Source: Mycobacterium sp. 852002-51961_SCH5331710 (GTDB lineage Bacteria; Actinomycetota; Actinomycetes; Mycobacteriales; Mycobacteriaceae). Taken from it: DNA of 64,000 bases. Position numbers and translations under genes: made by a program. The notes beneath the pieces were generated by a model that did not search any database, was not told the DNA's origin, and saw nothing but the letters and a program-made list of their open reading frames with translations. Each line of letters opens with the position of its first letter. Position 1 is the first letter of the stretch. Positions 1 to 64,000 of this stretch are shown here, piece after piece. Location of the stretch: NCBI RefSeq assembly GCF_001665535.1, contig NZ_LZSQ01000020.1:16644-80643 (forward strand), in the 5' to 3' direction.

Positions 1-31
1 ACTGGACACGTGAGCGTGGACGTCGCTCTGG

Positions 32-104
32 AGCCACCTAGGAGAATCGAACTCCTGACCTGCTCATTACGAGTGAGCCGCTCTGCCGACTGAGCTAAGG
101 TGGC
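32..104 (-). tRNA. tRNA-Thr (anticodon CGT)
   Basis: Read on the minus strand this 73-nt stretch folds as a full cloverleaf: acceptor stem GCCACCT/AGGTGGC, D-arm GCTC/GAGC, anticodon stem GCTCA/TGAGC around loop CTCGTAA, and T-arm AGGAG-TTCGATT-CTCCT. The anticodon at loop positions 34-36 is CGT, which reads the threonine codon ACG. No CCA is encoded. It lies just downstream of holB on the same strand. Confidence 0.96.
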
Positions 105-173
105 GTGCCCGGCTCACACATGTGTCAGCCACAGGCGGGACGAGTCTACGGCAGGGCCCGCCGCCGACCCAAC

Positions 174-1382
174 TCAGTCGCGCAGCGCCCGTCCGACCGT
201 CGCCACCATCGCGTCGACCGCGAACTTCGGCTTGACGTTGACCGCCAGCGCCTCGCGGCACTCCAGCACAGCTTCGATGCACCGCAACAGCTTGTCCGGC
301 GGTGCGTGCGCGGCCAACCTGGCGATCTCCTCGCCCATGTCGGGATGGTTGTGCGCAACGCCGCCCGCGTTCGATGCCACCAGCAGCGCGTCGCGGAAGT
401 AGGTGGCCAGGTCGATCAGCGCCCGGTCGAGGGAGTCGCGCGAGGCGCGCGTCTTGCGCGACTTCTGCCGCCGCTCAAGGGCACTCAGCGCGCCCGCCGC
501 CCCGCGCAGCGAACCGGCCGTCCCCTTGCCGGTGCCGCCGGCCCCGAGCGCGGTCCGCAATTCCTCGGTCTCGGCCTCGTTGCGCTCCACCGTCAACGCC
601 AGCGCCTCGTCCTCGGCGGTCTTCACCAACTCCTCCGCCGCGGCGTAGGCGCGCGACGGCGTCGCCGCGTCCCGCGCCAGCCCCAGCGCCCGTTTCCGGC
701 GCTCCCGGGCCGTCTCGTCGGTGGCCAGGCGCCGGGCCCGCCCGACATGACCGCCGCTGACCGAGGCCGCCCATCGCGCATCGGCCTCCGGAAGCCCGTC
801 GCTGTCCATCAGCACACCGGCGATCGCGTCCACGGTCGGCGTCACCAATGCGACATGACGGCAGCGCGACCGCAGCGTGATCGCGATGTCCTCCGGATCC
901 ACCGACGGCGCGCACAGCAGGAACACCGTCGACGGCGGCGGTTCCTCGACCACCTTCAGCAGCGCGTTCGCCGCGCCCTCGGTCAACCGGTCGGCATCCT
1001 CGATGAGCACGACCTGCCAGCGCCCGGTTCCCGGCCGCCGCGATGCGATCTGGACGATCGTGCGCATCTCGTCGACACCGATCGACAGCCCCTCGGGGAC
1101 GATCCGCCGCACGTCGGCGTGGGTGCCGGCCATCGTCGTCGTGCAGGCCCGGCACTCCCCGCACCCAGGCACGCCGTCGGACGTGCACTGCAACGCGGCG
1201 GCGAAGCACAGCGCCGCCACCGACCGGCCCGAACCCGGCGGGCCGGTGATCAGCCAAGCGTGTGTCATGGTCCCGATCGCCGCCCCGCTGTGAGCCGCCT
1301 CACCACGCGCCGCGCGCGCCGCGGCCACCAACTCGGCCTCAACGGCCTGCTGACCCACCAGACGCGAGAAAACACCGCCCAT
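174..1382 (-). CDS. holB: DNA polymerase III subunit delta' (clamp-loader ATPase)
   Basis: Clamp-loader subunit that helps place the beta sliding clamp on primed DNA in the replisome. The 402-aa protein begins at the ATG giving MGGVFSRLVGQ; an in-frame extension upstream is a shadow reading into the cyclase gene. Visible are a P-loop GPPGSGRS at residues 47-54, a C-X7-C-X2-C-X2-C zinc module at residues 66-80, a Walker-B-like VLIEDADRL and the SRC motif of clamp-loader AAA+ proteins. The P-loop looks intact, unlike in E. coli delta'. It is divergent from the cyclase gene and matches Rv3644c by content and position. Confidence 0.93.
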   Translation of the reverse strand: MGGVFSRLVGQQAVEAELVAAARAARGEAAHSGAAIGTMTHAWLITGPPGSGRSVAALCFAAALQCTSDGVPGCGECRACTTTMAGTHADVRRIVPEGLSIGVDEMRTIVQIASRRPGTGRWQVVLIEDADRLTEGAANALLKVVEEPPPSTVFLLCAPSVDPEDIAITLRSRCRHVALVTPTVDAIAGVLMDSDGLPEADARWAASVSGGHVGRARRLATDETARERRKRALGLARDAATPSRAYAAAEELVKTAEDEALALTVERNEAETEELRTALGAGGTGKGTAGSLRGAAGALSALERRQKSRKTRASRDSLDRALIDLATYFRDALLVASNAGGVAHNHPDMGEEIARLAAHAPPDKLLRCIEAVLECREALAVNVKPKFAVDAMVATVGRALRD

Positions 1383-1464
1383 CGGAGATAACAGTAATGC
1401 TGCGAACCGACACGTCCGTCTCACAGCACCCGTACCCGTCGCCGATGCCCGATACGGTTGACGC

Positions 1465-3105
1465 GTGGCCATGGAAGAACGACCGATCGGGCGAATCAGC
1501 GCATTCGTCCGGTGGGCCGCGCGCACCCCGTGGCCGGTGTTCACGCTGGGCATGGTGCAGGCCGACATCATCGGCGCCCTGTTGGTCCTGAGCTTCCTGC
1601 GATTCGGCCTGCCACCCGAGGACCGCATCCAGCTGCAGGATCTGCCCGCCTTCAACCTGGCGGTCTTCCTCGGCTTCCTTTTCGTCTCCTTCACCGTCGC
1701 CGCGTACTGGAGCCTGCGGCTGCTGATCCCGGTCATGCGATGGCAGCGCCGCGACATGCTGCTCGGCGACCGGGACCCGGCCGACACCGAGGTGGCGCGC
1801 ACCCGCGCGCTGAAAATGCCGTTCTACCGGTCGGTGATCAACGTCGCGAACTGGTTCCTGGGCTCGGTGGTGTTCATCGTCGCGAGCTGGCCGGTGGCCA
1901 GTAAGTCGGCGCCGGTGGTCGCGGTCGCCACGGGGCTGGGTGCCACCGCGACGGCGATCATCGGCTACCTGCAGTCCGAACGCGTGCTGCGCCCCGTTGC
2001 GGTGGCCGCCCTCCGCGGCGGCGTCCCGGAGAACTTCCGCGCCCCCGGCGTGATCGCGCGGCAGGTGATGACGTGGGTGCTGTCCACCGCGGTCCCGATC
2101 ATCGCGATCGTGCTGGCGGTCGTGGCCAGCAAGTTCGAGATCCTCACCGCGCCCGCCGATCGGCTGACCACCCCGATCCTGATCCTGTCGATCTCCGCTC
2201 TGGTGGTCGGGCTGGCCGGCACCGTGCTGGTGGCGATGTCGATCGCCGACCCGCTGCGCCAGCTGCGCTGGGCGCTCGGCGAGGTGCAACGCGGCAACTA
2301 CAACGCCCACATGCAGATCTACGACGCCAGCGAGCTGGGCCTGCTGCAGGCCGGGTTCAACGACATGGTCCGCGACCTGGCCGAACGGCAACGGCTGCGC
2401 GACCTGTTCGGCCGGTACGTCGGCGAGGACGTGGCCCGGCGCGCGCTGGAGCGCGGGACCGAGCTCGGCGGGCAGGAACGCGACGTGGCGGTGCTGTTCG
2501 TCGACCTGGTGGGTTCGACGCAGCTGGCGGCGACCATCCCGGCCGCCGATGTCGTCAACCTGCTCAACGACTTCTTCCGCGTGGTGGTCGACACGGTCAA
2601 CCGGCACGGCGGCTTCGTCAACAAGTTTCAGGGCGACGCGGCGCTGGCCATCTTCGGCGCCCCGATCGAGCATCCCGACGCCTGCGGCGCCGCCCTTGCG
2701 GCCTCGCGCGAGCTGCACGACGAGCTCATCGAGGTGCTGGGCCAGACGGAGTTCGGGATCGGGGTGTCGGCGGGCCGGGCCATCGCCGGGCACATCGGCG
2801 CGCAGGCCCGCTTCGAGTACACGGTCATCGGTGACCCCGTCAACGAAGCGGCGCGGCTGACCGAGTTGGCCAAGCTCGAGGAGGGGCACGTGCTCGCCTC
2901 GGCGATCGCGGTCAGCGGGGCTCTCGACGCCGAGGCACTGTGCTGGGATGTCGGCGAGATCGTCGAACTGCGGGGCCGTGTCGCCCCGACGCAGTTGGCC
3001 AGGCCGCTGAACCTGGCATCGACCGACCGCACCGAGCGGAACGATACTGACGCCGAGGTCGAGCAAGACGCCGAACGTGAGGTGGTGTCCGAGGATTCGC
3101 GCTGA
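1465..3105 (+). CDS. membrane class III adenylate cyclase with HAMP domain (Rv3645-like)
   Basis: Makes cAMP from ATP at the cytoplasmic membrane. The 546-aa protein has about six N-terminal hydrophobic segments (residues 20-260), a HAMP linker starting around the SIADPLRQLRWALGEV stretch, and a C-terminal class III cyclase domain. The metal-binding Asp lies in FVDLVGST near residue 345, the substrate Lys and second metal Asp in NKFQGD near 387, and the Asp/Asn/Arg of GDPVNEAARL near 455-463, so all catalytic residues are present. Start is GTG 1465, with ATG 1471 as an alternative. It converges on topA with 27 bp between stops. In M. tuberculosis Rv3645 is a main source of cAMP; here the CRP gene lies 24 kb downstream. 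Confidence 0.93.
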   Translation: MAMEERPIGRISAFVRWAARTPWPVFTLGMVQADIIGALLVLSFLRFGLPPEDRIQLQDLPAFNLAVFLGFLFVSFTVAAYWSLRLLIPVMRWQRRDMLLGDRDPADTEVARTRALKMPFYRSVINVANWFLGSVVFIVASWPVASKSAPVVAVATGLGATATAIIGYLQSERVLRPVAVAALRGGVPENFRAPGVIARQVMTWVLSTAVPIIAIVLAVVASKFEILTAPADRLTTPILILSISALVVGLAGTVLVAMSIADPLRQLRWALGEVQRGNYNAHMQIYDASELGLLQAGFNDMVRDLAERQRLRDLFGRYVGEDVARRALERGTELGGQERDVAVLFVDLVGSTQLAATIPAADVVNLLNDFFRVVVDTVNRHGGFVNKFQGDAALAIFGAPIEHPDACGAALAASRELHDELIEVLGQTEFGIGVSAGRAIAGHIGAQARFEYTVIGDPVNEAARLTELAKLEEGHVLASAIAVSGALDAEALCWDVGEIVELRGRVAPTQLARPLNLASTDRTERNDTDAEVEQDAEREVVSEDSR

Positions 3106-3132
3106 CCCCGAGCACGTCCGCGCGTTCGCGGA

Positions 3133-5931
<2,799 letters not shown>

Positions 5932-6065
5932 CTTTTACTTACGCTCCACTTCTTCGGTCGCCCACAGCGCAGATTCCGTACTCGACGGCGCTTCGACCCT
6001 GTCGGCAACTGACAATTTCGCACCCCGCGCGAGCCGACGCAAACTGACCCCCCTCGCAACGGCCG

Positions 6066-6656
6066 TCAGACCCGCGGCCATTCTCCGAACGCCTCCACAC
6101 TCCCCGGAGGTTCCCCCACGTTCTCTACCAGGCGCGATAGCCGTCGTCTACCGCTGATCCTCAGCGCCGGGCGCGACCCGCGGGTCCCGATCAGCGTCGG
6201 CGCGATTCCCACCCGCATCATCGCCGACGCCAGGGGCGAATGCGTGTCGGGCGCGTGCGGGTCCAGGCCGAGCAGGTAGCGGTCGGCCTCCGGCGTGCCC
6301 GCGGCCAGTGTCCAGGCACGCAGCTCACGCGGACCGGGCAGCCAGTTGGGCGGAACGGTCTTGACTGCGCCTCGGGTCCACTCCGAGGCGATGCCGACCA
6401 GCCGGGGGTCGACCGCGGTGCGCACCAGCGGGGTGTTCTCGTCGGTGCGGGCGATCTCGGGCTGCAGACCGGCCTCGACGATCATCTCGGCGAGCGCCTC
6501 CGCCCGCCACAGCCGCTCGACGACGACCGACAGCCGCGCACCCTGCTCGCCGCCCGAGCCCACCACAACCACTTGGCCCGGCCCAGCGAGCAGCCCGGTG
6601 AGGTCGGCGACCGCGGGGGGCACCGACTCCGCCGAGAAGAACGACAGCTGGCTCAC
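6066..6656 (-). CDS. conserved mycobacterial protein (Rv3647c-like)
   Basis: A 196-aa protein of unknown function, conserved between topA and cspA in mycobacteria. It starts at GTG with MSQLSFFSAESVPPAVADL. A Gly-rich segment GQVVVVGSGGEQGARLSVVV suggests a Rossmann-type alpha/beta core, but no catalytic motif can be named. No signal peptide or membrane segment is visible. It is co-directional with topA (134 bp gap) and lies 130 bp downstream of cspA. Confidence 0.8.
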   Translation of the reverse strand: MSQLSFFSAESVPPAVADLTGLLAGPGQVVVVGSGGEQGARLSVVVERLWRAEALAEMIVEAGLQPEIARTDENTPLVRTAVDPRLVGIASEWTRGAVKTVPPNWLPGPRELRAWTLAAGTPEADRYLLGLDPHAPDTHSPLASAMMRVGIAPTLIGTRGSRPALRISGRRRLSRLVENVGEPPGSVEAFGEWPRV

Positions 6657-6722
6657 GAATCGACAGTAAGCCAGTCACCGGCGTCTGCCGCGGCGGCCGT
6701 GCCGTAGCGCGCCGGAATAGCG

Positions 6723-6763
6723 AACACCCCGCGGCTGCCGATTCTCGACGCTCGCGGGGTGTT
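6723..6763 (-). terminator. hairpin downstream of cspA
   Basis: Inverted repeat with 11-bp perfect arms: AACACCCCGCG at 6723-6733 and CGCGGGGTGTT at 6753-6763, about 25 bp past the cspA stop. There is no long T run, as is usual for mycobacterial intrinsic terminators. It could also act as a 3'-end stabiliser. Confidence 0.6.
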
Positions 6764-6786
6764 GCCTTTCGATCGTGTTGGTCGCT

Positions 6787-6990
6787 CTAGACGGCCCGAA
6801 CACCGGTGGCCTGGGGCCCCTTGGGGCTCTGGCCAACCTCGAACTCGACCTTCTGGTTCTCCTCCAGGGTGCGGAAGCCGCTGCCCTGAATCTCCGTGTA
6901 GTGGACAAAAACGTCGGCGGAGCCGTCCTCCGGGGCGATGAAGCCGAAGCCCTTCTCCGCGTTGAACCACTTCACAGTTCCCTGTGGCAT
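6787..6990 (-). CDS. cspA: cold-shock protein CspA
   Basis: A 67-aa single cold-shock domain, a five-stranded OB-fold that binds single-stranded RNA/DNA and acts as an RNA chaperone. RNP1 (KGFGFI, about residues 13-18) and RNP2 (VFVHY) are intact. ATG 6990 gives [10 protein letters not shown] and has an AGGA-type site just upstream; the longer in-frame reading to 7188 is leader. The untranslated region to the divergent helicase gene is 278 bp, so the mRNA probably has a long 5' leader, as is common for csp genes. A hairpin follows the gene. Confidence 0.95.
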
Positions 6991-7268
6991 TTCCTGTTGT
7001 TTCCTTCTCTTATTCACCGGGTGCGGTCCACCGTGTTTCGGTACACCGGGCCCGTTCCGACCGCTCTCCTTCGTGGAAGCTCGGAACTCAACCCGACCTA
7101 CAACCCTCGCAGGAACCGCGATCGCAACGACGATCCTGCGAGTGCTAATACACGAACACAGAAGCTGCGACCGCGATAAGTCAATCACGTTCGTGGCTGC
7201 GGCGACAGTCTCGGCGTTTCAAATCGGCAACAATTCACCTAAACAGGAGTCTCGAGGAGGAACGATCG

Positions 7269-9596
7269 ATGGCTGATTTCGGCCGCGAGCTGCTCGCGTG
7301 CGCGGTCGAAGGCACGGTCGGCGCCGGCCCGAACCCGCTGCGCCACGTGGCGGATATCCCGCCGCGCACGGGGCGTCCGATGAAGTGGCCGCACTGGGCC
7401 GACCCAGATGTGGTGCGGGCGTTTGTTGATCGGGGTATCGAGGCTCCGTGGTCACATCAGGTCGCCGCCGCCGAACTCGCACACGACGGACGCCATGTCG
7501 TGCTGTGCACCGGCACCGCGTCGGGCAAGTCGCTCGCCTACCAGTTGCCGATATTGACAGACCTGAAGGCAAATTCGCGGGCCCGGGTGCTCTATCTGTC
7601 GCCGACCAAGGCGCTCGGCCACGACCAGCTGCGCGCCGCGGTGACGCTCACCGAGGCCGTGGGGTTGGCCGATGCCGCCCCGTGCGCCTACGACGGCGAC
7701 AGCCACAGCGACGTGCGACGGTTCGCGCGGGAGCGATCGCGGTGGATCTTCTCCAACCCCGACATGATCCACCTGTCGCTGTTGCGCAACCACGCTCGAT
7801 GGGCGATGTTCCTGTGCAACCTGCGCTACATCGTCGTCGACGAATGCCATTACTACCGCGGGATATTTGGCTCGAACGTGGCGATGGTGCTTCGCCGGCT
7901 GCTGCGCTTGTGTGCGCGATATTCGCCGAACGGCGACGTGCCGACCGTGATATTCGCCAGCGCCACGACCGCATCGCCGGCGCAGACCGCCTCCGAGTTG
8001 ATCGGACAGACGGTCGAAGAGGTTACCGAGGACGGTTCACCGCAGGGCGCGCGCACCGTGGCGTTGTGGGAACCTCCACTGCTCGACGACCTGGTGGGTG
8101 AGAACGGGGCGCCAGTAAGGCGTTCGGCGGGAGCCGAGGCCGCCAGCGTGATGGCCGACCTGGTCGCCGAGGGCGCGCGGCTGCTCACCTTCGTGCGGTC
8201 ACGACGCGGCGCCGAACTCACCGCGTTGGGCGCGCGGGCCCGATTGGGCGAACTCGCACCGGATCTCGCCGACCGGGTCGCGTCGTATCGTGCGGGCTAT
8301 CTTTCCGAGGATCGCCGGGCGCTCGAACGCGCGCTGGCCGACGGTGAGCTGCGGGGGTTGGCGACGACGAACGCGTTGGAGCTCGGCGTCGACATCGCCG
8401 GGCTGGACGCCGTTGTGCTCGCCGGGTTCCCGGGCACCGTGACCTCGTTCTGGCAACAGGCGGGCCGGTCGGGGCGCCGCGGGCAGGGGGCGCTGATCGT
8501 GTTGATCGCCCGCGACGATCCGCTCGACACATACCTGGTGCACCACCCGTCCGCACTGCTGGACAAGCCCATCGAACGCGTGGTCATCGATCCGACCAAC
8601 CCGTATGTGCTTGGGCCGCAACTGCTCTGCGCTGCCGCCGAACTGCCGCTCACCGACGCGGAGGTGCGGTTGTGGAACGCCGAGGAGGTCGCCGCGGCTC
8701 TCGTGGACGACGGACTGTTGCGGCGACGGGCCAACGGTTACTTCCCCACTCCGGGCATGGACCCGCATCCGGCCGTCGACATCCGGGGGTCGTCGGGCGG
8801 CCAGATCGCGATCCTGGAGGCGGGCACGGGACGCATGCTCGGCAGCACTGGCGCGGGGCAGGCGCCGGCTTCGATCCACCCGGGCGCGGTGTATCTGCAT
8901 CAGGGCGAGACCTACGTCGTCGACTCGCTCGACTTCGAGGACGGCGTGGCCTTCGTGCACGCCGACGACCCGGGTTACACCACATCGGCGCGGGAGATCA
9001 CCGACATCTCGGTCACCGGTGCCGGCAAGCGAAAGACGTTCGGCGCGGTCACTGTTGGCCTCGTGCCGGTGTCGGTCACCAATACCGTGATCGGATATCT
9101 GCGGCGTCAACTGACGGGCGAGGTGATCGACTTCGTCGAGCTGGAGATGCCCACCCGCACGCTCGAGACGATGGCGGTGATGTGCACGATCACGCCAGAG
9201 GCGTTAGAGCACAACGGAATCGATTTTCTTCACGTGCCCGGCGCGCTTCATGCCGCAGAACATGCCGCTATCGGCCTCCTGCCGTTGGTCGCCAGTTGCG
9301 ACCGCGGCGACATCGGCGGAGTCTCGACGGCGGTGGGACCGGTGCAGGGATTGCCGACGATCTTCGTCTACGACGGTTATCCCGGGGGTGCGGGTTTCGC
9401 CGACCGCGGCTACCACCGGCTGACCACGTGGTGGGCCGCGACGGCCGATGCGATCGAGGCATGCGAATGCCCTGCGGGCTGCCCGTCGTGCGTGCAGTCG
9501 CCCAAGTGCGGCAACGGCAACGACCCGCTGGACAAGGAAGGCGCGGTGCGCGTGTTGCGGCTGGTCCTCGGCGAAATTGCCGATCACTCGCTGTGA
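7269..9596 (+). CDS. sftH: superfamily II DNA helicase, SftH/MrfA type (Rv3649-like)
   Basis: A DNA-dependent ATPase and 3'-5' helicase of the clade characterised as SftH in M. smegmatis and MrfA in B. subtilis, the latter acting in DNA-damage repair. The 775-aa protein has a Walker A CTGTASGKS (about residues 79-87), a DECH box in VVDECHYYRG (about 189), a helicase C-lobe with QQAGRSGRRGQG, and a C-terminal DUF1998-type region ending in a Cys cluster, CECPAGCPSCVQSPKCG (about residues 732-748), that probably binds a metal. Start ATG is preceded by GGAGG. It is transcribed away from cspA. Confidence 0.9.
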   Translation: MADFGRELLACAVEGTVGAGPNPLRHVADIPPRTGRPMKWPHWADPDVVRAFVDRGIEAPWSHQVAAAELAHDGRHVVLCTGTASGKSLAYQLPILTDLKANSRARVLYLSPTKALGHDQLRAAVTLTEAVGLADAAPCAYDGDSHSDVRRFARERSRWIFSNPDMIHLSLLRNHARWAMFLCNLRYIVVDECHYYRGIFGSNVAMVLRRLLRLCARYSPNGDVPTVIFASATTASPAQTASELIGQTVEEVTEDGSPQGARTVALWEPPLLDDLVGENGAPVRRSAGAEAASVMADLVAEGARLLTFVRSRRGAELTALGARARLGELAPDLADRVASYRAGYLSEDRRALERALADGELRGLATTNALELGVDIAGLDAVVLAGFPGTVTSFWQQAGRSGRRGQGALIVLIARDDPLDTYLVHHPSALLDKPIERVVIDPTNPYVLGPQLLCAAAELPLTDAEVRLWNAEEVAAALVDDGLLRRRANGYFPTPGMDPHPAVDIRGSSGGQIAILEAGTGRMLGSTGAGQAPASIHPGAVYLHQGETYVVDSLDFEDGVAFVHADDPGYTTSAREITDISVTGAGKRKTFGAVTVGLVPVSVTNTVIGYLRRQLTGEVIDFVELEMPTRTLETMAVMCTITPEALEHNGIDFLHVPGALHAAEHAAIGLLPLVASCDRGDIGGVSTAVGPVQGLPTIFVYDGYPGGAGFADRGYHRLTTWWAATADAIEACECPAGCPSCVQSPKCGNGNDPLDKEGAVRVLRLVLGEIADHSL

Positions 9597-9749
9597 ACCG
9601 GGGACATGGGCGATCGACCCCTCAACGATCGCCTCGCGGATTTCCGGGAACCGGCCCGGTCCAGCGAAAGCTACCGCCTCGGTGAAGGCCGTCGCAACCG
9701 CTACGAGAGCGCCACGAATCGCGTTCACCCGCGCCGGTAAAGTGGCCCC

Positions 9750-10775
9750 ATGAGCCACGACTGGCTGCTCGTGGAGACGCTGGGCAGCGAGCCCGCCGTG
9801 GTCGCGCAGGGTCGTCGCACTCAGGAACTGGTTCCGATCAGTGCTTTCCTGAGGCGTAATCCGCACCTGATGGCGGTTCAAACCGCGATCGGCGAAACGG
9901 TGCGCGCACGGCAGGGCTTGAGCAGCATCACGCCGAAGAACGACCGTGTCATTCGCACCGAGGTCGTGCAGATGACCGACGGCCGGATCCACGGCGTGCA
10001 CGTATGGATCGGCCCGCCCGATATGGAACCACCGGAGCGGCCGGTGCCCGGCCCGCTGGTCTGGGACCTCAACACCGGCATCGCGACGGCCACGCCGGAA
10101 TCATTGGTCAACAGTGGCTGGGACTCACCCCCGGAACCGACGCTGAACCGCACATTCGCCGACGACTTGCCGATGCGCGAACTCAACCCGAGCGAAGCCA
10201 GGGTCTTGACCATGGCGATCAAACGCGAACCGGGCGCGACGTTCTGCAGCACCTGGAACGTCACTGACCACCACGGCGAACCGATCAGTGTCGGCTTCGT
10301 CACGCGGACGGTGGCCGAATCCGACGAGGACGACGGCCCGGATCGATTGTTGTGCCGAGCGATGAACTGGCGCAGCGAGCGTGAAGAGGAGGCGCCGCAA
10401 CAGGATCGCCTCGCCCAGCGAATCCTCAACGGCTTGGCGCAGCCGGGTGTGCACCGCGCACTGGTGGACCCCAACAACTGGACCTTGCTGAAGTGGCTCG
10501 ACGATCCCGCTCCGTTCTTCGACTGGCGGGTGAGCCTGGCCGGTGAGCACGCGGTGCATCCCGACGACCGCGCCGAGATGGAGCGGATGGCAACGGAGTT
10601 CACCACCGGTATCGCCTCCGGTGTGCTGAGGATGACCGGTGTCGACCACGAGTGGGCACCGGTGCATGTCACCGTGAATCGCGTCGAACTCGACGACGAC
10701 GTGTACGCCGCGTTGGCGACGCTGCGCCGACCCAATGCCACCGAGATCGCCGGCTTGCAAGGACGCGAGACCTAG
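9750..10775 (+). CDS. Rv3651-like protein
   Basis: A 341-aa protein of the mycobacterial Rv3651 family, whose three-part structure includes GAF-like folds; its cellular role is not established. Start ATG gives MSHDWLLVETLGSEPAVVAQGR. There is no signal peptide or transmembrane segment. The C-terminal third has the acidic-aromatic pattern DPAPFFDWRVSLAG. It converges with the tad operon: its TAG stop and the opposing stop share the four bases CTAG at 10772-10775. Confidence 0.82.
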   Translation: MSHDWLLVETLGSEPAVVAQGRRTQELVPISAFLRRNPHLMAVQTAIGETVRARQGLSSITPKNDRVIRTEVVQMTDGRIHGVHVWIGPPDMEPPERPVPGPLVWDLNTGIATATPESLVNSGWDSPPEPTLNRTFADDLPMRELNPSEARVLTMAIKREPGATFCSTWNVTDHHGEPISVGFVTRTVAESDEDDGPDRLLCRAMNWRSEREEEAPQQDRLAQRILNGLAQPGVHRALVDPNNWTLLKWLDDPAPFFDWRVSLAGEHAVHPDDRAEMERMATEFTTGIASGVLRMTGVDHEWAPVHVTVNRVELDDDVYAALATLRRPNATEIAGLQGRET

Positions 10776-11185
10776 GTTCCCGCCGGCCCGGCGCGGGCCA
10801 GCGCACGCGCGGTGCCCACACCAAATCGGCCCAGTGTCACCGGAACCTGCACTGCGACAACGATATCGAGATCGTCTGCTTCGCACTGTGCCATCTCGGT
10901 CCGCATGGCTTCGGCCACGGCGGCGGCCCATGTGCAAGCCTCTCCGATTCCCGACGCGAACCGGCGTGCAGCGGCCAACGCCGCCAAATCCGCCGCCGCC
11001 TGGGCTCGGTGCCGGGCCGTCACCGCCACTCCGAGGTTAGCCGCGTAGACGGCGGTCGTCACCACCACGGCGATCATCGCGGCGGCGATCAGGCTTGCCG
11101 AACCTCGGTCAGCGCGAACCCGGTTCCACAGCCGCCACCGCTCGCGCCTCGACGGCGAGTCCGGGCAGCAGCGCCGAACGCGCAC
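10772..11185 (-). CDS. TadE-like secreted/membrane protein of the flp locus (Rv3654c-like)
   Basis: Last gene of the tad/flp operon, belonging to the 'helicase/secretion neighbourhood TadE-like' family. One hydrophobic helix (SASLIAAAMIAVVVTTAVYAANLG) opens the recognisable part, followed by RHRAQAAADLAALAAAR, typical of TadE/TadG-like minor pilins. The core is about 115 aa. The start is uncertain: the family-like part begins near 11119, where the codons are GTT and CTG, and the nearest in-frame GTG is 11185, used here. It overlaps the upstream TadE gene in another frame. Confidence 0.7.
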   Translation of the reverse strand: MRVRRCCPDSPSRRERWRLWNRVRADRGSASLIAAAMIAVVVTTAVYAANLGVAVTARHRAQAAADLAALAAARRFASGIGEACTWAAAVAEAMRTEMAQCEADDLDIVVAVQVPVTLGRFGVGTARALARAGPAGT

Positions 11186-11435
11186 TGACGGTGGAGACGA
11201 CGAACCGACCGTCGCGACGGATGTCGACGGTGGCTCCATCGGGCGCGAGGCCACGGGCAGTGTCGCGACCGTCGTCACCCCGGGCGGCGAGGCGCGCGGC
11301 CTCGCGCGCGGCGTCGACACATCGGATGTGCATCGACACCGCCGCGAGTCCGGCCACGCACAGCACGAGGACGCTGACCAGCGCGGCCACCGCGAACGCC
11401 GCCTCGACGGTGGCGCCACCACGCTCACCGACTAG
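11109..11435 (-). CDS. TadE-like minor pilin (Rv3655c-like), start unclear
   Basis: The recognisable TadE-family part runs from about GERGGATVEAAFAVAALVSV to the stop, roughly 108 residues. It has one N-terminal hydrophobic helix with a conserved Glu (TVEAAF) and a downstream CVDAAREAARLAARGD segment. It should be a pseudopilin-like component exported through the tad machinery. Position 11435 marks where the frame clears the pilin stop, not a start codon: there is no in-frame ATG, GTG or TTG near it. The first in-frame ATG is 11651, which would put the N-terminus inside the pilin gene in another frame. Confidence 0.65.
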   Translation of the reverse strand, partial: LVGERGGATVEAAFAVAALVSVLVLCVAGLAAVSMHIRCVDAAREAARLAARGDDGRDTARGLAPDGATVDIRRDGRFVVSTVSARSALLPGLAVEARAVAAVEPGSR

Positions 11436-11632
11436 ACGTTTGTCTTCAGCGCGCGGGTGATGATGTTGGTCAACGCGCTGACGATCGAGTCGCCGGTGAC
11501 GACCGTGTACAGGATCGCGCCGAACGCGGCGGCTGCGATCGTGCCGATCGCATACTCGACTGTCGACATCCCGTCGTCTGCAACGACCAGCAGGGTCAGT
11601 CGCGCCTGAAGCGCACGGATCTTGTTGTCCAC
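11432..11632 (-). CDS. Flp-type pilin, DUF4244 (Rv3656c-like)
   Basis: A 66-aa prepilin and probable major subunit of a thin Flp/Tad pilus. After a short basic leader comes a prepilin-peptidase-like site followed by GMSTVEYAIGTIAAAAFGAI (residues 21-40), with the Glu at the usual +5 position and a single hydrophobic helix. GTG 11632 is preceded by a purine-rich GGAAGGAAA site. It lies 29 bp downstream of the tadC-like gene. No prepilin peptidase gene is seen in the window. Confidence 0.87.
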   Translation of the reverse strand: MDNKIRALQARLTLLVVADDGMSTVEYAIGTIAAAAFGAILYTVVTGDSIVSALTNIITRALKTNV

Positions 11633-11661
11633 CCTCGTTTTTCCTTCCCACTCGCTGCCCT

Positions 11662-12231
11662 TCACAGGATTCCGGACCGCAACACGTCTCCGGCCAAGCC
11701 GGCGATGACCGGGACGATGCCCAGACAGAAGAACGCCGGTAGATAGCACACCCCCAGCGGACCGGCGATCAACACCGACGCCCGCTCGGCCGCGGCCCGC
11801 GCCGCATCCGCCGCATCGTCGCGCGACCGGGTCGCCAGCGCGGTGACCCCCTGCGCCAGAGCCGTTCCCGAGACCGCCGATCGTCGCGCCAACCGCAGCA
11901 GCGCGTCGACGCTGCGGTCGCCATCGGGTGCACTCGCCCACGCGGTCGACGGGTCGGCACCCAGCGCAAGGAGGTCTGCAGCACGGGCCAGCACCCGCGC
12001 CAAACGCGGCGGTGCCGAGGGAACCGCCGCCGCGGCGGCGCCGGCCACCGCCATTCCTGAATGCAAGCAGGCGGCGAGCACGTCGAGCGCGGACGCGAAT
12101 GCCAAGGGGTCATTCGACCGGACACTGTCGTGGGTCCGCGGCGCCATGTTGCGAGCGTTTCGGATCCGCGCCCGCGCATCCGTACCCGCGACCAGCGTGG
12201 CCATCGCGAGAAGCATTGCGGCGAGTGTCAT
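11662..12231 (-). CDS. TadC-like type II secretion F-domain protein (Rv3657c-like)
   Basis: Inner-membrane platform protein of the Tad pilus, 189 aa, starting at ATG 12231 with MTLAAMLLAMATLVAG. It has an N-terminal hydrophobic helix, a soluble helical middle (LDVLAACLHSGMAVAGAAAA, typical of T2SSF domains) and a C-terminal hydrophobic pair (ASVLIAGPLGVCYLPAFFCL). It overlaps the tadB-like gene by 4 bp, which suggests coupled translation. Short compared with proteobacterial TadC, as is usual in actinobacteria. Confidence 0.85.
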   Translation of the reverse strand: MTLAAMLLAMATLVAGTDARARIRNARNMAPRTHDSVRSNDPLAFASALDVLAACLHSGMAVAGAAAAAVPSAPPRLARVLARAADLLALGADPSTAWASAPDGDRSVDALLRLARRSAVSGTALAQGVTALATRSRDDAADAARAAAERASVLIAGPLGVCYLPAFFCLGIVPVIAGLAGDVLRSGIL

Positions 12232-13004
12232 TCGAGCACCCCGCTGGTGATGCGATCCGACCACGCCAACCCCGAACACGTCAGCGCTACACCGATGACC
12301 AACAACCACTGGCCGGTCGAGAACAGGAAGTGCAGCGGTTGCGCCCCGATCAGCTCGCCCAACCCGACGCCGAGCAGTGGAAGCGCGGCGAGCACGGTCG
12401 CGGTGGTGCGAGCACCGGCCATCCCGGCGTTCACCTGTGCCGAGAACCGCTCCCGCGCAACGATGTCGCATTGTGCCGTGTGCACGAGCGTCGCGATGGC
12501 GAGGCCGTGGGATTGCGCCAGCTCCCAACAGACCGCGAGTCGTCGCCAGTAGGCGGGCAGCGCCGACCCCGCCGCCACACTCCGCAGCCCGGCCGCGACG
12601 TCTGCTCCCATTCGCGCCCTGGCCGCCACTGTCCGAAGTGACGCCGCCGCAGTTCCCTCGGTCTCCGCTGCCGCAGTGTCGAACGCGGTCACCGGGTGAG
12701 CGCCGATGCGCAACTCTCCGACCAGAACATCGAGCGCGCCCTCCACCGCGGCCGCCTCCGCGGCCCGGTCGCGCTTCCGGCGACGGCGCCGCGTGCGTGC
12801 CGCGACGGTGCCGGCGGCCATCGCGGCCGCGACGACGACGCCGAGCGGGGCGACAACGGTCAGCGCGGCGAGGGCTCCGATCAGCCACAGCGCGAGCGGT
12901 ATCCGGAAGGCACGCCGGTGTCGGCGGGGCTCCGGCACCCACCGTCGGCGCGGCCCGGGTGCCGTCAGGAGCGCCAACGCGAGGGCCAGCGCCGCGACGC
13001 TCAC
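12228..13004 (-). CDS. TadB-like type II secretion F-domain protein (Rv3658c-like)
   Basis: Second membrane platform protein of the Tad pilus, 258 aa. Hydrophobic segments lie at the N-terminus (VSVAALALALALL) and around residues 35-70, followed by a soluble T2SSF domain (VLVGELRIGAHPVTAFDTAA) and a C-terminal pair of helices. The start is set at GTG 13004, whose GTGA overlaps the stop of the ATPase gene; longer in-frame readings run into that gene. Confidence 0.85.
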   Translation of the reverse strand: MSVAALALALALLTAPGPRRRWVPEPRRHRRAFRIPLALWLIGALAALTVVAPLGVVVAAAMAAGTVAARTRRRRRKRDRAAEAAAVEGALDVLVGELRIGAHPVTAFDTAAAETEGTAAASLRTVAARARMGADVAAGLRSVAAGSALPAYWRRLAVCWELAQSHGLAIATLVHTAQCDIVARERFSAQVNAGMAGARTTATVLAALPLLGVGLGELIGAQPLHFLFSTGQWLLVIGVALTCSGLAWSDRITSGVLE

Positions 13005-14167
13005 GAGCGGCCCCGCTCGTGGATGAGAGCCTTCAACCGCAGGGCTCCCGGGCCGGAGCCGGATCCGAGGCGCCACGCCGTCGCGGCGCCGACCCGGCCC
13101 TCGGTACCCGCCGTCAACACCGCGATCTCGCTGAGCCGCCGCGCGCCCAGCCGATCGCGGTCGACGTGGATGACCACCTGCACGGCGGCCGCCAGCTGAC
13201 TGTGCAACGCGGCCCGGTCGAGGCCGCCGAGCGCCGCCAAAGCCTCGAGACGGGCGGGCACCTCGGTGGGACTGTTGGCGTGCACAGTGCCGGCGCCACC
13301 GTCGTGACCGGTGTTGAGCGCTCCGAGCAGATCGACCACCTCGGCGCCGCGGACCTCGCCGACGATGATGCGGTCGGGTCTCATCCGCAGCGCCTGCCTG
13401 ACCAGGTCGCGCACGCTCACCTCACCCGCGCCCTCGACGTTGGCGCAGCGAGCGACCAGCTTCACCAGGTGCGGATGCCGCGGAGCCAGTTCGGGGGCGT
13501 CCTCGACGCAGACGATGCGTTCGGCGGCGGGAACCGCGCCGAGCAACGCGGCCAGCAACGTCGTCTTGCCCGCGCCGGTACCGCCCGAGACCAGAAACGC
13601 CAGCCGGGCGTGGACGATGCCGTCGAGCAGGGAGGCGGCGGCCGGCTCGATCGCCCCCGCGGCCGACAGCGACGCCAGATCCTGGGTGGCCGGACGAAGC
13701 ACCCGCAGCGACAGACACGTGCCCGCGGAGGCGATCGGTGGCAGGACCGCGTGCAGGCGCACCGTGAACTGTCCGGTCCCGAGCCCGGTCAACTGTCCGT
13801 CGACCCACGGCTGCGCCTCATCGAGGCGACGCCCCGCGGCCAGCGCGAGCCGCTGTGCGAGCCGTCGTACCGAGTTCTCATCGGGGAATCGGATCCCGGT
13901 GCGGCGCAACCCGTTCCCGTCGTCCACCCATACCGCGTCCGGCGCGGTGACCAGGACGTCCGTCGTGTCGTGAGCGCACAGCAACGGTTCGAGCACCCCC
14001 GCGCCGGTCAGCTCCGTCTCCAGAAGTCGCAGCCCGCTGAGCACTTCACTGTCACCGAGCACACCGCCCGATTCCGCGCGGATCGCGGCGGCCACCACCG
14101 TCGGCCGCAGCGGAACGGCCTCCGCGGCGAGCCGCTCGCGCACCCGGTCGATCAACGAGTCGCTCAT
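13001..14167 (-). CDS. tadA: CpaF/TadA-family secretion ATPase (Rv3659c-like)
   Basis: Hexameric ATPase powering assembly of the Flp pilus, 388 aa. Walker A GGTGAGKTT is at residues 194-202, the Asp box and Walker B (RIIVGEVRG, near 262) follow, and the His box appears in LNTGHDGGAGTVHANS. The N-terminal helical domain is typical of CpaF. ATG 14167 overlaps the ssd stop by 4 bp (ATGA), so translation of ssd, the ATPase and tadB looks chained. Confidence 0.93.
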   Translation of the reverse strand: MSDSLIDRVRERLAAEAVPLRPTVVAAAIRAESGGVLGDSEVLSGLRLLETELTGAGVLEPLLCAHDTTDVLVTAPDAVWVDDGNGLRRTGIRFPDENSVRRLAQRLALAAGRRLDEAQPWVDGQLTGLGTGQFTVRLHAVLPPIASAGTCLSLRVLRPATQDLASLSAAGAIEPAAASLLDGIVHARLAFLVSGGTGAGKTTLLAALLGAVPAAERIVCVEDAPELAPRHPHLVKLVARCANVEGAGEVSVRDLVRQALRMRPDRIIVGEVRGAEVVDLLGALNTGHDGGAGTVHANSPTEVPARLEALAALGGLDRAALHSQLAAAVQVVIHVDRDRLGARRLSEIAVLTAGTEGRVGAATAWRLGSGSGPGALRLKALIHERGRS

Positions 14168-15225
14168 GAGGCGACCGCGGGGCGCTGATGCAGGATCGCC
14201 AACACTTTGCGTGCGGCGCGGCCGAGCGGTGACCGTCGGCCGGCACGCAGGCCGCCGCGCTCGAGGGTGACAGCCATACCCGGTTGCGGCCGCATCCTCG
14301 CCAGCAGCGGCAGGCCGACGATCTCGGCGACCTCCGTCGACCTCAGCCCGCCCGGCGCCGGGCCTCGCACCACCACACCCGCGTTGGGGTTCAGCGTGGA
14401 GACCCACCGCGCCACGACGTCGGCCGCGGCGCAGGACCGAACGTCGGCCGGCGTCATCACGACCGCTAGATCGGCGGCGGCCAGGGCGGTCTCGGCCGCC
14501 GCGGTCGACCGCCTCGGGACGTCGCACACGACGGTCGCGCCGCTGCGACTGCCGGCGTCGATCAGGGCGCCGAGCGGTCGCGGGTCGACATCGGCACCGC
14601 CACGGCTGCCGGACAACACGCTGACGCCCTGCACGCGCGGCAGCGCCTCTCGCAGCGACGCAAAGTTCAGTCGTCCGCCCTGCAGCTGCAGGTCCGGCCA
14701 GCGCAGCCCGGACTCGGCCTCGCCGCCCATCACCAGATCGAGGCCGCCGCTCCACGGGTCGACATCGATCAGCAAGGCTTCGGGGGCGGCCAGCGCGAGC
14801 GCCGACGCGAAGACCGATGCGCCCGCGCCACCGCGGCCGGCGATGACCGCGGCCACCGCGCCGCGGTCCGCCTCGTCGTGCAGTCCCTCGGAGGCCTCGG
14901 CCAACTCGGCCATCAGCTCGCCATCCTGAGCAGGCAGGGTCAGCACCCGTTGCGCGCCCACCGCGATCGCCACCCGCCAGTCCGCTTCCGCCGGTTCGCC
15001 GCGGCCCACCACAACCACCCGGGTGCGACGGGGCAGCGCGCGGGCGACACATCGCTGAGCGCCCGTGGTGTCGAGCACTATCGCCGCCGCATCGGTCCAG
15101 ACTTTGCGGCTTGACGGTTCCGGCGCGTGAACGACCGATACGCCCGCCGCGGCGCACACCCGGTCCACGTCGTCCCGCAGGACGGGGTCCGCGACGACCA
15201 CGAGATATCCACTGAGCGAAGCCAC
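14164..15225 (-). CDS. ssd: septum-site-determining protein Ssd (CpaE/MinD-like)
   Basis: First gene of the tad operon, 353 aa. In mycobacteria Ssd is linked to septum placement and dormancy-type responses; by location it is also the CpaE/TadZ-like localisation factor of the pilus. The N-terminal third resembles a receiver-like fold (LVVVADPVLRDDVDRVCAAA), and the rest is a ParA/MinD-type domain with a weak P-loop, AGRGGAGASVFASALAL, that lacks the signature Lys of the deviant Walker A. A switch-like DVDPWSGGLDLV follows. The 6C-type RNA gene lies upstream in the same direction. Confidence 0.88.
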   Translation of the reverse strand: MASLSGYLVVVADPVLRDDVDRVCAAAGVSVVHAPEPSSRKVWTDAAAIVLDTTGAQRCVARALPRRTRVVVVGRGEPAEADWRVAIAVGAQRVLTLPAQDGELMAELAEASEGLHDEADRGAVAAVIAGRGGAGASVFASALALAAPEALLIDVDPWSGGLDLVMGGEAESGLRWPDLQLQGGRLNFASLREALPRVQGVSVLSGSRGGADVDPRPLGALIDAGSRSGATVVCDVPRRSTAAAETALAAADLAVVMTPADVRSCAAADVVARWVSTLNPNAGVVVRGPAPGGLRSTEVAEIVGLPLLARMRPQPGMAVTLERGGLRAGRRSPLGRAARKVLAILHQRPAVAS

Positions 15226-15387
15226 CCCTTCACCCTGCGGTCTGCCGTCGTGGCGGCGCTACGGACGGCGCCTGATCTGTGTATTAACCCGGGCTTGGGG
15301 ATGGCACGGCAACGCGATCGCGCACCGAAAACGAGATTCCGCAACCGCCGTGAATGGCAACACATATCCGGATTGCGAAAGGTCCCG

Positions 15388-15485
15388 AAAAAGGGACGAC
15401 CCCCGCCAGGGGGGGAGGAGGCGGAGGTCGTCGTGTATCAGCCCCGGGGGGTCGGGCTGATGCACACCCGACATAAGCCGGGTAA
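15388..15485 (-). ncRNA. 6C-type small RNA (B11-like)
   Basis: On the minus strand a TATAGT -10 box (complement of 15491-15496, preceded by TGTG) starts a short transcript with two hairpins. The first has arms ATCAGCCC and GGGCTGAT (about 15437-15462) and a loop of consecutive Cs. The second has 13-bp arms, GACGACCTCCGCC pairing with GGCGGGGGTCGTC (one G-U type mismatch), and a loop with seven Cs. A CCTTTTT tract at about 15388-15394 follows, which makes it an intrinsic terminator. Two hairpins with runs of six or more Cs define the actinobacterial 6C RNA. B11 of M. tuberculosis lies in this same gap, Rv3660c-Rv3661. Confidence 0.88.
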
Positions 15486-15490
15486 GGCTC

Positions 15491-15496
15491 ACTATA
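15491..15496 (-). promoter_or_regulatory. -10 box of the 6C-type RNA
   Basis: Minus-strand TATAGT with TGTG immediately upstream (extended -10 type). It places the RNA 5' end near 15485. No good -35 hexamer is seen at normal spacing. Confidence 0.6.
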
Positions 15497-15642
15497 CACA
15501 CGCCAGTCCGCCTCGGCGCAAGTGCTGAACCCGCACAAAACCGGGTCGTTTCGCAGAAGTGTGGTCCCCCGACACCTGTCATAACCTGCCACTTTGTACA
15601 CTCCTCCGGCGTTTGTCACACGCGGCCCCCTATGCTGGCGGC

Positions 15643-16500
15643 GTGAGCGCATCTGGTCCGGCTGCCGAGGCGGGCGACGCTCCGCAGTCGGCCGCGTCAA
15701 CACACCCCCCGGTCCGAACCGCCGCCTTCTTCGATCTCGATAAAACGGTCATCGCCAAATCGAGCACTCTGGCCTTCAGCAAACCTTTTTTTGAGCAAGG
15801 ACTTTTGAATCGGCGGGCCGTCTTGAAGTCCACGTACGCCCAATTCCTGTTTTTGATGTCCGGCGCCGACCACGATCAGATGGACCGTATGCGCGCTTAT
15901 GTGACGAACATGTGCACCGGTTGGGACGTCGAGCAGGTCAAGTCGATCGTCAGCGAAACCCTGCATGACATCGTCAACCCCTTGGTCTTCGCCGAGGCGG
16001 CGGAGTTGATAGCCGACCACAAATTGTGCGGCCGTGACGTGGTCATGGTGTCGGCTTCGGGTGAGGAGATCGTGGCGCCGATCGCCCGGGCGCTGGGCGC
16101 CACGCACGCGATGGCGACCCGGATGGTGGTCGAGGACGGCAAATACACCGGAGAGATCGCCTTCTACTGTTACGGCGAGGGCAAGGTCGCCGCGATCAGG
16201 GAACTGGCCGCGCGCGAGGGCTACGCGCTCGAGCATTCCTACGCCTACTCCGACTCGATCACCGACCTCCCGATGCTCGAGGCCGTGGGACATCCGAGCG
16301 TGGTCAACCCCGACCGCGCGTTACGCAAAGAGGCCGTCGCCCGGGGCTGGCCGGTGCTCAACTTCTCCAATCCGGTGTCGCTGCGGGACCGGATCCCGGC
16401 GCCGTCGGGCGCTGCGGTGGCCACCACTGCGGCGGTCGGGATCAGTGCCCTGGCGGCCGGCGCACTGACGTATTCATTGCTGCGGCGCTTCGGTTTTTAA
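15643..16500 (+). CDS. HAD-superfamily IB phosphatase (Rv3661-like)
   Basis: A phosphoserine-phosphatase-like hydrolase of unknown substrate, 285 aa. Motif I is FFDLDKT (about residues 27-33, nucleophile and acid-base Asp), motif II is MVSASGEEI, and motif III is YSDSITDLPML with the metal-binding Asp. The C-terminus is a hydrophobic segment (ATTAAVGISALAAGALTYSLL), so it may be membrane-anchored. GTG 15643 fits family length; the in-frame extension to 15559 has no support. The gene sits between the two small-RNA genes. Confidence 0.88.
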   Translation: MSASGPAAEAGDAPQSAASTHPPVRTAAFFDLDKTVIAKSSTLAFSKPFFEQGLLNRRAVLKSTYAQFLFLMSGADHDQMDRMRAYVTNMCTGWDVEQVKSIVSETLHDIVNPLVFAEAAELIADHKLCGRDVVMVSASGEEIVAPIARALGATHAMATRMVVEDGKYTGEIAFYCYGEGKVAAIRELAAREGYALEHSYAYSDSITDLPMLEAVGHPSVVNPDRALRKEAVARGWPVLNFSNPVSLRDRIPAPSGAAVATTAAVGISALAAGALTYSLLRRFGF

Positions 16501-16562
16501 CCAACTCTTCGCGCGCCAGCTACCGGCTCTCGTAACGATCCGGACTACTGCAGATTTGGCCC

Positions 16563-16591
16563 TTGATGTGACCGCGGTCACGGGGTACAAA
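16563..16591 (+). promoter_or_regulatory. sigma-A promoter of the Ms1-like RNA
   Basis: TTGATG (16563-16568) and TACAAA (16586-16591) are separated by exactly 17 bp, a near-consensus housekeeping promoter. It predicts a 5' end near 16598. The spacer is almost filled by a CRP-like dyad. Confidence 0.8.
16567..16582. promoter_or_regulatory. CRP-like dyad inside the Ms1 promoter
   Basis: TGTGACCGCGGTCACG matches the mycobacterial CRP consensus TGTGA-N6-TCACA at 9 of 10 defined positions, and the inner 14 bp (GTGACCGCGGTCAC) are a perfect palindrome. The centre is about 24 bp upstream of the predicted start, between -35 and -10, a position that favours repression or promoter remodelling. Binding is inferred. 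Confidence 0.65.
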
Positions 16592-16597
16592 GGAACC

Positions 16598-16903
16598 ACG
16601 GAAGCTTGGAGAGGCCAAGGCCGAGCCGGAAGAGAAGGCTCGGACTCCCGCTTCAGGCTCCCCAGCACGGAACCCGGCACCCACGCGGAGCACATGCCGC
16701 GGAATAGGCAAAAGTGTTGCGGGCCTGCGTATTTGCGAAGAGCGGACGACTATAGCGGCCCTTTGGGTGGGGTTGCAGTCGAAGCGCATCGACAAGACGC
16801 CGAGGCCACCCACGCAACCCACACGAGCACGCATGGTAACCGGTGTCCGTGCTAGCGGGCGACGAGCCGAACCACGTTCGGAGCGTCGCCCGCTTCGCGT
16901 TTT
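16598..16903 (+). ncRNA. Ms1/MTS2823-type RNA polymerase-binding RNA
   Basis: About 305 nt between the HAD phosphatase gene and the Rv3662c-like gene, exactly where MTS2823 (M. tuberculosis) and its homologue Ms1 (M. smegmatis) are encoded. It has its own near-consensus promoter, no good reading frame, a length matching the roughly 300-nt family, and a strong terminator. Ms1 binds the RNA polymerase core lacking a sigma factor and is very abundant in stationary phase. Long complementary arms within the sequence (for example GGGTGGGGTTGC near 16766 facing GCAACCCAC near 16814) are consistent with a rod-like fold. The identification rests on synteny, length and structure. Confidence 0.88.
16854..16902 (+). 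terminator. terminator of the Ms1-like RNA
   Basis: 11-bp perfect stem AGCGGGCGACG (16854-16864) with CGTCGCCCGCT (16884-16894), an inner CCGAA/TTCGG pairing, then TCGCGTTTT. Confidence 0.85.
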
Positions 16904-16915
16904 CCAGCAACTCTT

Positions 16916-17683
16916 TTAGGACGACGCAGCGGCCTGCGCGATCGACAGCGCTTCGCGGGCGCCATCGTGCAATGCGCGGCAGCTCAACAGGATCCACGCC
17001 GTGAGGCCGTCGGGCGTTCCCGACGAGAAGCCGCGGGCCGCGGCGGTGTAGTCACCCGACTTGCGCATCCAGTGCACCTCCGGAACGCCCAGCCCGTGCG
17101 GATCGAGCCCGGTGGTGATCGTCACCAATCGCGACGCCGCTCGCGCCACCACACCGTCGGCTATACCGAACGGCGCGAGCGTGAGCAGTTCGCCGTGCAC
17201 GACGGCGGCGAGCACGGGGGCGGGCACCCGGGTGCCACCGGTGACGATGTCCGCCAGCAGCGTCAGCCGCGTGCTCACGTCGGGTTCCTCGCGCGGACGG
17301 CCCAATCGGTCGTCGTCGGCGCGGTCCGCGGCCGCTAACGCGTGCAGGCGGGCGACGGCCTGCAGCGGCGCGCGCTGCCACACTCCCACCAGGGCGGTGG
17401 CCCCACCCTCGACCGCCTCGGACACCCGCAGCGCCCCGGCCAGAACCGGGTCGGCGGTGCCGTCGTCGGACAGTTGGAGTGCACCCCCGTCCAGCACCGA
17501 GGACGCGCGCGCGGCCCGCAGCGCAGCCTCCGCGGCGCTCTTCGGCCAGCCTCGAAGGTTGGTCCGGTGCCGGTGCGCGCGGCCCAGCGCTTCACGGGCC
17601 TCCTCGGCCGCCTCCGCGACCCCCGGCAGTTCCGCCAGCGGCGCCAACGGGTCCCTCGCGAAGCCACCGGTCACGGCGCACAC
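16916..17683 (-). CDS. conserved protein (Rv3662c-like)
   Basis: A 255-aa protein of unknown function conserved at this place in mycobacteria. An early segment (REALGRAHRHRTNLRGWPKSAAEAALRAARASSVLDGG) resembles the N-terminal helical part of Fic/DOC-type proteins, but no HPFxxGNGR active site is present, so no AMPylation activity is claimed. The start is taken at GTG 17683 by family length, with GTG 17674 possible. It is divergent from acs; in M. tuberculosis the dpp operon lies between them, while here the gap is about 100 bp. Confidence 0.75.
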   Translation of the reverse strand: MCAVTGGFARDPLAPLAELPGVAEAAEEAREALGRAHRHRTNLRGWPKSAAEAALRAARASSVLDGGALQLSDDGTADPVLAGALRVSEAVEGGATALVGVWQRAPLQAVARLHALAAADRADDDRLGRPREEPDVSTRLTLLADIVTGGTRVPAPVLAAVVHGELLTLAPFGIADGVVARAASRLVTITTGLDPHGLGVPEVHWMRKSGDYTAAARGFSSGTPDGLTAWILLSCRALHDGAREALSIAQAAASS

Positions 17684-17768
17684 GCTAGCCCACCGTCTAG
17701 CGCCCCAGCCACGACGCTTCGCACCGCCGGCGAAGCGGATGTGGCATGCCAACGTGTGCGGCCGGCAA

Positions 17769-17784
17769 GGTGACTACCCTCACA
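17769..17784. promoter_or_regulatory. CRP-like dyad just upstream of acs
   Basis: GGTGACTACCCTCACA matches TGTGA-N6-TCACA at 9 of 10 defined positions and ends 3 bp before the acs ATG. A protein bound here would most likely block transcription or elongation. The site is read from sequence; binding is inferred. Confidence 0.5.
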
Positions 17785-17787
17785 GAC

Positions 17788-19746
17788 ATGGCAGAGTCAT
17801 CGGCGCAGCACGCTCACGGTCCGTCCGTCTATCCCCCTTCCCCCGAGTTCGCCGCACAGGCGAACGCGACCGAGGATCTCTACCGCCAGGCCGAGAAGGA
17901 CCGGCTCGCGTTCTGGGCGGAGCAGGCCAACCGGCTGTCGTGGGAGACCCCATTCAGCGAGGTGCTCGACTGGTCGGAGGCTCCGTTCGCCAAATGGTTC
18001 GTCGGCGGAAAGCTCAACGTCACGTACAACTGCGTCGACCGGCACGTCGAGGCGGGTAACGGCGACCGCGTGGCCATCCGCTGGGAGGGTGAACCCGGCG
18101 ACAGCCGCGACATCACCTACTCCGAACTGCTCGCGGAGGTCTCCAAGGCGGCCAACACGCTCACCGATCTCGGGCTCGAGGCCGGCGACCGCGCCGCCAT
18201 TTACATGCCGATGATCCCCGAAGCGATCGTGGCGATGCTGGCCTGCGCCCGGCTCGGCGTCCTGCATTCGGTCGTATTCGCCGGCTTCTCCGCCTCAGCG
18301 CTCAAGGCGCGCATCGAGGACGCCGAGGCCAAGATCGTCATCACCACCGACGGACAGTACCGGCGGGGCCAGGCGGCGTCGCTGAAGGAGTCCGTCGACG
18401 AAGCCTGTAAGGGCCAGAAGTCCGTCAACCACGTTCTGGTGGTGCGCCGCACCGGAATCGACACCCCCTGGACCGAGGGTCGCGACCTGTGGTGGCACGA
18501 CACGGTCGAGAAGGCCTCGCCCGAGCACACACCGGAGGCGTTCGACTCCGAACATCCGCTGTTCCTGCTGTACACCTCGGGCACGACCGGCAAGCCGAAG
18601 GGCATCGTGCACACCTCGGGCGGGTTCCTGACCCAGGCGTCGTATACGCACTACAACGTCTTCGACATCAAACCCGAGACCGACGTGTACTGGTGCACCG
18701 CCGACATCGGATGGGTCACCGGGCACACCTACATCGTGTACGGCCCGCTTTCGAACGGCTGCACCCAGGTCGTTTACGAGGGCACGCCGAACTCACCCAA
18801 CGAGCACCGGCACTTTGAGGTGATCGAAAAGTACGGCGTCACAATCTATTACACCGCGCCCACACTGATCCGGATGTTCATGAAGTGGGGCCGCGAGATC
18901 CCCGACGCGCACGACCTGTCCAGCCTGCGGTTGCTCGGCTCGGTCGGCGAGCCGATCAATCCCGAGGCCTGGCGGTGGTATCGGGATGCGTTCGGCGGCA
19001 ACCGGACTCCGGTCGTCGACACCTGGTGGCAGACGGAGACCGGCGCGATCATGATCTCCCCGCTGCCCGGTGTCACGGAGAGCAAGCCGGGCTCGGCGAT
19101 GCAGCCGCTGCCGGGCATCTCGGCCATGATCGTCGACGAGGAGGGCAACGAACTCGTCCCCGGTGCCGACGAAGCCGAGCACGTCACCGGCTACCTGGTG
19201 CTCGACCAGCCGTGGCCGGCGATGTTGCGGGGAATCTGGGGCGACCCGGAGCGGTACAAGGAGACGTACTGGTCCCGCTACGCCGAAAAGGGTTGGTACT
19301 TCGCCGGTGACGGCGCGCGCGTCGACTCGGACGGCTCCATCTGGCTGCTCGGCCGCATCGACGACGTGATGAACGTGTCCGGACACCGCATCTCGACCAC
19401 CGAGGTGGAGTCGGCTCTGGTCGGGCACTCCGGCGTCGCCGAGGCCGCGGTCGTCGGCGCCAGCGACGAGACCACCGGCCAGGGCATCTGCGCGTTCGTC
19501 ATCCTCGAATCGCACGCCAAGGACAGCGGCGACGACATGGTGGCCGAGCTTCGCGAGCAGGTGGCCAACGAGATCGGAAAGATCGCCCGGCCCAGGGAGA
19601 TTCACGTCGTTCCGGAGCTGCCGAAGACCCGCAGCGGCAAGATCATGCGTCGGTTGCTGCGCGACGTGGCCGAGGGCCGCGAGCTCGGCGACACCTCAAC
19701 CCTGGTGGACCCCAGCGTGTTCGAGGCGATCCGGGCCAGCAAGTAG
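17788..19746 (+). CDS. acs: acetyl-CoA synthetase
   Basis: Activates acetate to acetyl-CoA through acetyl-AMP in the cytoplasm. The 652-aa length is standard. The AMP-binding motif YTSGTTGKPKG lies at about residues 262-272, with TWWQTETG and the hinge region following. The C-terminal RSGKIMRR holds Lys618, the residue that in mycobacteria is acetylated by the cAMP-dependent acetyltransferase Pat and restored by a sirtuin. ATG 17788 gives MAESSAQHAH, as in other mycobacterial Acs; an upstream in-frame ATG at 17746 is unlikely. Converges on the protease gene. Confidence 0.97.
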   Translation: MAESSAQHAHGPSVYPPSPEFAAQANATEDLYRQAEKDRLAFWAEQANRLSWETPFSEVLDWSEAPFAKWFVGGKLNVTYNCVDRHVEAGNGDRVAIRWEGEPGDSRDITYSELLAEVSKAANTLTDLGLEAGDRAAIYMPMIPEAIVAMLACARLGVLHSVVFAGFSASALKARIEDAEAKIVITTDGQYRRGQAASLKESVDEACKGQKSVNHVLVVRRTGIDTPWTEGRDLWWHDTVEKASPEHTPEAFDSEHPLFLLYTSGTTGKPKGIVHTSGGFLTQASYTHYNVFDIKPETDVYWCTADIGWVTGHTYIVYGPLSNGCTQVVYEGTPNSPNEHRHFEVIEKYGVTIYYTAPTLIRMFMKWGREIPDAHDLSSLRLLGSVGEPINPEAWRWYRDAFGGNRTPVVDTWWQTETGAIMISPLPGVTESKPGSAMQPLPGISAMIVDEEGNELVPGADEAEHVTGYLVLDQPWPAMLRGIWGDPERYKETYWSRYAEKGWYFAGDGARVDSDGSIWLLGRIDDVMNVSGHRISTTEVESALVGHSGVAEAAVVGASDETTGQGICAFVILESHAKDSGDDMVAELREQVANEIGKIARPREIHVVPELPKTRSGKIMRRLLRDVAEGRELGDTSTLVDPSVFEAIRASK

Positions 19747-19755
19747 CGGAGCGGC

Positions 19756-20466
19756 TCAGCCGGCAGAACCGATCGGGACGAAACCCTTTCCCGGCCGGTT
19801 CTTGGCCGTGATGTCGGCCAGCTGTGTGTTGAACGACATGGTCACCGCGGGCGTGTGCAGCGGGATGTACTTGATGACACACGTCGGCAGGGCCTCGGAG
19901 AACGCCCCGTGGATCATGCCGACGAGACGGTTGTTGACCGTGACGGGCGCGCCCGAGTCGCCGGGCTGACCGCACACCTGGTTGACGATGGTGCCCGGAT
20001 CCTTGCCCGGGCCCCAGGTGACCCCGCAGGAGTAGCCGGTCGTGCGGCCGAGTTTGCACGCGATGTCACCCGAGACCGGATCGGGGCCCAACCCGTCGAT
20101 CTGAAATCCGTTGACGTTGTTGACCGGGCGCACCTTCTGCGGGTCGAACTGGATGACGGCGTAGTCGAGCGCGTCATTGCCGGCCACCATCGTGCCGACC
20201 ACACCGGCTGCGTCGGCGCCCTCGGCGCTGACTTTGGCGCCCGGGCCACCGCAGTGTGCGGACGTGAAGCCGATGAGCCGCCCCTGGCTGTCGTGGCCGA
20301 TCGTCGTGAGAGTGCACAGCGTCTCGCCGTCGACCACCAGGCCCGAGCCGCCACCGAGCGGGACCGGCTCTTGCGCCTGACCCACAGCGGGCGTCGATAT
20401 GAGGGCGGCCGCGACGATGGCGATGGCGGCGGCGAGACGGCACAGGAACAGGCCGCTGGTCTTCAC
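19756..20466 (-). CDS. secreted chymotrypsin-like serine protease (Rv3668c-like)
   Basis: A 236-aa exported protein. The N-terminal signal peptide (VKTSGLFLCRLAAAIAIVAA onward) probably ends near AVGQAQ. A trypsin-like fold follows with His in TSAHCGG (about residue 71), Asp in DALDYAV (about 101) and Ser in QPGDSGAPV (about 171), so the catalytic triad looks complete. Several Cys pairs (CTL/AHC, ACKL/YSCG) suggest disulfides. GTG 20466 has AGGGGA upstream. The natural substrate is unknown. Confidence 0.88.
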   Translation of the reverse strand: MKTSGLFLCRLAAAIAIVAAALISTPAVGQAQEPVPLGGGSGLVVDGETLCTLTTIGHDSQGRLIGFTSAHCGGPGAKVSAEGADAAGVVGTMVAGNDALDYAVIQFDPQKVRPVNNVNGFQIDGLGPDPVSGDIACKLGRTTGYSCGVTWGPGKDPGTIVNQVCGQPGDSGAPVTVNNRLVGMIHGAFSEALPTCVIKYIPLHTPAVTMSFNTQLADITAKNRPGKGFVPIGSAG

Positions 20467-20656
20467 GTGAACGTTTCCCCTATCGACGCGCCCCGACCTG
20501 CCCTGCCAGTGATCCGGCCAGTCTATCGTCGGCCGGGATCGTTTGAGCGCGCGCCACATGGCAACATGAGTCGCGACCGACTCCATTGCCGGCGGCGCCG
20601 GCAGTGGAACCAACGCCGGGACAGCCGGTGATCCGGCCGATGCGGGAGGAACCGTC

Positions 20657-21166
20657 GTGAGCGATCGCAGGAATGGCGCGCCGACCACCGTCACGTCGAT
20701 ACCGCTGGTCGACCCGCATGCCCCCAAGGCCGATCCGTCCATCGGCGACCTGGTCAAGGACGCGACCGCTCAAGTGTCGACGCTGGTGCGCGCCGAGGTC
20801 GAGTTGGCCAAGGCCGAGATCACGCGCGACGTCAAGAAGGGTCTGACCGGCAGCGTCTTCTTCATCCTCGCGCTGGTCGTGCTGTTCTACTCGACGTTCT
20901 TTTTCTTCTTCTTCCTCGGCGAACTGCTCGACCTGTGGCTGGTCAAGTGGGCGGCGTACCTGATCGTGTTCGGCCTGATGGTCGTCGTCACCGCGATCTT
21001 CGCGTTCCTGGGTTATCTCAAGGTGCGCCGCATCCGCGGTCCGCAGAAGACGATCGAATCGGTCAAGGAGATCCCCGAGGCACTGACGCCGGGCCACGAC
21101 AAGTCCAAGGAGCTCGCCTCGGGCGACGGAAAGCCGGCGGCGACGTCCGACCCGTCGGGCTGGTAA
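20657..21166 (+). CDS. phage-holin-family/DUF1469 membrane protein (Rv3669-like)
   Basis: A 169-aa membrane protein. The N-terminus is soluble with an amphipathic helix (ATAQVSTLVRAEVELAKAEI), then come two hydrophobic hairpin segments (FILALVVLFYSTFFFFFFLG and AAYLIVFGLMVVVTAIFAF) and a charged tail. GTG 20657 follows a strong GGGAGGA site. Actinobacterial DUF1469 proteins have no firmly known role. The gene is directly followed by ephE with overlapping TAAATG, so the two are probably cotranslated. Confidence 0.88.
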   Translation: MSDRRNGAPTTVTSIPLVDPHAPKADPSIGDLVKDATAQVSTLVRAEVELAKAEITRDVKKGLTGSVFFILALVVLFYSTFFFFFFLGELLDLWLVKWAAYLIVFGLMVVVTAIFAFLGYLKVRRIRGPQKTIESVKEIPEALTPGHDKSKELASGDGKPAATSDPSGW

Positions 21167-22108
21167 ATGCCCCCACCCGCCCCGTCGGTCGTCCGCATCG
21201 ACGGGCCGTGGCGCCATCTCGAGGTGCACGCCAACGGGATTCGCTTCCACGTGGTCGAAGCACAGCCCGAGACGCCCGCGGGTCCCGAACGGCCGTTGGT
21301 GATCCTGCTGCACGGCTTCGGCTCGTTCTGGTGGTCGTGGCGCCATCAGTTGCGCGGGTTGACCGGTGCCCGGGTGGTCGCCGTCGACCTACGTGGTTAC
21401 GGCGCCAGCGACAAGCCCCCGCGGGGTTACGACGGCTGGACGCTCGCCGGTGACACCGCCGGTCTGGTGCGCGCGCTGGGGCACACGTCCGCCACCCTCA
21501 TCGGGCACGCCGACGGCGGCCTGGTGTGCTGGGCCACCGCGGTGCTGCATCCGCGCGCGGTCCGCGCGATCGCAGTGGTGAGCTCCCCGCATCCGGCCGC
21601 GCTGCGCGCCTCCGCGCTGCGCCGCCGCGACCAGGGCCGCGCGCTGTTGCCGTCGATGCTGCGCTACCAGGTGCCGATGTGGCCCGAGCGAACGCTGACG
21701 CGACATAACGCCGAGGAACTGGAGCACCTCGTGCGCAGCCGCGCGGGCAGTAATTGGCTTGCCTCCGAAGACTTCTCCGAGACCATCGGACATATGCGGC
21801 GCGCCATCCAGATACCCGGTGCCGCGCACTCGGCATTGGAGTACCAGCGCTGGGCCGTCCGCAGCCAACTACGCGGCGAAGGACGCCGTTTCATGCGCTC
21901 GATGGTGCGGCCGATCAACGTGCCCGTGCTGCACATGCGCGGCGACGTCGACCCTTACGTGCTCGCCGATCCGGTGTACCGCACCCAGCGCTACGCACCG
22001 CACGGTCGTTACGTATCCATCGACGACGCAGGACATTTCGGACACGAGGAAGCACCGGAGAAGGTCAACGCGCAACTGTCGCGGTTTCTCAGGCAGGTCT
22101 ACGGCTAG
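21167..22108 (+). CDS. ephE: alpha/beta hydrolase, epoxide-hydrolase-like EphE
   Basis: A 313-aa cytosolic alpha/beta hydrolase. The oxyanion motif is LLHGFGSFWWSW, the nucleophile elbow GHADGG carries an Asp as in epoxide hydrolases and haloalkane dehalogenases, and the catalytic His is in DDAGHFGHEEAPE. ATG 21167 abuts the stop of the upstream gene. In M. tuberculosis the homologue lies next to marP, as here. The true substrate is not proven. Its stop shares CTAG with the opposing marP stop. Confidence 0.88.
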   Translation: MPPPAPSVVRIDGPWRHLEVHANGIRFHVVEAQPETPAGPERPLVILLHGFGSFWWSWRHQLRGLTGARVVAVDLRGYGASDKPPRGYDGWTLAGDTAGLVRALGHTSATLIGHADGGLVCWATAVLHPRAVRAIAVVSSPHPAALRASALRRRDQGRALLPSMLRYQVPMWPERTLTRHNAEELEHLVRSRAGSNWLASEDFSETIGHMRRAIQIPGAAHSALEYQRWAVRSQLRGEGRRFMRSMVRPINVPVLHMRGDVDPYVLADPVYRTQRYAPHGRYVSIDDAGHFGHEEAPEKVNAQLSRFLRQVYG

Positions 22109-23292
22109 GCGACACAGGCGCCGGTGGGCACCCGCTCGCTGTTGCCGAGTTTGGCCAGTTGATGCGACACCTCGTCGGCGGTGAGCACAAAGCCGGTGTC
22201 AGCATCGTCGACCGCTGCGCCGAACACCACGCCCAGCACCCGACCGTCCTTGTCGATCATCGGGCCACCCGAATTACCCTGTCGCACACTACCTCTGATG
22301 GTGTAGACCTCGCGCTCGACGGTGGTGGTGCGGTAGATGTCGGGACCGCTCAGCTCGATGATCTCGCGCACACGCGCCGGTGTGGCGACGAAGTTGCCGC
22401 CGCCGGGGTAGCCCATCACCACCGCGTCGGTTCCGGTGGTGGCGGGGGTCTCGGCGAACGACAGCGGCGCCGACGGCAGGTCCGGCACGTCGAGGATCGA
22501 GATGTCGGCCTGCGGGTCGTAGGAGACGACGAACGCGTCGTAGGTCTGCCCGTCGGCCTCGACGGTGACGCTCTCCGATCCGGCCACCACGTGGGCGTTC
22601 GAGATCACGCGATTGCTGGCGGCGACGAAGCCGGTGCCCTCGAGCACCTTCTGGCAACCCGGGGCCACCCCGCGGATCTTGACGACGCTGGGGCGGGCCG
22701 CCGCCACCACCGGATCGGCGGCGAGCGCGGCGTCGGGGGCGTCGACCGCGACGATCGGGGTGCGACCGAACGGTTGCAGCACATCCGGCAGGCCCGAGGT
22801 GTCCAACAGCGCCGAGAGGCGGGTCGGCACCTGCCGCAGCCATCCCGGCGCGGCGTCGTTGACCTCTTTGAGCACCTTCGAACCGCGCACCGCCGCGGCG
22901 AGGTTCGGCTGATCCGACGATTGCAGCGGGTAGGTCAGCATCCAGGCGGCCACCAGGACGGCCACGATCTGGATCGCGACGCCGACCAGCGAGTCGACCG
23001 CCCGCAGCGATCGGTTCCGGATGGCGCTGCGCACAGCGCGGCCGAGTACGACGCCCGCGATCTCGCCGACGACGACCAGCGCCAGGATCAGAAACAGGGT
23101 GACGAATAGCTTGGTGCGCGGCCCCTCGATGCTGGCGACCAGGTGCGGCGCCAGCAGCACACCGGCGACCGCGCCGAGCACCACCCCGAGGAACGACAGC
23201 ATCGAGCCCAGCGCGCCCGAGCGCCAGCCCGAGATGCCCGCGACGAAGGCGATACCGAGGACGACGAGGTCCACCCACTGTGACGAAGTCAT
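22105..23292 (-). CDS. marP: periplasmic acid-resistance serine protease MarP
   Basis: A membrane-anchored protease needed for pH homeostasis and acid survival in M. tuberculosis. The 395-aa protein has four N-terminal transmembrane helices (about residues 5-125) and a C-terminal chymotrypsin-like domain facing the periplasm. The triad is His234 (SNAHVVAG), Asp263 (DISIL) and Ser341 (GNSGGP). Cys residues in GVAPGCQKV and the final TGACVA match the disulfide that controls activity in MarP. ATG overlaps the nudix stop by 4 bp. Confidence 0.95.
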   Translation of the reverse strand: MTSSQWVDLVVLGIAFVAGISGWRSGALGSMLSFLGVVLGAVAGVLLAPHLVASIEGPRTKLFVTLFLILALVVVGEIAGVVLGRAVRSAIRNRSLRAVDSLVGVAIQIVAVLVAAWMLTYPLQSSDQPNLAAAVRGSKVLKEVNDAAPGWLRQVPTRLSALLDTSGLPDVLQPFGRTPIVAVDAPDAALAADPVVAAARPSVVKIRGVAPGCQKVLEGTGFVAASNRVISNAHVVAGSESVTVEADGQTYDAFVVSYDPQADISILDVPDLPSAPLSFAETPATTGTDAVVMGYPGGGNFVATPARVREIIELSGPDIYRTTTVEREVYTIRGSVRQGNSGGPMIDKDGRVLGVVFGAAVDDADTGFVLTADEVSHQLAKLGNSERVPTGACVA

Positions 23293-24065
23293 GATTGTGC
23301 ATCACCGTAACCGCCGCCGCGGCCGACGAGCGCCATTGCGTCCTCCAGTTCGCGCACGTCGTCGGTATTCCACGGCTGCGCCCAGCCGGCGACGTCGAGC
23401 ATCGCCGAGATCACCTGACCGGTGAAACCCCACACCAGCATCTCGTTGAGCAGGAACGCCGGGCCCGCGTAGCGGCGGGTGTTCGCGCTGCGGTACACCA
23501 TGATGCGGTTTTCGGGATTGACGAACGCGCGCACCGGCACCCGGGCGACGTGCGCGGTCTCGGCCTCGTCGACGACGCGCACCGGACCCGGGTCCGGAGA
23601 GTAGGCGAGCACCGGTACGACGTGGAAGCCCGACGGCGGGATGAACAGCCGCTCCATCGTGGTGAGCGGATGCAGCCGACCGCCGTCGATCCCGGTCTCC
23701 TCATTGGCCTCTCGCAGCGCCGTCTGCACGGGGCTGTGGTCGCCGACCTCGACGGCGCCCCCGGGAAACGCGGCCTGACCCGCGTGATGCCGCAGCGTGC
23801 CCGCGCGCACCGTGACCAGCAGGTCGGCGTCGTCGGGGACACCACCGGTCGGGGAGTCGGCGGGCCCGGAGAACAGCACCAGCACCGCCGCCTCGCGCGC
23901 GTCGGCCTGTGCGGGTTTGCCTTCGCTGGTCACCATCGCCAACAGTTCGGGCGGCACCCGCCTGCGATAGGCCCGCTTGATGTCGCCGGCGTTGTCCAGC
24001 AGCGGCTTCAGCCAGGCCGGGGCGGCGTCGGGCGTCAGACCACTGCCCTCGCTGACCCAGCTCAC
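23289..24065 (-). CDS. NUDIX hydrolase, CoA-diphosphatase-like (Rv3672c-like)
   Basis: A 258-aa NUDIX protein. The nudix box runs from GGAVEVGD to REANEETGI (about residues 112-134) with every metal-binding Glu in place. The preceding HHAGQAAFPGG resembles the signature of CoA pyrophosphatases, so CoA or an acyl-CoA is a likely substrate. GTG 24065 overlaps the upstream thioredoxin-like gene by GTGA, and the gene overlaps marP downstream, so nth, the thioredoxin-like gene, nudix and marP look like one operon. Confidence 0.87.
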   Translation of the reverse strand: MSWVSEGSGLTPDAAPAWLKPLLDNAGDIKRAYRRRVPPELLAMVTSEGKPAQADAREAAVLVLFSGPADSPTGGVPDDADLLVTVRAGTLRHHAGQAAFPGGAVEVGDHSPVQTALREANEETGIDGGRLHPLTTMERLFIPPSGFHVVPVLAYSPDPGPVRVVDEAETAHVARVPVRAFVNPENRIMVYRSANTRRYAGPAFLLNEMLVWGFTGQVISAMLDVAGWAQPWNTDDVRELEDAMALVGRGGGYGDAQS

Positions 24066-24721
24066 CTCGGCTCTCCCGTCCTCACGCCGACCTGCGGCCC
24101 CACCGCCGCGGCGATCTCATCGGCGCTGGTGAAGGAGCGCGGCAGGACGTCGGCAACGGTACCGTCCGCGCGCAGCACCACGGTTGCGGGCATGACGTTG
24201 GGCACCCGCAGCGCGGCGGCGATCAGCCGCCTGCCGTCCTGCAGCGTGGGCAGCCGCACGCCGAGTTCGGCCAGCCGCAACAGCGCCGCCGTCTCGTTCT
24301 CGTCCTGGTGCACGGTCAGCACGGTGACTGCAGTACCCATGCGCCGCTGGTATTCGGCCATCGCCGGAAGTTCCGCGGTGCACGGCGCACACCAGTACGC
24401 CCACAGGTTGAGCACGACGACGCGGCCGGCCAGCGCCTTGGCCACGTCGACCATCGCACCGTCGCCCGCGCATTCCAGCGTGATCCCCCGCAGGTCCTCC
24501 GGGCCCGCACCAGCGCCGGGGCCGGGACACGGCGGCAGATCGGCCTCGGCGCGGGGACCTGCCAGCGCCTCGGCGGTGTCGGCGGCGCGGCGGTCACGTG
24601 CCGTGGGCTGCGACGGCGTCCCGGTGGACCCCGTGTCGCGGTCCAGCTGCGCCCACAGGGCCCACCCAAGCGCCACGAGGACCACGAGCACCACGACGGT
24701 CCAACGGGTCGAGGTACGCAC
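24062..24721 (-). CDS. membrane-anchored TlpA/thioredoxin-like protein (Rv3673c-like)
   Basis: A 219-aa protein with an N-terminal membrane anchor (TRWTVVVLVVLVALGWALWA) and an extracytoplasmic thioredoxin fold. The redox motif is WCAPC in NLWAYWCAPCTAELPAM, and the cis-Pro segment is NVMPATVV. Two extra Cys residues (LPPCPG, LECAGD) lie before the domain. It probably supports disulfide or cytochrome chemistry outside the membrane. GTG start; it sits between nth and the nudix gene in one transcription unit. Confidence 0.88.
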   Translation of the reverse strand: MRTSTRWTVVVLVVLVALGWALWAQLDRDTGSTGTPSQPTARDRRAADTAEALAGPRAEADLPPCPGPGAGAGPEDLRGITLECAGDGAMVDVAKALAGRVVVLNLWAYWCAPCTAELPAMAEYQRRMGTAVTVLTVHQDENETAALLRLAELGVRLPTLQDGRRLIAAALRVPNVMPATVVLRADGTVADVLPRSFTSADEIAAAVGPQVGVRTGEPR

Positions 24722-24742
24722 GGTCGGTCGGGTCGGCGCGGG

Positions 24743-25525
24743 CTACAGACCGGCCATGGCCAGCAGGTGTTCGGTCTCGGGGCCTTTGACCAGCGCCGCG
24801 GCGGTCACAGGATCGGTCGGTCCGATGCCGAACGACGGGCAGTCGTTGGCCAGTACGCATACGCCGCACGCCGGTTTCCGGGCGTGGCAGACCCGCCGGC
24901 CGTGGAAGATCACCCGGTGGCTGAGGTCGGTCCACTCGCGGCGCTCGATGAGCTCACCGACCGCGTGCTCGACCTTGACGGGGTCCTCTTCGGTGGTCCA
25001 CCCCCACCGGCGCACCAGCCGTCCGAAATGGGTGTCGACGGTGATTCCCGGGACGCCGAACGCGTTGCCGAGGATGACGTTGGCGGTCTTGCGCCCGACA
25101 CCGGGAAGGGTGACGAGCTCGTCCATGGTCGCCGGCACTTCGCCGTCGAACCGCTCGACGAGTTCCTGCCCCAGCCGGATGAGCGAATTCGCCTTGTTGC
25201 GATAGAAGCCGGTGGGCCGGATGAGCTCCTCGAGCTCGGTGCGGTCGGCCTGCGCGTAGTCCAGGGCGGTGCGGTACTTCTTGAACAACGCAGGGGTGGT
25301 GAGGTTGACCCGCTTGTCGGTGCTCTGCGCGGACAGGATCGTGGCGACGGTGAGCTCGAGCGGGTTGGTGAAATCCAGCTCGCAGTACACGTGCGGAAAT
25401 GCCTGCGCCAGCGTGCGATTCATTCGCCGCGCGCGGCGAACGAGACCGGTGCGCGTCTCGCCGTCGCGCTTCTTGGCACGCTTGAGCGTGCCCGCCTTCT
25501 TTGCCGACGCCTCGCTTACGGTCAC
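24743..25525 (-). CDS. nth: endonuclease III
   Basis: Base-excision repair glycosylase/AP lyase for oxidised pyrimidines, 260 aa. The helix-hairpin-helix [11 protein letters not shown] holds catalytic Lys146, Asp164 lies in ITVDTHFG, and the 4Fe-4S cluster ligands are Cys213-X6-Cys220-X2-Cys223-X5-Cys229. GTG 25525 is chosen because the sequence upstream has no homology; a later start near MNRTLAQAF would still leave the fold intact. The N-terminal 30 residues are basic and variable. Confidence 0.95.
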
Positions 25526-25654
25526 GACTGCCAGCGTACTGAGACGCTCGGACAAAGCCACCGAAAAGGTGGTGGCAGCCGCCGTCGCGAAGTGGTGCGG
25601 ACCGGTGACGATTCGTGATCCCGCTGAGACCTTGGGCGTGTTTACTTCTGCGTT

Positions 25655-25987
25655 GTGTCGTGGTTGCTCGTTGGCCTGATTCCGGGGTTGCTGATGGCGG
25701 TGACGCTCGGGCTGCAGCGGCTCGAAGCGGGCCTCAACCCCGATACGGTGTCGGCCACCGACGTGGCGAAATTCTTTGAGCGGGCCGAACCGTCCGACGT
25801 CGACAGGCTGGCGCGGGACGGGATGAGCCGGGCCCTGGACGGTATGCGCCAACGGCAACACGTCGAACATCCGATCGCCAACGGGTCAACCGCGCATTTT
25901 CGGGCTGCGGATCTGCCGGTTCGGGCGTATGCCCAGCACCGGATCAATCCGGAATTTCAGCAGACCCGACATGCCGATCGTGTGTAG
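25655..25987 (+). CDS. small membrane protein (Rv3675-like)
   Basis: A 110-aa protein beginning at GTG with a hydrophobic helix ([19 protein letters not shown]), followed by a soluble charged domain ([20 protein letters not shown]). It is conserved just upstream of crp in mycobacteria. Its function is unknown. It is divergent from nth across about 130 bp. Confidence 0.75.
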
Positions 25988-26075
25988 CGTGGGCTGGTCA
26001 CGAAATCGGGTACCTCTAGACTTATCTCGCTTACCGATAGAGGTCGGCTTCACCTAACAGCTTAAGAGGGGCAAC

Positions 26076-26750
26076 GTGGACGAGATCCTGGCGCGGGCCG
26101 GAATCTTCCAGGGGGTCGAACCCAGCGCCGTCACCGCGCTGACCAAGCAATTGCAGCCAGTCGACTTCCCCCGTGGACACACCGTGTTCGCCGAGGGTGA
26201 GCCCGGCGATCGGCTCTACATCATCATTTCGGGCAAGGTAAAGATCGGCCGCCGGTCGCCGGACGGCCGCGAGAATCTGCTCACCATCATGGGCCCGTCG
26301 GACATGTTCGGCGAGCTCTCCATCTTCGACCCGGGTCCGCGGACGTCGAGCGCGACCACCATCACCGAGGTCCGCGCGGTGTCGATGGACCGTGACGCGT
26401 TGCGCGCGTGGATCGCCGACCGGCCGGAGATCGCCGAGCAGCTGCTGCGGGTGCTGGCCCGCCGGCTGCGCCGCACCAACAACAACCTCGCCGACCTGAT
26501 CTTCACCGACGTGCCCGGCCGCGTGGCCAAGCAACTGCTTCAGCTGGCGCAGCGCTTCGGCACCCAGGAGGGCGGCGCGCTGCGGGTGACGCACGACCTC
26601 ACCCAGGAGGAGATCGCCCAACTCGTCGGCGCCTCGCGTGAGACCGTCAACAAGGCGCTTGCCGATTTCGCCCACCGCGGCTGGATTCGCTTGGAGGGCA
26701 AGAGCGTTCTGATCTCGGACTCGGAGCGCCTGGCCCGCCGAGCGAGGTAA
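26076..26750 (+). CDS. crp: cAMP receptor protein, CRP/FNR family regulator
   Basis: A 224-aa transcription factor, the orthologue of Rv3676. The N-terminal cyclic-nucleotide domain includes the phosphate-binding cassette [18 protein letters not shown] (about residues 77-94), then comes the dimer helix, and the C-terminal winged helix has recognition helix [17 protein letters not shown]. Its consensus site is TGTGA-N6-TCACA, and three near matches lie in this window. GTG 26076 has AAGAGGGG at good spacing. Transcribed away from the metallo-hydrolase gene region. Confidence 0.97.
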
Positions 26751-26770
26751 CGAGCGCACCTGGCGCGAGA

Positions 26771-27547
26771 TCACGCGCGCAGAAAATCGAGCTGCGCCTG
26801 AACGCTCCATTCCGCTACGTCCCACAGCTTCTCGTCGACGTCGGTGTAGACGTGTTCGACGACCTGGCGGGTGGTGGCGTCGTCGCCGAGCACCCGCAAC
26901 GCCGCACGCACCTGTTCGAGCCGCTCCTTGCGGTGGGCCAGGTACATGTCGCTGACGGCTTCGATGTCGTGGAGATCGGGTCCGTGCCCCGGCAACACGG
27001 TGCGCCGCCCGAGGCCGCGCAGCCGTCGCAGTGACTCCAGGTAGTCGGTGAGGCTGCCGTCTTCTTTGTCGATGACGGTCGTCCCGCGGCCGAGCACGGT
27101 GTCGGCGGTCAACACGGCGTCGTCGAGCAGGAACGACACCGAGTCGGCGGTGTGCCCCGGTGTGGCCATCACGGTGATGCGCAGCCCCGCCGCGTCGATG
27201 ACCTCGCCGTCGGTGAGCGGCCCGCCGAGCCCCCGCAGGAACCCGCTGCCCACCGATCGCACCACCGCGCCCGTGCTGTCGACGATCTTGTCGATGGCGC
27301 CGGTGTGATCCTCGTGCTTGTGGCTGATCAGCACCAGCGGGATGGTGCCCAGCTCGAGGATCTTCTCGATGTGCGCGTCGTCGTCGGGGCCCGGGTCGAC
27401 GACGACCATCTCGTCGCTCCCGGGGCCGCGCAGCACCCACGTGTTGGTGCCTTCCAGCGTCATCAGGCCGGGGTTGTCGCACAACAGCACGGAGGCGGCG
27501 TCGGTGACCGGGCGCAGCCGCCCGTATGCCGGATGCTCCGGCGTCAC
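26771..27547 (-). CDS. metallo-beta-lactamase-fold hydrolase, LACTB2-like (Rv3677c-like)
   Basis: A 258-aa MBL-fold protein. The zinc motif HKHEDHTG (HxHxDH) is near residue 76, with further His in TPGHTADS and VLPGHGPD. LACTB2-like members act on RNA or esters; the substrate here is unknown. GTG 27547 overlaps the RidA-like stop (GTGA), so it is the last gene of a three-gene operon (DUF4177, RidA, MBL). Confidence 0.87.
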   Translation of the reverse strand: MTPEHPAYGRLRPVTDAASVLLCDNPGLMTLEGTNTWVLRGPGSDEMVVVDPGPDDDAHIEKILELGTIPLVLISHKHEDHTGAIDKIVDSTGAVVRSVGSGFLRGLGGPLTDGEVIDAAGLRITVMATPGHTADSVSFLLDDAVLTADTVLGRGTTVIDKEDGSLTDYLESLRRLRGLGRRTVLPGHGPDLHDIEAVSDMYLAHRKERLEQVRAALRVLGDDATTRQVVEHVYTDVDEKLWDVAEWSVQAQLDFLRA

Positions 27548-27999
27548 GCGACCTCCACGATCACTTCGACCTCGACCGGGGCGTCCCTCGGCAGCTCCGA
27601 GACGCCGACGGCGGAACGGGCATGCGCCCCGGCGTCCCCGAACACCTCACCGAACAGTTCCGAGGCGCCGTTGATCACGCCGGGCTGGCCGTGGAATCCG
27701 GGCGCCGAGGCGACGAATCCGACCACCTTGACCACCCGGGTCACCGAGTCGATGCCGACCAGCGAGTGCACCGCGGCGAGCGCGTTGAGCGCGCACACCC
27801 GGGCCAGGGCGTGGGCCTGTTCGGGGTTGACGCCGGCGCCGACCTTGCCGGTCTGCAGCAGCTCGCCGTCGCGGATCGGCAACTGGCCCGCGGTGTAGAC
27901 GAGGTTGCCCGTGCGTACCGCCGGCACGTAGGCCGCAAGGGGCGCCACCACCGGTGGCAACTCGATGCCCAGCTCGGCCAGCCGCGCGGAGGTCGTCAT
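27544..27999 (-). CDS. RidA/YjgF-family protein (Rv3678c-like)
   Basis: A 151-aa protein of the RidA superfamily, whose canonical members hydrolyse reactive enamine/imine intermediates. TAGQLPIRDG and VCALNALAAVHSLVG are characteristic. The essential Arg of RidA-type deaminases is not obvious in its usual C-terminal position, where SELPRDAPVEVEVIVEV is found, so a deaminase role is plausible but not certain. It overlaps its neighbours by 4 bp on each side. Confidence 0.87.
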   Translation of the reverse strand: MTTSARLAELGIELPPVVAPLAAYVPAVRTGNLVYTAGQLPIRDGELLQTGKVGAGVNPEQAHALARVCALNALAAVHSLVGIDSVTRVVKVVGFVASAPGFHGQPGVINGASELFGEVFGDAGAHARSAVGVSELPRDAPVEVEVIVEVA

Positions 28000-28157
28000 T
28001 TCGGGCGCTTGAGGTATGCGACGTGCTGTTCACCCGTGGGGCCCGGCAGTACGGACACCAACTCCCAGCCGTCCTCACCCCACTGGTCGAGGATCTGCTT
28101 GGTGGCGTGGGTCAGCAGCGGGACGGTGGCGTATTCCCACCGGGTGGATTCACTCAT
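27996..28157 (-). CDS. DUF4177-type small protein (Rv3678A-like)
   Basis: A 53-aa protein read directly from the sequence, starting at ATG 28157 with MSESTRWEYATVPLL and ending in GEQHVAYLKRPK. The pattern WEYATVPLLTHATKQILDQW and GEDGWELVSVLPG is typical of DUF4177, a small fold of unknown role. Its TGA overlaps the RidA-like ATG (ATGA), making it the first gene of the operon. Confidence 0.85.
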   Translation of the reverse strand: MSESTRWEYATVPLLTHATKQILDQWGEDGWELVSVLPGPTGEQHVAYLKRPK

Positions 28158-28233
28158 GGGCCGAGCTTATCTCCGGGCCGATACCGGGCCGCGGACCTGC
28201 GGACGCCGAGAATCCGTTGGCTAGCATGCACGA

Positions 28234-29253
28234 GTGGCTTCCACTACCAATGGCGGTAGATCCGTCGGCTGGCCGTCCCGGCTGAGCAAAGCTCGCCTGC
28301 ACTTCGTCACCGGCAAGGGTGGCACCGGCAAATCCACGATCGCCGCATCGCTGGCGCTGGCGCTGGCGGCGGGCGGCCGCAAGGTCCTGCTGGTGGAAGT
28401 CGAAGGGCGCCAAGGCATCGCGCAGCTGTTCGACGTCCCTCCCCTGCCTTATCAGGAGGTCAAGATCGCGACCGCCGAGGGTGGCGGTCAGGTCAACGCG
28501 CTGGCCATCGACACCGAGGCCGCGTTCCTCGAGTACCTCGAGATGTTCTACAACCTGGGCCTGGCCGGCCGTGCGATGCGCAGGATCGGCGCCGTCGAGT
28601 TCGCGACCACGATCGCGCCGGGTCTGCGCGACGTGCTGCTGACCGGCAAGATCCGCGAGATCGTGACCCGCGCCGAGAAGGGCAAGCAGCCGGTTTACGA
28701 CGCGGTCGTCGTCGATTCGCCCCCGACGGGCCGCATTGCGCGCTTCCTGGACGTCACCAAGGCAGTGTCGGATCTGGCGAAGGGCGGCCCGGTCCACGGG
28801 CAGGCCGAGAGCGTGGTCAAGGTGCTGCACTCCGACATGACCGCGATCCACCTCGTCACGCTGCTCGAAGCACTGCCCATCCAGGAGACGCTCGAGGCCA
28901 TCGAGGAACTCAAGGAACTCGACCTGCCGATCGGCAGCGTCATCGTCAACCGCAACATCCCCGCGTACCTGCCCCCCGATGCGCTGGCCAAGGCCGCCGA
29001 GGGAGACATCGACGCCGACACCGTGCGCGCCGGCCTGACCGAGGTCGGAATCACGTTGTCCGACTCCGACTTCGCCGGCCTGTTGACCGAGACCATCCAG
29101 CACGCCACCCGGATCGAGGCGCGTGCCGAGAGCGCGGAACAACTCGATGCCCTGGACGTGGCGCGGCTGCAGTTGCCGCAAATCGTGGACGGCGTCGACC
29201 TCGGCAGCCTCTACGAACTCGCCGAAGAACTCGAACGGCAGGGGGTGCGCTGA
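28234..29253 (+). CDS. bagA: ArsA/GET3-like ATPase BagA
   Basis: A 339-aa anion-transporting-ATPase-family protein. The deviant P-loop GKGGTGKST is at about residues 26-34, the switch motif VVDSPPTGR is near 158, and an A-loop-type VIVNRN follows. In M. tuberculosis Rv3679/Rv3680 form a complex named BagA/BagB linked to glycerol metabolism and survival. No arsenite-binding Cys cluster is seen, so arsenic efflux is unlikely. GTG 28234; bagB follows after 31 bp. Confidence 0.9.
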
Positions 29254-29284
29254 TGAGCGCTCGCGCAAAGAAGGGCCGGATCCG

Positions 29285-30412
29285 ATGAGCACCACTCCAC
29301 CGGCCCTCGACATGGGCACGATTCTCAAGGACACGTCGAACCGCGTCGTGGTGTGCTGCGGCGCAGGAGGTGTCGGTAAGACCACCACCGCGGCGGCGAT
29401 GGCGCTGCGCGCGGCGGAGTACGGCCGGACCGTCGTGGTGCTGACCATCGACCCCGCCAAGCGGCTCGCCCAAGCGCTGGGCATCAAGACGCTCGGCAAC
29501 ACCCCGCAGCGGGTTCCGCTGGCCCCCGAGGTGCCGGGCGAACTGCACGCGATGATGCTCGACATGCGCCGCACGTTCGACGAGATGGTCATCCAGTACT
29601 CGGGAACCCAACGGGCACAAGAGATTCTGGACAACCAGTTCTATCAGACGGTGGCCACGTCGCTGGCGGGCACGCAGGAGTACATGGCCATGGAGAAGCT
29701 CGGCCAGTTGCTCGCCGAGGACCGCTGGGACCTGGTCGTCGTCGACACGCCGCCGTCGCGCAACGCGTTGGACTTCCTGGACGCGCCGAAGCGGTTGGGC
29801 GGCTTCATGGACAGCCGGCTCTGGAAGCTGCTCCTGGGTCCGGGCCGGGGCATCGGCCGGTTGGTCACCGGTGCGATGGGACTGGCGATGAAGGCGCTGT
29901 CGACGGTTCTGGGCTCGCAAATGCTCTCGGACGCAGCGTCTTTCGTGCAGTCACTCGATTCGACGTTCGGGGGGTTCCGCGAGAAGGCCGACCGCACATA
30001 CGAACTGCTCAAGCGGCGCGGGACGCAGTTCGTGGTGGTGTCGGCGGCCGAACCGGACGCGCTTCGCGAGGCGTCCTTCTTCGTCGACCGGCTCTCGGAG
30101 GAGAGCATGCCGCTGGCCGGCCTGATCCTCAACCGCACGCATCCGATGCTCTGTGATCTGCACGCGGAGAAGGCCGAAGAGGCCGCCGAGACCATCGAGA
30201 AGAACGATCCGGATTCGGTGACGGCCGCGGTGCTGCGGATTCACGCCGACCGGGCGATGACCGCCAAACGCGAGATCCGGCTGCTGTCGCGGTTCACCGG
30301 CGCCAACCCGCACGTGTCGATCGTGGGAGTGCCCTCGCTGCCGTTCGACGTGTCGGACCTAGAGGCGCTGCGGGCCATCGCCGATCAGATCACCGGCGAG
30401 ACCGCCGCTTAG
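29285..30412 (+). CDS. bagB: ArsA/GET3-like ATPase BagB
   Basis: A 375-aa partner of BagA. Signature P-loop [13 protein letters not shown] (about residues 24-36), switch [17 protein letters not shown], and a second half rich in amphipathic helices around [25 protein letters not shown] 29285 ([11 protein letters not shown]) is chosen because the longer in-frame reading is the shadow of the bagA end. Same operon as bagA. Confidence 0.9.
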
Positions 30413-30446
30413 CGGCGGCGCAGAGACGCGGACTTATCCGCGCGGA

Positions 30447-30803
30447 TCAGACCGCGTTGCGGTGCTTGCGCTGGGCGTTGAAGAACTCCGCCCAGGAGAC
30501 GACCTCGGGATGCTGCTTGAGCAGAGCGCGGCGTTGCCGCTCGGTCATCCCACCCCAGACCCCGAACTCCACCCGGTTGTCGAGCGCATCGGCCCCGCAC
30601 TCGAGGATCACCGGGCAATGCCGGCATATCACCGCGGCTTTGCGCTGTGCGGCCCCCCGGACGAACAGCTCATCAGGATCGGTCTGGCGGCATCGGGCTT
30701 GCGACACCCAGGCGATGCGGGCCTCGGCCTCAGCACCGTGCACAACGCTGTGAGCCGACGACGTCATCGCGGTTCTGCGCGCCGCGGGCCTAGTTGCTGA
30801 CAC
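30447..30803 (-). CDS. whiB4: WhiB-family iron-sulfur regulator WhiB4
   Basis: A 118-aa redox-sensing DNA-binding protein. The 4Fe-4S ligands are Cys38, Cys60, Cys63 and Cys69 (C-X2-C-X5-C for the last three), followed by the WhiB turn GVWGG and a basic tail. The length matches M. tuberculosis WhiB4, which links redox state to antioxidant gene expression. GTG 30803 start. It is divergent from ponA2, with a CRP-like dyad in the gap. Confidence 0.95.
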   Translation of the reverse strand: MSATRPAARRTAMTSSAHSVVHGAEAEARIAWVSQARCRQTDPDELFVRGAAQRKAAVICRHCPVILECGADALDNRVEFGVWGGMTERQRRALLKQHPEVVSWAEFFNAQRKHRNAV

Positions 30804-30905
30804 CAGAGTTCCCTCCGTTCCAACCGCCCCCCGGCCAACACCGGTACGGCGCGATCCCTGGTAGTAGAACGCTGATGCGATCTACGCCACATTGCGAGGG
30901 GTCAG

Positions 30906-30921
30906 TGTGACCTGCATCGCA
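30906..30921. promoter_or_regulatory. CRP-like dyad between whiB4 and ponA2
   Basis: TGTGACCTGCATCGCA matches TGTGA-N6-TCACA at 9 of 10 defined positions. It lies 103 bp upstream of the whiB4 start codon and about 178 bp upstream of ponA2, within a 295-bp divergent intergenic region that holds nothing else I can name. Confidence 0.45.
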
Positions 30922-31098
30922 CTGTTCGACCAAATTAGATGGTCAAAGCCGTTCTGCGCAATACGTGAGAACCCTATTTTTTGGGACGACCGTGCCGTCA
31001 CGCGGCAGAATTGACGTCAGCGCCGCTAAACGCCGTTTTTCTAGGCCCACGTCGCCCGCGGCAAGCCGGTGTTTTCCGACGTCGTTAGTCTGTAGGTC

Positions 31099-33561
31099 AT
31101 GCCGGAGCGCCCGCCGAGTTCATCGCCGACTGTGCCTCCGCGGACGGTCACGGTGATCAAGCTCGCGTGGTGCGTTCTGCTGGCCGCCGTGATCACCGCG
31201 GCGTTGCTGTTCCCGGTGGTCGGCGGGTTCGGCCTGGTGTCCAACCGGGCCTCCGATGTGGTGGCCAACGGTTCGGCGCAGCTCGTCGAGGGCGAGGTGC
31301 CGCAGGTCTCGACGATGGTCGACGCCAAGGGCAACGTCATCGCCTGGCTCTACAACCAGCGTCGCTTCGAGGTGCCCAGCGACCAGATCGCCAACACGAT
31401 GAAGCTGGCGATCGTCTCCATCGAGGACAAGCGGTTCGCCGAACACAACGGCGTCGACTGGCAGGGCACGTTGACCGGCTTGTCCGGCTATCTGTCCGGC
31501 AACCTGGACACCCGCGGCGGTTCGACGATCGAGCAGCAGTACGTCAAGAACTACCAGCTGCTGGTGATCGCCCAGACCGACTCCGAGAAGCGGGCCGCGA
31601 TCGAGACCACCCCGGCCCGCAAGCTGCGTGAGATCCGGATGGCGTTGACGCTGGACAAGACGTTCACCAAGTCCGAGATCCTGACCCGCTATCTGAACCT
31701 GGTGTCGTTCGGCAACGGCGCGTTCGGTGTGCAGGACGCCGCGCAGACGTACTTCGGTGTCAACGCTTCCGAGTTGAACTGGCAGCAGGCGGCCCTGCTG
31801 GCGGGCATGGTGCAGTCGACCAGCACGCTGAACCCCTACACCAACCCCGAGGGCGCGCTGGCTCGGCGAAACCTGGTGCTGGACACCATGATCCAGAACA
31901 TCCCCGAGGAGGCGGAGGCGCTTCGTGCCGCCAAGGAGCAGCCTCTCGGCGTTCTTCCGCAGCCGAAGGAGCTGCCGCGCGGCTGCATCGCCGCGGGTGA
32001 TCGCGCGTTCTTCTGCGACTACGTGCTCGAGTACCTGGCGCGCGCCGGGATCAGCAAGGAACAGGTCGCCAGGGGCGGATACCTGATCAGGACGACGCTC
32101 GACCCCGACGTCCAGGGGCCGGTGAAGGCGGCGGTCAACCAGTTCGCCAGCCCGGACCTCAACGGCGTCGCCAGCGTGATGAACGTGATCAAACCGGGCA
32201 AGGAGTCACACCCGGTGCTGGCGATGGCCAGCAGCCGCACTTACGGACTGAACTCCGAGGCCGGCGAGACCATGCAACCGCAGCCGTTCTCCCTGGTGGG
32301 CGACGGTGCCGGGTCGACGTTCAAGCTGTTCACGACGGCCGCGGCGCTGGAGATGGGCATGGGCATCAACGCCCAGCTCGACGTGCCTGCGCAGTTCCAG
32401 GCGAAGGGCCTCGGCAGCAGCGACACCCCGGGCTGTCCGGCGGCGACGTGGTGCGTGAAGAACGCCGGCGGCTACCGCGGCACGATGAACATCACCGACG
32501 CCTTGGCGACGTCGCCGAACACCGCCTTCGCCAAGCTGATCTCGCAGGTCGGTGTGCAGCGCAGCGTCGACATGGCGGTGCGGTTGGGGCTGCGGTCCTA
32601 CGCGCTGCCGGGCACCGCGCGCGACTACGACCCGGACAGCAACGAGAGCCTCGCCGACTTCGTCAAACGGCAGAACCTCGGATCGTTCGTGCTGGGCCCG
32701 ATCGAGGTCAACGCGCTCGAGTTCGCCAATGTCGGCGCGACGCTGGCCTCCGGCGGCGTGTGGTGCCCGCCGAACCCGATCGCGCAGGTCATCGACCGCA
32801 ACGGCGAGGAGGTCTCCGTCACCACCGAGACATGCGAACAGGTGGTTCCCGAGGGTCTTGCCAACACGATGGCCACCGCGATGAGCAAGGACCACGAGGG
32901 AGCGGGCACCGCGGCCGCCGCGGCCGGTTCGGTCGGCTGGGACCTGCCGATGGCGGGTAAGACCGGTACCACCGAGGCCCACCGCTCGTCGGCGTTCCTC
33001 GGATTCACCAACACGCTCGCCGCCGGGAACTACATCTACGACGACTCCACCGCCCCCGGCGAACTGTGTTCGTTCCCGCTGCGCAAGTGCGGTTCCGGCA
33101 ACCTGTACGGCGGTAACGAACCGGCCAGGACGTGGTTCGCCGCGATCAAGCCAATCGCCACCAACTTCGGCGAGGTCCGGCTGCCGCCGACGGATCCGCG
33201 CTACGTCGAGGGCGGCCCCGGCTCGCGCGTGCCCAGCGTGTCGGGCATGACGGAGAGCACCGCCCGCCAGCGCCTGCGCGACGCCGGCTTCCAGGTCGCT
33301 GACCAGTCATCCTCGGTGAACAGCAACGCACCCAGAGGCTCCGTGGTCGGCACGTCGCCCGCCGGGCAGACGGTGCCGGGCTCGATCATCACGATCCAGG
33401 TCTCCAACGGCATCCCGCCTGCACCGCCGCCGCCTCCGCCGGGAGCGATACCCGGACTCCCCGCGCCCGTCGGCCAGACGGTGGTCGAGATCCCCGGACT
33501 CCCGCCGATCACGGTGCCCGTGCTCGGCCCGCCGCCGCCGGCGCCACCGCCGCCGCCGTGA
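31099..33561 (+). CDS. ponA2: bifunctional penicillin-binding protein PonA2 with PASTA domain
   Basis: Class A PBP that polymerises and cross-links peptidoglycan, 820 aa. An N-terminal membrane anchor (about residues 14-45) precedes the GT51 domain with its EDKRFAEHNG motif near 108. The transpeptidase has S406-T-F-K, SPN, and K621-T-G. A PASTA domain (from VPSVSGMTESTARQRLRDAG) and a Pro-rich tail close the protein. In mycobacteria PonA2 is dispensable in growth but needed under stress. ATG 31099. Confidence 0.96.
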   Translation: MPERPPSSSPTVPPRTVTVIKLAWCVLLAAVITAALLFPVVGGFGLVSNRASDVVANGSAQLVEGEVPQVSTMVDAKGNVIAWLYNQRRFEVPSDQIANTMKLAIVSIEDKRFAEHNGVDWQGTLTGLSGYLSGNLDTRGGSTIEQQYVKNYQLLVIAQTDSEKRAAIETTPARKLREIRMALTLDKTFTKSEILTRYLNLVSFGNGAFGVQDAAQTYFGVNASELNWQQAALLAGMVQSTSTLNPYTNPEGALARRNLVLDTMIQNIPEEAEALRAAKEQPLGVLPQPKELPRGCIAAGDRAFFCDYVLEYLARAGISKEQVARGGYLIRTTLDPDVQGPVKAAVNQFASPDLNGVASVMNVIKPGKESHPVLAMASSRTYGLNSEAGETMQPQPFSLVGDGAGSTFKLFTTAAALEMGMGINAQLDVPAQFQAKGLGSSDTPGCPAATWCVKNAGGYRGTMNITDALATSPNTAFAKLISQVGVQRSVDMAVRLGLRSYALPGTARDYDPDSNESLADFVKRQNLGSFVLGPIEVNALEFANVGATLASGGVWCPPNPIAQVIDRNGEEVSVTTETCEQVVPEGLANTMATAMSKDHEGAGTAAAAAGSVGWDLPMAGKTGTTEAHRSSAFLGFTNTLAAGNYIYDDSTAPGELCSFPLRKCGSGNLYGGNEPARTWFAAIKPIATNFGEVRLPPTDPRYVEGGPGSRVPSVSGMTESTARQRLRDAGFQVADQSSSVNSNAPRGSVVGTSPAGQTVPGSIITIQVSNGIPPAPPPPPPGAIPGLPAPVGQTVVEIPGLPPITVPVLGPPPPAPPPPP

Positions 33562-33632
33562 TGCTGTGCGTTTGCCCACGCCCGGCCGGGCGAGGACGCT
33601 GAGTCGGCGGCTCTGGCAGTAGGCTCTGCAGC

Positions 33633-34595
33633 ATGTCCGCTCGTTCGACGACGATCCTGAAGAACTCCGCCGCGGCGTCGGCAGGCGCGCTGGTCGCCGG
33701 CATCGGCTACGCATCGGTGATCGAGCGAAACGCCTTCGTGGTGCGGGAAGTGACGATGCCGGTGCTTTCGCCGGGGTCATCGCCACTGAAGGTGCTGCAC
33801 ATCAGCGACATCCACATGCGTCCCGGCCAACGTCGCAAGCAGGCGTGGCTGCGCGACCTGGTGACGCTCGAGCCCGATCTCGTGGTCAACACCGGCGACA
33901 ACCTCGCGCACCCGAAGGCCGTGCCCGCTGTGGTGCAGTCGCTGTCGGAGTTGCTCTCGGTCCCCGGGGTGTTCGTATTCGGCAGCAACGACTACTTCGC
34001 ACCGCGGGCGAAGAACCCCCTGAACTACGTCACCCGGCCGAGCCATCGCATCCACGGTGAGCCGCTGCCCTGGCAGGACCTGCGGGCGGCGTTCACCGAG
34101 CGCGGCTGGCTGGATCTGACCCACACCCGCCGCGAGCTCGAGGTTCGCGGCCTGACGATCGCGGCGGCCGGCGTCGACGACCCGCACCTGTCGCGCGACC
34201 GCTACGACACCATCGCCGGCCCGGCAAGTCCCGCCGCCAACCTGACGCTGGGGCTGACCCATTCGCCGGAGCCGCGGGTGCTCGACCGCTTCGCCGCCGA
34301 CGGCTACCAGCTGGTAATGGCGGGCCACACCCACGGCGGCCAGCTGTGCCTGCCCTTCTACGGAGCGCTCGTCACCAACTGCGGCCTGGACCGTTCGCGG
34401 GTGAAGGGCCCGTCGCGCTGGGGTGCACGCACCCAGCTGCACGTCTCGGCGGGCATCGGCACCTCGCCGTACGCGCCGCTGCGGTTCTGCTGCCGCCCCG
34501 AGGCGACGCTGCTGACTCTGGTCGCGGCGCCGATCGGCGGCCGGGACACGGGCGCTCGGGAGGGCACGTCCCACCCGAGTGTCTCGGTGCGGTGA
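33633..34595 (+). CDS. membrane-associated metallophosphoesterase (Rv3683-like)
   Basis: A 320-aa calcineurin-like phosphoesterase. The metal-binding motifs are in order: SDIHM (DxH), NTGDN (GDxx), GSND (GN/D) and GHTHGGQ. A weak N-terminal hydrophobic segment ([17 protein letters not shown]) suggests membrane association, as in YkuE/YaeI-type enzymes. The substrate is unknown. It overlaps cds1 by GTGA, so the two genes are coupled. Confidence 0.88.
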
Positions 34596-35698
34596 CCGAC
34601 AAGGCACACACAGCAAGTCGTAGCGGACCGCGCGCGTGGGCGGACGAAGCGGTCCGGTTGATCGAGGCCGACGCCCGCCGCAGTGCCGACACCCACCTGT
34701 TGCGGTATCCGCTGCCGTCGGCGTGGTGCGACGGTTGCGATCTGCAGCTGTACCTCAAGGACGAGACGACCCACATCACCGGCAGCCTCAAGCACCGGCT
34801 GGCGCGTTCGCTGTTCCTCTACGGCTTGTGCAACGGGTGGATCGACGAGAACACCACGATCATCGAGGCGTCGTCGGGATCCACGGCGGTGTCCGAGGCG
34901 TATTTCGCAGCGCTGCTGGGCCTGCCGTTCATCGCCGTGGTGCCGTCGTCGACGAGTGCCAGCAAGATCGCCTTGATCGAATCCCAGGGCGGCCGTTGCC
35001 ATTTCGTCGCCGAGTCCAGCCAGGTGTACGCGGAGGCCGAACGGCTCGCCGCGGACACCGGCGGCCATTACATCGATCAGTTCACCAACGCCGAGCGGGC
35101 CACCGACTGGCGCGGAAACAACAACATCGCCGAATCGATCTTCGAGCAGATGCGCGACGAGGCGCACCCGGTGCCCGACTGGATCGTGGTGGGGGCCGGT
35201 ACCGGAGGGACGAGCGCCACCATCGGCCGCTACATCCGCTACCGGCGCTACGCCACGCGGTTGTGTGTGGTGGACCCGGAGAACTCGGCGTTCTTTCCGT
35301 CCTACGCGCAGGGCCGCGGCGATGTGGTGACGGGTATGTCATCGCGGATCGAGGGGATCGGGCGGCCACGGGTGGAGCCGTCGTTCCTGCCGGGCGTCGT
35401 CGACCGGATGGTGGTCGTGCCGGACGCCGCCTCGGTCGCCGCCGCGCAGCATGCCAGCAGGGTGTTGGGCCGTCGGGTGGGTCCGTCAACGGGAACGAAT
35501 CTGTGGGGGGCGTTCGGCCTCTTGGCCGAGATGAGGGCGGAAGGACGAAGCGGATCAGTGGTCACGCTGCTCGCTGACAGCGGCGACCGCTACGCGGACA
35601 CCTACTTCTGCGACGAGTGGCTGACCAGCCAGGGGCTGGACCCCTCGGAGTCCGCGTCGGTGTTGGCCGAATTCGAACGCTCCGGCCGCTGGCCCTGA
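34592..35698 (+). CDS. cds1: PLP-dependent L-cysteine desulfhydrase Cds1
   Basis: A fold-type-II PLP enzyme related to cysteine synthase, 368 aa. The Schiff-base Lys67 lies in TGSLKHRLA, and the phosphate loop is [12 protein letters not shown]. In M. tuberculosis Rv3684 (Cds1) releases H2S, pyruvate and ammonia from cysteine and supports respiration and redox balance. GTG 34592 overlaps the previous stop. The 3' end is overlapped antisense by a short membrane-protein frame. Confidence 0.88.
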
Positions 35699-35799
35699 TC
35701 GTCCGCCCCGCCGATCAGCGGGCCGTCGGAGGTCAGGAACAGCCACACCGCGGCGAGCACGAAAAAGCCCAGGTAGATGGATGCGCCTAGCCCAGTCAT
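35602..35799 (-). CDS. putative small single-pass membrane protein
   Basis: A 65-aa frame with a convincing transmembrane helix ([20 protein letters not shown]) and an acidic, Ser-rich tail. ATG 35799 has AGGA about 9 bp upstream. The last third is antisense to the end of cds1, so only the first 100 bp are free of overlap. I recognise no family. It is probably real because of the signal-like composition and the ribosome site, but unproven. Confidence 0.5.
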
Positions 35800-35968
35800 C
35801 TCGTCCTCGCTTCGTCGTTTGCCTTCAATGATGAACAACGCCACCGACAACTCTTTGCTTCCCGCGGCGTGTCGCGAATCACGACTTCGACCGGACGCCC
35901 TATCGCCGTCGCCGTCGGCCGTGGGCGTTTGGCTTAGCTGCCCGCCGGTGCGATACGCTGTCGTGGCT

Positions 35969-37270
<1,302 letters not shown>

Positions 37271-37363
37271 AGCTGCTCCTCTGCCAACGCAAGTCTGGCA
37301 CCGACCACCGACAGTCGGTGAGAAGAACCGACCGGCACCAATTTCAGCGTGAATTCCACGCTA

Positions 37364-37391
37364 CTGGTGGACAGATTGATAAGGCCACCAG
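37364..37391. promoter_or_regulatory. inverted repeat upstream of the excisionase gene
   Basis: CTGGTGG (37364-37370) and CCACCAG (37385-37391) form 7-bp perfect arms 14 bp apart, in the gap between the divergent integrase and excisionase genes. It may be an operator or an integrase/excisionase arm site. Confidence 0.4.
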
Positions 37392-37437
37392 CAGGGTGAG
37401 ATCCGTACGGAGCAAGTTTGATCCAGGAGGAATCACA

Positions 37438-37635
37438 ATGGAACTGCTTGGAGCTAAACAGGTATCGGAGCTGACAGGAGTTCCGGTCGGGACGCTGCGG
37501 TACTGGCGCCATTCGGATATCGGCCCTGCGAGCTTCACGCTCGGACGCCGAGTCGTCTATCGGCGCGACGAGGTACTGCGGTGGATATCGCAGCGGGAGA
37601 ATGCAACCCGTCGAGGAGGCGGCGACGCGGCATGA
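37438..37635 (+). CDS. AlpA/MerR-like excisionase
   Basis: A 65-aa winged-helix DNA-binding protein of the helix-turn-helix 17 type: LLGAKQVSELTGVPVGTLRYWRHSDIGP then SFTLGRRVVYRRDEVLRWIS. ATG 37438 has AGGAGG at ideal spacing; the longer in-frame reading is leader. The position next to, and divergent from, the integrase makes it the recombination directionality factor. Confidence 0.88.
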   Translation: MELLGAKQVSELTGVPVGTLRYWRHSDIGPASFTLGRRVVYRRDEVLRWISQRENATRRGGGDAA

Positions 37636-37650
37636 CGACCATCCAAGCGA

Positions 37651-37680
37651 AAAGCCCCGGGGACTAGCCGAGGCTTTTCG
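37651..37680 (+). terminator. intrinsic terminator after the excisionase gene
   Basis: AAAGCCCCGG (37651-37660) can pair with CCGAGGCTTT (37668-37677) with one mismatch, followed by TCG. It could work for either strand, since A-run and T-run flank the stem. Confidence 0.55.
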
Positions 37681-37769
37681 TTCGAACCACCCGAACCTCA
37701 CACACGGAAGTTCCTTATGAGAATAGCTCGCCATGCCTGCCTGCAGAAGCAGCACGGGCAGGAAATCCT

Positions 37770-39332
37770 ATGAGCGCCAAGGAAGAAGCGGACAAGCGGT
37801 CAGTTGCCGCCCGCCTGGTCGGCATGGCGCAGGAACGCTACCTTCTCGGGGTGTCGGAAGACGGCGAACCGTTTGGCGCCGAACGTACGCGTCCGCATAT
37901 TGCGATGCTCCTTCGCGGTGGCCGAACAGGGCTGCGTGCCGACCTTGCCGCCCGATACTTCGCCGAGACCGGCGCAGTCGCCGGCGGTCAAGCACTCACC
38001 GACGCCACGTTGATCCTTGAAGGCCTGGCAGCTGCCCAGGCCCCGGAGAAGCTGCACCTGCGCGTTGCCGAGCACCACGGGGCGAGCTACATCGATACCG
38101 GACGACCCGATGGCAAGGTCATTCGCATCGGCTCGGGCCGTTGGACGGTCCTCGACTCCGCGCCGGTGCGGTTTTCGCGAACCAGGCTGACCGCAGCCAT
38201 GCCCTTACCTCTGGCCGATGGTGATCTGGAGCGGCTATGGGATTTCGTCAATGTCGCCGTCGAAGACCGGCCCGTGTTGCTCGCGGCGCTCGTCGCTGCA
38301 TTGATCCAATGCGACGTGCCGCATCCTGTGTTGGCACTCTTCGCGGAGCAAGGCAGCGCCAAGAGCACGACGACACGCATGCTGGTCGACCTCATTGACC
38401 CGTCGCCGGTCCCGCTGCGCCAGGCGCCGCGCGACGCCGACTCCTGGGTGACCGCTGCCTCCGGCTCGTGGGTAGTCGCACTGGACAACCTGTCCGCCAT
38501 CCCGTCGTGGTTGTCGGACTCGCTGTGCCGCGCCGCCACCGGCGACGGCAACGTAAAACGTGCGCTTTACACCGACGCCGATCTCGCGGTTGTGAAGTTC
38601 CGCCGCTGCGTCATCATCAACGGCATCGATGTCGGTGCGGTACGTCCCGACCTCGCCGAGCGACTCGCGACGGTCGACCTACGACGCATCGATCACCACA
38701 TGCGACAACCGGAGGCCACGATGCGACAGATGTGGATGGAGTCTCTACCAGGAATTTTAGGCGGATTGCTCGACTTAGCCTGCGCTGTGCATCGGCGCCT
38801 GGCGACCATCGTGGTCGACAACGCGCCACGGATGGCGGACTTTGGCCGCACCCTGGCGGCCGTGGACGAGGCGTTGTCGACCCATGGCTTGCGTCGCTAC
38901 TTGTCGCGCGCCGATCAGCTCTCCGAGGACAGCCTGTCTGCCGACCCATTTATTGAACAACTGCGGCGGCACGCCCGTGAACCACTCGTCGGGAAATCTG
39001 GCGGCGACCTCCTGACGATGGTCACCCCGGTCAGCGACCACTGGCGACGCCCCAAGGAATGGCCGAAGAACGGCAGAGATGTCACAGCAAGTCTGAGGCG
39101 GCACGCACCGGCGCTGCGGAGCCTCGGATGGGTCATCGACGACGACGGCGCGCGTAACCATCGGAACGTGTTGCTATGGACCATCTATCCGCCATACAAA
39201 GATGTGGTGGCTCAACTAGCCTCGCAATCCTCGCGTCCCTCGCTGCTACCGTCGAGCACCACCACGCTGCGTAATCCTGAGATCGCGGTTGCACCGGTCA
39301 CCGATGAGAGCCGCGAAGACCTACCCGCGTAG
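37770..39332 (+). CDS. P-loop ATPase, replication-type protein of the element
   Basis: A 520-aa cytosolic protein. The Walker A motif EQGSAKSTTTR lies at about residues 193-203, with a Walker-B-like SWVVALDNLS about 40 residues later. The arrangement (helical N-terminal half, central ATPase, C-terminal basic region) resembles helicase/ATPase proteins of actinobacterial integrative elements related to D5/P4-type primase-helicases, though no primase motif is obvious. It probably supports element replication. ATG 37770; it is the first gene of the rightward unit. Confidence 0.7.
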   Translation: MSAKEEADKRSVAARLVGMAQERYLLGVSEDGEPFGAERTRPHIAMLLRGGRTGLRADLAARYFAETGAVAGGQALTDATLILEGLAAAQAPEKLHLRVAEHHGASYIDTGRPDGKVIRIGSGRWTVLDSAPVRFSRTRLTAAMPLPLADGDLERLWDFVNVAVEDRPVLLAALVAALIQCDVPHPVLALFAEQGSAKSTTTRMLVDLIDPSPVPLRQAPRDADSWVTAASGSWVVALDNLSAIPSWLSDSLCRAATGDGNVKRALYTDADLAVVKFRRCVIINGIDVGAVRPDLAERLATVDLRRIDHHMRQPEATMRQMWMESLPGILGGLLDLACAVHRRLATIVVDNAPRMADFGRTLAAVDEALSTHGLRRYLSRADQLSEDSLSADPFIEQLRRHAREPLVGKSGGDLLTMVTPVSDHWRRPKEWPKNGRDVTASLRRHAPALRSLGWVIDDDGARNHRNVLLWTIYPPYKDVVAQLASQSSRPSLLPSSTTTLRNPEIAVAPVTDESREDLPA

Positions 39333-39419
39333 CAGTGCCTGCGTCGTTCTGCGTAATCGCGAGTTGTTCTGTCGGGTCCGGAGGGCATTATCAGGACGTA
39401 CACGGGAAGGCCAGTTGAC

Positions 39420-39881
39420 ATGAATCTCGATAACGATCTGAAGCGGTTGGCCACCGCCGCGGCAACTAATTGGCCGGAGATCGCATTATCGGGCCGTCTC
39501 GACGCCGCGATTCGAGACCTCTACCGAACACATCTGCCGTTCCCGCCATCTTGGACTCCCGACGAGCGTGACGAGTTCATCGAGGAGCACGCCGAAATGG
39601 ACGCGCAACAATTGGTTAGCCGGTTCGACGACCTGATCGACGTCGTGATTGACGGCGTCGGCCACCAGTACGGGTGCCAGCCCAGTCAGGACGACGCTTC
39701 ATCCACGATCGCTCAAGCGCGAGAGGATGCCGTCTACGAGTTGCAAGCCAGTATCGAATATTTGTCAGATGACCTCGCGCAGAGTGCGATCCACACTGCG
39801 GGCCGGACCGTCGCGAGTATGACTGGGTGCAGTCCCGCCGGACGACGTTCCCGGCGGAGGTCGAGACACATGAGCCGCTGA
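39420..39881 (+). CDS. hypothetical element protein
   Basis: A 153-aa acidic protein with a basic tail (GRRSRRRSRHMSR). Predicted mostly helical; contains RDLYRTHLPFPPSWTPDERDEFIEEHAEMD. I recognise no family. It follows the ATPase gene after 87 bp in the same direction and converges with the next gene. Confidence 0.6.
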   Translation: MNLDNDLKRLATAAATNWPEIALSGRLDAAIRDLYRTHLPFPPSWTPDERDEFIEEHAEMDAQQLVSRFDDLIDVVIDGVGHQYGCQPSQDDASSTIAQAREDAVYELQASIEYLSDDLAQSAIHTAGRTVASMTGCSPAGRRSRRRSRHMSR

Positions 39882-39895
39882 TTCGCCTGACCTTC

Positions 39896-40780
39896 TCACC
39901 AGCTACGGTGCGGATGAACGGCATTGGATAGATCCCGCGCGGCCGTCAGAGTTGCCCGATCGAGCTTCTTGAGCCGAGCCTGCTCTGCCACACGTGTGAG
40001 CAACTCACACAGCACCCCGGCGTCACCCAGCGCAGTTCCTACGGCATCCACCTGCACGACAGGCTCGTTCCGTCGGCCTGTCGGCTCAGATTGCTCCTGC
40101 GACGCAGTGACTTTCGGCACTTCGACGACACGTATCGGTGCGCCGTAGCGTTGCGCGGCTGTGCGCGCCGACGACGCGTCTCGACGACACGTGTCCGAGC
40201 AATACAATCGGCGACGGCCACGCCGAGGAGCGGCGTCCTCATCGAGCATCACCGCATCGCAGCGGACACAGCGAGTCGGATCGTAGCCACCGCCAACACC
40301 CGCACCGGGCGAACCCCGGGTTACATCCTCTGGCAGTGGATCGACGCTGACTGAGTCGGTGTTCGGACCCAATGCATCAACAGGTCTCGGACTCGCTGCC
40401 GCCGAAGCCGTTGAACCCCGTCCACCCTGATCTCCGGTGCGCGCGCGGCGCAGGACAGTCTGAATTTCGCGGACATCCAAGCGGACGAGTTCAGCGATCT
40501 GCGCAAAGGTTTGGCCGCGAGCCCGCATCTGGTCGACCACAGCCTGCAGCTCACGAAAGTGAGCAGCCCGCCTCTTCACCGCATCAGCACGGATGTTCTC
40601 GGCGGCCTGGTCGAAGCGCTTGCGTTCCCAGGTATCAACGGTGCCGATTCTATGGAGAATTGCCCGGATCTCCTCGGCACCGGCCGCGTTGGCTCGATCA
40701 CGGCGAACCCGCTCCTCTCTCTTCTTTCGCTGCGCTTCCCATGCCCGGCGCCGCGCAAGAAGCTTCTCATTCGCGCCCAT
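39896..40780 (-). CDS. hypothetical protein with HTH-like helix and zinc ribbon
   Basis: A 294-aa cargo protein. The N-terminal 70 residues are highly charged and helical (RRRAWEAQRKKREERVRRDR), probably coiled coil. Near residues 85-115 a sigma-factor-like helix-turn-helix reads QTFAQIAELVRLDVREIQTV. A middle zinc-binding site reads CVRCDAVML and LYCSDTCRRD (C-X2-C then C-X3-C). The function is not known; DNA binding is inferred. It lies on the strand opposite to the replication gene, as cargo often does. Confidence 0.65.
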   Translation of the reverse strand: MGANEKLLARRRAWEAQRKKREERVRRDRANAAGAEEIRAILHRIGTVDTWERKRFDQAAENIRADAVKRRAAHFRELQAVVDQMRARGQTFAQIAELVRLDVREIQTVLRRARTGDQGGRGSTASAAASPRPVDALGPNTDSVSVDPLPEDVTRGSPGAGVGGGYDPTRCVRCDAVMLDEDAAPRRGRRRLYCSDTCRRDASSARTAAQRYGAPIRVVEVPKVTASQEQSEPTGRRNEPVVQVDAVGTALGDAGVLCELLTRVAEQARLKKLDRATLTAARDLSNAVHPHRSW

Positions 40781-40900
40781 GTCTGCAACCTATGAACTGG
40801 CAGCCGGATAAGTCCACCACCACAGCCACATTCGTAAAGACAGTCCGAGACCCACGGCAGGGCGACCTACGAAGCCCGAGCAACCTGCATCACGGTGATG

Positions 40901-42136
40901 TCAGCGGGAGACTTCGACGACCTCGCCCCGAATCGCCCAGTGCTCATCTATCGGTTCAACCCGGAGTAGCTCGCCGGCGACGCAGAACTCGTCGGCAGGT
41001 GCCCAAACGACACCATCGTTAGACAAGCGGACGAGTCGCGGCACCGAGCCGAGCACAGCGCGGCGTTGATCAAGCAAGTGGCGTTCTATGTCTGCGGGGT
41101 CGGCTGCGAGACTCATTGCGAGCCGCGATGCGACCTCGTGCAGGATCGTCGTGTCAGTGTGGGCCTGGAATGCAGCGACCACACCGTCCACGACCCCCTT
41201 GACCAGATTGCCTAACACGCGCCGATGCCTACGCGGAGGTCGCACCTCGACCTTGACCGCGAAAGCCGTCCCTCGATCGCAGACGGACTCGGCCACCTTG
41301 ACCTGTCCGCGGACAACCGCTAACCACACCTGTGCTGCCAGCTTTTCGCCCGCGAACGCGCCCAGGTCCGTCCAGCCGAACGCTGCGAGCTGCCGACCCT
41401 CCTGCCAACCGTCGAAGCTGCAAGACCGCGACCGAAGTGCGTAGCGGTACCCAAACGGATACACGGCACCATCCGGAGCTGGTGTCGCGGCACCAGCGAG
41501 TTCGAAGCGGATTCCGTTGGCGCCAGCCACTGCGAAGGAGTCGATGCCGTAGAGCACGACGTTTTCGACGTCCGCCCTGTCGTCCTTCTCGCCAAAGAAT
41601 GTGGCGTGTAGCACCTGTCCGCCTGCAGGCTCCAGTTGCCTGCAACGGGACTTGATAGCCGAACGCAAGCGCTCCTGCCACTCAGGCCGATGTTGGCGCT
41701 CGAATCGGATGTAGTCATCGGCCCACGCCTGGACGACCTCACCGTCCGGTCCGTGGATCTCAAAGCGGGTTGCGTGATCAGAGCTCGAAGCTGCGGTCTT
41801 TGTCTCCGTGTCGAGAACACGCGGAGGCACGTCTTGGCCAGGACGGCACGTCCTGCACCTCGAGATCGGCTCTCCTACGTGTTCGGCCGTCCACTGTTCG
41901 ATTCCGATCACGTGCTCCGCACAGACTTTCACGTATTGGTCAGTCCATGATCCCTTGCCGCTCTGCTGCCGGACGCTGATCGTCGAGCAGCCCGCACGGT
42001 GAACGCGCGCGTCGGTCGGATTGTGATTACGCCTGATGTTGATCACGTAGCCAGCGGGGTGCTCGGTGAGCCACTCCATGTAGCCGGTGTCGTCGTCGCG
42101 GAACTCGCGGGCGCTCATCGCCTCATCCTCTGCCAC
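40901..42136 (-). CDS. hypothetical protein with N-terminal Cys/His domain
   Basis: A 411-aa cargo protein. The N-terminal ~100 residues have the pattern YVINIRRNHNPTDARVHRAGC, then VCAEH and CRTC. I recall this as an accessory domain shared by varied actinobacterial proteins; the spacing of Cys/His suggests metal binding. The remainder is alpha/beta and unmatched, with ENVVLYGIDSFAVAGANGIRFEL as its best-ordered part. No catalytic motif can be named. Its gene ends the element-like block; a defence or regulatory role would be guesswork. Confidence 0.6.
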   Translation of the reverse strand: MAEDEAMSAREFRDDDTGYMEWLTEHPAGYVINIRRNHNPTDARVHRAGCSTISVRQQSGKGSWTDQYVKVCAEHVIGIEQWTAEHVGEPISRCRTCRPGQDVPPRVLDTETKTAASSSDHATRFEIHGPDGEVVQAWADDYIRFERQHRPEWQERLRSAIKSRCRQLEPAGGQVLHATFFGEKDDRADVENVVLYGIDSFAVAGANGIRFELAGAATPAPDGAVYPFGYRYALRSRSCSFDGWQEGRQLAAFGWTDLGAFAGEKLAAQVWLAVVRGQVKVAESVCDRGTAFAVKVEVRPPRRHRRVLGNLVKGVVDGVVAAFQAHTDTTILHEVASRLAMSLAADPADIERHLLDQRRAVLGSVPRLVRLSNDGVVWAPADEFCVAGELLRVEPIDEHWAIRGEVVEVSR

Positions 42137-42239
42137 GTTGCCGCAGGGTCAATGCACCTCGGCGCTGCCGCATCACATCAAGTCCCTGCTCAAAGTCGGA
42201 TCCACACACCTCTTGCACTCCGGGCCAGAAGATCGCCAA

Positions 42240-42379
42240 TCAACTTAAAGTTGACGCACGCGGGTGGCGCTTGGGGCGAGAGCCGCCAAGCCGCCATTGA
42301 ACCATTTCCCGTTTGTGCTGATGAGCGATTTCGGCCCAGATCGTGGTAACTTGCCGTTGACATTGACAACTGTGAGTTG
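42240..42379. promoter_or_regulatory. set of related dyads upstream of the recombinase module
   Basis: Three similar motifs lie in the 262-bp gap before the first recombinase gene: TCAACTTAAAGTTGA at 42240-42254 (7-1-7 perfect dyad), TAACTTGCCGTTGAC at 42347-42361 (imperfect) and CAACTGTGAGTTG at 42367-42379 (5-3-5 perfect). They could be sites for the XRE repressor or for the recombinases. Apart from these the gap holds only the ribosome site GGAGG at 42387-42391. Confidence 0.5.
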
Positions 42380-42398
42380 ACCGTCTGGAGGCCTTCAG

Positions 42399-43520
42399 TT
42401 GAGCGTTCCAGGTTCGGCGCACCTCGTTCTCGCCGCGGGCGTGGTCCATCTTGATGAACCGTCCGCGGTCTTTGAAGCGATGCTGTCGGGGTGGCGACGC
42501 CAGCAGAAGTCCCGGCTGCTTGCCGAGGCCACGATCGAATCGCGATTGGCGTTCGTGCGACGGTTCGCTGCGTTCGCCGAGACGCATCCGTGGGATTGGA
42601 CGGCCGGCGATGTCGAGGACTTCACGGCGGCTCTGATGTCGGGAAACAACCGCAAGGCGCCCTCGACAATTCGCGGCTACCACATGACGCTGCGGTTGTT
42701 TTGTGACTACCTACTCGATGGCCGTTATGGCTGGATCTCGCAGTGCGAGCAGCGGTTCGAAAGGATCCCGTCGCAGGTCTGCCATGACTTCAACACCGCG
42801 GCGCATCTGGTCGAATACGAGGGCAAGCCCGCCCGCCGGCCGTTCACCTACGACGAGGTGGAAACGTTGTTCGCGTTCCTTGCCGATCGAGTGGACATCA
42901 TTGCGCGTTCGGGTCGCAAAGGCGCGTTGGCGGCGTTGCGCGACGCGCAGATGATCAAGACGGCCTACGCCTTCGGGTTACGCCGTCGAGAGCTGTGCTA
43001 CCTCGACGTGGCCGACCTGCGTCCCAACCCGCGGATGCCGGCGTGGGGAACGTTCGGCGCCGTCCACGTCCGGTATGCCAAGTCCAGCCGCGGCAGCGCC
43101 CCTCGGCGTCGCACGGTGCTGGCCGTTCCCGAGTTCGACTGGGTGATCGACGGACTGCGCCAATGGGTCGATCAAGCCCGGCCGCTTCTGAGTCCCGGCA
43201 GCCGTCAAGAGTTGTGGCTGACTGAGCGTCGGCAGCGGGTGGCGACCAAGCAAATGGACAAGCGATTCGCCTACTTGCGGGCGCAGGCCGGTCTGCCTCA
43301 AGACCTCACCCTGCACTGCCTGCGGCACTCCTATGTGACCCACCTGATCGAGTTCGGTTACCCGGAACGGTTCGTTACCGAGCAGGTCGGACATTCTTAC
43401 GCCTCGACCACCGCGATTTACACCTCGGTGTCCAACGACTTCAAGACCAAAACGTTGCAGGCGGCGCTGCGCCGCGTCTACGGATCCGCGACGACTGAAG
43501 GGAGCCAGGATGAGCACTAG
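42399..43520 (+). CDS. tyrosine recombinase, first gene of the module
   Basis: A 373-aa site-specific recombinase. An N-terminal SAM-like domain (about residues 30-120) precedes the catalytic domain with Arg195 (GLRRRELCYL), His306-x-x-Arg309 (HCLRHSYVTHL) and Tyr341 (TTAIYTSVS), so it should be active. The start is TTG 42399 with GGAGG seven bases upstream. It overlaps the next gene by 11 bp. It differs clearly from the tRNA-Pro integrase. Confidence 0.92.
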   Translation: MSVPGSAHLVLAAGVVHLDEPSAVFEAMLSGWRRQQKSRLLAEATIESRLAFVRRFAAFAETHPWDWTAGDVEDFTAALMSGNNRKAPSTIRGYHMTLRLFCDYLLDGRYGWISQCEQRFERIPSQVCHDFNTAAHLVEYEGKPARRPFTYDEVETLFAFLADRVDIIARSGRKGALAALRDAQMIKTAYAFGLRRRELCYLDVADLRPNPRMPAWGTFGAVHVRYAKSSRGSAPRRRTVLAVPEFDWVIDGLRQWVDQARPLLSPGSRQELWLTERRQRVATKQMDKRFAYLRAQAGLPQDLTLHCLRHSYVTHLIEFGYPERFVTEQVGHSYASTTAIYTSVSNDFKTKTLQAALRRVYGSATTEGSQDEH

Positions 43521-43842
43521 AACCGTCCTCCGGTGGAACCTGCGCCGCCTGATGGCCGAGAACGGCATGTTCGCCACCACCGACCTCGTCGCACCGCTGC
43601 ACGAACGTGGCGTGGAGATCTCCCGACAGATGGTTCACCGGATCGCTACCAAGCCTCCACAGCGCATCAATCTCGACCTGCTGGCGGCGCTGTGCGACAT
43701 CCTGGCGTGCACCCCCAACGATCTGTTCGAGCTCGCCCAAGAACAGATCCGCGAGGCACCCGCAGTCAACGACAGCGGGTCCGGGATCGGCGACCTGCGG
43801 CCGATCCGCGCCAGGATCCGCCGCCCCGGCGACAACGAGTGA
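43510..43842 (+). CDS. XRE-family helix-turn-helix regulator
   Basis: A 110-aa Cro/CI-type DNA-binding protein. The HTH spans TDLVAPLHERGVEISRQMVHRIATKPPQRINLDLLAALCDIL (about residues 24-66), followed by a short tail. ATG 43510 overlaps the recombinase end and its TGA overlaps the GTG of the next gene, so the three genes are coupled. Likely regulator of the module through the dyads upstream. Confidence 0.88.
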   Translation: MSTRTVLRWNLRRLMAENGMFATTDLVAPLHERGVEISRQMVHRIATKPPQRINLDLLAALCDILACTPNDLFELAQEQIREAPAVNDSGSGIGDLRPIRARIRRPGDNE

Positions 43843-45281
43843 ATCGACGAGCCTGCTGGGAGTGCGCAAGCACCAACTACCTGACCCGGCTGACGCATGG
43901 GTGTCGCATTTGTGTCGGCTGCCGTCGCAGGCGGCACTACCACCCCGAAACCTGTCCGGGCTGCCATGTCGTGCGGCCGCTGGCATGGCGACGCGGCGAG
44001 ACGGTGGTGTGCGCGTCATGTGCCGGTGTCGAGTCGATCTTCGGGTGCCGCGAATGCGGGCGCGAAGACCATCCCTACGGGCACAATCGGTGCGCGCGAT
44101 GCTTCCTGCGTGAACGCCTCAGCGACTTGCTCGCCGACCCGACGACCGGCCAGATTCACCGCCAATTGCGGCCGGTCTTCGACGAGCTGGTGAACTCCGA
44201 ACGCCCACAAACAGGGCTGTGGTGGCTGCGCAAGAAACCTGGCATCGGCCCCCAACTTCTCGGGCAGATGGCTTGCGGCGCGGTCGACATCAGCCACGAC
44301 ACCTTCCGCACCCTGCCCTCGGATCGTGCCCACGACTACCTTCGCAGTCTTCTCGTCGCGGTCGGTGTCCTGGAACCGTTCGACATCCGCATCGAACGGA
44401 TGCTGCCCTGGATCGAAGACATCGTCGCCGAACTGCCCGCCGAGGACGCCGCCTTGATTCGCCGATTCGCGCACTGGCAGGTGCTGCGAGGAATGCGCAA
44501 GGCCGCCCGTGAAGACCGGTTGACCAAGTCGATGGCCGATGCGTGTCGACGGCGCATCCGCGTCGCGATCGAGTTCGTGGGCTTCCTCGCCCGCCATGAC
44601 GCCAGTGCGGCGACCGCGACCCAGGATCTGTTGGAGCGCTACCAAGAACACGTCGGCAGGATGCTGAACCATGAGTACGCCTTCATCGTCTGGCTACGCC
44701 AATCCCGCACCAACACCAAACTCCGAGTCCCCGACGTCCCGCAGTCACCGCCCTCAGTAACCGTCTCCGATACGCAGCGGTGGGCGGCCGTAGAGCGTCT
44801 GCTGCACGACACGACCGTGCGCCGTTATACACGAATTGCGGGCCTGCTCACATTGCTGTTCGCACAGCCGCTTTCACGCATCGTCGCCATGCGCACCAGT
44901 CAGGTCGCGATCACCGACGACCGGGCCGTGCACGTCACCTTCAGCAAGATTCCAGTCCAGATGCCGCCGCTCCTCGACGACCTCATCCGTGAGCACCTCG
45001 AGCACCGCGGCAAAAGCCTCTACGCCTCACGCGGAACCGGCTGGCTGTTCCGCGGCGGCAACCCTGCAGCGCACCTCGCCACCGAGAACATCCGCTCCCA
45101 GCTCGTCGCCATCGGGATCAAGCCCTACGAGAACCGCAAAGCGACCCTCTTCCACCTCTCCGGCGACATGCCCGCACCAGTCCTGGCCGAACTGCTCGGG
45201 CTCACCGACAAAAACGCCGCCGACTGGGCCAGACTTGCTGCCCGCGACTGGACCGCCTACATCGCCGAAAGAGCCCGCTGA
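43839..45281 (+). CDS. zinc-finger protein with degenerate recombinase-like C-terminus
   Basis: A 480-aa protein. The first ~95 residues hold a series of Cys pairs (CWEC, CRIC-x2-C, CPGC, CASC, CREC, CARC), arguing for several zinc ribbons. The C-terminal ~180 residues resemble the catalytic domain of tyrosine recombinases (LTLLFAQPLSRIVAMRTSQV and FHLSGDMPAPVLAELLGLTD), but where the nucleophile Tyr should be the sequence reads AADWARLAARDW, so catalysis is doubtful. It likely acts as accessory factor to the first recombinase. GTG 43839 forms GTGA with the XRE stop. Confidence 0.8.
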   Translation: MNRRACWECASTNYLTRLTHGCRICVGCRRRRHYHPETCPGCHVVRPLAWRRGETVVCASCAGVESIFGCRECGREDHPYGHNRCARCFLRERLSDLLADPTTGQIHRQLRPVFDELVNSERPQTGLWWLRKKPGIGPQLLGQMACGAVDISHDTFRTLPSDRAHDYLRSLLVAVGVLEPFDIRIERMLPWIEDIVAELPAEDAALIRRFAHWQVLRGMRKAAREDRLTKSMADACRRRIRVAIEFVGFLARHDASAATATQDLLERYQEHVGRMLNHEYAFIVWLRQSRTNTKLRVPDVPQSPPSVTVSDTQRWAAVERLLHDTTVRRYTRIAGLLTLLFAQPLSRIVAMRTSQVAITDDRAVHVTFSKIPVQMPPLLDDLIREHLEHRGKSLYASRGTGWLFRGGNPAAHLATENIRSQLVAIGIKPYENRKATLFHLSGDMPAPVLAELLGLTDKNAADWARLAARDWTAYIAERAR

Positions 45282-45350
45282 CCGTATCGCTGTGCCTCAG
45301 ATGGATTTCGCGGCGGCGGTTCCAGCGCTTGAGTTCTCGCGAGTGATTGT

Positions 45351-46229
45351 TCACTGCGTGGCGTCGACGCTGTCGAGCCTGCACTTCTCCACCCAAGTCG
45401 CCAGAAGGCTTAAAGCGGCGAGCCTCTCGGCGGCCTCCTGCGCCGATAGCTGCGTCCGGTCGTGGGTGGTTGGGTTTCGGATCGCAGCATGGACGCCCGT
45501 CGAGAAACTCAACAAGCCGCGGTTCATCGATATGACGGTCTGGTCTTGATTACCTCCGAGCCAGCGCAATCGCGGAGCACCAGCCTTGGGTGGACTCTGC
45601 GAGAAGGCCTGCGTGAAAACGTCCTTGTCGTCGAGGTCAGTCCTTCCGGTGAGCTGGCGGACGTGGTCGATGACAGCGCCCACGGCGGATGACACCGCTT
45701 CGCGGTACAACTCGATGCGCCATTGGCCTCGAGCCGCGCCCCAGACCAAAGGGTGCATATCCTCGATGCTGATGTCGCCGGTGACATCGACACGGTCGAC
45801 CATCGATTCAAGGATGCCGATGGTGTGTTCGGACGCGGCGAGGATGTCGTCCGGCTGTACGAGCGAGTGCGGCTGGGTGACAGTTATCCACATCTCGAAC
45901 GGGTTAACCGGACCGCCGAATCCCGGGCGGGATATCCGCACACCGGTGATGTCGGGAAGATGCGCAATACGGCCAGCTGTCCGTGAGCAGCGGCCCTTCG
46001 CCGCCACCCATTCGTCGTCTGACACATCAGATCTCGGTGTCACGGCGGGCAGACTGGCGTAGCCGGCAAGTACCTCGTCAGGCAGGTCGGGACCAGCCAT
46101 CGCCCGAAGCCCAGCGGTGAACTGACACAGCTCGAGCAGGGCGCTGAACGCCCGCTCAAAGTCGCGCACCTGTTCCGCTGCTCGCCGCAGGAACCGTGGA
46201 TTCAACTTCAGATCGTCATTGTCACCCAT
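45351..46229 (-). CDS. TIGR02391-family protein with HEPN-like motif
   Basis: A 292-aa protein. The C-terminal half carries the TIGR02391 (Ymh-like) pattern: FSTGVHAAIRNPTTHDRTQL followed by EAAERLAALSLLATWVEKC. Arg251 and His256 in RNPTTH give an R-x4-H motif like that of HEPN ribonucleases. The N-terminal half is helical and less conserved. Members occur near mobile elements and defence genes; no biochemical role is established. An RNase or abortive-infection role is my inference. It converges on the recombinase module. Confidence 0.78.
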   Translation of the reverse strand: MGDNDDLKLNPRFLRRAAEQVRDFERAFSALLELCQFTAGLRAMAGPDLPDEVLAGYASLPAVTPRSDVSDDEWVAAKGRCSRTAGRIAHLPDITGVRISRPGFGGPVNPFEMWITVTQPHSLVQPDDILAASEHTIGILESMVDRVDVTGDISIEDMHPLVWGAARGQWRIELYREAVSSAVGAVIDHVRQLTGRTDLDDKDVFTQAFSQSPPKAGAPRLRWLGGNQDQTVISMNRGLLSFSTGVHAAIRNPTTHDRTQLSAQEAAERLAALSLLATWVEKCRLDSVDATQ

Positions 46230-46238
46230 GTACGCAGC

Positions 46239-46562
46239 TCAGGGCCCAGTCGCATACGGCGCGTTCGCCCGCACGTTCTCGGCGGCGCGCTCCGCGTTGT
46301 AAGAGCTGGCGAACGACTCACCTGAGGCGGCAACTTTGTCACTCGACCGCCATGCGCGCCACCGCCAGCTTCCGCCGACGTCCTGGAATGTCTCATACCG
46401 TGCTGCGGACCCGCCGGACTTGAAGGCATTTGCCGCTCTGGTGGCGTTGGCTTGCGATTCGAAGCCTTCGCCTGCCCAGGCGACCATCTCATGGTTGTCG
46501 CCGTACAAGGCCCACGTGGGATAGCGGTTGGCGTCACCAGTGACCGTGACCTTGAAGTACAT
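46239..46562 (-). CDS. DUF1508/YegP-like small protein
   Basis: A 107-aa protein with two tandem copies of a YegP-like unit: FKVTVTGDANRYPTWALYGDN with GEGFESQANATRAANAFK, then YETFQDVGGSWRWRAWRSSD with GESFASSYNAERAAENVR. The paired F/Y-S-S-A pattern is typical of DUF1508. ATG 46562 has AGGAGG upstream. The family role is unclear; stress-linked expression is reported for relatives. It ends 10 bp before the TIGR02391 start in the same direction. Confidence 0.82.
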   Translation of the reverse strand: MYFKVTVTGDANRYPTWALYGDNHEMVAWAGEGFESQANATRAANAFKSGGSAARYETFQDVGGSWRWRAWRSSDKVAASGESFASSYNAERAAENVRANAPYATGP

Positions 46563-47064
46563 CGGATCCTCCTGCCTGTTGACCACAGGTACGCAGTCAG
46601 CTCGCAACAGTCTTATCAAGAGACACCGACAGCCAGCGCTTGCGACGCAGCGAACAAACTCGCCCTCGAACAGACCTCTGATTTGGGCATTCACCCCACT
46701 CGGAATTCGACCCCTCTGCCAATAAGCACGATCACTTAACGACGGACGATATCCGGATAAAGATCCGCGGCGCAGACACCCCGCGTCCCAAGGATTGCGA
46801 GACCGCGGATGCGAGGGGTTGCCCGCGAGACACCTCACGGACGTAGGGGGAAGAGTTCTCAACGCGGGAAACGGCGGTCCGAACACTGAGGTGGTGCACT
46901 CACTTTGCCGGCACGAATCGTCACGCGGATGCCCATGGAATCTGCGCGCACGGCCTCGCCGATGATGGCGACGAACGGTCCTTCGATGCCATCGCCGACG
47001 CGATTTGCGAGAAGGCGAAAAGGGCCCGAAGACCAGCCGGCTGGACGCTGTGATTTCGTTGTGC
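46563..47064. other. 502-bp gap with a possible gene remnant
   Basis: No complete gene is convincing. A plus-strand frame without a start reads through about 46905-47053 and ends in DERSFDAIADAICEKAKRAR before TGA at 47051-47053; its composition is protein-like, and it may be the tail of a lost gene. The rest shows no clear promoter or RNA structure apart from the ribosome site of the DUF1508 gene at its left edge. Confidence 0.35.
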
Positions 47065-47757
47065 CTAGCGAGCTAAGCGCGCGGGGCGGCCCGTCTTCTT
47101 GGTGGCGATCTTCGACTCTTTGGCGTCGCTATCGGTCTTGCGGTGGGCGGCGAGGAAGTCATCGACGATGTTCGCGCAGTCATTGTGAGTGATGGTGCGA
47201 AGCCCGGTCATTCGGGCGAAGGCGAGTGGTCCGACGAGTTGGCAGAGCGCCAGTTCCCGGTCGAAGTCGTCGAGTTCGGCTTGTGCTCTCGGGCTGGTGA
47301 GTATGGCGTCAAATGGTTGACGGTACTGGTCAACGACTCGGGCCCGTAGCGCCCCGGATGTGTGGCGCTCATCCGCTTCGTTAGTGGAGCCGGTGGGCCC
47401 CAATGAGAGCCACGCGAGTGTCGTGACATGCAGCGGTGCGTCGTTGAAGAGTGCGGCTTGGCGGCTGAGCAATTCGATCAGCTGCTCACGGAGGGGTCCG
47501 CTGGTCGGTGCCGGAGTGGTCACTTGCGGAAGTAGGCGTTCGAACGTGGCTGCGAGCAGATGCGACGAACTGTGGAAGTGGCGGTACAGCGTGGTTCGGG
47601 CCACTTTGGATGCTTTGGTGACGGCATCGATAGTGACCGCTTCCACCCCACCGGTGCTCAGTAGCGTTGCCGCAGCATCCAGCAGCCGGGTGCGTGACCG
47701 GATGCGCCGCGGGTCCACGTCATCGTCAGGGACTGGCGCTGACTGACTGTTGCTCAC
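47065..47757 (-). CDS. TetR-family regulator
   Basis: A 230-aa repressor-type protein. The N-terminal HTH reads TIDAVTKASKVARTTLYRHFHSSSHLLAATFERL (about residues 42-75); the ligand domain is unassigned and the C-terminus is basic (KESKIATKKTGRPARLAR). It is divergent from the thioesterase gene, so it probably controls the dyad at 47834-47850 and itself. Confidence 0.88.
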   Translation of the reverse strand: MSNSQSAPVPDDDVDPRRIRSRTRLLDAAATLLSTGGVEAVTIDAVTKASKVARTTLYRHFHSSSHLLAATFERLLPQVTTPAPTSGPLREQLIELLSRQAALFNDAPLHVTTLAWLSLGPTGSTNEADERHTSGALRARVVDQYRQPFDAILTSPRAQAELDDFDRELALCQLVGPLAFARMTGLRTITHNDCANIVDDFLAAHRKTDSDAKESKIATKKTGRPARLAR

Positions 47758-47833
47758 TCATTCACCTCGGGCGGTCGATTTTCACGCGATGTTGTCCTGG
47801 CAGTCTAGCAGTGTGGTACTAACGGTAGCGCAG

Positions 47834-47850
47834 CGAAACCGATCGTATTG
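47834..47850. promoter_or_regulatory. 17-bp dyad, copy 1, before the thioesterase operon
   Basis: CGAAACCGATCGTATTG fits the pattern CGATAC-N5-RTATCG at most positions. The 20 bp at 47823-47842 share 18 bases with 56127-56146 upstream of mmpL. Confidence 0.5.
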
Positions 47851-47857
47851 GGGGGTG

Positions 47858-48373
47858 ATGGTGCCCAAAAGCGTGTTGCCGCCGGAGCGGCTGCCCTCGC
47901 ACACCACGACCTGCATGGGTTGCGGCCCGGACAACCCTCACGGACTGCGGCTAGTGGTGCATCGCAGCGGCGACGCGGTGTACACCGATGTGAGGTTCGA
48001 CGAGCGGCATATCGGGGCCCCGGGCCTGGCTCACGGCGGGGCAGTGGCCGCCGCATGTGATGACGTCCTGGGCTTCACGTTGTGGATCGCCGGCACCCCG
48101 GCGGTGACCCGCACCCTGACGGTCGAATATTTGCGGCCGGTGCCGCTGCATCAGACCCACCGGATTACTGCCCACATCGTCTCTCGTGAAGGGCGGGCGC
48201 TGCATGTCACGGCGACAGGCACGGGTGAGGGTGGGATCGCCCGCTTCACCGCCAGTGCAGTGTTCATTGTCGTCAGCCCTGAGCACTTCGCCGCACACGG
48301 CGATGTCAGCGCTTTCGGCGATCTTCTGGAGCAGTTCTCGCGCCGCGGCGGTCTGGACCCGGGGCCGTCATGA
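47858..48373 (+). CDS. PaaI-type hot-dog thioesterase
   Basis: A 171-aa acyl-CoA thioesterase of the hot-dog fold. The pattern CMGCGPDNPHGLRLVV, then GLAHGGAVAAACDDVLGF with the catalytic Asp region, and TLTVEYLRPVPL, is typical of the PaaI group seen in sterol and aromatic clusters. ATG 47858, or GTG 47855 just before it. Its stop overlaps the KstR-like gene start (ATGA). A decayed relative of its C-terminus lies at 52552-52731. Confidence 0.87.
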   Translation: MVPKSVLPPERLPSHTTTCMGCGPDNPHGLRLVVHRSGDAVYTDVRFDERHIGAPGLAHGGAVAAACDDVLGFTLWIAGTPAVTRTLTVEYLRPVPLHQTHRITAHIVSREGRALHVTATGTGEGGIARFTASAVFIVVSPEHFAAHGDVSAFGDLLEQFSRRGGLDPGPS

Positions 48374-49041
48374 CTTTCCCTCAGGCGCGCAGCCGCGGGA
48401 AAACCCTGCCTTCGGAAGCGAACTCGGTCGCTGCAGAGAAGCGGGCCGCTAACGCGTCGCGTTCACGCGCCTCCGCACGGCGCCGGGAAACGATTCTGGA
48501 TGCAGCTTTGGCCGTGGCTGCGTCGGGTGGTTACGAGGCGGTTCAGATGCGGACGGTTGCCGAGCGGGTCGGCATCGCCGTCGGCACGCTTTACCGCTAT
48601 TTCCCGGCGAAAACCCACTTGCTGGTAGCAGCGCTGACGCGCGAGTTCCGTCGACTCGACTCGGCCGGCGACTGGGCGAGTGGTGAGGGCACACCGCTGG
48701 AACGGCTCGAACGGCTCACCTCACATCTGCATGACCGCTGGCAGCGCGACCCATGGCTGACGACGGCCATGACACGGGCCTTCGCCGTCGCAGACACCCG
48801 CGCCGCCGCGGAACTCGACCGCGCGGCCGATGAGATCCAGATCCTGCTGGCCCGCACGCTCAGGGGCGGCGAGCCCACCCCTACCGATCTGCACGTCGCT
48901 GGGGTCATCTCCGACATCTGGTTGGCCAACCTCGTGACCTTCAGCGGCCACCGCGCGACAGCCGCCGACACCCGCGACCGCATTGACCGAGCCACCAGGC
49001 GCGTCGTGACCAGCGCTGCTAGGCCCACCGCCAACCGATAA
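48370..49041 (+). CDS. KstR-like TetR-family regulator
   Basis: A 223-aa TetR protein. The HTH region GGYEAVQMRTVAERVGIAVGTLYRYFPAKTHLLVAAL (about residues 55-92) and later EAMTRAFAVAD-like and VISDIWLANL segments closely follow KstR, the regulator of cholesterol catabolism that senses a steroid CoA thioester. The first 40 residues are basic and low in complexity. It is a paralogue away from the usual kstR locus, and no KstR box is recognised next to it. Translation is coupled to the thioesterase. Confidence 0.87.
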   Translation: MTFPQARSRGKTLPSEANSVAAEKRAANASRSRASARRRETILDAALAVAASGGYEAVQMRTVAERVGIAVGTLYRYFPAKTHLLVAALTREFRRLDSAGDWASGEGTPLERLERLTSHLHDRWQRDPWLTTAMTRAFAVADTRAAAELDRAADEIQILLARTLRGGEPTPTDLHVAGVISDIWLANLVTFSGHRATAADTRDRIDRATRRVVTSAARPTANR

Positions 49042-49058
49042 CGATACTACTGATATCG
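49042..49058. promoter_or_regulatory. 17-bp dyad, copy 2, before the DUF6188 gene
   Basis: CGATACTACTGATATCG fits CGATAC-N5-RTATCG exactly. It begins right after the KstR-like stop codon and lies about 40-60 bp before the next gene. Confidence 0.55.
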
Positions 49059-49119
49059 CAGCGCTACTTAGCGTACTCTTTGGGGATACGGCTCAACGAT
49101 GCGTCGAAAAGAGACTGCC

Positions 49120-49584
49120 ATGTACACCCAATGGATCGAAAACCTTGTTGTACAACGCCTCTCGCTGCATGGCGGCCTGGTTCTGGATTTCGATGACTAC
49201 AACGAAATCGTCATCTCCTGCCCCCTGCTATTGACCCTTCCTGCCGTCGGCACCTACCCCATCGAGGCGGTGCGTATTGACCCCCTCAGGATCGCGACCC
49301 ACGAACGCCCACTGCTGAACCTCGCCGGCGCAGTGTGCACCCAGGCCTGTTCCAGCGACGATGGAGGACTACACCTGAGCTTCTCGCGCGGACATCGCAT
49401 CGATGTCGATCCCGACGCTGAACAGACAGCGTGGGAGTTGTATGGTATGCGCCACGGCTACATGGCCTGCCTACCTCAAGGACGGGTACGCGTGGTCCGC
49501 CATGACCTCCCCGACACCGACGACGCCAACATCGTCAACAGCGCCACGCAATCATCGGCGGGGTCGGCGCGGCAGACCCACTGA
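49120..49584 (+). CDS. DUF6188-like protein
   Basis: A 154-aa small cytosolic protein. VQRLSLHGGLVLDFDDYNEIVI and LHLSFSRGHRIDVDPDAEQTAWEL with the terminal RVRVVRHDLPD pattern match DUF6188 as I remember it; the function is unknown. ATG 49120 has a purine-rich site (AAAAGAGA); ATG 49099 in frame would add seven residues. It lies directly behind an exact dyad. Confidence 0.7.
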   Translation: MYTQWIENLVVQRLSLHGGLVLDFDDYNEIVISCPLLLTLPAVGTYPIEAVRIDPLRIATHERPLLNLAGAVCTQACSSDDGGLHLSFSRGHRIDVDPDAEQTAWELYGMRHGYMACLPQGRVRVVRHDLPDTDDANIVNSATQSSAGSARQTH

Positions 49585-49632
49585 TGCGGCCGCGGACGCG
49601 GCGACGGGTCGACTTGGGCGGCAATACGTGGA

Positions 49633-50682
49633 TCAGGTTGAACGTGGACAGGACCGCCCTGGCGACATCGAGGCGGGCGAGCATTCCCGGATGATGCTGG
49701 CGAAGTTTTGCTGCACGCGTTCCGCAGCGATGCCGACCGATGGTGAATACAGCATGATGTGGTCGAGGACGCCTTCGTAGCGTCTCAGTTGTTCACGGAC
49801 CTCGTGTGCCGTCCCGGCGACACCCATGGTGTCGATCATCTCCTCGGACACCGCGGCGAACATCGCCGGGAAATCGCGCTGGGCGAATGCTTCTCGGATG
49901 GTTCGGCCTTCGCTGGCGAAGCCGTTCACATCGAGTACCGTCTCGTAGGATTTGACCGAGGAGTAGAACGCAATCTGCTGCGCCAGTTCGCGCCTGGCGA
50001 CCTCGGTGTCGTCGTGGATGGCGCACATCACCATGGAAATGATTTCCACGTCATTGGGGTCGCGGCCGGTGTGCGCGGCACCCCTGGCGATAGCGGGCCG
50101 GACGATCTCCTCGACGTAGGTGGTTGTGAACAGCGGATGTCCGGCCAGGCCGTCGGCCACCCGCCCGGCCGCCTCGCACATCCGGGGCCGGACACCGGCA
50201 GTGACGATCGGGATCGGCCGGCTGGAGGGTCCCATGTCGCCGGTCGGGGTGAGATTCATTCTGTAGAAACGGCCCTCGTGATGGATCGGGCCTTCATGCA
50301 GGTTCCATATCCGGCGCAGCAGCATCACGAGTTCTTCCATCCGCAGGGCGGGTGCGGAGGTGTCGGGCACGCCGTGCCAGTCGCCCATCATCCGTTTGGT
50401 GCCGTTGCCGATGCCGAGTACCAGTCGTCCGTTGGAGAGTTCGTCGAGGTCGCGTGCCTCGGTGGCCAGCACCAGGGGGCTTCGGCCGACGCCGTAGAGA
50501 ATGGAGGAACCGATCCGACAGTTCTGTGTGCTGTTGGCCATCGCGGCCATGGAGATCGATCCGGACCGAGAGTAGAACTCGGAGGCCCATACGGCGTCGA
50601 ACCCGGCCGCATCAGCGGCCTGGGCGGTTTGGGCCAGTGACTTCAGATCCCCGCCGAGAACCGACAGGCCGTAGGTGCTCAT
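49633..50682 (-). CDS. luciferase-like (F420/FMN-dependent) oxidoreductase
   Basis: A 349-aa TIM-barrel flavin/F420 oxidoreductase of the LLM class. Typical segments are AADAAGFDAVWASEFYSRS, IGSSILYGVGRSPLVLATEA, LGIGNGTKRMMGDWHG, and PIVTAGVRPRMCEAAG. LLM proteins in mycobacteria often use F420, but the cofactor cannot be told from sequence. ATG 50682 overlaps the TetR stop (ATGA); the longer in-frame ORF to 50976 runs through the TetR gene and is a shadow. Confidence 0.88.
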   Translation of the reverse strand: MSTYGLSVLGGDLKSLAQTAQAADAAGFDAVWASEFYSRSGSISMAAMANSTQNCRIGSSILYGVGRSPLVLATEARDLDELSNGRLVLGIGNGTKRMMGDWHGVPDTSAPALRMEELVMLLRRIWNLHEGPIHHEGRFYRMNLTPTGDMGPSSRPIPIVTAGVRPRMCEAAGRVADGLAGHPLFTTTYVEEIVRPAIARGAAHTGRDPNDVEIISMVMCAIHDDTEVARRELAQQIAFYSSVKSYETVLDVNGFASEGRTIREAFAQRDFPAMFAAVSEEMIDTMGVAGTAHEVREQLRRYEGVLDHIMLYSPSVGIAAERVQQNFASIIRECSPASMSPGRSCPRST

Positions 50683-51275
50683 GACTGGTCTCCTGTGCGC
50701 GGGCGCAGGCCGTCGAACATGACGGCGCTGAGGGTGCTGGCGACCACCGTCTCGTCGAGGTGGTTCTCGGTGACCAGGTACATGAGTGCATTGATGGTGA
50801 CCGCGCCGAACAGCGCAATGGACGTCGATCGTGCATCGGGCTGAGCGACGAGGGATCCGTCGCGGGCCCCTTCGATGAGCAGAGTTTCGACGGGTTGTTG
50901 GTAGGCGGTATTGATCATCTCGGCGATGGCCGGCATGCGGGCCGCTCGTCCCAGTTCGCCGATGAGTGCACGGCATACCGCTGGCCGCTGCGCCATTGCC
51001 CGCAGTTGTGCGCGGATGACGAGTTCGAGGCGTTCGGCACCGGTGCCGTCGGTGTGCACGATCGCGGTCACGGCATCGGAGATGTCCTTGAGGAGGTCTT
51101 CGAGCAGGAAGGCAAGGATGTCCTCTTTGCCGGCGAAGTAGTAGTACAGCGTCGCTTTCGGCACACCGGTCACCGCGGCGACGTCTTCGATCTTGGAGTC
51201 GTTGAGCCCCTTCTCGGCGAACAAGTCCGCCGCGGCGGGAAGCCGGTCAGAGATCTGACGTGGAATCTTGCGCAT
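50679..51275 (-). CDS. TetR-family regulator, divergent from the P450 gene
   Basis: A 198-aa TetR protein. The HTH reads SKIEDVAAVTGVPKATLYYYFAGKEDILAFLLEDLL (about residues 27-62). It shares an operon with the LLM gene and faces the P450 gene across a perfect palindrome at 51298-51320, which is its probable operator. Confidence 0.9.
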   Translation of the reverse strand: MRKIPRQISDRLPAAADLFAEKGLNDSKIEDVAAVTGVPKATLYYYFAGKEDILAFLLEDLLKDISDAVTAIVHTDGTGAERLELVIRAQLRAMAQRPAVCRALIGELGRAARMPAIAEMINTAYQQPVETLLIEGARDGSLVAQPDARSTSIALFGAVTINALMYLVTENHLDETVVASTLSAVMFDGLRPRTGDQS

Positions 51276-51297
51276 TGCCCCCCTGTCCCGGTCGGCC

Positions 51298-51320
51298 GGT
51301 TTAGACTGCGAGTCTAAACC
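51298..51320. promoter_or_regulatory. perfect 23-bp palindromic operator
   Basis: GGTTTAGACT, GCG spacer, AGTCTAAACC: 10-bp arms without mismatch. It lies 23 bp upstream of the TetR start and 29 bp upstream of the P450 start, covering both likely promoters. Confidence 0.85.
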
Positions 51321-51348
51321 GTCGTTACTTTGGTGGTCGGAGGTCTTG

Positions 51349-52545
51349 GTGGTCTCGGTGCAGATTCGTTACGACCCGTTCGACGCCTCGATCCTCAACG
51401 ACCCCTATCCGACGTATCGGTCGTTGCGTGACACGGCTCCGGTGTACCGCGCCGAGGAGTCCCATACCTGGGTGTTGAGCCGGCACGGCGACGTCCAGGC
51501 CGCAGCACTGGATCACGGCACGTACTCCTCGGTGGACGGCATCTTCCCCACCCCGCCGGGATCGGACTTCATCGGCTCGTTCCTGCCGATGATGATCGTG
51601 ATGGACCCTCCGCGCCACGACCAGTTGCGTGCCCTGGTGAGCCGGGCGTTCACCCCCCGGCGGGTGGCCGGGCTGCAGGGCGCCATCACACAGATGGCCG
51701 CGGAGTTGTTCGAGCGCCTCGACGAGGGCTCCGGATCGGCGGACTTCGTGACCGACTTCGCCGCGATCCTGCCCGCCGCGGTGATCGCCGATCTGCTGGG
51801 CGTTCCCGCCACCGATCGTGATCAGTTCCGATTGTGGTCGAGCCAACTGGTCCAGGTCGACGTCAACCACGGACAAACCACCGACGCACTGACCGCCGCC
51901 ACCTCGATCTACGCCTACTTCACCGACTTCCTCGCCGACCGCCGCAAAAACCCCCGCGAGGACCTGATGTCGGCGTTGGCCAACGCCACCGTCGACGGGA
52001 TCGGACTGACCGACGAGGAAGTCCTCGGCTTCTGCGCGCTGCTGCTCGTCGCGGGCTACGAGACCACCACCAATCTGCTGGGGAACTCCGCGGTCGTACT
52101 GGCCCAGCATCGGCAGACCCGCCGACGCCTGGCCGCCGATCGAACACTGTTGGGGCCGGCAGTCGAGGAGTTGCTGCGCTACGACTCACCGGCACAGGGA
52201 CTTTCACGAACCCTGACCCGCGACGTCATCCTGCATGACACGACGATGCGTCAAGGTGAGAAGGTGCTGCTGTTGTTCGGGTCGGCCAACCGCGACGAGC
52301 GTGCCTTCCCTGATCCTGACGTGTTCGACATCGAGCGCACCAGTGAGCACCAGGTCGCCTTCGGTCGCGGCATCCACTTCTGTCTGGGTGCGGCACTGGC
52401 GCGGATGGAGGCCCGCATCGCTCTGGATGCTTTGTTGGACAAGGTGCCTGACTGGGAGGTCGATCTTGAATCGGCGCGGCGGCTGCGGTCCGGACCGATC
52501 CGCGGCTACACATCGCTGCCCATCACTTGGACCACGCCGGTCTAG
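51349..52545 (+). CDS. cytochrome P450
   Basis: A 398-aa soluble bacterial P450 monooxygenase. I-helix AGYETTTNLL (about residues 235-245), K-helix ELLRYDSP with the ExxR motif, and heme loop FGRGIHFCLG with Cys345. The I-helix has Glu-Thr rather than the common Asp-Thr pair. GTG 51349 is chosen since GGAGG at 51339-51343 is five bases away; the in-frame reading to 51268 would cover the operator. Needs ferredoxin partners, which are not in the window. The substrate is unknown. Confidence 0.92.
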   Translation: MVSVQIRYDPFDASILNDPYPTYRSLRDTAPVYRAEESHTWVLSRHGDVQAAALDHGTYSSVDGIFPTPPGSDFIGSFLPMMIVMDPPRHDQLRALVSRAFTPRRVAGLQGAITQMAAELFERLDEGSGSADFVTDFAAILPAAVIADLLGVPATDRDQFRLWSSQLVQVDVNHGQTTDALTAATSIYAYFTDFLADRRKNPREDLMSALANATVDGIGLTDEEVLGFCALLLVAGYETTTNLLGNSAVVLAQHRQTRRRLAADRTLLGPAVEELLRYDSPAQGLSRTLTRDVILHDTTMRQGEKVLLLFGSANRDERAFPDPDVFDIERTSEHQVAFGRGIHFCLGAALARMEARIALDALLDKVPDWEVDLESARRLRSGPIRGYTSLPITWTTPV

Positions 52546-52551
52546 CCCGTG

Positions 52552-52731
52552 CCCCTCTTCGACGACGCGTCGTGTGCTTCACCGCGCGGCCAGGTTCATC
52601 GCCGTCGATGTCGAGCACTCCGCGCGCACGGCGACCTCGGCGCATTCGGCGACATGCTCAAACGATTCGCGGGCTCGAACGGTGATCGACCCATGACCGG
52701 ACAGGAGGCAGGGGCATGGTGGTGGCAGTGA
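52552..52731 (+). pseudogene. remnant of a PaaI-type thioesterase C-terminus
   Basis: Pieces in different frames resemble the tail of the thioesterase encoded at 47858-48373: CFTARPG in one frame, ARFIAVDVEH in a second, and RAHGDLGAFGDMLKRFAGS in a third. The intact gene reads ARFTASAVFIVVSPEH and FAAHGDVSAFGDLLEQF in one frame. At least one and probably two frameshifts are needed, and the first two thirds of the gene are missing. Confidence 0.6.
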
Positions 52732-53168
52732 CATTCGCGCACTTCGATGAGCAGATCGCCGACCAGCTGCTCAGATCGGCGAACACAGCGGGTGGACTGT
52801 CGACGTTTCTGAGCTTTCGGCACACCGAACTCGCCGCCGGTCGGCTGGTGGCAGAGATGGAAACCCGTGCCGAACTGCTCACACCCTTCGGCACCCTGCA
52901 CGGCGGATGTCTATCGGCGATGGTCGACCACTGTCTCGGAGTCGTGTTCTACCCCGTCATTCCGGCCGGATCATGGGTCGCCACCACCGAATTCAAGCTG
53001 AACCTGCTGCGACCCGTGTCCACCGGTGTGTGTGTCGCCGTCACCGACATCGTGTCGCTGGGCAATCGCAGTGGAGTAGCGCGCATCGACATTAGCAACG
53101 GCGACAAAGCCGTCTGCGTAGCCCAGGGCACGGTCACGATCGTGAACGCCGCGGGCAACGCACAATGA
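52716..53168 (+). CDS. PaaI-type hot-dog thioesterase
   Basis: A 150-aa thioesterase. TPFGTLHGGCLSAMVDHCLG is the active-site helix with its Asp, and TTEFKLNLLRPV closes the hot-dog core. ATG 52716 has AGGAGG upstream. It overlaps the remnant's last codons. Likely hydrolyses acyl- or aroyl-CoA made in the pathway. Confidence 0.88.
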   Translation: MVVAVTFAHFDEQIADQLLRSANTAGGLSTFLSFRHTELAAGRLVAEMETRAELLTPFGTLHGGCLSAMVDHCLGVVFYPVIPAGSWVATTEFKLNLLRPVSTGVCVAVTDIVSLGNRSGVARIDISNGDKAVCVAQGTVTIVNAAGNAQ

Positions 53169-53226
53169 AGGCGCTTGTAGCCGGTCGCACGCTTCGGGCG
53201 GACTCCGATCTCGCCAGGAAGGTGTC

Positions 53227-54117
53227 ATGACCTCCGCCGTGCAGCATCGGGTCCGAACCCAGGACGGGATCACCCTGGCCGCCGACTGCTACGACCACGA
53301 TGACGCCCGTCCCGTCGTGCTGCTCCTGCACGGCGGCGGCCAGAACCGGCACGCGTGGAGCACTTCAGCGCGTCGTCTCCACGCATGCGGATACACAGTC
53401 GTCGCCTACGACACCCGCGGTCACGGCGACAGCGACTGGGACCCAGCCGGCAGGTACGACATCGAGCGACTCGCGACCGATCTCCTCGCCGTGCGTGAGC
53501 ACTTCAGCGCCGATACCGCCCCTGCCGTCGTAGGTGCATCCCTTGGGGGCATGACCGTGCTCGGCACGCATCTGTTGACATCCGGGGCGTCGTGGACGGC
53601 GGTCGTCCTGGTCGACGTCACCCCGCGGCTTGAATTCCAGGGCGCTCGTCGCGTGGTGACGTTCATGGCCGCACATCCCGATGGCTTTGGCACCCTCTCC
53701 GACGCCGCCGAGGTGATCGCCGCGTACAACCCCCATCGCTCGCGCCCGGCCAACGTCGACGGCCTGCGCAAGGTGCTACGGCAGCGTCACGACGGCCGCT
53801 GGATCTGGCGGTGGGACCCGGCATTCATTCACTCCAACTTCGACTTCCTCCGCGACGAATCGACCACGGGAACGGAGCAATTCGACGCAATCAGCCGCCT
53901 GCTGATCGACGGAGCCCGACGGGTCAGCGCCCCAACACTTCTCGTAAGGGGTCTGTTGTCCGACGTGGTCTCCCAAGCCACCGTCGACGAGTTCAAGCAA
54001 CTGGTTCCCCACGCCGAGACCGTCGACGTATCCGGCACCGGACACATGATCGCCGGCGACGACAACGACGCCTTCGGCTCCGCCGTCACCGAGTTCCTCG
54101 GCCGGAGCTTCCTGTAG
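53227..54117 (+). CDS. alpha/beta hydrolase
   Basis: A 296-aa serine hydrolase. Oxyanion segment LLLHGGGQNRHAW, nucleophile elbow GASLGG (Ser about residue 102), catalytic acid probably Asp in LLVRGLLSDVV, and His in VSGTGHMIAGDD. It resembles C-C bond hydrolases and esterases; the substrate cannot be named. It is the last gene of the P450-led unit and converges with the next gene. Confidence 0.88.
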   Translation: MTSAVQHRVRTQDGITLAADCYDHDDARPVVLLLHGGGQNRHAWSTSARRLHACGYTVVAYDTRGHGDSDWDPAGRYDIERLATDLLAVREHFSADTAPAVVGASLGGMTVLGTHLLTSGASWTAVVLVDVTPRLEFQGARRVVTFMAAHPDGFGTLSDAAEVIAAYNPHRSRPANVDGLRKVLRQRHDGRWIWRWDPAFIHSNFDFLRDESTTGTEQFDAISRLLIDGARRVSAPTLLVRGLLSDVVSQATVDEFKQLVPHAETVDVSGTGHMIAGDDNDAFGSAVTEFLGRSFL

Positions 54118-54247
54118 GTCGCGACGTGATCGAGCACCATCGAGCGGCCAGTAGAAAGGACTGGGCTTGACTTCACTGCGCGCGGAGCGAAGCCCATGAA
54201 TTGTTCTTCGCTTAGGCCGACTTTGACCGCGACGGGCTCTGGTCGAG

Positions 54248-55117
54248 CTAGACGTTACTACGCATTTGTTGGCCACCATCGGCGTCGAAGAGTTCCTTGG
54301 TCCAGCGTTCGAGGATTTCTGCGCTGTCCCAGTCGTCGGGATGAAATCCGGCGCGGGTGTAGGAACGAAAGCGCTCAATTGCTGCTGGGCTGAATAGCGG
54401 GTTATGACGGAAACCTCGAAGGCTGCGCAGCAACCGCACCGGGTTGTAGGCGGCACGGTCACCGGCCAGAGAGCGGGTGGTCTGGATGACCAACTCGCTG
54501 AACAAGAGGAGGCTGGCGATCCGCATCCCCCAGACCCTGGTGCGTTCGCTTCCACCGACCGTCTCGTAGACATCGAAAGCGACGGCCTTGTGCTCGCATT
54601 CTTCCAGTGCGTGCCAGAGCAGAATAGGCCGCACTTCGGTGTCGCCGATCAATTCTTGAGCTTCGTCGCTGGTGAGAATGATCTCGGCGAATGTCGCTGT
54701 GTAGTGCTCGAGGGCGGCCGTCACAGCCAGGCGCATCTTGGGAGAAAAACGCTTCTCAAGTCGGCCAACCAACTTCTTGATATGGCGATCGATCCCCTCG
54801 GTGGGATAGCCCATCGCTTGGAGCCGATCGTTGAGCAGCCGATGCTGGTGTCGGTGCGTGGCCTCTTGTGCAATGAATCCCTTGACCGCCTCCTTGAGGT
54901 CAGCGTCGCTGATGTGGTCCCGATACTCGCGGACTGACCGGATGAAGAAGTCTTCGCCTTCGGGGAACGTGGCCGACAAGGTGGACACAAAGTGGCTCAT
55001 CACCAAGTCGCCATCGACGAAGTGCTGCCGACTGGTCCCAGCAGGCATGTCGAATCGAACACGGCGGGGCTTCGGGACGACCCTCGTGGTGGGCCGAGTG
55101 AACGAATCGTCGCTCAT
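54248..55117 (-). CDS. predicted metal-dependent hydrolase (PF10118 type)
   Basis: A 289-aa helical protein. Metal ligands are probably in KGFIAQEATHRHQH (E-x2-H), LEHYTATFAE (E-H) and LWHALEECEHKAVAFDVYE (H-x3-E-x2-H), a pattern like diiron carboxylate bundles. Members are annotated as metal-dependent hydrolases without a known substrate and are common in mycobacteria. It is divergent from a TetR gene. Confidence 0.83.
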   Translation of the reverse strand: MSDDSFTRPTTRVVPKPRRVRFDMPAGTSRQHFVDGDLVMSHFVSTLSATFPEGEDFFIRSVREYRDHISDADLKEAVKGFIAQEATHRHQHRLLNDRLQAMGYPTEGIDRHIKKLVGRLEKRFSPKMRLAVTAALEHYTATFAEIILTSDEAQELIGDTEVRPILLWHALEECEHKAVAFDVYETVGGSERTRVWGMRIASLLLFSELVIQTTRSLAGDRAAYNPVRLLRSLRGFRHNPLFSPAAIERFRSYTRAGFHPDDWDSAEILERWTKELFDADGGQQMRSNV

Positions 55118-55151
55118 GTTGTTCTCCCGTTCGTCAAGGGCACGCTGGCAA

Positions 55152-55173
55152 TCTGACTCTAAGCCTTGTCAGA
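55152..55173. promoter_or_regulatory. inverted repeat between the hydrolase and TetR genes
   Basis: TCTGAC-N10-GTCAGA in the 77-bp gap between divergent genes, about 20 bp before the TetR start. Likely its operator; it differs from the two other operator types in the cluster. Confidence 0.6.
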
Positions 55174-55194
55174 ATTAGATGGCAAGCTATCCAC

Positions 55195-55857
55195 GTGGTT
55201 TCGGCGCGGGTGTATAGCGGGATGTCCGCCGAGGAGCGTCACCGGAACCGGCGCACCCGTCTCATCGAGGCCGCAACCGAGTTGATCGGCACGCGCGGTG
55301 TTGCCGCCGCCACTGTGACTGCCGTCTGCGCTGAATCAGGTGTCACGTCACGCTACTTCTACCAGCACTTCTCCGGCCGAGACGCCCTCCTGCGGGCTGT
55401 CTACCAGCAGCTCTATGCCACCTTCCAGGAGGTGATAGTCGACGCGATCCCCGATGCCGGCGAGCCACCGGAGGTGCTGGCGTACGCGCCGATCCACAGG
55501 CTGGTCAGCATGATCGACGACGACCCTCGGCTGGGTCGGATCCTGTTCGTGGAATCTGCAACCGAGCCGCTGCTCCGAGAGCTACGCAGCGAACTGATGG
55601 CCGGTTTCACCGACCTCGTATTGCGCGAGGCCAGACTCCACCTCGACATCCCCGACTCCGCCGTGGGGGTTGCCCATTTGGCTTCGACCTTGGGCGTGGG
55701 AGGGCTATTCGAAGTCTTGCGCCGCCGACTCGACGGAGAACTGGAGTTCACCACCGATGAACTCGTTCAGCACTGCGCAGGTTTCCTGGGCAGCCTAGGC
55801 AATTACGTGCTGCTGCAGAACACGGGCCAGTCGGCCACAACCGAAGCGCAAACCTAG
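55195..55857 (+). CDS. TetR-family regulator
   Basis: A 220-aa TetR protein. HTH ATVTAVCAESGVTSRYFYQHFSGRDALLRAVYQQL (about residues 38-72) with RYFYQHF in place of the usual LYRHF. GTG 55195 start. It is divergent from the PF10118-type hydrolase, which it probably controls. Confidence 0.88.
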   Translation: MVSARVYSGMSAEERHRNRRTRLIEAATELIGTRGVAAATVTAVCAESGVTSRYFYQHFSGRDALLRAVYQQLYATFQEVIVDAIPDAGEPPEVLAYAPIHRLVSMIDDDPRLGRILFVESATEPLLRELRSELMAGFTDLVLREARLHLDIPDSAVGVAHLASTLGVGGLFEVLRRRLDGELEFTTDELVQHCAGFLGSLGNYVLLQNTGQSATTEAQT

Positions 55858-56185
55858 AGCTAGCGGCCCCGCTACGCGATGTGGCCGTCCGTGCGCTCGA
55901 TGTCAACGTCCGAGACCAGCAACAGCAAGACCTGAACAACATCCAAGGCCAATGCCGTCGACTGAACAACGTCGGCCTGGCTTCAGAAGCCAACTGAGTG
56001 TTCGACCATTCCCTGCCGGCTGTGACCGGCGGCCGGCGCTGGACTCGATAGCGGCCGCCTGTCCTTCCCCAGTCGCGCATTGCGCGGCCTGGCGTCCTAC
56101 GACGCCGTCACCACTTGCACTACATGCGGTAGCGTAGCGATACCGACAGTATCGATCGCTACCATTCGCTATCAGTGGAGGTCCA
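55858..56185. other. 328-bp gap upstream of mmpL
   Basis: Holds the mmpL control region at its right end. On the left a plus-strand frame ending in QDLNNIQGQCRRLNNVGLAS (stop at about 56000) looks protein-like but has no plausible ribosome site and no family I know; it may be the tail of a deleted gene. Confidence 0.35.
56128..56163. promoter_or_regulatory. nested operator of the mmpL gene (17-bp dyad, copy 3)
   Basis: The inner dyad CGATAC-CGACA-GTATCG at 56138-56154 is perfect and fits CGATAC-N5-RTATCG. Outer arms GGTAGCG (56128-56134) and CGCTACC (56157-56163) are also complementary but offset by one base. It lies 23 bp before the mmpL start. Confidence 0.65.
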
Positions 56186-59100
56186 GTGACCGACGGCACT
56201 GCAGATTCCCCAAGCCAGGCCACGCGCCGTGACCGGCGGGCCAACGGATCACCCGACCCCGCCGACACCCGCGAGTACAGCGAACGGTTGGCGACGCTCG
56301 CCCGATTCACCCTCCGGCACAAAGCCCTGGTCATCGGGGTATGGCTCGGCGCCGCGGTGGTCCTCGCGCTGCTGTTCCCCCAGCTGGAAACCGTGGTGCG
56401 CCAACAGTCGGTGGACCTCATTCCTCGCGATGCGCCGTCCTTGCAGACGGTTGACCGCATGAGCGCCGCGTTCGGCGAAGAAGGCTCGAAAACCATGGTG
56501 TTCGTCGCCATGGAAGACCCCAATGGGTTGACTCCGACTGCACGGCAGCGCTACGGCGAACTCGTGAGCCGGTTGCAGGCCGAAGGCGACCACGTCCTTC
56601 TGGTGCAGGACCTACTGGCCGATCCGATTACCGAAGCCCAGGCGGTCAGCGCCGATCGCAAAGCCTGGTATCTGCCCGTCGGCGTCACCGGCACCCTCGG
56701 AGACCCCACGGCCGCCGAATCCGTCAACGCGGTGCGCGACATCGCGGCGGAGGTGTTCACCGGCTCGACCACGACTGTGCAGGTAACGGGACCACCGGCG
56801 ACCTTCAGCGACATGATCGCCTCCGCCGAGCACGACCTGCTGCTGATCTCAATCGCTACCGCGGGCGTGATCGCCCTGATCCTGCTGATCGTCTACCGGT
56901 CGGTGTTCACCGCGCTGTTACCGCTGCTGGTAATCGGGTTGAGCCTGGCAGTCGGGCGCGGCGTGCTGTCCGCCCTCGGCGAGTTGGGCATGCCGGTCTC
57001 CCAGTTCACTGTCGCCTTCATGACGGCGATCCTGCTCGGCGCCGGAACCGACTACACCGTGTTCCTGATCAGCCGATACCACGAACAGCGCCGCGCCCAA
57101 GTACCCGCCGATCAGGCCATCATCCACGCCACCGCCAGCATCGGGCGCGTCATCCTCGCCTCCGCCGCCACCGTCGCACTCGCGTTCCTGGCCATGGTCT
57201 TCGCGCGGCTCAGCGTCTTCGCCGCCCTGGGCCCCGCGTGTGCCATCGCCGTGCTGTTCGGATTTCTGGCCACCGTCACCCTGCTGCCACCGGTGTTGTC
57301 GCTAGCCGCCAAACGCGGCATCGGTGAGCCCAAACCCGATCGCACCCGCCGCTACTGGAACAGCGTCGCCGTCGCCGTGGTCCGCCGTCCCGTGCCACTA
57401 CTGATCGTCAGCCTGGTCATCCTGCTCGCCCTGTCGGCAGCCGCCGCAACCATCAAAATCAGCTACGACGACCGCAAGGGACAACCAGACACCACGGCCA
57501 GCAACCAGGGCTACCACCTGCTGGACCGCCACTTCCGCAAAGACGTCGTCATCAGCGAATTCCTCGTCGTGGAAAACCCGACCGACATGCGGACCGGGAA
57601 AGGACTGGCCGATCTCGACGAGATGGCCTCCCGCGTCTCCCAGATCCCCGGCGTCACCAAGGTTTCCGGAGTCACCCGCCCCACCGGAGAGCGCCTCGAC
57701 CAAGCAGAACTGGCCTGGCAGAACGGCCAGATCGGCGACAAAATGGCCGGCGCGGTCGCCGAGGGCAACTCCCGCAAAGACGACCTCGCCAAACTCACCG
57801 GCGGCGCCGACCAGCTCGCCGACGGCCTCGCCCAACTCGACAGCACCGTGCGCACCGCCCTCACACCACTGGCCGGAATCCTCACCCAAGCCCAATCCGC
57901 AGGAACTCAGGTCAACCAGTTCCGGCCGCTGCTGCAACAACTTTCCGCCACTGCCCCCGCCGTCGACCAAGCCATCCAATCCGGCCCAGGACTACGACCG
58001 CTGGCCAACCAAGCCCAAAACGCGATCACCCAACTCGACCCACTCGTCGGCGCCCTCAACACCTCGCCGTGGTGTGCCACCACCCCGCAATGCGCCCAAA
58101 TCCGCGACCAGGTGCAGATCCTGGTCACTCTGCGCGACAGCGGATTCTTCAACCAGATCGCCGACCTCGGGGACCGCTACGATCCCGCCACCAACGCCAC
58201 CGTCGGTGGCACCCTCGCCAACGTCCAGAACGCAGTCGCCTCGCTGGACAAGGCATTCGGAGCCCTCGGTGACCCGGCCGACCTGGCCACCAATCTCCGC
58301 CGACTACAGGACGGAATCGGACAGCTCGCCTCCGGCGCCCAAGCACTCGCCACCGGCGTCCGCACCCTCGCCGACAGCAACATCGAAATGCTGTCCGGCA
58401 TGAGCCAGATCGCCACCCAACTACAAAACTCTTCACGCGCAGCGGCCGACTCCGACTCCTCGAGCGGTTTCTACCTGCCCGCCAACGCATTCGAGAACCG
58501 GCAATTCACCGACGTCGCCGAACAATTCCTCTCACCGGACGGCAAAACAGCGCGGTTCATGATCGAAAGCAGCCACGACCCATACAGCGTTGAAGCCATG
58601 GACCTCGCCAGCCGCATCACCGACACCGCCAACACCGCACGACCCAACACGTCACTCGCCGACGCCACCGTGTCCGTCGCCGGCTTCCCCGCCGTAAACT
58701 CCGATATCCAACGACTCCTATGGGCCGACTTCGCACAACTGGCCATGGCCACCATAATCATCGTCGGCGTCATCCTGGTCCTACTGCTGCGAGCGCTCCT
58801 AGCACCGCTCTACCTACTAGGCACCGTCGTGCTCAATTACCTCGCCTCGCTCGGCATCGGCGTTGTGGTCTTCCAATGGGGACTGGGCCACGAAATCGCC
58901 TGGCCCGTACCGCTGCTGGCGTTCATCATCCTCGTCGCCGTCGGCGCCGACTACAACATGCTGCTCGTCTCACGGCTCCGCGAAGAATCCGGAACCAACA
59001 TCCGCGTCGGCGTCCTGCGCACCGTGGCAAACACCGGAGCCGTCATCACCTCCGCTGGCCTGATATTCGCCGCCAGCATGTTCGGCCTCATGGTCGGCTC

Positions 59101-59308
59101 AGTCGCCATCATGATCCAAGCCGGCCTCATCATCGGCTTCGGGCTGCTGCTCGACACCTTCCTCGTGCGCACCCTCACCGTGCCCGCCATCGCCACACTC
59201 CTACGCGAAGCCAGCTGGTGGCCGACCAAAGCAACAAACCCGCGACGTGGTCAGACCAACGCAGGAGGCATGAAGGACGCACCTCACGTGCTGGTCCAGG
59301 AGAGGTGA
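56186..59308 (+). CDS. MmpL-family RND transporter
   Basis: A 1040-aa inner-membrane, proton-driven exporter of the mycobacterial MmpL family. Two six-helix bundles each follow a periplasmic domain; the proton-relay Asp-Tyr pairs are Asp289-Tyr290 (GTDYT) and Asp922-Tyr923 (GADYN). The second porter region (about 490-770) contains a long Gln/Asn/Ala-rich coiled-coil-like insertion. GTG 56186 has GGAGG upstream. No mmpS partner is adjacent. Cargo is probably a lipid or a hydrophobic compound from the nearby pathway. Confidence 0.92.
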   Translation: MTDGTADSPSQATRRDRRANGSPDPADTREYSERLATLARFTLRHKALVIGVWLGAAVVLALLFPQLETVVRQQSVDLIPRDAPSLQTVDRMSAAFGEEGSKTMVFVAMEDPNGLTPTARQRYGELVSRLQAEGDHVLLVQDLLADPITEAQAVSADRKAWYLPVGVTGTLGDPTAAESVNAVRDIAAEVFTGSTTTVQVTGPPATFSDMIASAEHDLLLISIATAGVIALILLIVYRSVFTALLPLLVIGLSLAVGRGVLSALGELGMPVSQFTVAFMTAILLGAGTDYTVFLISRYHEQRRAQVPADQAIIHATASIGRVILASAATVALAFLAMVFARLSVFAALGPACAIAVLFGFLATVTLLPPVLSLAAKRGIGEPKPDRTRRYWNSVAVAVVRRPVPLLIVSLVILLALSAAAATIKISYDDRKGQPDTTASNQGYHLLDRHFRKDVVISEFLVVENPTDMRTGKGLADLDEMASRVSQIPGVTKVSGVTRPTGERLDQAELAWQNGQIGDKMAGAVAEGNSRKDDLAKLTGGADQLADGLAQLDSTVRTALTPLAGILTQAQSAGTQVNQFRPLLQQLSATAPAVDQAIQSGPGLRPLANQAQNAITQLDPLVGALNTSPWCATTPQCAQIRDQVQILVTLRDSGFFNQIADLGDRYDPATNATVGGTLANVQNAVASLDKAFGALGDPADLATNLRRLQDGIGQLASGAQALATGVRTLADSNIEMLSGMSQIATQLQNSSRAAADSDSSSGFYLPANAFENRQFTDVAEQFLSPDGKTARFMIESSHDPYSVEAMDLASRITDTANTARPNTSLADATVSVAGFPAVNSDIQRLLWADFAQLAMATIIIVGVILVLLLRALLAPLYLLGTVVLNYLASLGIGVVVFQWGLGHEIAWPVPLLAFIILVAVGADYNMLLVSRLREESGTNIRVGVLRTVANTGAVITSAGLIFAASMFGLMVGSVAIMIQAGLIIGFGLLLDTFLVRTLTVPAIATLLREASWWPTKATNPRRGQTNAGGMKDAPHVLVQER

Positions 59309-59558
59309 GAAGCGAACAGAGCAATACCCGGCGCTACATGCCGACCAGCGTGAGGGCGTATTCACCCCGAATGAATACGACCCCTGCGCCAGTATGATCC
59401 GTCGATTACCGACGGACGAAATTCGACTGAGGCGCGCCCGGCAGAAACTAATACGCGAGGGCCGCGAGGGCGGGATGCATTCCGCGTCTGACGGTCTGGG
59501 CGGCGCGGAAGATGCCTACTTCGCTTCAGAAGGCGTGCTATCGAGCAGGGCTTCGAGC

Positions 59559-61622
59559 TCAGGAGGCCCGAGGCGTTGCGCTTGTGACGCCTTGTCGTTT
59601 GTCATCGAATTCGATGCCCTCCCCGATCAGCATCTCCATTGGATCGCGAGTGTCGGACGGGTCATGCCACTGGAACTTGAAGCTGATGGACCCATCACCG
59701 CTGAGGACGCGGTAAGCGTTCGTTACCGCGGGGTCGTGGGCGATGTGGTTTGCGGTCGGCTGTGCCGCCGTTCCTGCGAGTTCGGCTAGGTCGCCGTAGG
59801 ACGTCCAAGAGCCTGCCGGGAGCGCTGCGACGGCATCGTCGACGCGTGTCCAGTCGAACCCAGAGCGCGCGGTCACAACCCCCGGCACAGGTGCCGACCA
59901 CAGCGCGATTGCAGCTTCGGCGAGCACCTGCGAACGCTTCTGAATTTCGTCGACTCCCCACTGAGAAGCGGCGGCGAGATGCTCGTTGAGTTTGAGGTCG
60001 GAGTCCTGCAGGATCTCCTGCTTACGCTCAAAAAGCTGGTTCGAGAGCTTCGAGTTCCATGCCGTTAGCGTCAGATTTCCTAGCGTGTGGCCGAGGCGCT
60101 CGAAGACCTCGCGCGGATCATGTCCGGCATCGACCAGTTGCTTCTTCCAGCCGTCACTGAGCGTCTGCGGCATGACGTGTTCGATCGAGAGCTTGGCAGA
60201 GTCGAAGTCGAGATCGACCTCGGCTCGCAGGTGCGATTCCAGGCGCTGCAGAACCAATCGCTGCTGGTGCGCTCGCCCATTCGAGTAGTAGTGCACGGTG
60301 GCGATCCCATCGCGGACACGATCGTCGTCGGGCCACCGTTTGTCGCGAGACAGCTCGCGACGCAGCGCCACGTCAATCGGCTCACCCTGCGGAAGGTTGC
60401 CGATCACTGCAATGAAGAGCCGGTTCAGGACGTTCGTCGGTACATCGACAACGTAGCGCCTGACGATGAAGGACTCGATGGCTTCGAGGCAAGACTCAGC
60501 TTGCGCAGTGGTGGCGCGGCCGGCGTCGACTTCGGCATAGATGTGCAACAGCAACGGATAGGTTGTGCCGGCGCCCCAGCCACGCAAGAAAGCCAAATGC
60601 CTCAACGCCTTCTTGCTGAGACCGAGATCAGGTGCCGTGGAGTTCGGGTCTGCCGGTTGCAGGAACAGCGAGTAGTAGGCGCCTCTTCGCGCGAGCCTTT
60701 TGACGTGATCTTCGAGGAAATCGAGATCCGCTGCTGACGGTTCGAGGCGACTTCGCGCCGCTCGGTACACATCGCCTTGCTTGACGAAATCCCCCGTCGA
60801 CTGGAGATCATCCCGAACAAGCCCCTCCAGGCCCTCCACTCCCAGTGCCTTTTCGAGAGGACGCCAGTGCTGCGTGTAGACCGTGTTCGAGCGCGGCCCC
60901 AACGCCATGAACAGGTAATTGCGCAACAGGTCGGATTGCGTCAGTCCGACGCCCGTCGCGTTTATCGACTCGAAGATCTTGTGGGGTCGCTCGCCCTCGG
61001 AAACAGTCACGAAGACGAGCGCCAACCGGTCACCGATCGTCGTCGCGAGCCGTTCCGGGACCAGCTCGCCAGCCTCGCGAAGAGCGCTGATCTTGCGCTG
61101 GAAGAATCGGTAGGCGTTCACGATCGCGCTATGTCCGGACACGTTGGCCAGGTCGGTCAGCACGCTCCAGTACGGAGCAGCGTCTTGGTCGCCCGGTACA
61201 AGACGCGCCCACCTCGCCGACCCCTTCGGCTCCGTGTCGTTGATTAGGTACTTCTTATTCAGCCGGTCGAATTGCTCAAGATCGTCGAGAGCCGCGACGT
61301 CCCGCAACGCCGCGAGGGCGATAGACAATGTCGTCAGGCGCTGCTGACCGTCGACGACGCGGAACTCGCGGAAGTCATGCAGGGGGTCGGCGTCCTTCTC
61401 GACCGCCACGATGCTGCCGATGAAGTGCTTTGGGATCGCCGTCCCCGCCGCGAGCGCTCGGTCTTGTTCGGCAATGTCTTGCCACAAGTCTTCTTGCTGA
61501 CCCGTCTTCCACCGGTAGTGCCGCTGATACAGCGGAACTTGAAACTGGCGATCCTGGGTCATCAGATCGCGGAACGTCCCCTCCTTGGCGCGCATCTGAC
61601 GCACGATAGTCGTCCCCGGCAT
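59559..61622 (-). CDS. GmrSD-type nuclease (DUF262 + DUF1524) fused to an alkyltransferase-like domain
   Basis: A 687-aa defence-type protein. N-terminal DUF262: FQVPLYQRHYRW and the NTP-binding loop VVDGQQRLTTL near residue 93. Central helices lead to DUF1524 with its His-Me finger nuclease: IEHVMPQ (His482) and GNLTLTAWNSKLSN. The last ~90 residues resemble O6-alkylguanine alkyltransferase-like proteins (LPAGSWTSYGDLAELAG, then AYRVLSGDGSIS), but the PCHRV site reads NAYRV, with Ala636 at the Cys place. ATG 61622 or ATG 61595 may start it. Type IV restriction of modified DNA is the likely role. Confidence 0.85.
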   Translation of the reverse strand: MPGTTIVRQMRAKEGTFRDLMTQDRQFQVPLYQRHYRWKTGQQEDLWQDIAEQDRALAAGTAIPKHFIGSIVAVEKDADPLHDFREFRVVDGQQRLTTLSIALAALRDVAALDDLEQFDRLNKKYLINDTEPKGSARWARLVPGDQDAAPYWSVLTDLANVSGHSAIVNAYRFFQRKISALREAGELVPERLATTIGDRLALVFVTVSEGERPHKIFESINATGVGLTQSDLLRNYLFMALGPRSNTVYTQHWRPLEKALGVEGLEGLVRDDLQSTGDFVKQGDVYRAARSRLEPSAADLDFLEDHVKRLARRGAYYSLFLQPADPNSTAPDLGLSKKALRHLAFLRGWGAGTTYPLLLHIYAEVDAGRATTAQAESCLEAIESFIVRRYVVDVPTNVLNRLFIAVIGNLPQGEPIDVALRRELSRDKRWPDDDRVRDGIATVHYYSNGRAHQQRLVLQRLESHLRAEVDLDFDSAKLSIEHVMPQTLSDGWKKQLVDAGHDPREVFERLGHTLGNLTLTAWNSKLSNQLFERKQEILQDSDLKLNEHLAAASQWGVDEIQKRSQVLAEAAIALWSAPVPGVVTARSGFDWTRVDDAVAALPAGSWTSYGDLAELAGTAAQPTANHIAHDPAVTNAYRVLSGDGSISFKFQWHDPSDTRDPMEMLIGEGIEFDDKRQGVTSATPRAS

Positions 61623-61837
61623 GCAAGCCGTTCGTTCGACGGCACGAAGTCTCCACCGTCGTATCGGGCTGCCTCGCGGTCCCAGTGCCCCGCCAAGGAT
61701 GCACCTCAACTCTCTCGTTAGTCACCGAGTCCCTTCAGCGAGTGCCCAGCACGCTCGGAGGTGTCGGATTCGACCGAGTTGACCGCGAAGCGGCGGGTCA
61801 GCGCTAGATTGTCGGTCTGCTCGGGCACGATAAACGC

Positions 61838-63484
61838 ATGCTTCCCGGTGACAGCGTTTCGCAGCGGAAGGCTCGCGGCGCCTTCTTTACGCCAGTTCCC
61901 GTAGCGCGTTTCCTCGTCGACTGGGCCGTCCAGAGCCCAGATGACGCCGTTCTGGAGCCGTCCTGCGGCGAGGCTGTTTTCCTGCACGAAATCGGCCGAC
62001 GAGGTGACCACTCTGGCCCTCTAGTTGGAGTTGAGCTGCACAAGAGTTCCGCCGCGGAATCGGAGCGAAGCCTGCGCGCTAGTGGAATCGATGCGACCGT
62101 CCATGCGCGTGACTTCTTCGCTCACTCAGAACTTGGCACGTACGACGCGGTGGTCGGAAACCCGCCCTACGTCCGGTACCAAGCCTTTGCCGGAGAATCA
62201 CGTGCACGAGCCCGAGAGGCCGCCCTCCGCGCGGGTGTCGCATTGTCTAACCTCGCATCTTCGTGGGCGGCTTTCACGGTCCATTCCGCGTTGCACCTAA
62301 AAAGGGGCGGGCGGCTAGGGCTCGTTCTGCCAGCCGAACTTCTGACGGTCAATTATGCCGCCGGAGTTCGGCAGTACCTGATGGACCACTTCCGCTCGGT
62401 GGGTCTTGTGCTTTTCCATGAGCGAGTGTTCCCAGGCGTGTTAGAGGAAGTTGTTCTCCTTCTCGCCGACAGTTTCATCCCAGACGGTCACCACGGCGAT
62501 CCGCGCCATATGCATCTGTGGCAAGTACGAGACGCTGAAGGACTGGCGCAACTTTCCGCCTCGCGACGATGGACTCCGCCGAGTAAAGGGGCAAAATGGT
62601 CGGCTGGACTGATGTCAGCAGCCGGCATGCGTGCATTCGACGCAGTTGTTGGCAGCGACGGGTTCACTCGGTTGGAGACCTGGGGTGACACAACGCTCGG
62701 GATGGTCACAGGCAGCAACCAGTTCTTCACTTTGTCCCCCGCCAAGGCAGGGGCACTTGGCTTAGAGACAACTGATCTTATCTCGCTGTCGCCTCCAGGC
62801 TCTCGTCACTTGCGCGGCCTGGGGTTGACGGAGAAGGCGCTGCGCGAGCTGGGCGCGAGCGGCCAATCGACCCATCTTTTTAGGCCGGCCAATGAACCCT
62901 CGGCGGCCGCTTGGAGCTATATCCAATCGGGCGAAGATCTAGACGTCCACCAAGCCTACAAATGCCGAGTTCGCACCCCATGGTGGCGGGTGCCGTATCT
63001 CCGCCCAGCCGACCTCTTCTTGACATACATGAATGCAGATACGCCGCGACTGACGAGCAATGGAGCTGGCGCTCACCACTTGAACTCAGTCCACGGCGTA
63101 TACCTTCGAAAAGGTCTGAAGGCGGACGGCATGAACCTCCTGCCGATCGCATCGCTTAATTCGATTACCCTGCTGGGCGCCGAGACTGTGGGGCGAGCCT
63201 ACGGGGGCGGCATGTTGAAGATCGAGCCTCGAGAAGCCGATCACCTTCCAGTGCCGTCGCCAACTTTGGTCCGCCGGAACGCGGAAGCTCTCCGCCGTAT
63301 TCGGCCTGCTGTCGCAGCTCAGCTCCGCGCAGGGCGCCTACTCGACGCAGTTGCGTTAGTCGATGAGGTGCTGCTTACTGGTTCGATGGGCTTAAACCGG
63401 AAGCGTCTTCAGGCCATACGGCAAGACCATGCAGACCTCGCCGCCCGTCGCATTGCGCGGGGGAAGATCAACGGTGGCAAGTAA
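61838..63484 (+). CDS. gamma-class N6-adenine DNA methyltransferase
   Basis: A 548-aa type II restriction-modification methylase of the TaqI/Eco57I-like class. SAM motif VLEPSCGEAVFLHEIG (about residues 40-55), catalytic motif IV NPPY at 108-111, and a C-terminal target-recognition part that includes WWRVPYLRPADLFLTYMNAD. N-terminal KARGAFFTPVPVARFLVDW is typical. Divergent from the GmrSD-like gene across 215 bp. It overlaps the next gene by 11 bp. Confidence 0.9.
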   Translation: MLPGDSVSQRKARGAFFTPVPVARFLVDWAVQSPDDAVLEPSCGEAVFLHEIGRRGDHSGPLVGVELHKSSAAESERSLRASGIDATVHARDFFAHSELGTYDAVVGNPPYVRYQAFAGESRARAREAALRAGVALSNLASSWAAFTVHSALHLKRGGRLGLVLPAELLTVNYAAGVRQYLMDHFRSVGLVLFHERVFPGVLEEVVLLLADSFIPDGHHGDPRHMHLWQVRDAEGLAQLSASRRWTPPSKGAKWSAGLMSAAGMRAFDAVVGSDGFTRLETWGDTTLGMVTGSNQFFTLSPAKAGALGLETTDLISLSPPGSRHLRGLGLTEKALRELGASGQSTHLFRPANEPSAAAWSYIQSGEDLDVHQAYKCRVRTPWWRVPYLRPADLFLTYMNADTPRLTSNGAGAHHLNSVHGVYLRKGLKADGMNLLPIASLNSITLLGAETVGRAYGGGMLKIEPREADHLPVPSPTLVRRNAEALRRIRPAVAAQLRAGRLLDAVALVDEVLLTGSMGLNRKRLQAIRQDHADLAARRIARGKINGGK

Positions 63485-63971
63485 ACCCAACGCCAAGGCA
63501 CAAGCGTGGCCGCTATTCGACGCGATTGTTCACCAATCACCGCTGAAGGGCAGCAACCCGTGGATGCCAGACGGCACATTCGCCCCTGACTACGAGACGT
63601 TGCGCCAACTGCTTGCGGTGCCGTTGCAACTCGGCGCCGAGACCCGTTCAGGCGTCCCAGCGCTCGCCATCGACGTATGGATCGCGTACGAGCTGCGACG
63701 CGCTGGCCTCGACCCGGATTCAGTTTGGCCACGAGCCGAGGCGCCTCGAGTCGTGGATCGCGACGTGCTCAACTTCGTTCGAGCTGTCCCAAAGACGTTG
63801 GGCCGCGATGAGTTGTTGTCGCGACTGCGGAGAGGCGGCGGCACCGGTGGAGTGGGAACTGCTTCGGCAAACATCGCTGGCAAGAATTACTTCAAACAAG
63901 TCGACGTAATCATGTCCTCATGGTGTCAACGCCGGTTGAAATTTGACCCCTTCTCAACGGTTGAAAATTGA
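63474..63971 (+). pseudogene. restriction-endonuclease-like gene cut by an insertion sequence
   Basis: From GTG 63474 an intact frame of 150 codons (AWPLFDAIVHQSPLKGSNPW to NYFKQVDVIMSSW) continues to about 63923, then 15 codons of insertion-sequence DNA and a stop. Position behind and overlapping the methyltransferase makes it the cognate endonuclease. The fragment has the look of XamI-type enzymes, but that is a memory-based guess. Cut in this way the product should be inactive; the rest may lie beyond the window. Confidence 0.75.
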
Positions 63972-64000
63972 CCCCCTTGGTGTTCATTCTTCAGTGGTCG
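63924..64000. mobile_element. left end of an IS21-like insertion sequence
   Basis: The host frame breaks at TGTCAAC (63924). Two direct repeats follow, 63933-63950 and 63958-63975, identical at 17 of 18 bases and 25 bp apart. Multiple internal repeats at the ends and a TG start are typical of IS21-family elements. The transposase genes would lie beyond the right edge. Confidence 0.65.
63933..63975 (+). repeat. tandem terminal repeats of the insertion sequence
   Basis: CGGTTGAAATTTGACCCC and CGGTTGAAAATTGACCCC, one mismatch, start points 25 bp apart; probable transposase-binding sites. Confidence 0.7.

What the first reader, a model, noticed from the sequence alone, without database searches (positions are those of the whole stretch)
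59559..61622. GmrSD nuclease fused to an alkyltransferase-like reader domain
The C-terminal ~90 residues look like an alkylguanine-transferase DNA-binding fold with the reactive Cys replaced by Ala (NAYRV for PCHRV). Alkyltransferase-like proteins without Cys flip and recognise bulky or alkylated bases but do not repair them. Joined to a modification-dependent nuclease, this would be a built-in sensor for phage base modifications, extending target choice beyond sugar-modified cytosine.
Basis: partly seen in the sequence, partly recalled or inferred. Interest (0 to 1): 0.8.

Follow-up and report, generated by a model that had tools for sequence, protein, structure and literature searches.

The report
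Defence nuclease with dead-alkyltransferase sensor
A mycobacterial gene encodes a GmrSD-type protein, a predicted nuclease of a family that cuts modified phage DNA, whose tail is related to DNA-alkylation repair proteins but lacks their reactive cysteine and base-flipping arginine; the same kind of tail sits on McrB-like proteins and, by weaker evidence, on other nuclease types, so it is likely a portable sensor of marks on DNA.

The parts
59559..61622 (-). GmrSD-type gene with AGT-fold tail (relatives start at 61595)
   Evidence: 94-95% identical to Mycobacterium relatives L009-L011
60909..61568 (-). GmrSD_N (DUF262) domain, residues 19-238
   Evidence: PF03235, 117.6 bits
61338..61352 (-). 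DGQQR motif (NTP hydrolysis in DndI/SspE), residues 91-95
   Evidence: invariant in the 68 sequences of alignment A1; role from PMC11662687 (passages)
59916..60335 (-). GmrSD_C (DUF1524, HNH-type nuclease) domain, residues 430-569
   Evidence: PF07510, 98.9 bits
60165..60182 (-). EHVMPQ, HNH-type motif with His482
   Evidence: E481, H482, P485 invariant in A1
59607..59855 (-). AGT/ATL-fold tail, residues 590-672
59796..59807 (-). WTSY (606-609): Trp606 invariant in the family, Tyr609 at the AGT/ATL base-flipping tyrosine position
   Evidence: Trp 184 of 184, Tyr 177 of 184
59760..59762 (-). Gln621 at the arginine-finger position
   Evidence: Arg in 4 of 184 tails, 4 of 4 canonical AGT/ATL sequences
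59706..59720 (-). NAYRV (635-639) in place of PCHRV/PWHRV
   Evidence: Cys in 0 of 183 tails
59667..59675 (-). F650-Q-W652, family-specific aromatics in the stretch that aligns after the active-site motif
   Evidence: Phe 174 of 183 and Trp 176 of 182
59559..59600 (-). last 13 codons and stop, out of register with the close relatives; the conserved C-terminal QRL..EL..LL end is not encoded here
   Evidence: intact copies exist in relatives
61838..63484 (+). divergent neighbour: Eco57I-type DNA methyltransferase with NPPY motif (N6-adenine type)
   Evidence: PF22837, PF02384, PF07669, PADLOC MTase_II 632 bits, NPPY at residue 108; meaning of NPPY recalled
63429..63971 (+). 180-aa frame overlapping the methyltransferase end, no family match, ends 29 bases before the contig end

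Best explanation
The gene encodes a GmrSD-family (Type IV) predicted nuclease with a C-terminal domain homologous to alkyltransferase-like proteins but without their reactive cysteine and arginine finger, and this tail likely serves as a non-repairing sensor that would direct the nuclease to modified phage DNA. Shown: domains and motifs, homology of the tail, absence of Cys and finger, an invariant Trp606 and near-invariant F650/W652 in the family, spread of the same domain onto McrB-type and (by weaker matches) NucS-like and HEPN-like proteins, and an R-M or methyltransferase neighbour in all eight close mycobacterial copies. Inferred: the tail docks through its helix-turn-helix and holds a modified base in a pocket enlarged by Cys-to-Ala and walled by the new aromatics; binding licenses NTP hydrolysis (DGQQR) and cutting by the HNH domain; the neighbouring R-M kills unmodified phage DNA and this enzyme kills DNA whose modification blocks R-M. 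Untested: the mark; modified guanine (for example dPreQ0, present in mycobacteriophage Rosebush) is my first candidate.
Against: The arginine finger used for base flipping is lost, so a pocket that takes up a base is not shown; no model coordinates were available to measure it. BrxU recognises modified cytosine and no such added domain is described in the passages I read, so the core may recognise the mark alone. Outside the close mycobacterial copies no R-M partnership was evident: N6_Mtase in 1 of 75 upstream neighbours, no R-M model among the 25 most frequent of 183 PADLOC models; both lists are cut and the gene calls crude. A ninth, partial mycobacterial relative (G568, 34%) has no recognisable R-M gene in its listed neighbours (read by eye). 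In half of the McrB-type tails F650/W652 are not kept (5 of 10). The NucS-like and HEPN-like assignments are sub-threshold. I found no experiment on any member.
Confidence: 0.52

Rival explanations
1. The tail is only an extra DNA-binding or dimer-forming winged helix; the GmrSD core alone recognises the modification, as BrxU does with modified cytosines.
For: Arginine finger and Cys lost, while the AGT helix-turn-helix binds DNA without sequence preference (PMC10779285, passages). BrxU cuts several C5-modified cytosines, and how it recognises them is unknown (PMC12409352, discussion). 7 of 25 related cores have no tail at that place.
Against: Trp606 (184 of 184) and F650/W652 (174 of 183, 176 of 182) are more strongly kept than the helix-turn-helix positions around 619-629, and by alignment they lie in or next to the stretches that form the AGT pocket. 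A mere DNA anchor would not obviously need them.
Confidence: 0.3
2. SspE/DndI-like logic: the tail reads a self mark (for example N6-methyladenine laid by the neighbouring R-M system) and this licenses or restrains the nuclease.
For: Best fold match of the whole protein is DndI (9jfl), then SspE. The core has P30-L-Y32-Q33, matching the P-x-Y-Q patch with the sensing tyrosine of DndI. All five kinds of mycobacterial neighbour match N6-adenine-type methylase families (one, MmeI-like, by its own MmeI family with N6_Mtase below cut-off). Some tailed GmrSDs carry a RAMA domain.
Against: No DndC match in the own genome (weak control; ssp genes not tested). Outside the close mycobacterial copies a methylase neighbour was rarely seen (cut list).
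Confidence: 0.08
3. A repair or surveillance nuclease: the tail recognises O6-alkylguanine damage and the HNH domain incises, like the archaeal ATL-EndoV fusions.
For: Homology to ATLs; ATL/AGT-EndoV fusions exist in archaea (PMC10779285, passages).
Against: Patchy presence (8 of 297 genomes of the genus with a close full-length copy), R-M neighbours, shared use by McrB-type proteins, loss of the finger, and separate AGT and ATL genes in the same genome.
Confidence: 0.07
4. The window copy is a decaying gene of no function.
For: Its last 13 codons are out of register with the close relatives.
Against: dN/dS 0.05-0.06 in the core and 0.03-0.04 in the tail; the AGT-fold core up to residue 672 is intact; a draft-assembly error would look the same.
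Confidence: 0.03

Closest known systems
GmrSD homologues with PF01035 (Machnicka et al. 2015, PMC4619093)
   Same: Same architecture: DUF262 + DUF1524 + DNA_binding_1, 'mainly from various Streptomyces species' (passages).
   Different: In the passages I saw (a term search of the main text) no sensor role, no loss of Cys or finger and no sharing with McrB, NucS-like or HEPN-like proteins is discussed.
BrxU / Eco94GmrSD (GmrSD-family Type IV enzymes)
   Same: Same nuclease core and motifs; act on modified DNA; BrxU sits beside BREX as this gene sits beside R-M genes.
   Different: Known targets are C5-modified cytosines; no AGT-fold tail is described in the parts read.
S. pombe Atl1 and bacterial ATLs
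   Different: Ala for Trp, Gln/Val for the arginine finger, new W606 and F650/W652, fused to a nuclease core.
DndI and SspE
   Same: Best fold matches of the full protein (9jfl E 2.5e-16; 7drr, 7drs, 6jiv), DGQQR, P-x-Y-Q patch.
   Different: They read self phosphorothioate marks and work with dnd/ssp genes; no DndC match in this genome.
EVE, RAMA and similar reader domains on restriction enzymes
   Same: Small reader domains added to Type IV nucleases, EVE often on McrB and rarely on GmrSD (PMC11090510 and PMC7641849, passages).
   Different: Other domain families; the terms alkyl, methylguanine and MGMT occur in neither main text.
Archaeal ATL/AGT-EndoV fusions
   Same: AGT or ATL domain fused to a nuclease (PMC10779285, passages).
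   Different: Repair context, EndoV nuclease.

Membership tests
GmrSD family (Type IV restriction) | DUF262 (GmrSD_N) and DUF1524 (GmrSD_C) above curated cut-offs | tested here: met
   117.6 and 98.9 bits against 33.2 and 23
GmrSD family (Type IV restriction) | DGQQR NTPase motif and HNH-type motif | tested here: met
   DGQQR 91-95, EHVMPQ 481-486; D91-R95, E481, H482, P485 invariant in the 68 sequences of A1
GmrSD family (Type IV restriction) | cuts modified DNA only | not testable with these tools
   needs biochemistry
AGT/ATL superfamily | sequence and fold of the AGT C-terminal domain | tested here: met
canonical ATL proteins | no reactive Cys | tested here: met
   Ala636; Cys in 0 of 183 tails
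canonical ATL proteins | Trp in place of Cys (most ATLs) | tested here: not met
   Ala in the window and most tails; Trp in 1 of 183, an McrB-type tail, L195
canonical ATL proteins | base-flipping tyrosine | tested here: met
   Tyr609; 177 of 184
canonical ATL proteins | arginine finger | tested here: not met
   Gln621; Arg in 4 of 184 tails against 4 of 4 canonical sequences. Hence not filed as an ATL
canonical ATL proteins | tight binding of O6-alkylguanine | not testable with these tools
   needs biochemistry
DndI/SspE | DUF262 + DUF1524 with P-x-Y-Q patch | tested here: met
   P30-L-Y32-Q33
DndI/SspE | partner dnd or ssp modification genes | tested here: inconclusive
   no DndC match in the own genome (in its 14 control genomes the model is over its cut-off in none); ssp genes not tested
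ATL/AGT-EndoV fusions | EndoV nuclease domain | tested here: not met
   no such Pfam match up to E 1; the nuclease domain is GmrSD_C

The most novel reading that the evidence does not exclude
A hidden family of modified-purine readers, an AGT fold that lost both its cysteine and its arginine finger and gained an aromatic wall, is the shared sensor of at least four classes of actinobacterial defence proteins (GmrSD, McrB, NucS-like, HEPN-like), and in GmrSD it extends Type IV restriction from modified cytosine to modified guanine or adenine such as dPreQ0 or N6-substituted adenine.
Probability: 0.25. Interest if true: 0.85.

Novelty: new variant of a known kind. Interest (0 to 1): 0.62.

Why it matters
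How GmrSD enzymes recognise modified DNA is stated to be unknown (PMC12409352, discussion). A separable ~85-residue domain that looks like a lesion reader and travels between unrelated effectors can be purified alone and tested against a panel of modified DNAs, which makes that question directly testable. If it reads modified purines, a repair fold has been turned into an immune sensor, and phage purine modifications such as dPreQ0 would have a dedicated host counter. It would also give a search handle for further defence genes in Actinobacteria.

Tried and rejected
R-M partnership as a general rule. In mycobacteria it holds for 8 of 8 close copies, but not for the ninth, partial relative (G568), whose listed neighbours show no R-M gene that I could recognise by eye. 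Among 75 upstream neighbours of the other loci (77 found in 80 loci, the two mycobacterial ones left out) Pfam shows N6_Mtase once and a few helicases, and PADLOC shows no R-M model among its most frequent ones. Both tables show only 25 families (of 87 and of 183), so methylases of other families may be hidden; the first member, L012, does match Type I restriction helicases. The gene calls were crude. I dropped the general claim.

Repair function of the tail was rejected because Cys is absent in every tail read and two real AGTs and one ATL sit elsewhere in the genome.

Literature. Searches returned no paper. Searches (20 listed of 7,054; 20 of 72; 2 of 2; 2 of 2; 1 of 1; 10 of 10) returned lists in which, from titles and abstract starts, I saw only PMC4619093 as bearing on the fusion. 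No preprints are held. PADLOC's name Orf5 for the core was not traced.

What I could not do: measure the pocket (no model coordinates are given out), predict a DNA complex, or scan metagenome contigs. The first run of the column table stopped on an error; it was rerun with that row left out, then redone with all effector classes and recounted.

Full report
What is there. The frame at 59559-61622 (-) encodes 687 residues. Pfam gives GmrSD_N (residues 19-238, 117.6 bits), GmrSD_C (430-569, 98.9 bits) and DNA_binding_1, the DNA-binding domain of O6-methylguanine methyltransferases, at 593-651 with 26.8 bits, 0.2 below its cut-off; the near-identical P0002 reaches 27.2. DGQQR (91-95), EHVMPQ (481-486) and NAYRV (635-639) are present. 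Relatives start at MRAKEG, window 61595.

What the tail has lost and gained. I aligned 185 defence-associated tails with four canonical sequences (the genome's own two AGTs and one ATL, and Atl1). The 185 rows hold near copies and are not independent. The cysteine position is never Cys (0 of 183 with a letter; mostly Ala). The arginine-finger position is Arg in 4 of 184 (L019, L079, L081, L082; otherwise mostly Gln or Val) against 4 of 4 canonical. The tyrosine is kept in 177 of 184. Trp606 is kept in 184 of 184 but is not Trp in any of the canonical four; F650 and W652 are kept in 174 of 183 and 176 of 182, though only in 5 of 10 McrB-type tails. A review states that finger and tyrosine are conserved in AGTs and ATLs alike (PMC10779285, passages). 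The tail is therefore a relative of ATLs that fails one of their defining features, and 'flips bases like an ATL' does not follow. That Trp606, F650 and W652 line the pocket is inferred from their place in the alignment; I had no coordinates.

The tail is a portable module. The database search with the tail found 80 proteins at E up to 0.001 among 794 candidates: 77 with GmrSD_C and 3 McrB-like. A search from an McrB-type tail found 29 proteins, among them further McrB-like ones (P0082-P0084) and P0085, with the tail, weak matches to Mrr_N (17.0 bits, cut-off 29.5) and to a HEPN family (17.3 bits, cut-off 28.4). P0079 matches McrB structures at E 5e-48. In 394 genomes of the class, 32 have a tail match at E up to 1e-11. 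From I assign the 32 matches as GmrSD 17, GmrSD with a RAMA domain 3, NucS-like 5, McrB-like 4, HEPN-like 1, short or broken 2. L190 and L196 were assigned from their sequences, not by a family scan. NucS_C matches are sub-threshold (21.2, 17.6 and 17.2 bits in three of four scanned, none in L197; cut-off 24), so 'NucS-like' is tentative; so is 'HEPN-like', which rests on P0085's weak match and an RRNNIAH motif (its HEPN meaning is recalled) seen in P0085 and L191; L191 itself had no HEPN match up to E 0.01. A tree of 80 rows over 103 columns (55 GmrSD thinned at 75% identity; few columns, 33 of 77 inner branches open) puts the 76 defence tails apart from the four canonical ones (98), groups McrB with HEPN (96) and NucS with GmrSD-RAMA (95), and needs at least three effector changes. 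In L092 and L093 the tails are 49-51% identical to the window's while the compared core parts are 27-30%. Of 25 class-level core matches, 15 reach the end of the tail, 3 end inside it (the window's own among them) and 7 end before it.

Neighbourhood. In 297 genomes of the genus, 9 match the protein at E up to 1e-60; eight including the window's are close full-length copies, the ninth (G568) is a 34% partial match whose listed neighbours show no R-M gene recognisable by eye. In all eight the gene next to the 5' end belongs to an R-M or methyltransferase gene set, of five kinds: Eco57I-type methyltransferase (window), Type ISP (L009, L010), a 1220-aa N6_Mtase/Eco57I protein (L011), a three-gene set with an Eco57I-type methylase and a ResIII protein (L131, L134), and an MmeI-like enzyme (L128, L129). 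For pairs, the family scan was run on one member and the other matched by near-identical protein starts. Four copies (window, L009, L131, L134) lie near the same MMPL/TetR block and L010's end matches it too, so three kinds of R-M set stand next to the same nuclease gene at one site. Outside these copies no such pattern was evident: N6_Mtase in 1 of 75 neighbours, no R-M model among the 25 most frequent PADLOC models; both lists are cut, so this is weak.

How it most likely works. The published relatives set the frame: BrxU and GmrSD cut DNA with C5-modified cytosine and how they recognise it is unknown (PMC12409352, discussion; PMC13390438, passages); BREX and BrxU protect in a complementary way (PMC10952713, passages); DndI and SspE use the same two domains to read phosphorothioate by an N-terminal tyrosine patch (PMC11662687, passages). 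The whole predicted structure matches DndI best, then SspE and BrxU. The cheapest reading of all data is that the AGT-fold tail is a sensor that was added to several effectors, and that here it directs or licenses the GmrSD core on modified DNA, next to R-M systems that handle unmodified DNA. Which mark it reads is unknown. Modified guanine is a natural first test because AGTs and ATLs read O6-substituted guanine and a mycobacteriophage, Rosebush, carries dPreQ0 in place of about 28% of its G (PMC6884629, passages).

Against this reading: no finger, no coordinates, no experiment; the core could do the reading alone. I put the sensor reading at 0.52 and the passive DNA-anchor reading at 0.30.

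Selection and state of the window copy. Against L009-L011, dN/dS is 0.054-0.056 in the core and 0.028-0.042 in the tail. The last 13 codons before the stop are out of register with the close relatives (P0002, P0003, P0005, L009-L011), so the conserved C-terminal end (QRL..EL..LL) is missing from the protein as read; residues up to 672, the AGT-fold core, are unaffected. Disturbed ends are also seen in P0027, P0076 and P0080 and a frame break in L083. Draft error or real change cannot be told apart here.

Novelty. PF01035 in GmrSD homologues is in print (PMC4619093, passages). I found no paper that describes the loss of both Cys and finger, or the sharing of this domain with McrB-type and other proteins; searches: over an open-licence library without preprints, some lists cut at 20. 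New variant of a known kind.

Noticed in passing
window 59559-59600: The last 13 codons and stop of the GmrSD gene are out of register with its close relatives; intact copies exist in relatives.
   Followed up: partly
L009, L010, L011, L128, L129, L131, L134 and window 61838-63484: Eight close mycobacterial copies of the gene stand beside R-M or methyltransferase genes of five kinds; in four loci the other flank holds the same MMPL/TetR block.
   Followed up: yes
L092, L093, L189, L190, L196-L200 (tails): All nine tails of the GmrSD-RAMA and NucS-like proteins carry a C-x-x-C pair just before the motif that replaces PCHRV, absent from the window's tail; possibly a metal site.
   Followed up: no
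L195 2444-4603 (+): An McrB-like protein whose tail keeps WHRV, the canonical ATL motif, without an arginine finger; a possible link between ATLs and the defence tails.
   Followed up: no
L136 8-4632 (own genome, contig C43): A second GmrSD_N protein without a GmrSD_C match, preceded by a helicase/MTES nuclease and a 128-aa protein with RRLTTYSDLSTEL, reminiscent of the AGT-fold WTSYGDLAEL stretch but without a family match.
   Followed up: no
L013-L016, L019-L021 and others, after the tail: Many Streptomyces, Micromonospora and other members have a further C-terminal stretch (GIWP..LYP..G.AEVVFQYL in Streptomyces); such a stretch has no clear Pfam match in P0077 and P0075; the mycobacterial copies lack it.
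   Followed up: no
window 63429-63971 (+): A 180-aa frame overlapping the methyltransferase gene, no family match, ending 29 bases before the contig end; whether it is an endonuclease could not be checked.
   Followed up: no
L135 9279-11021 (+): Beside the partial, 34% identical relative in G568 lies a 580-aa protein that starts like a macro-domain protein (reading by eye), with transposase-like frames further on.
   Followed up: no
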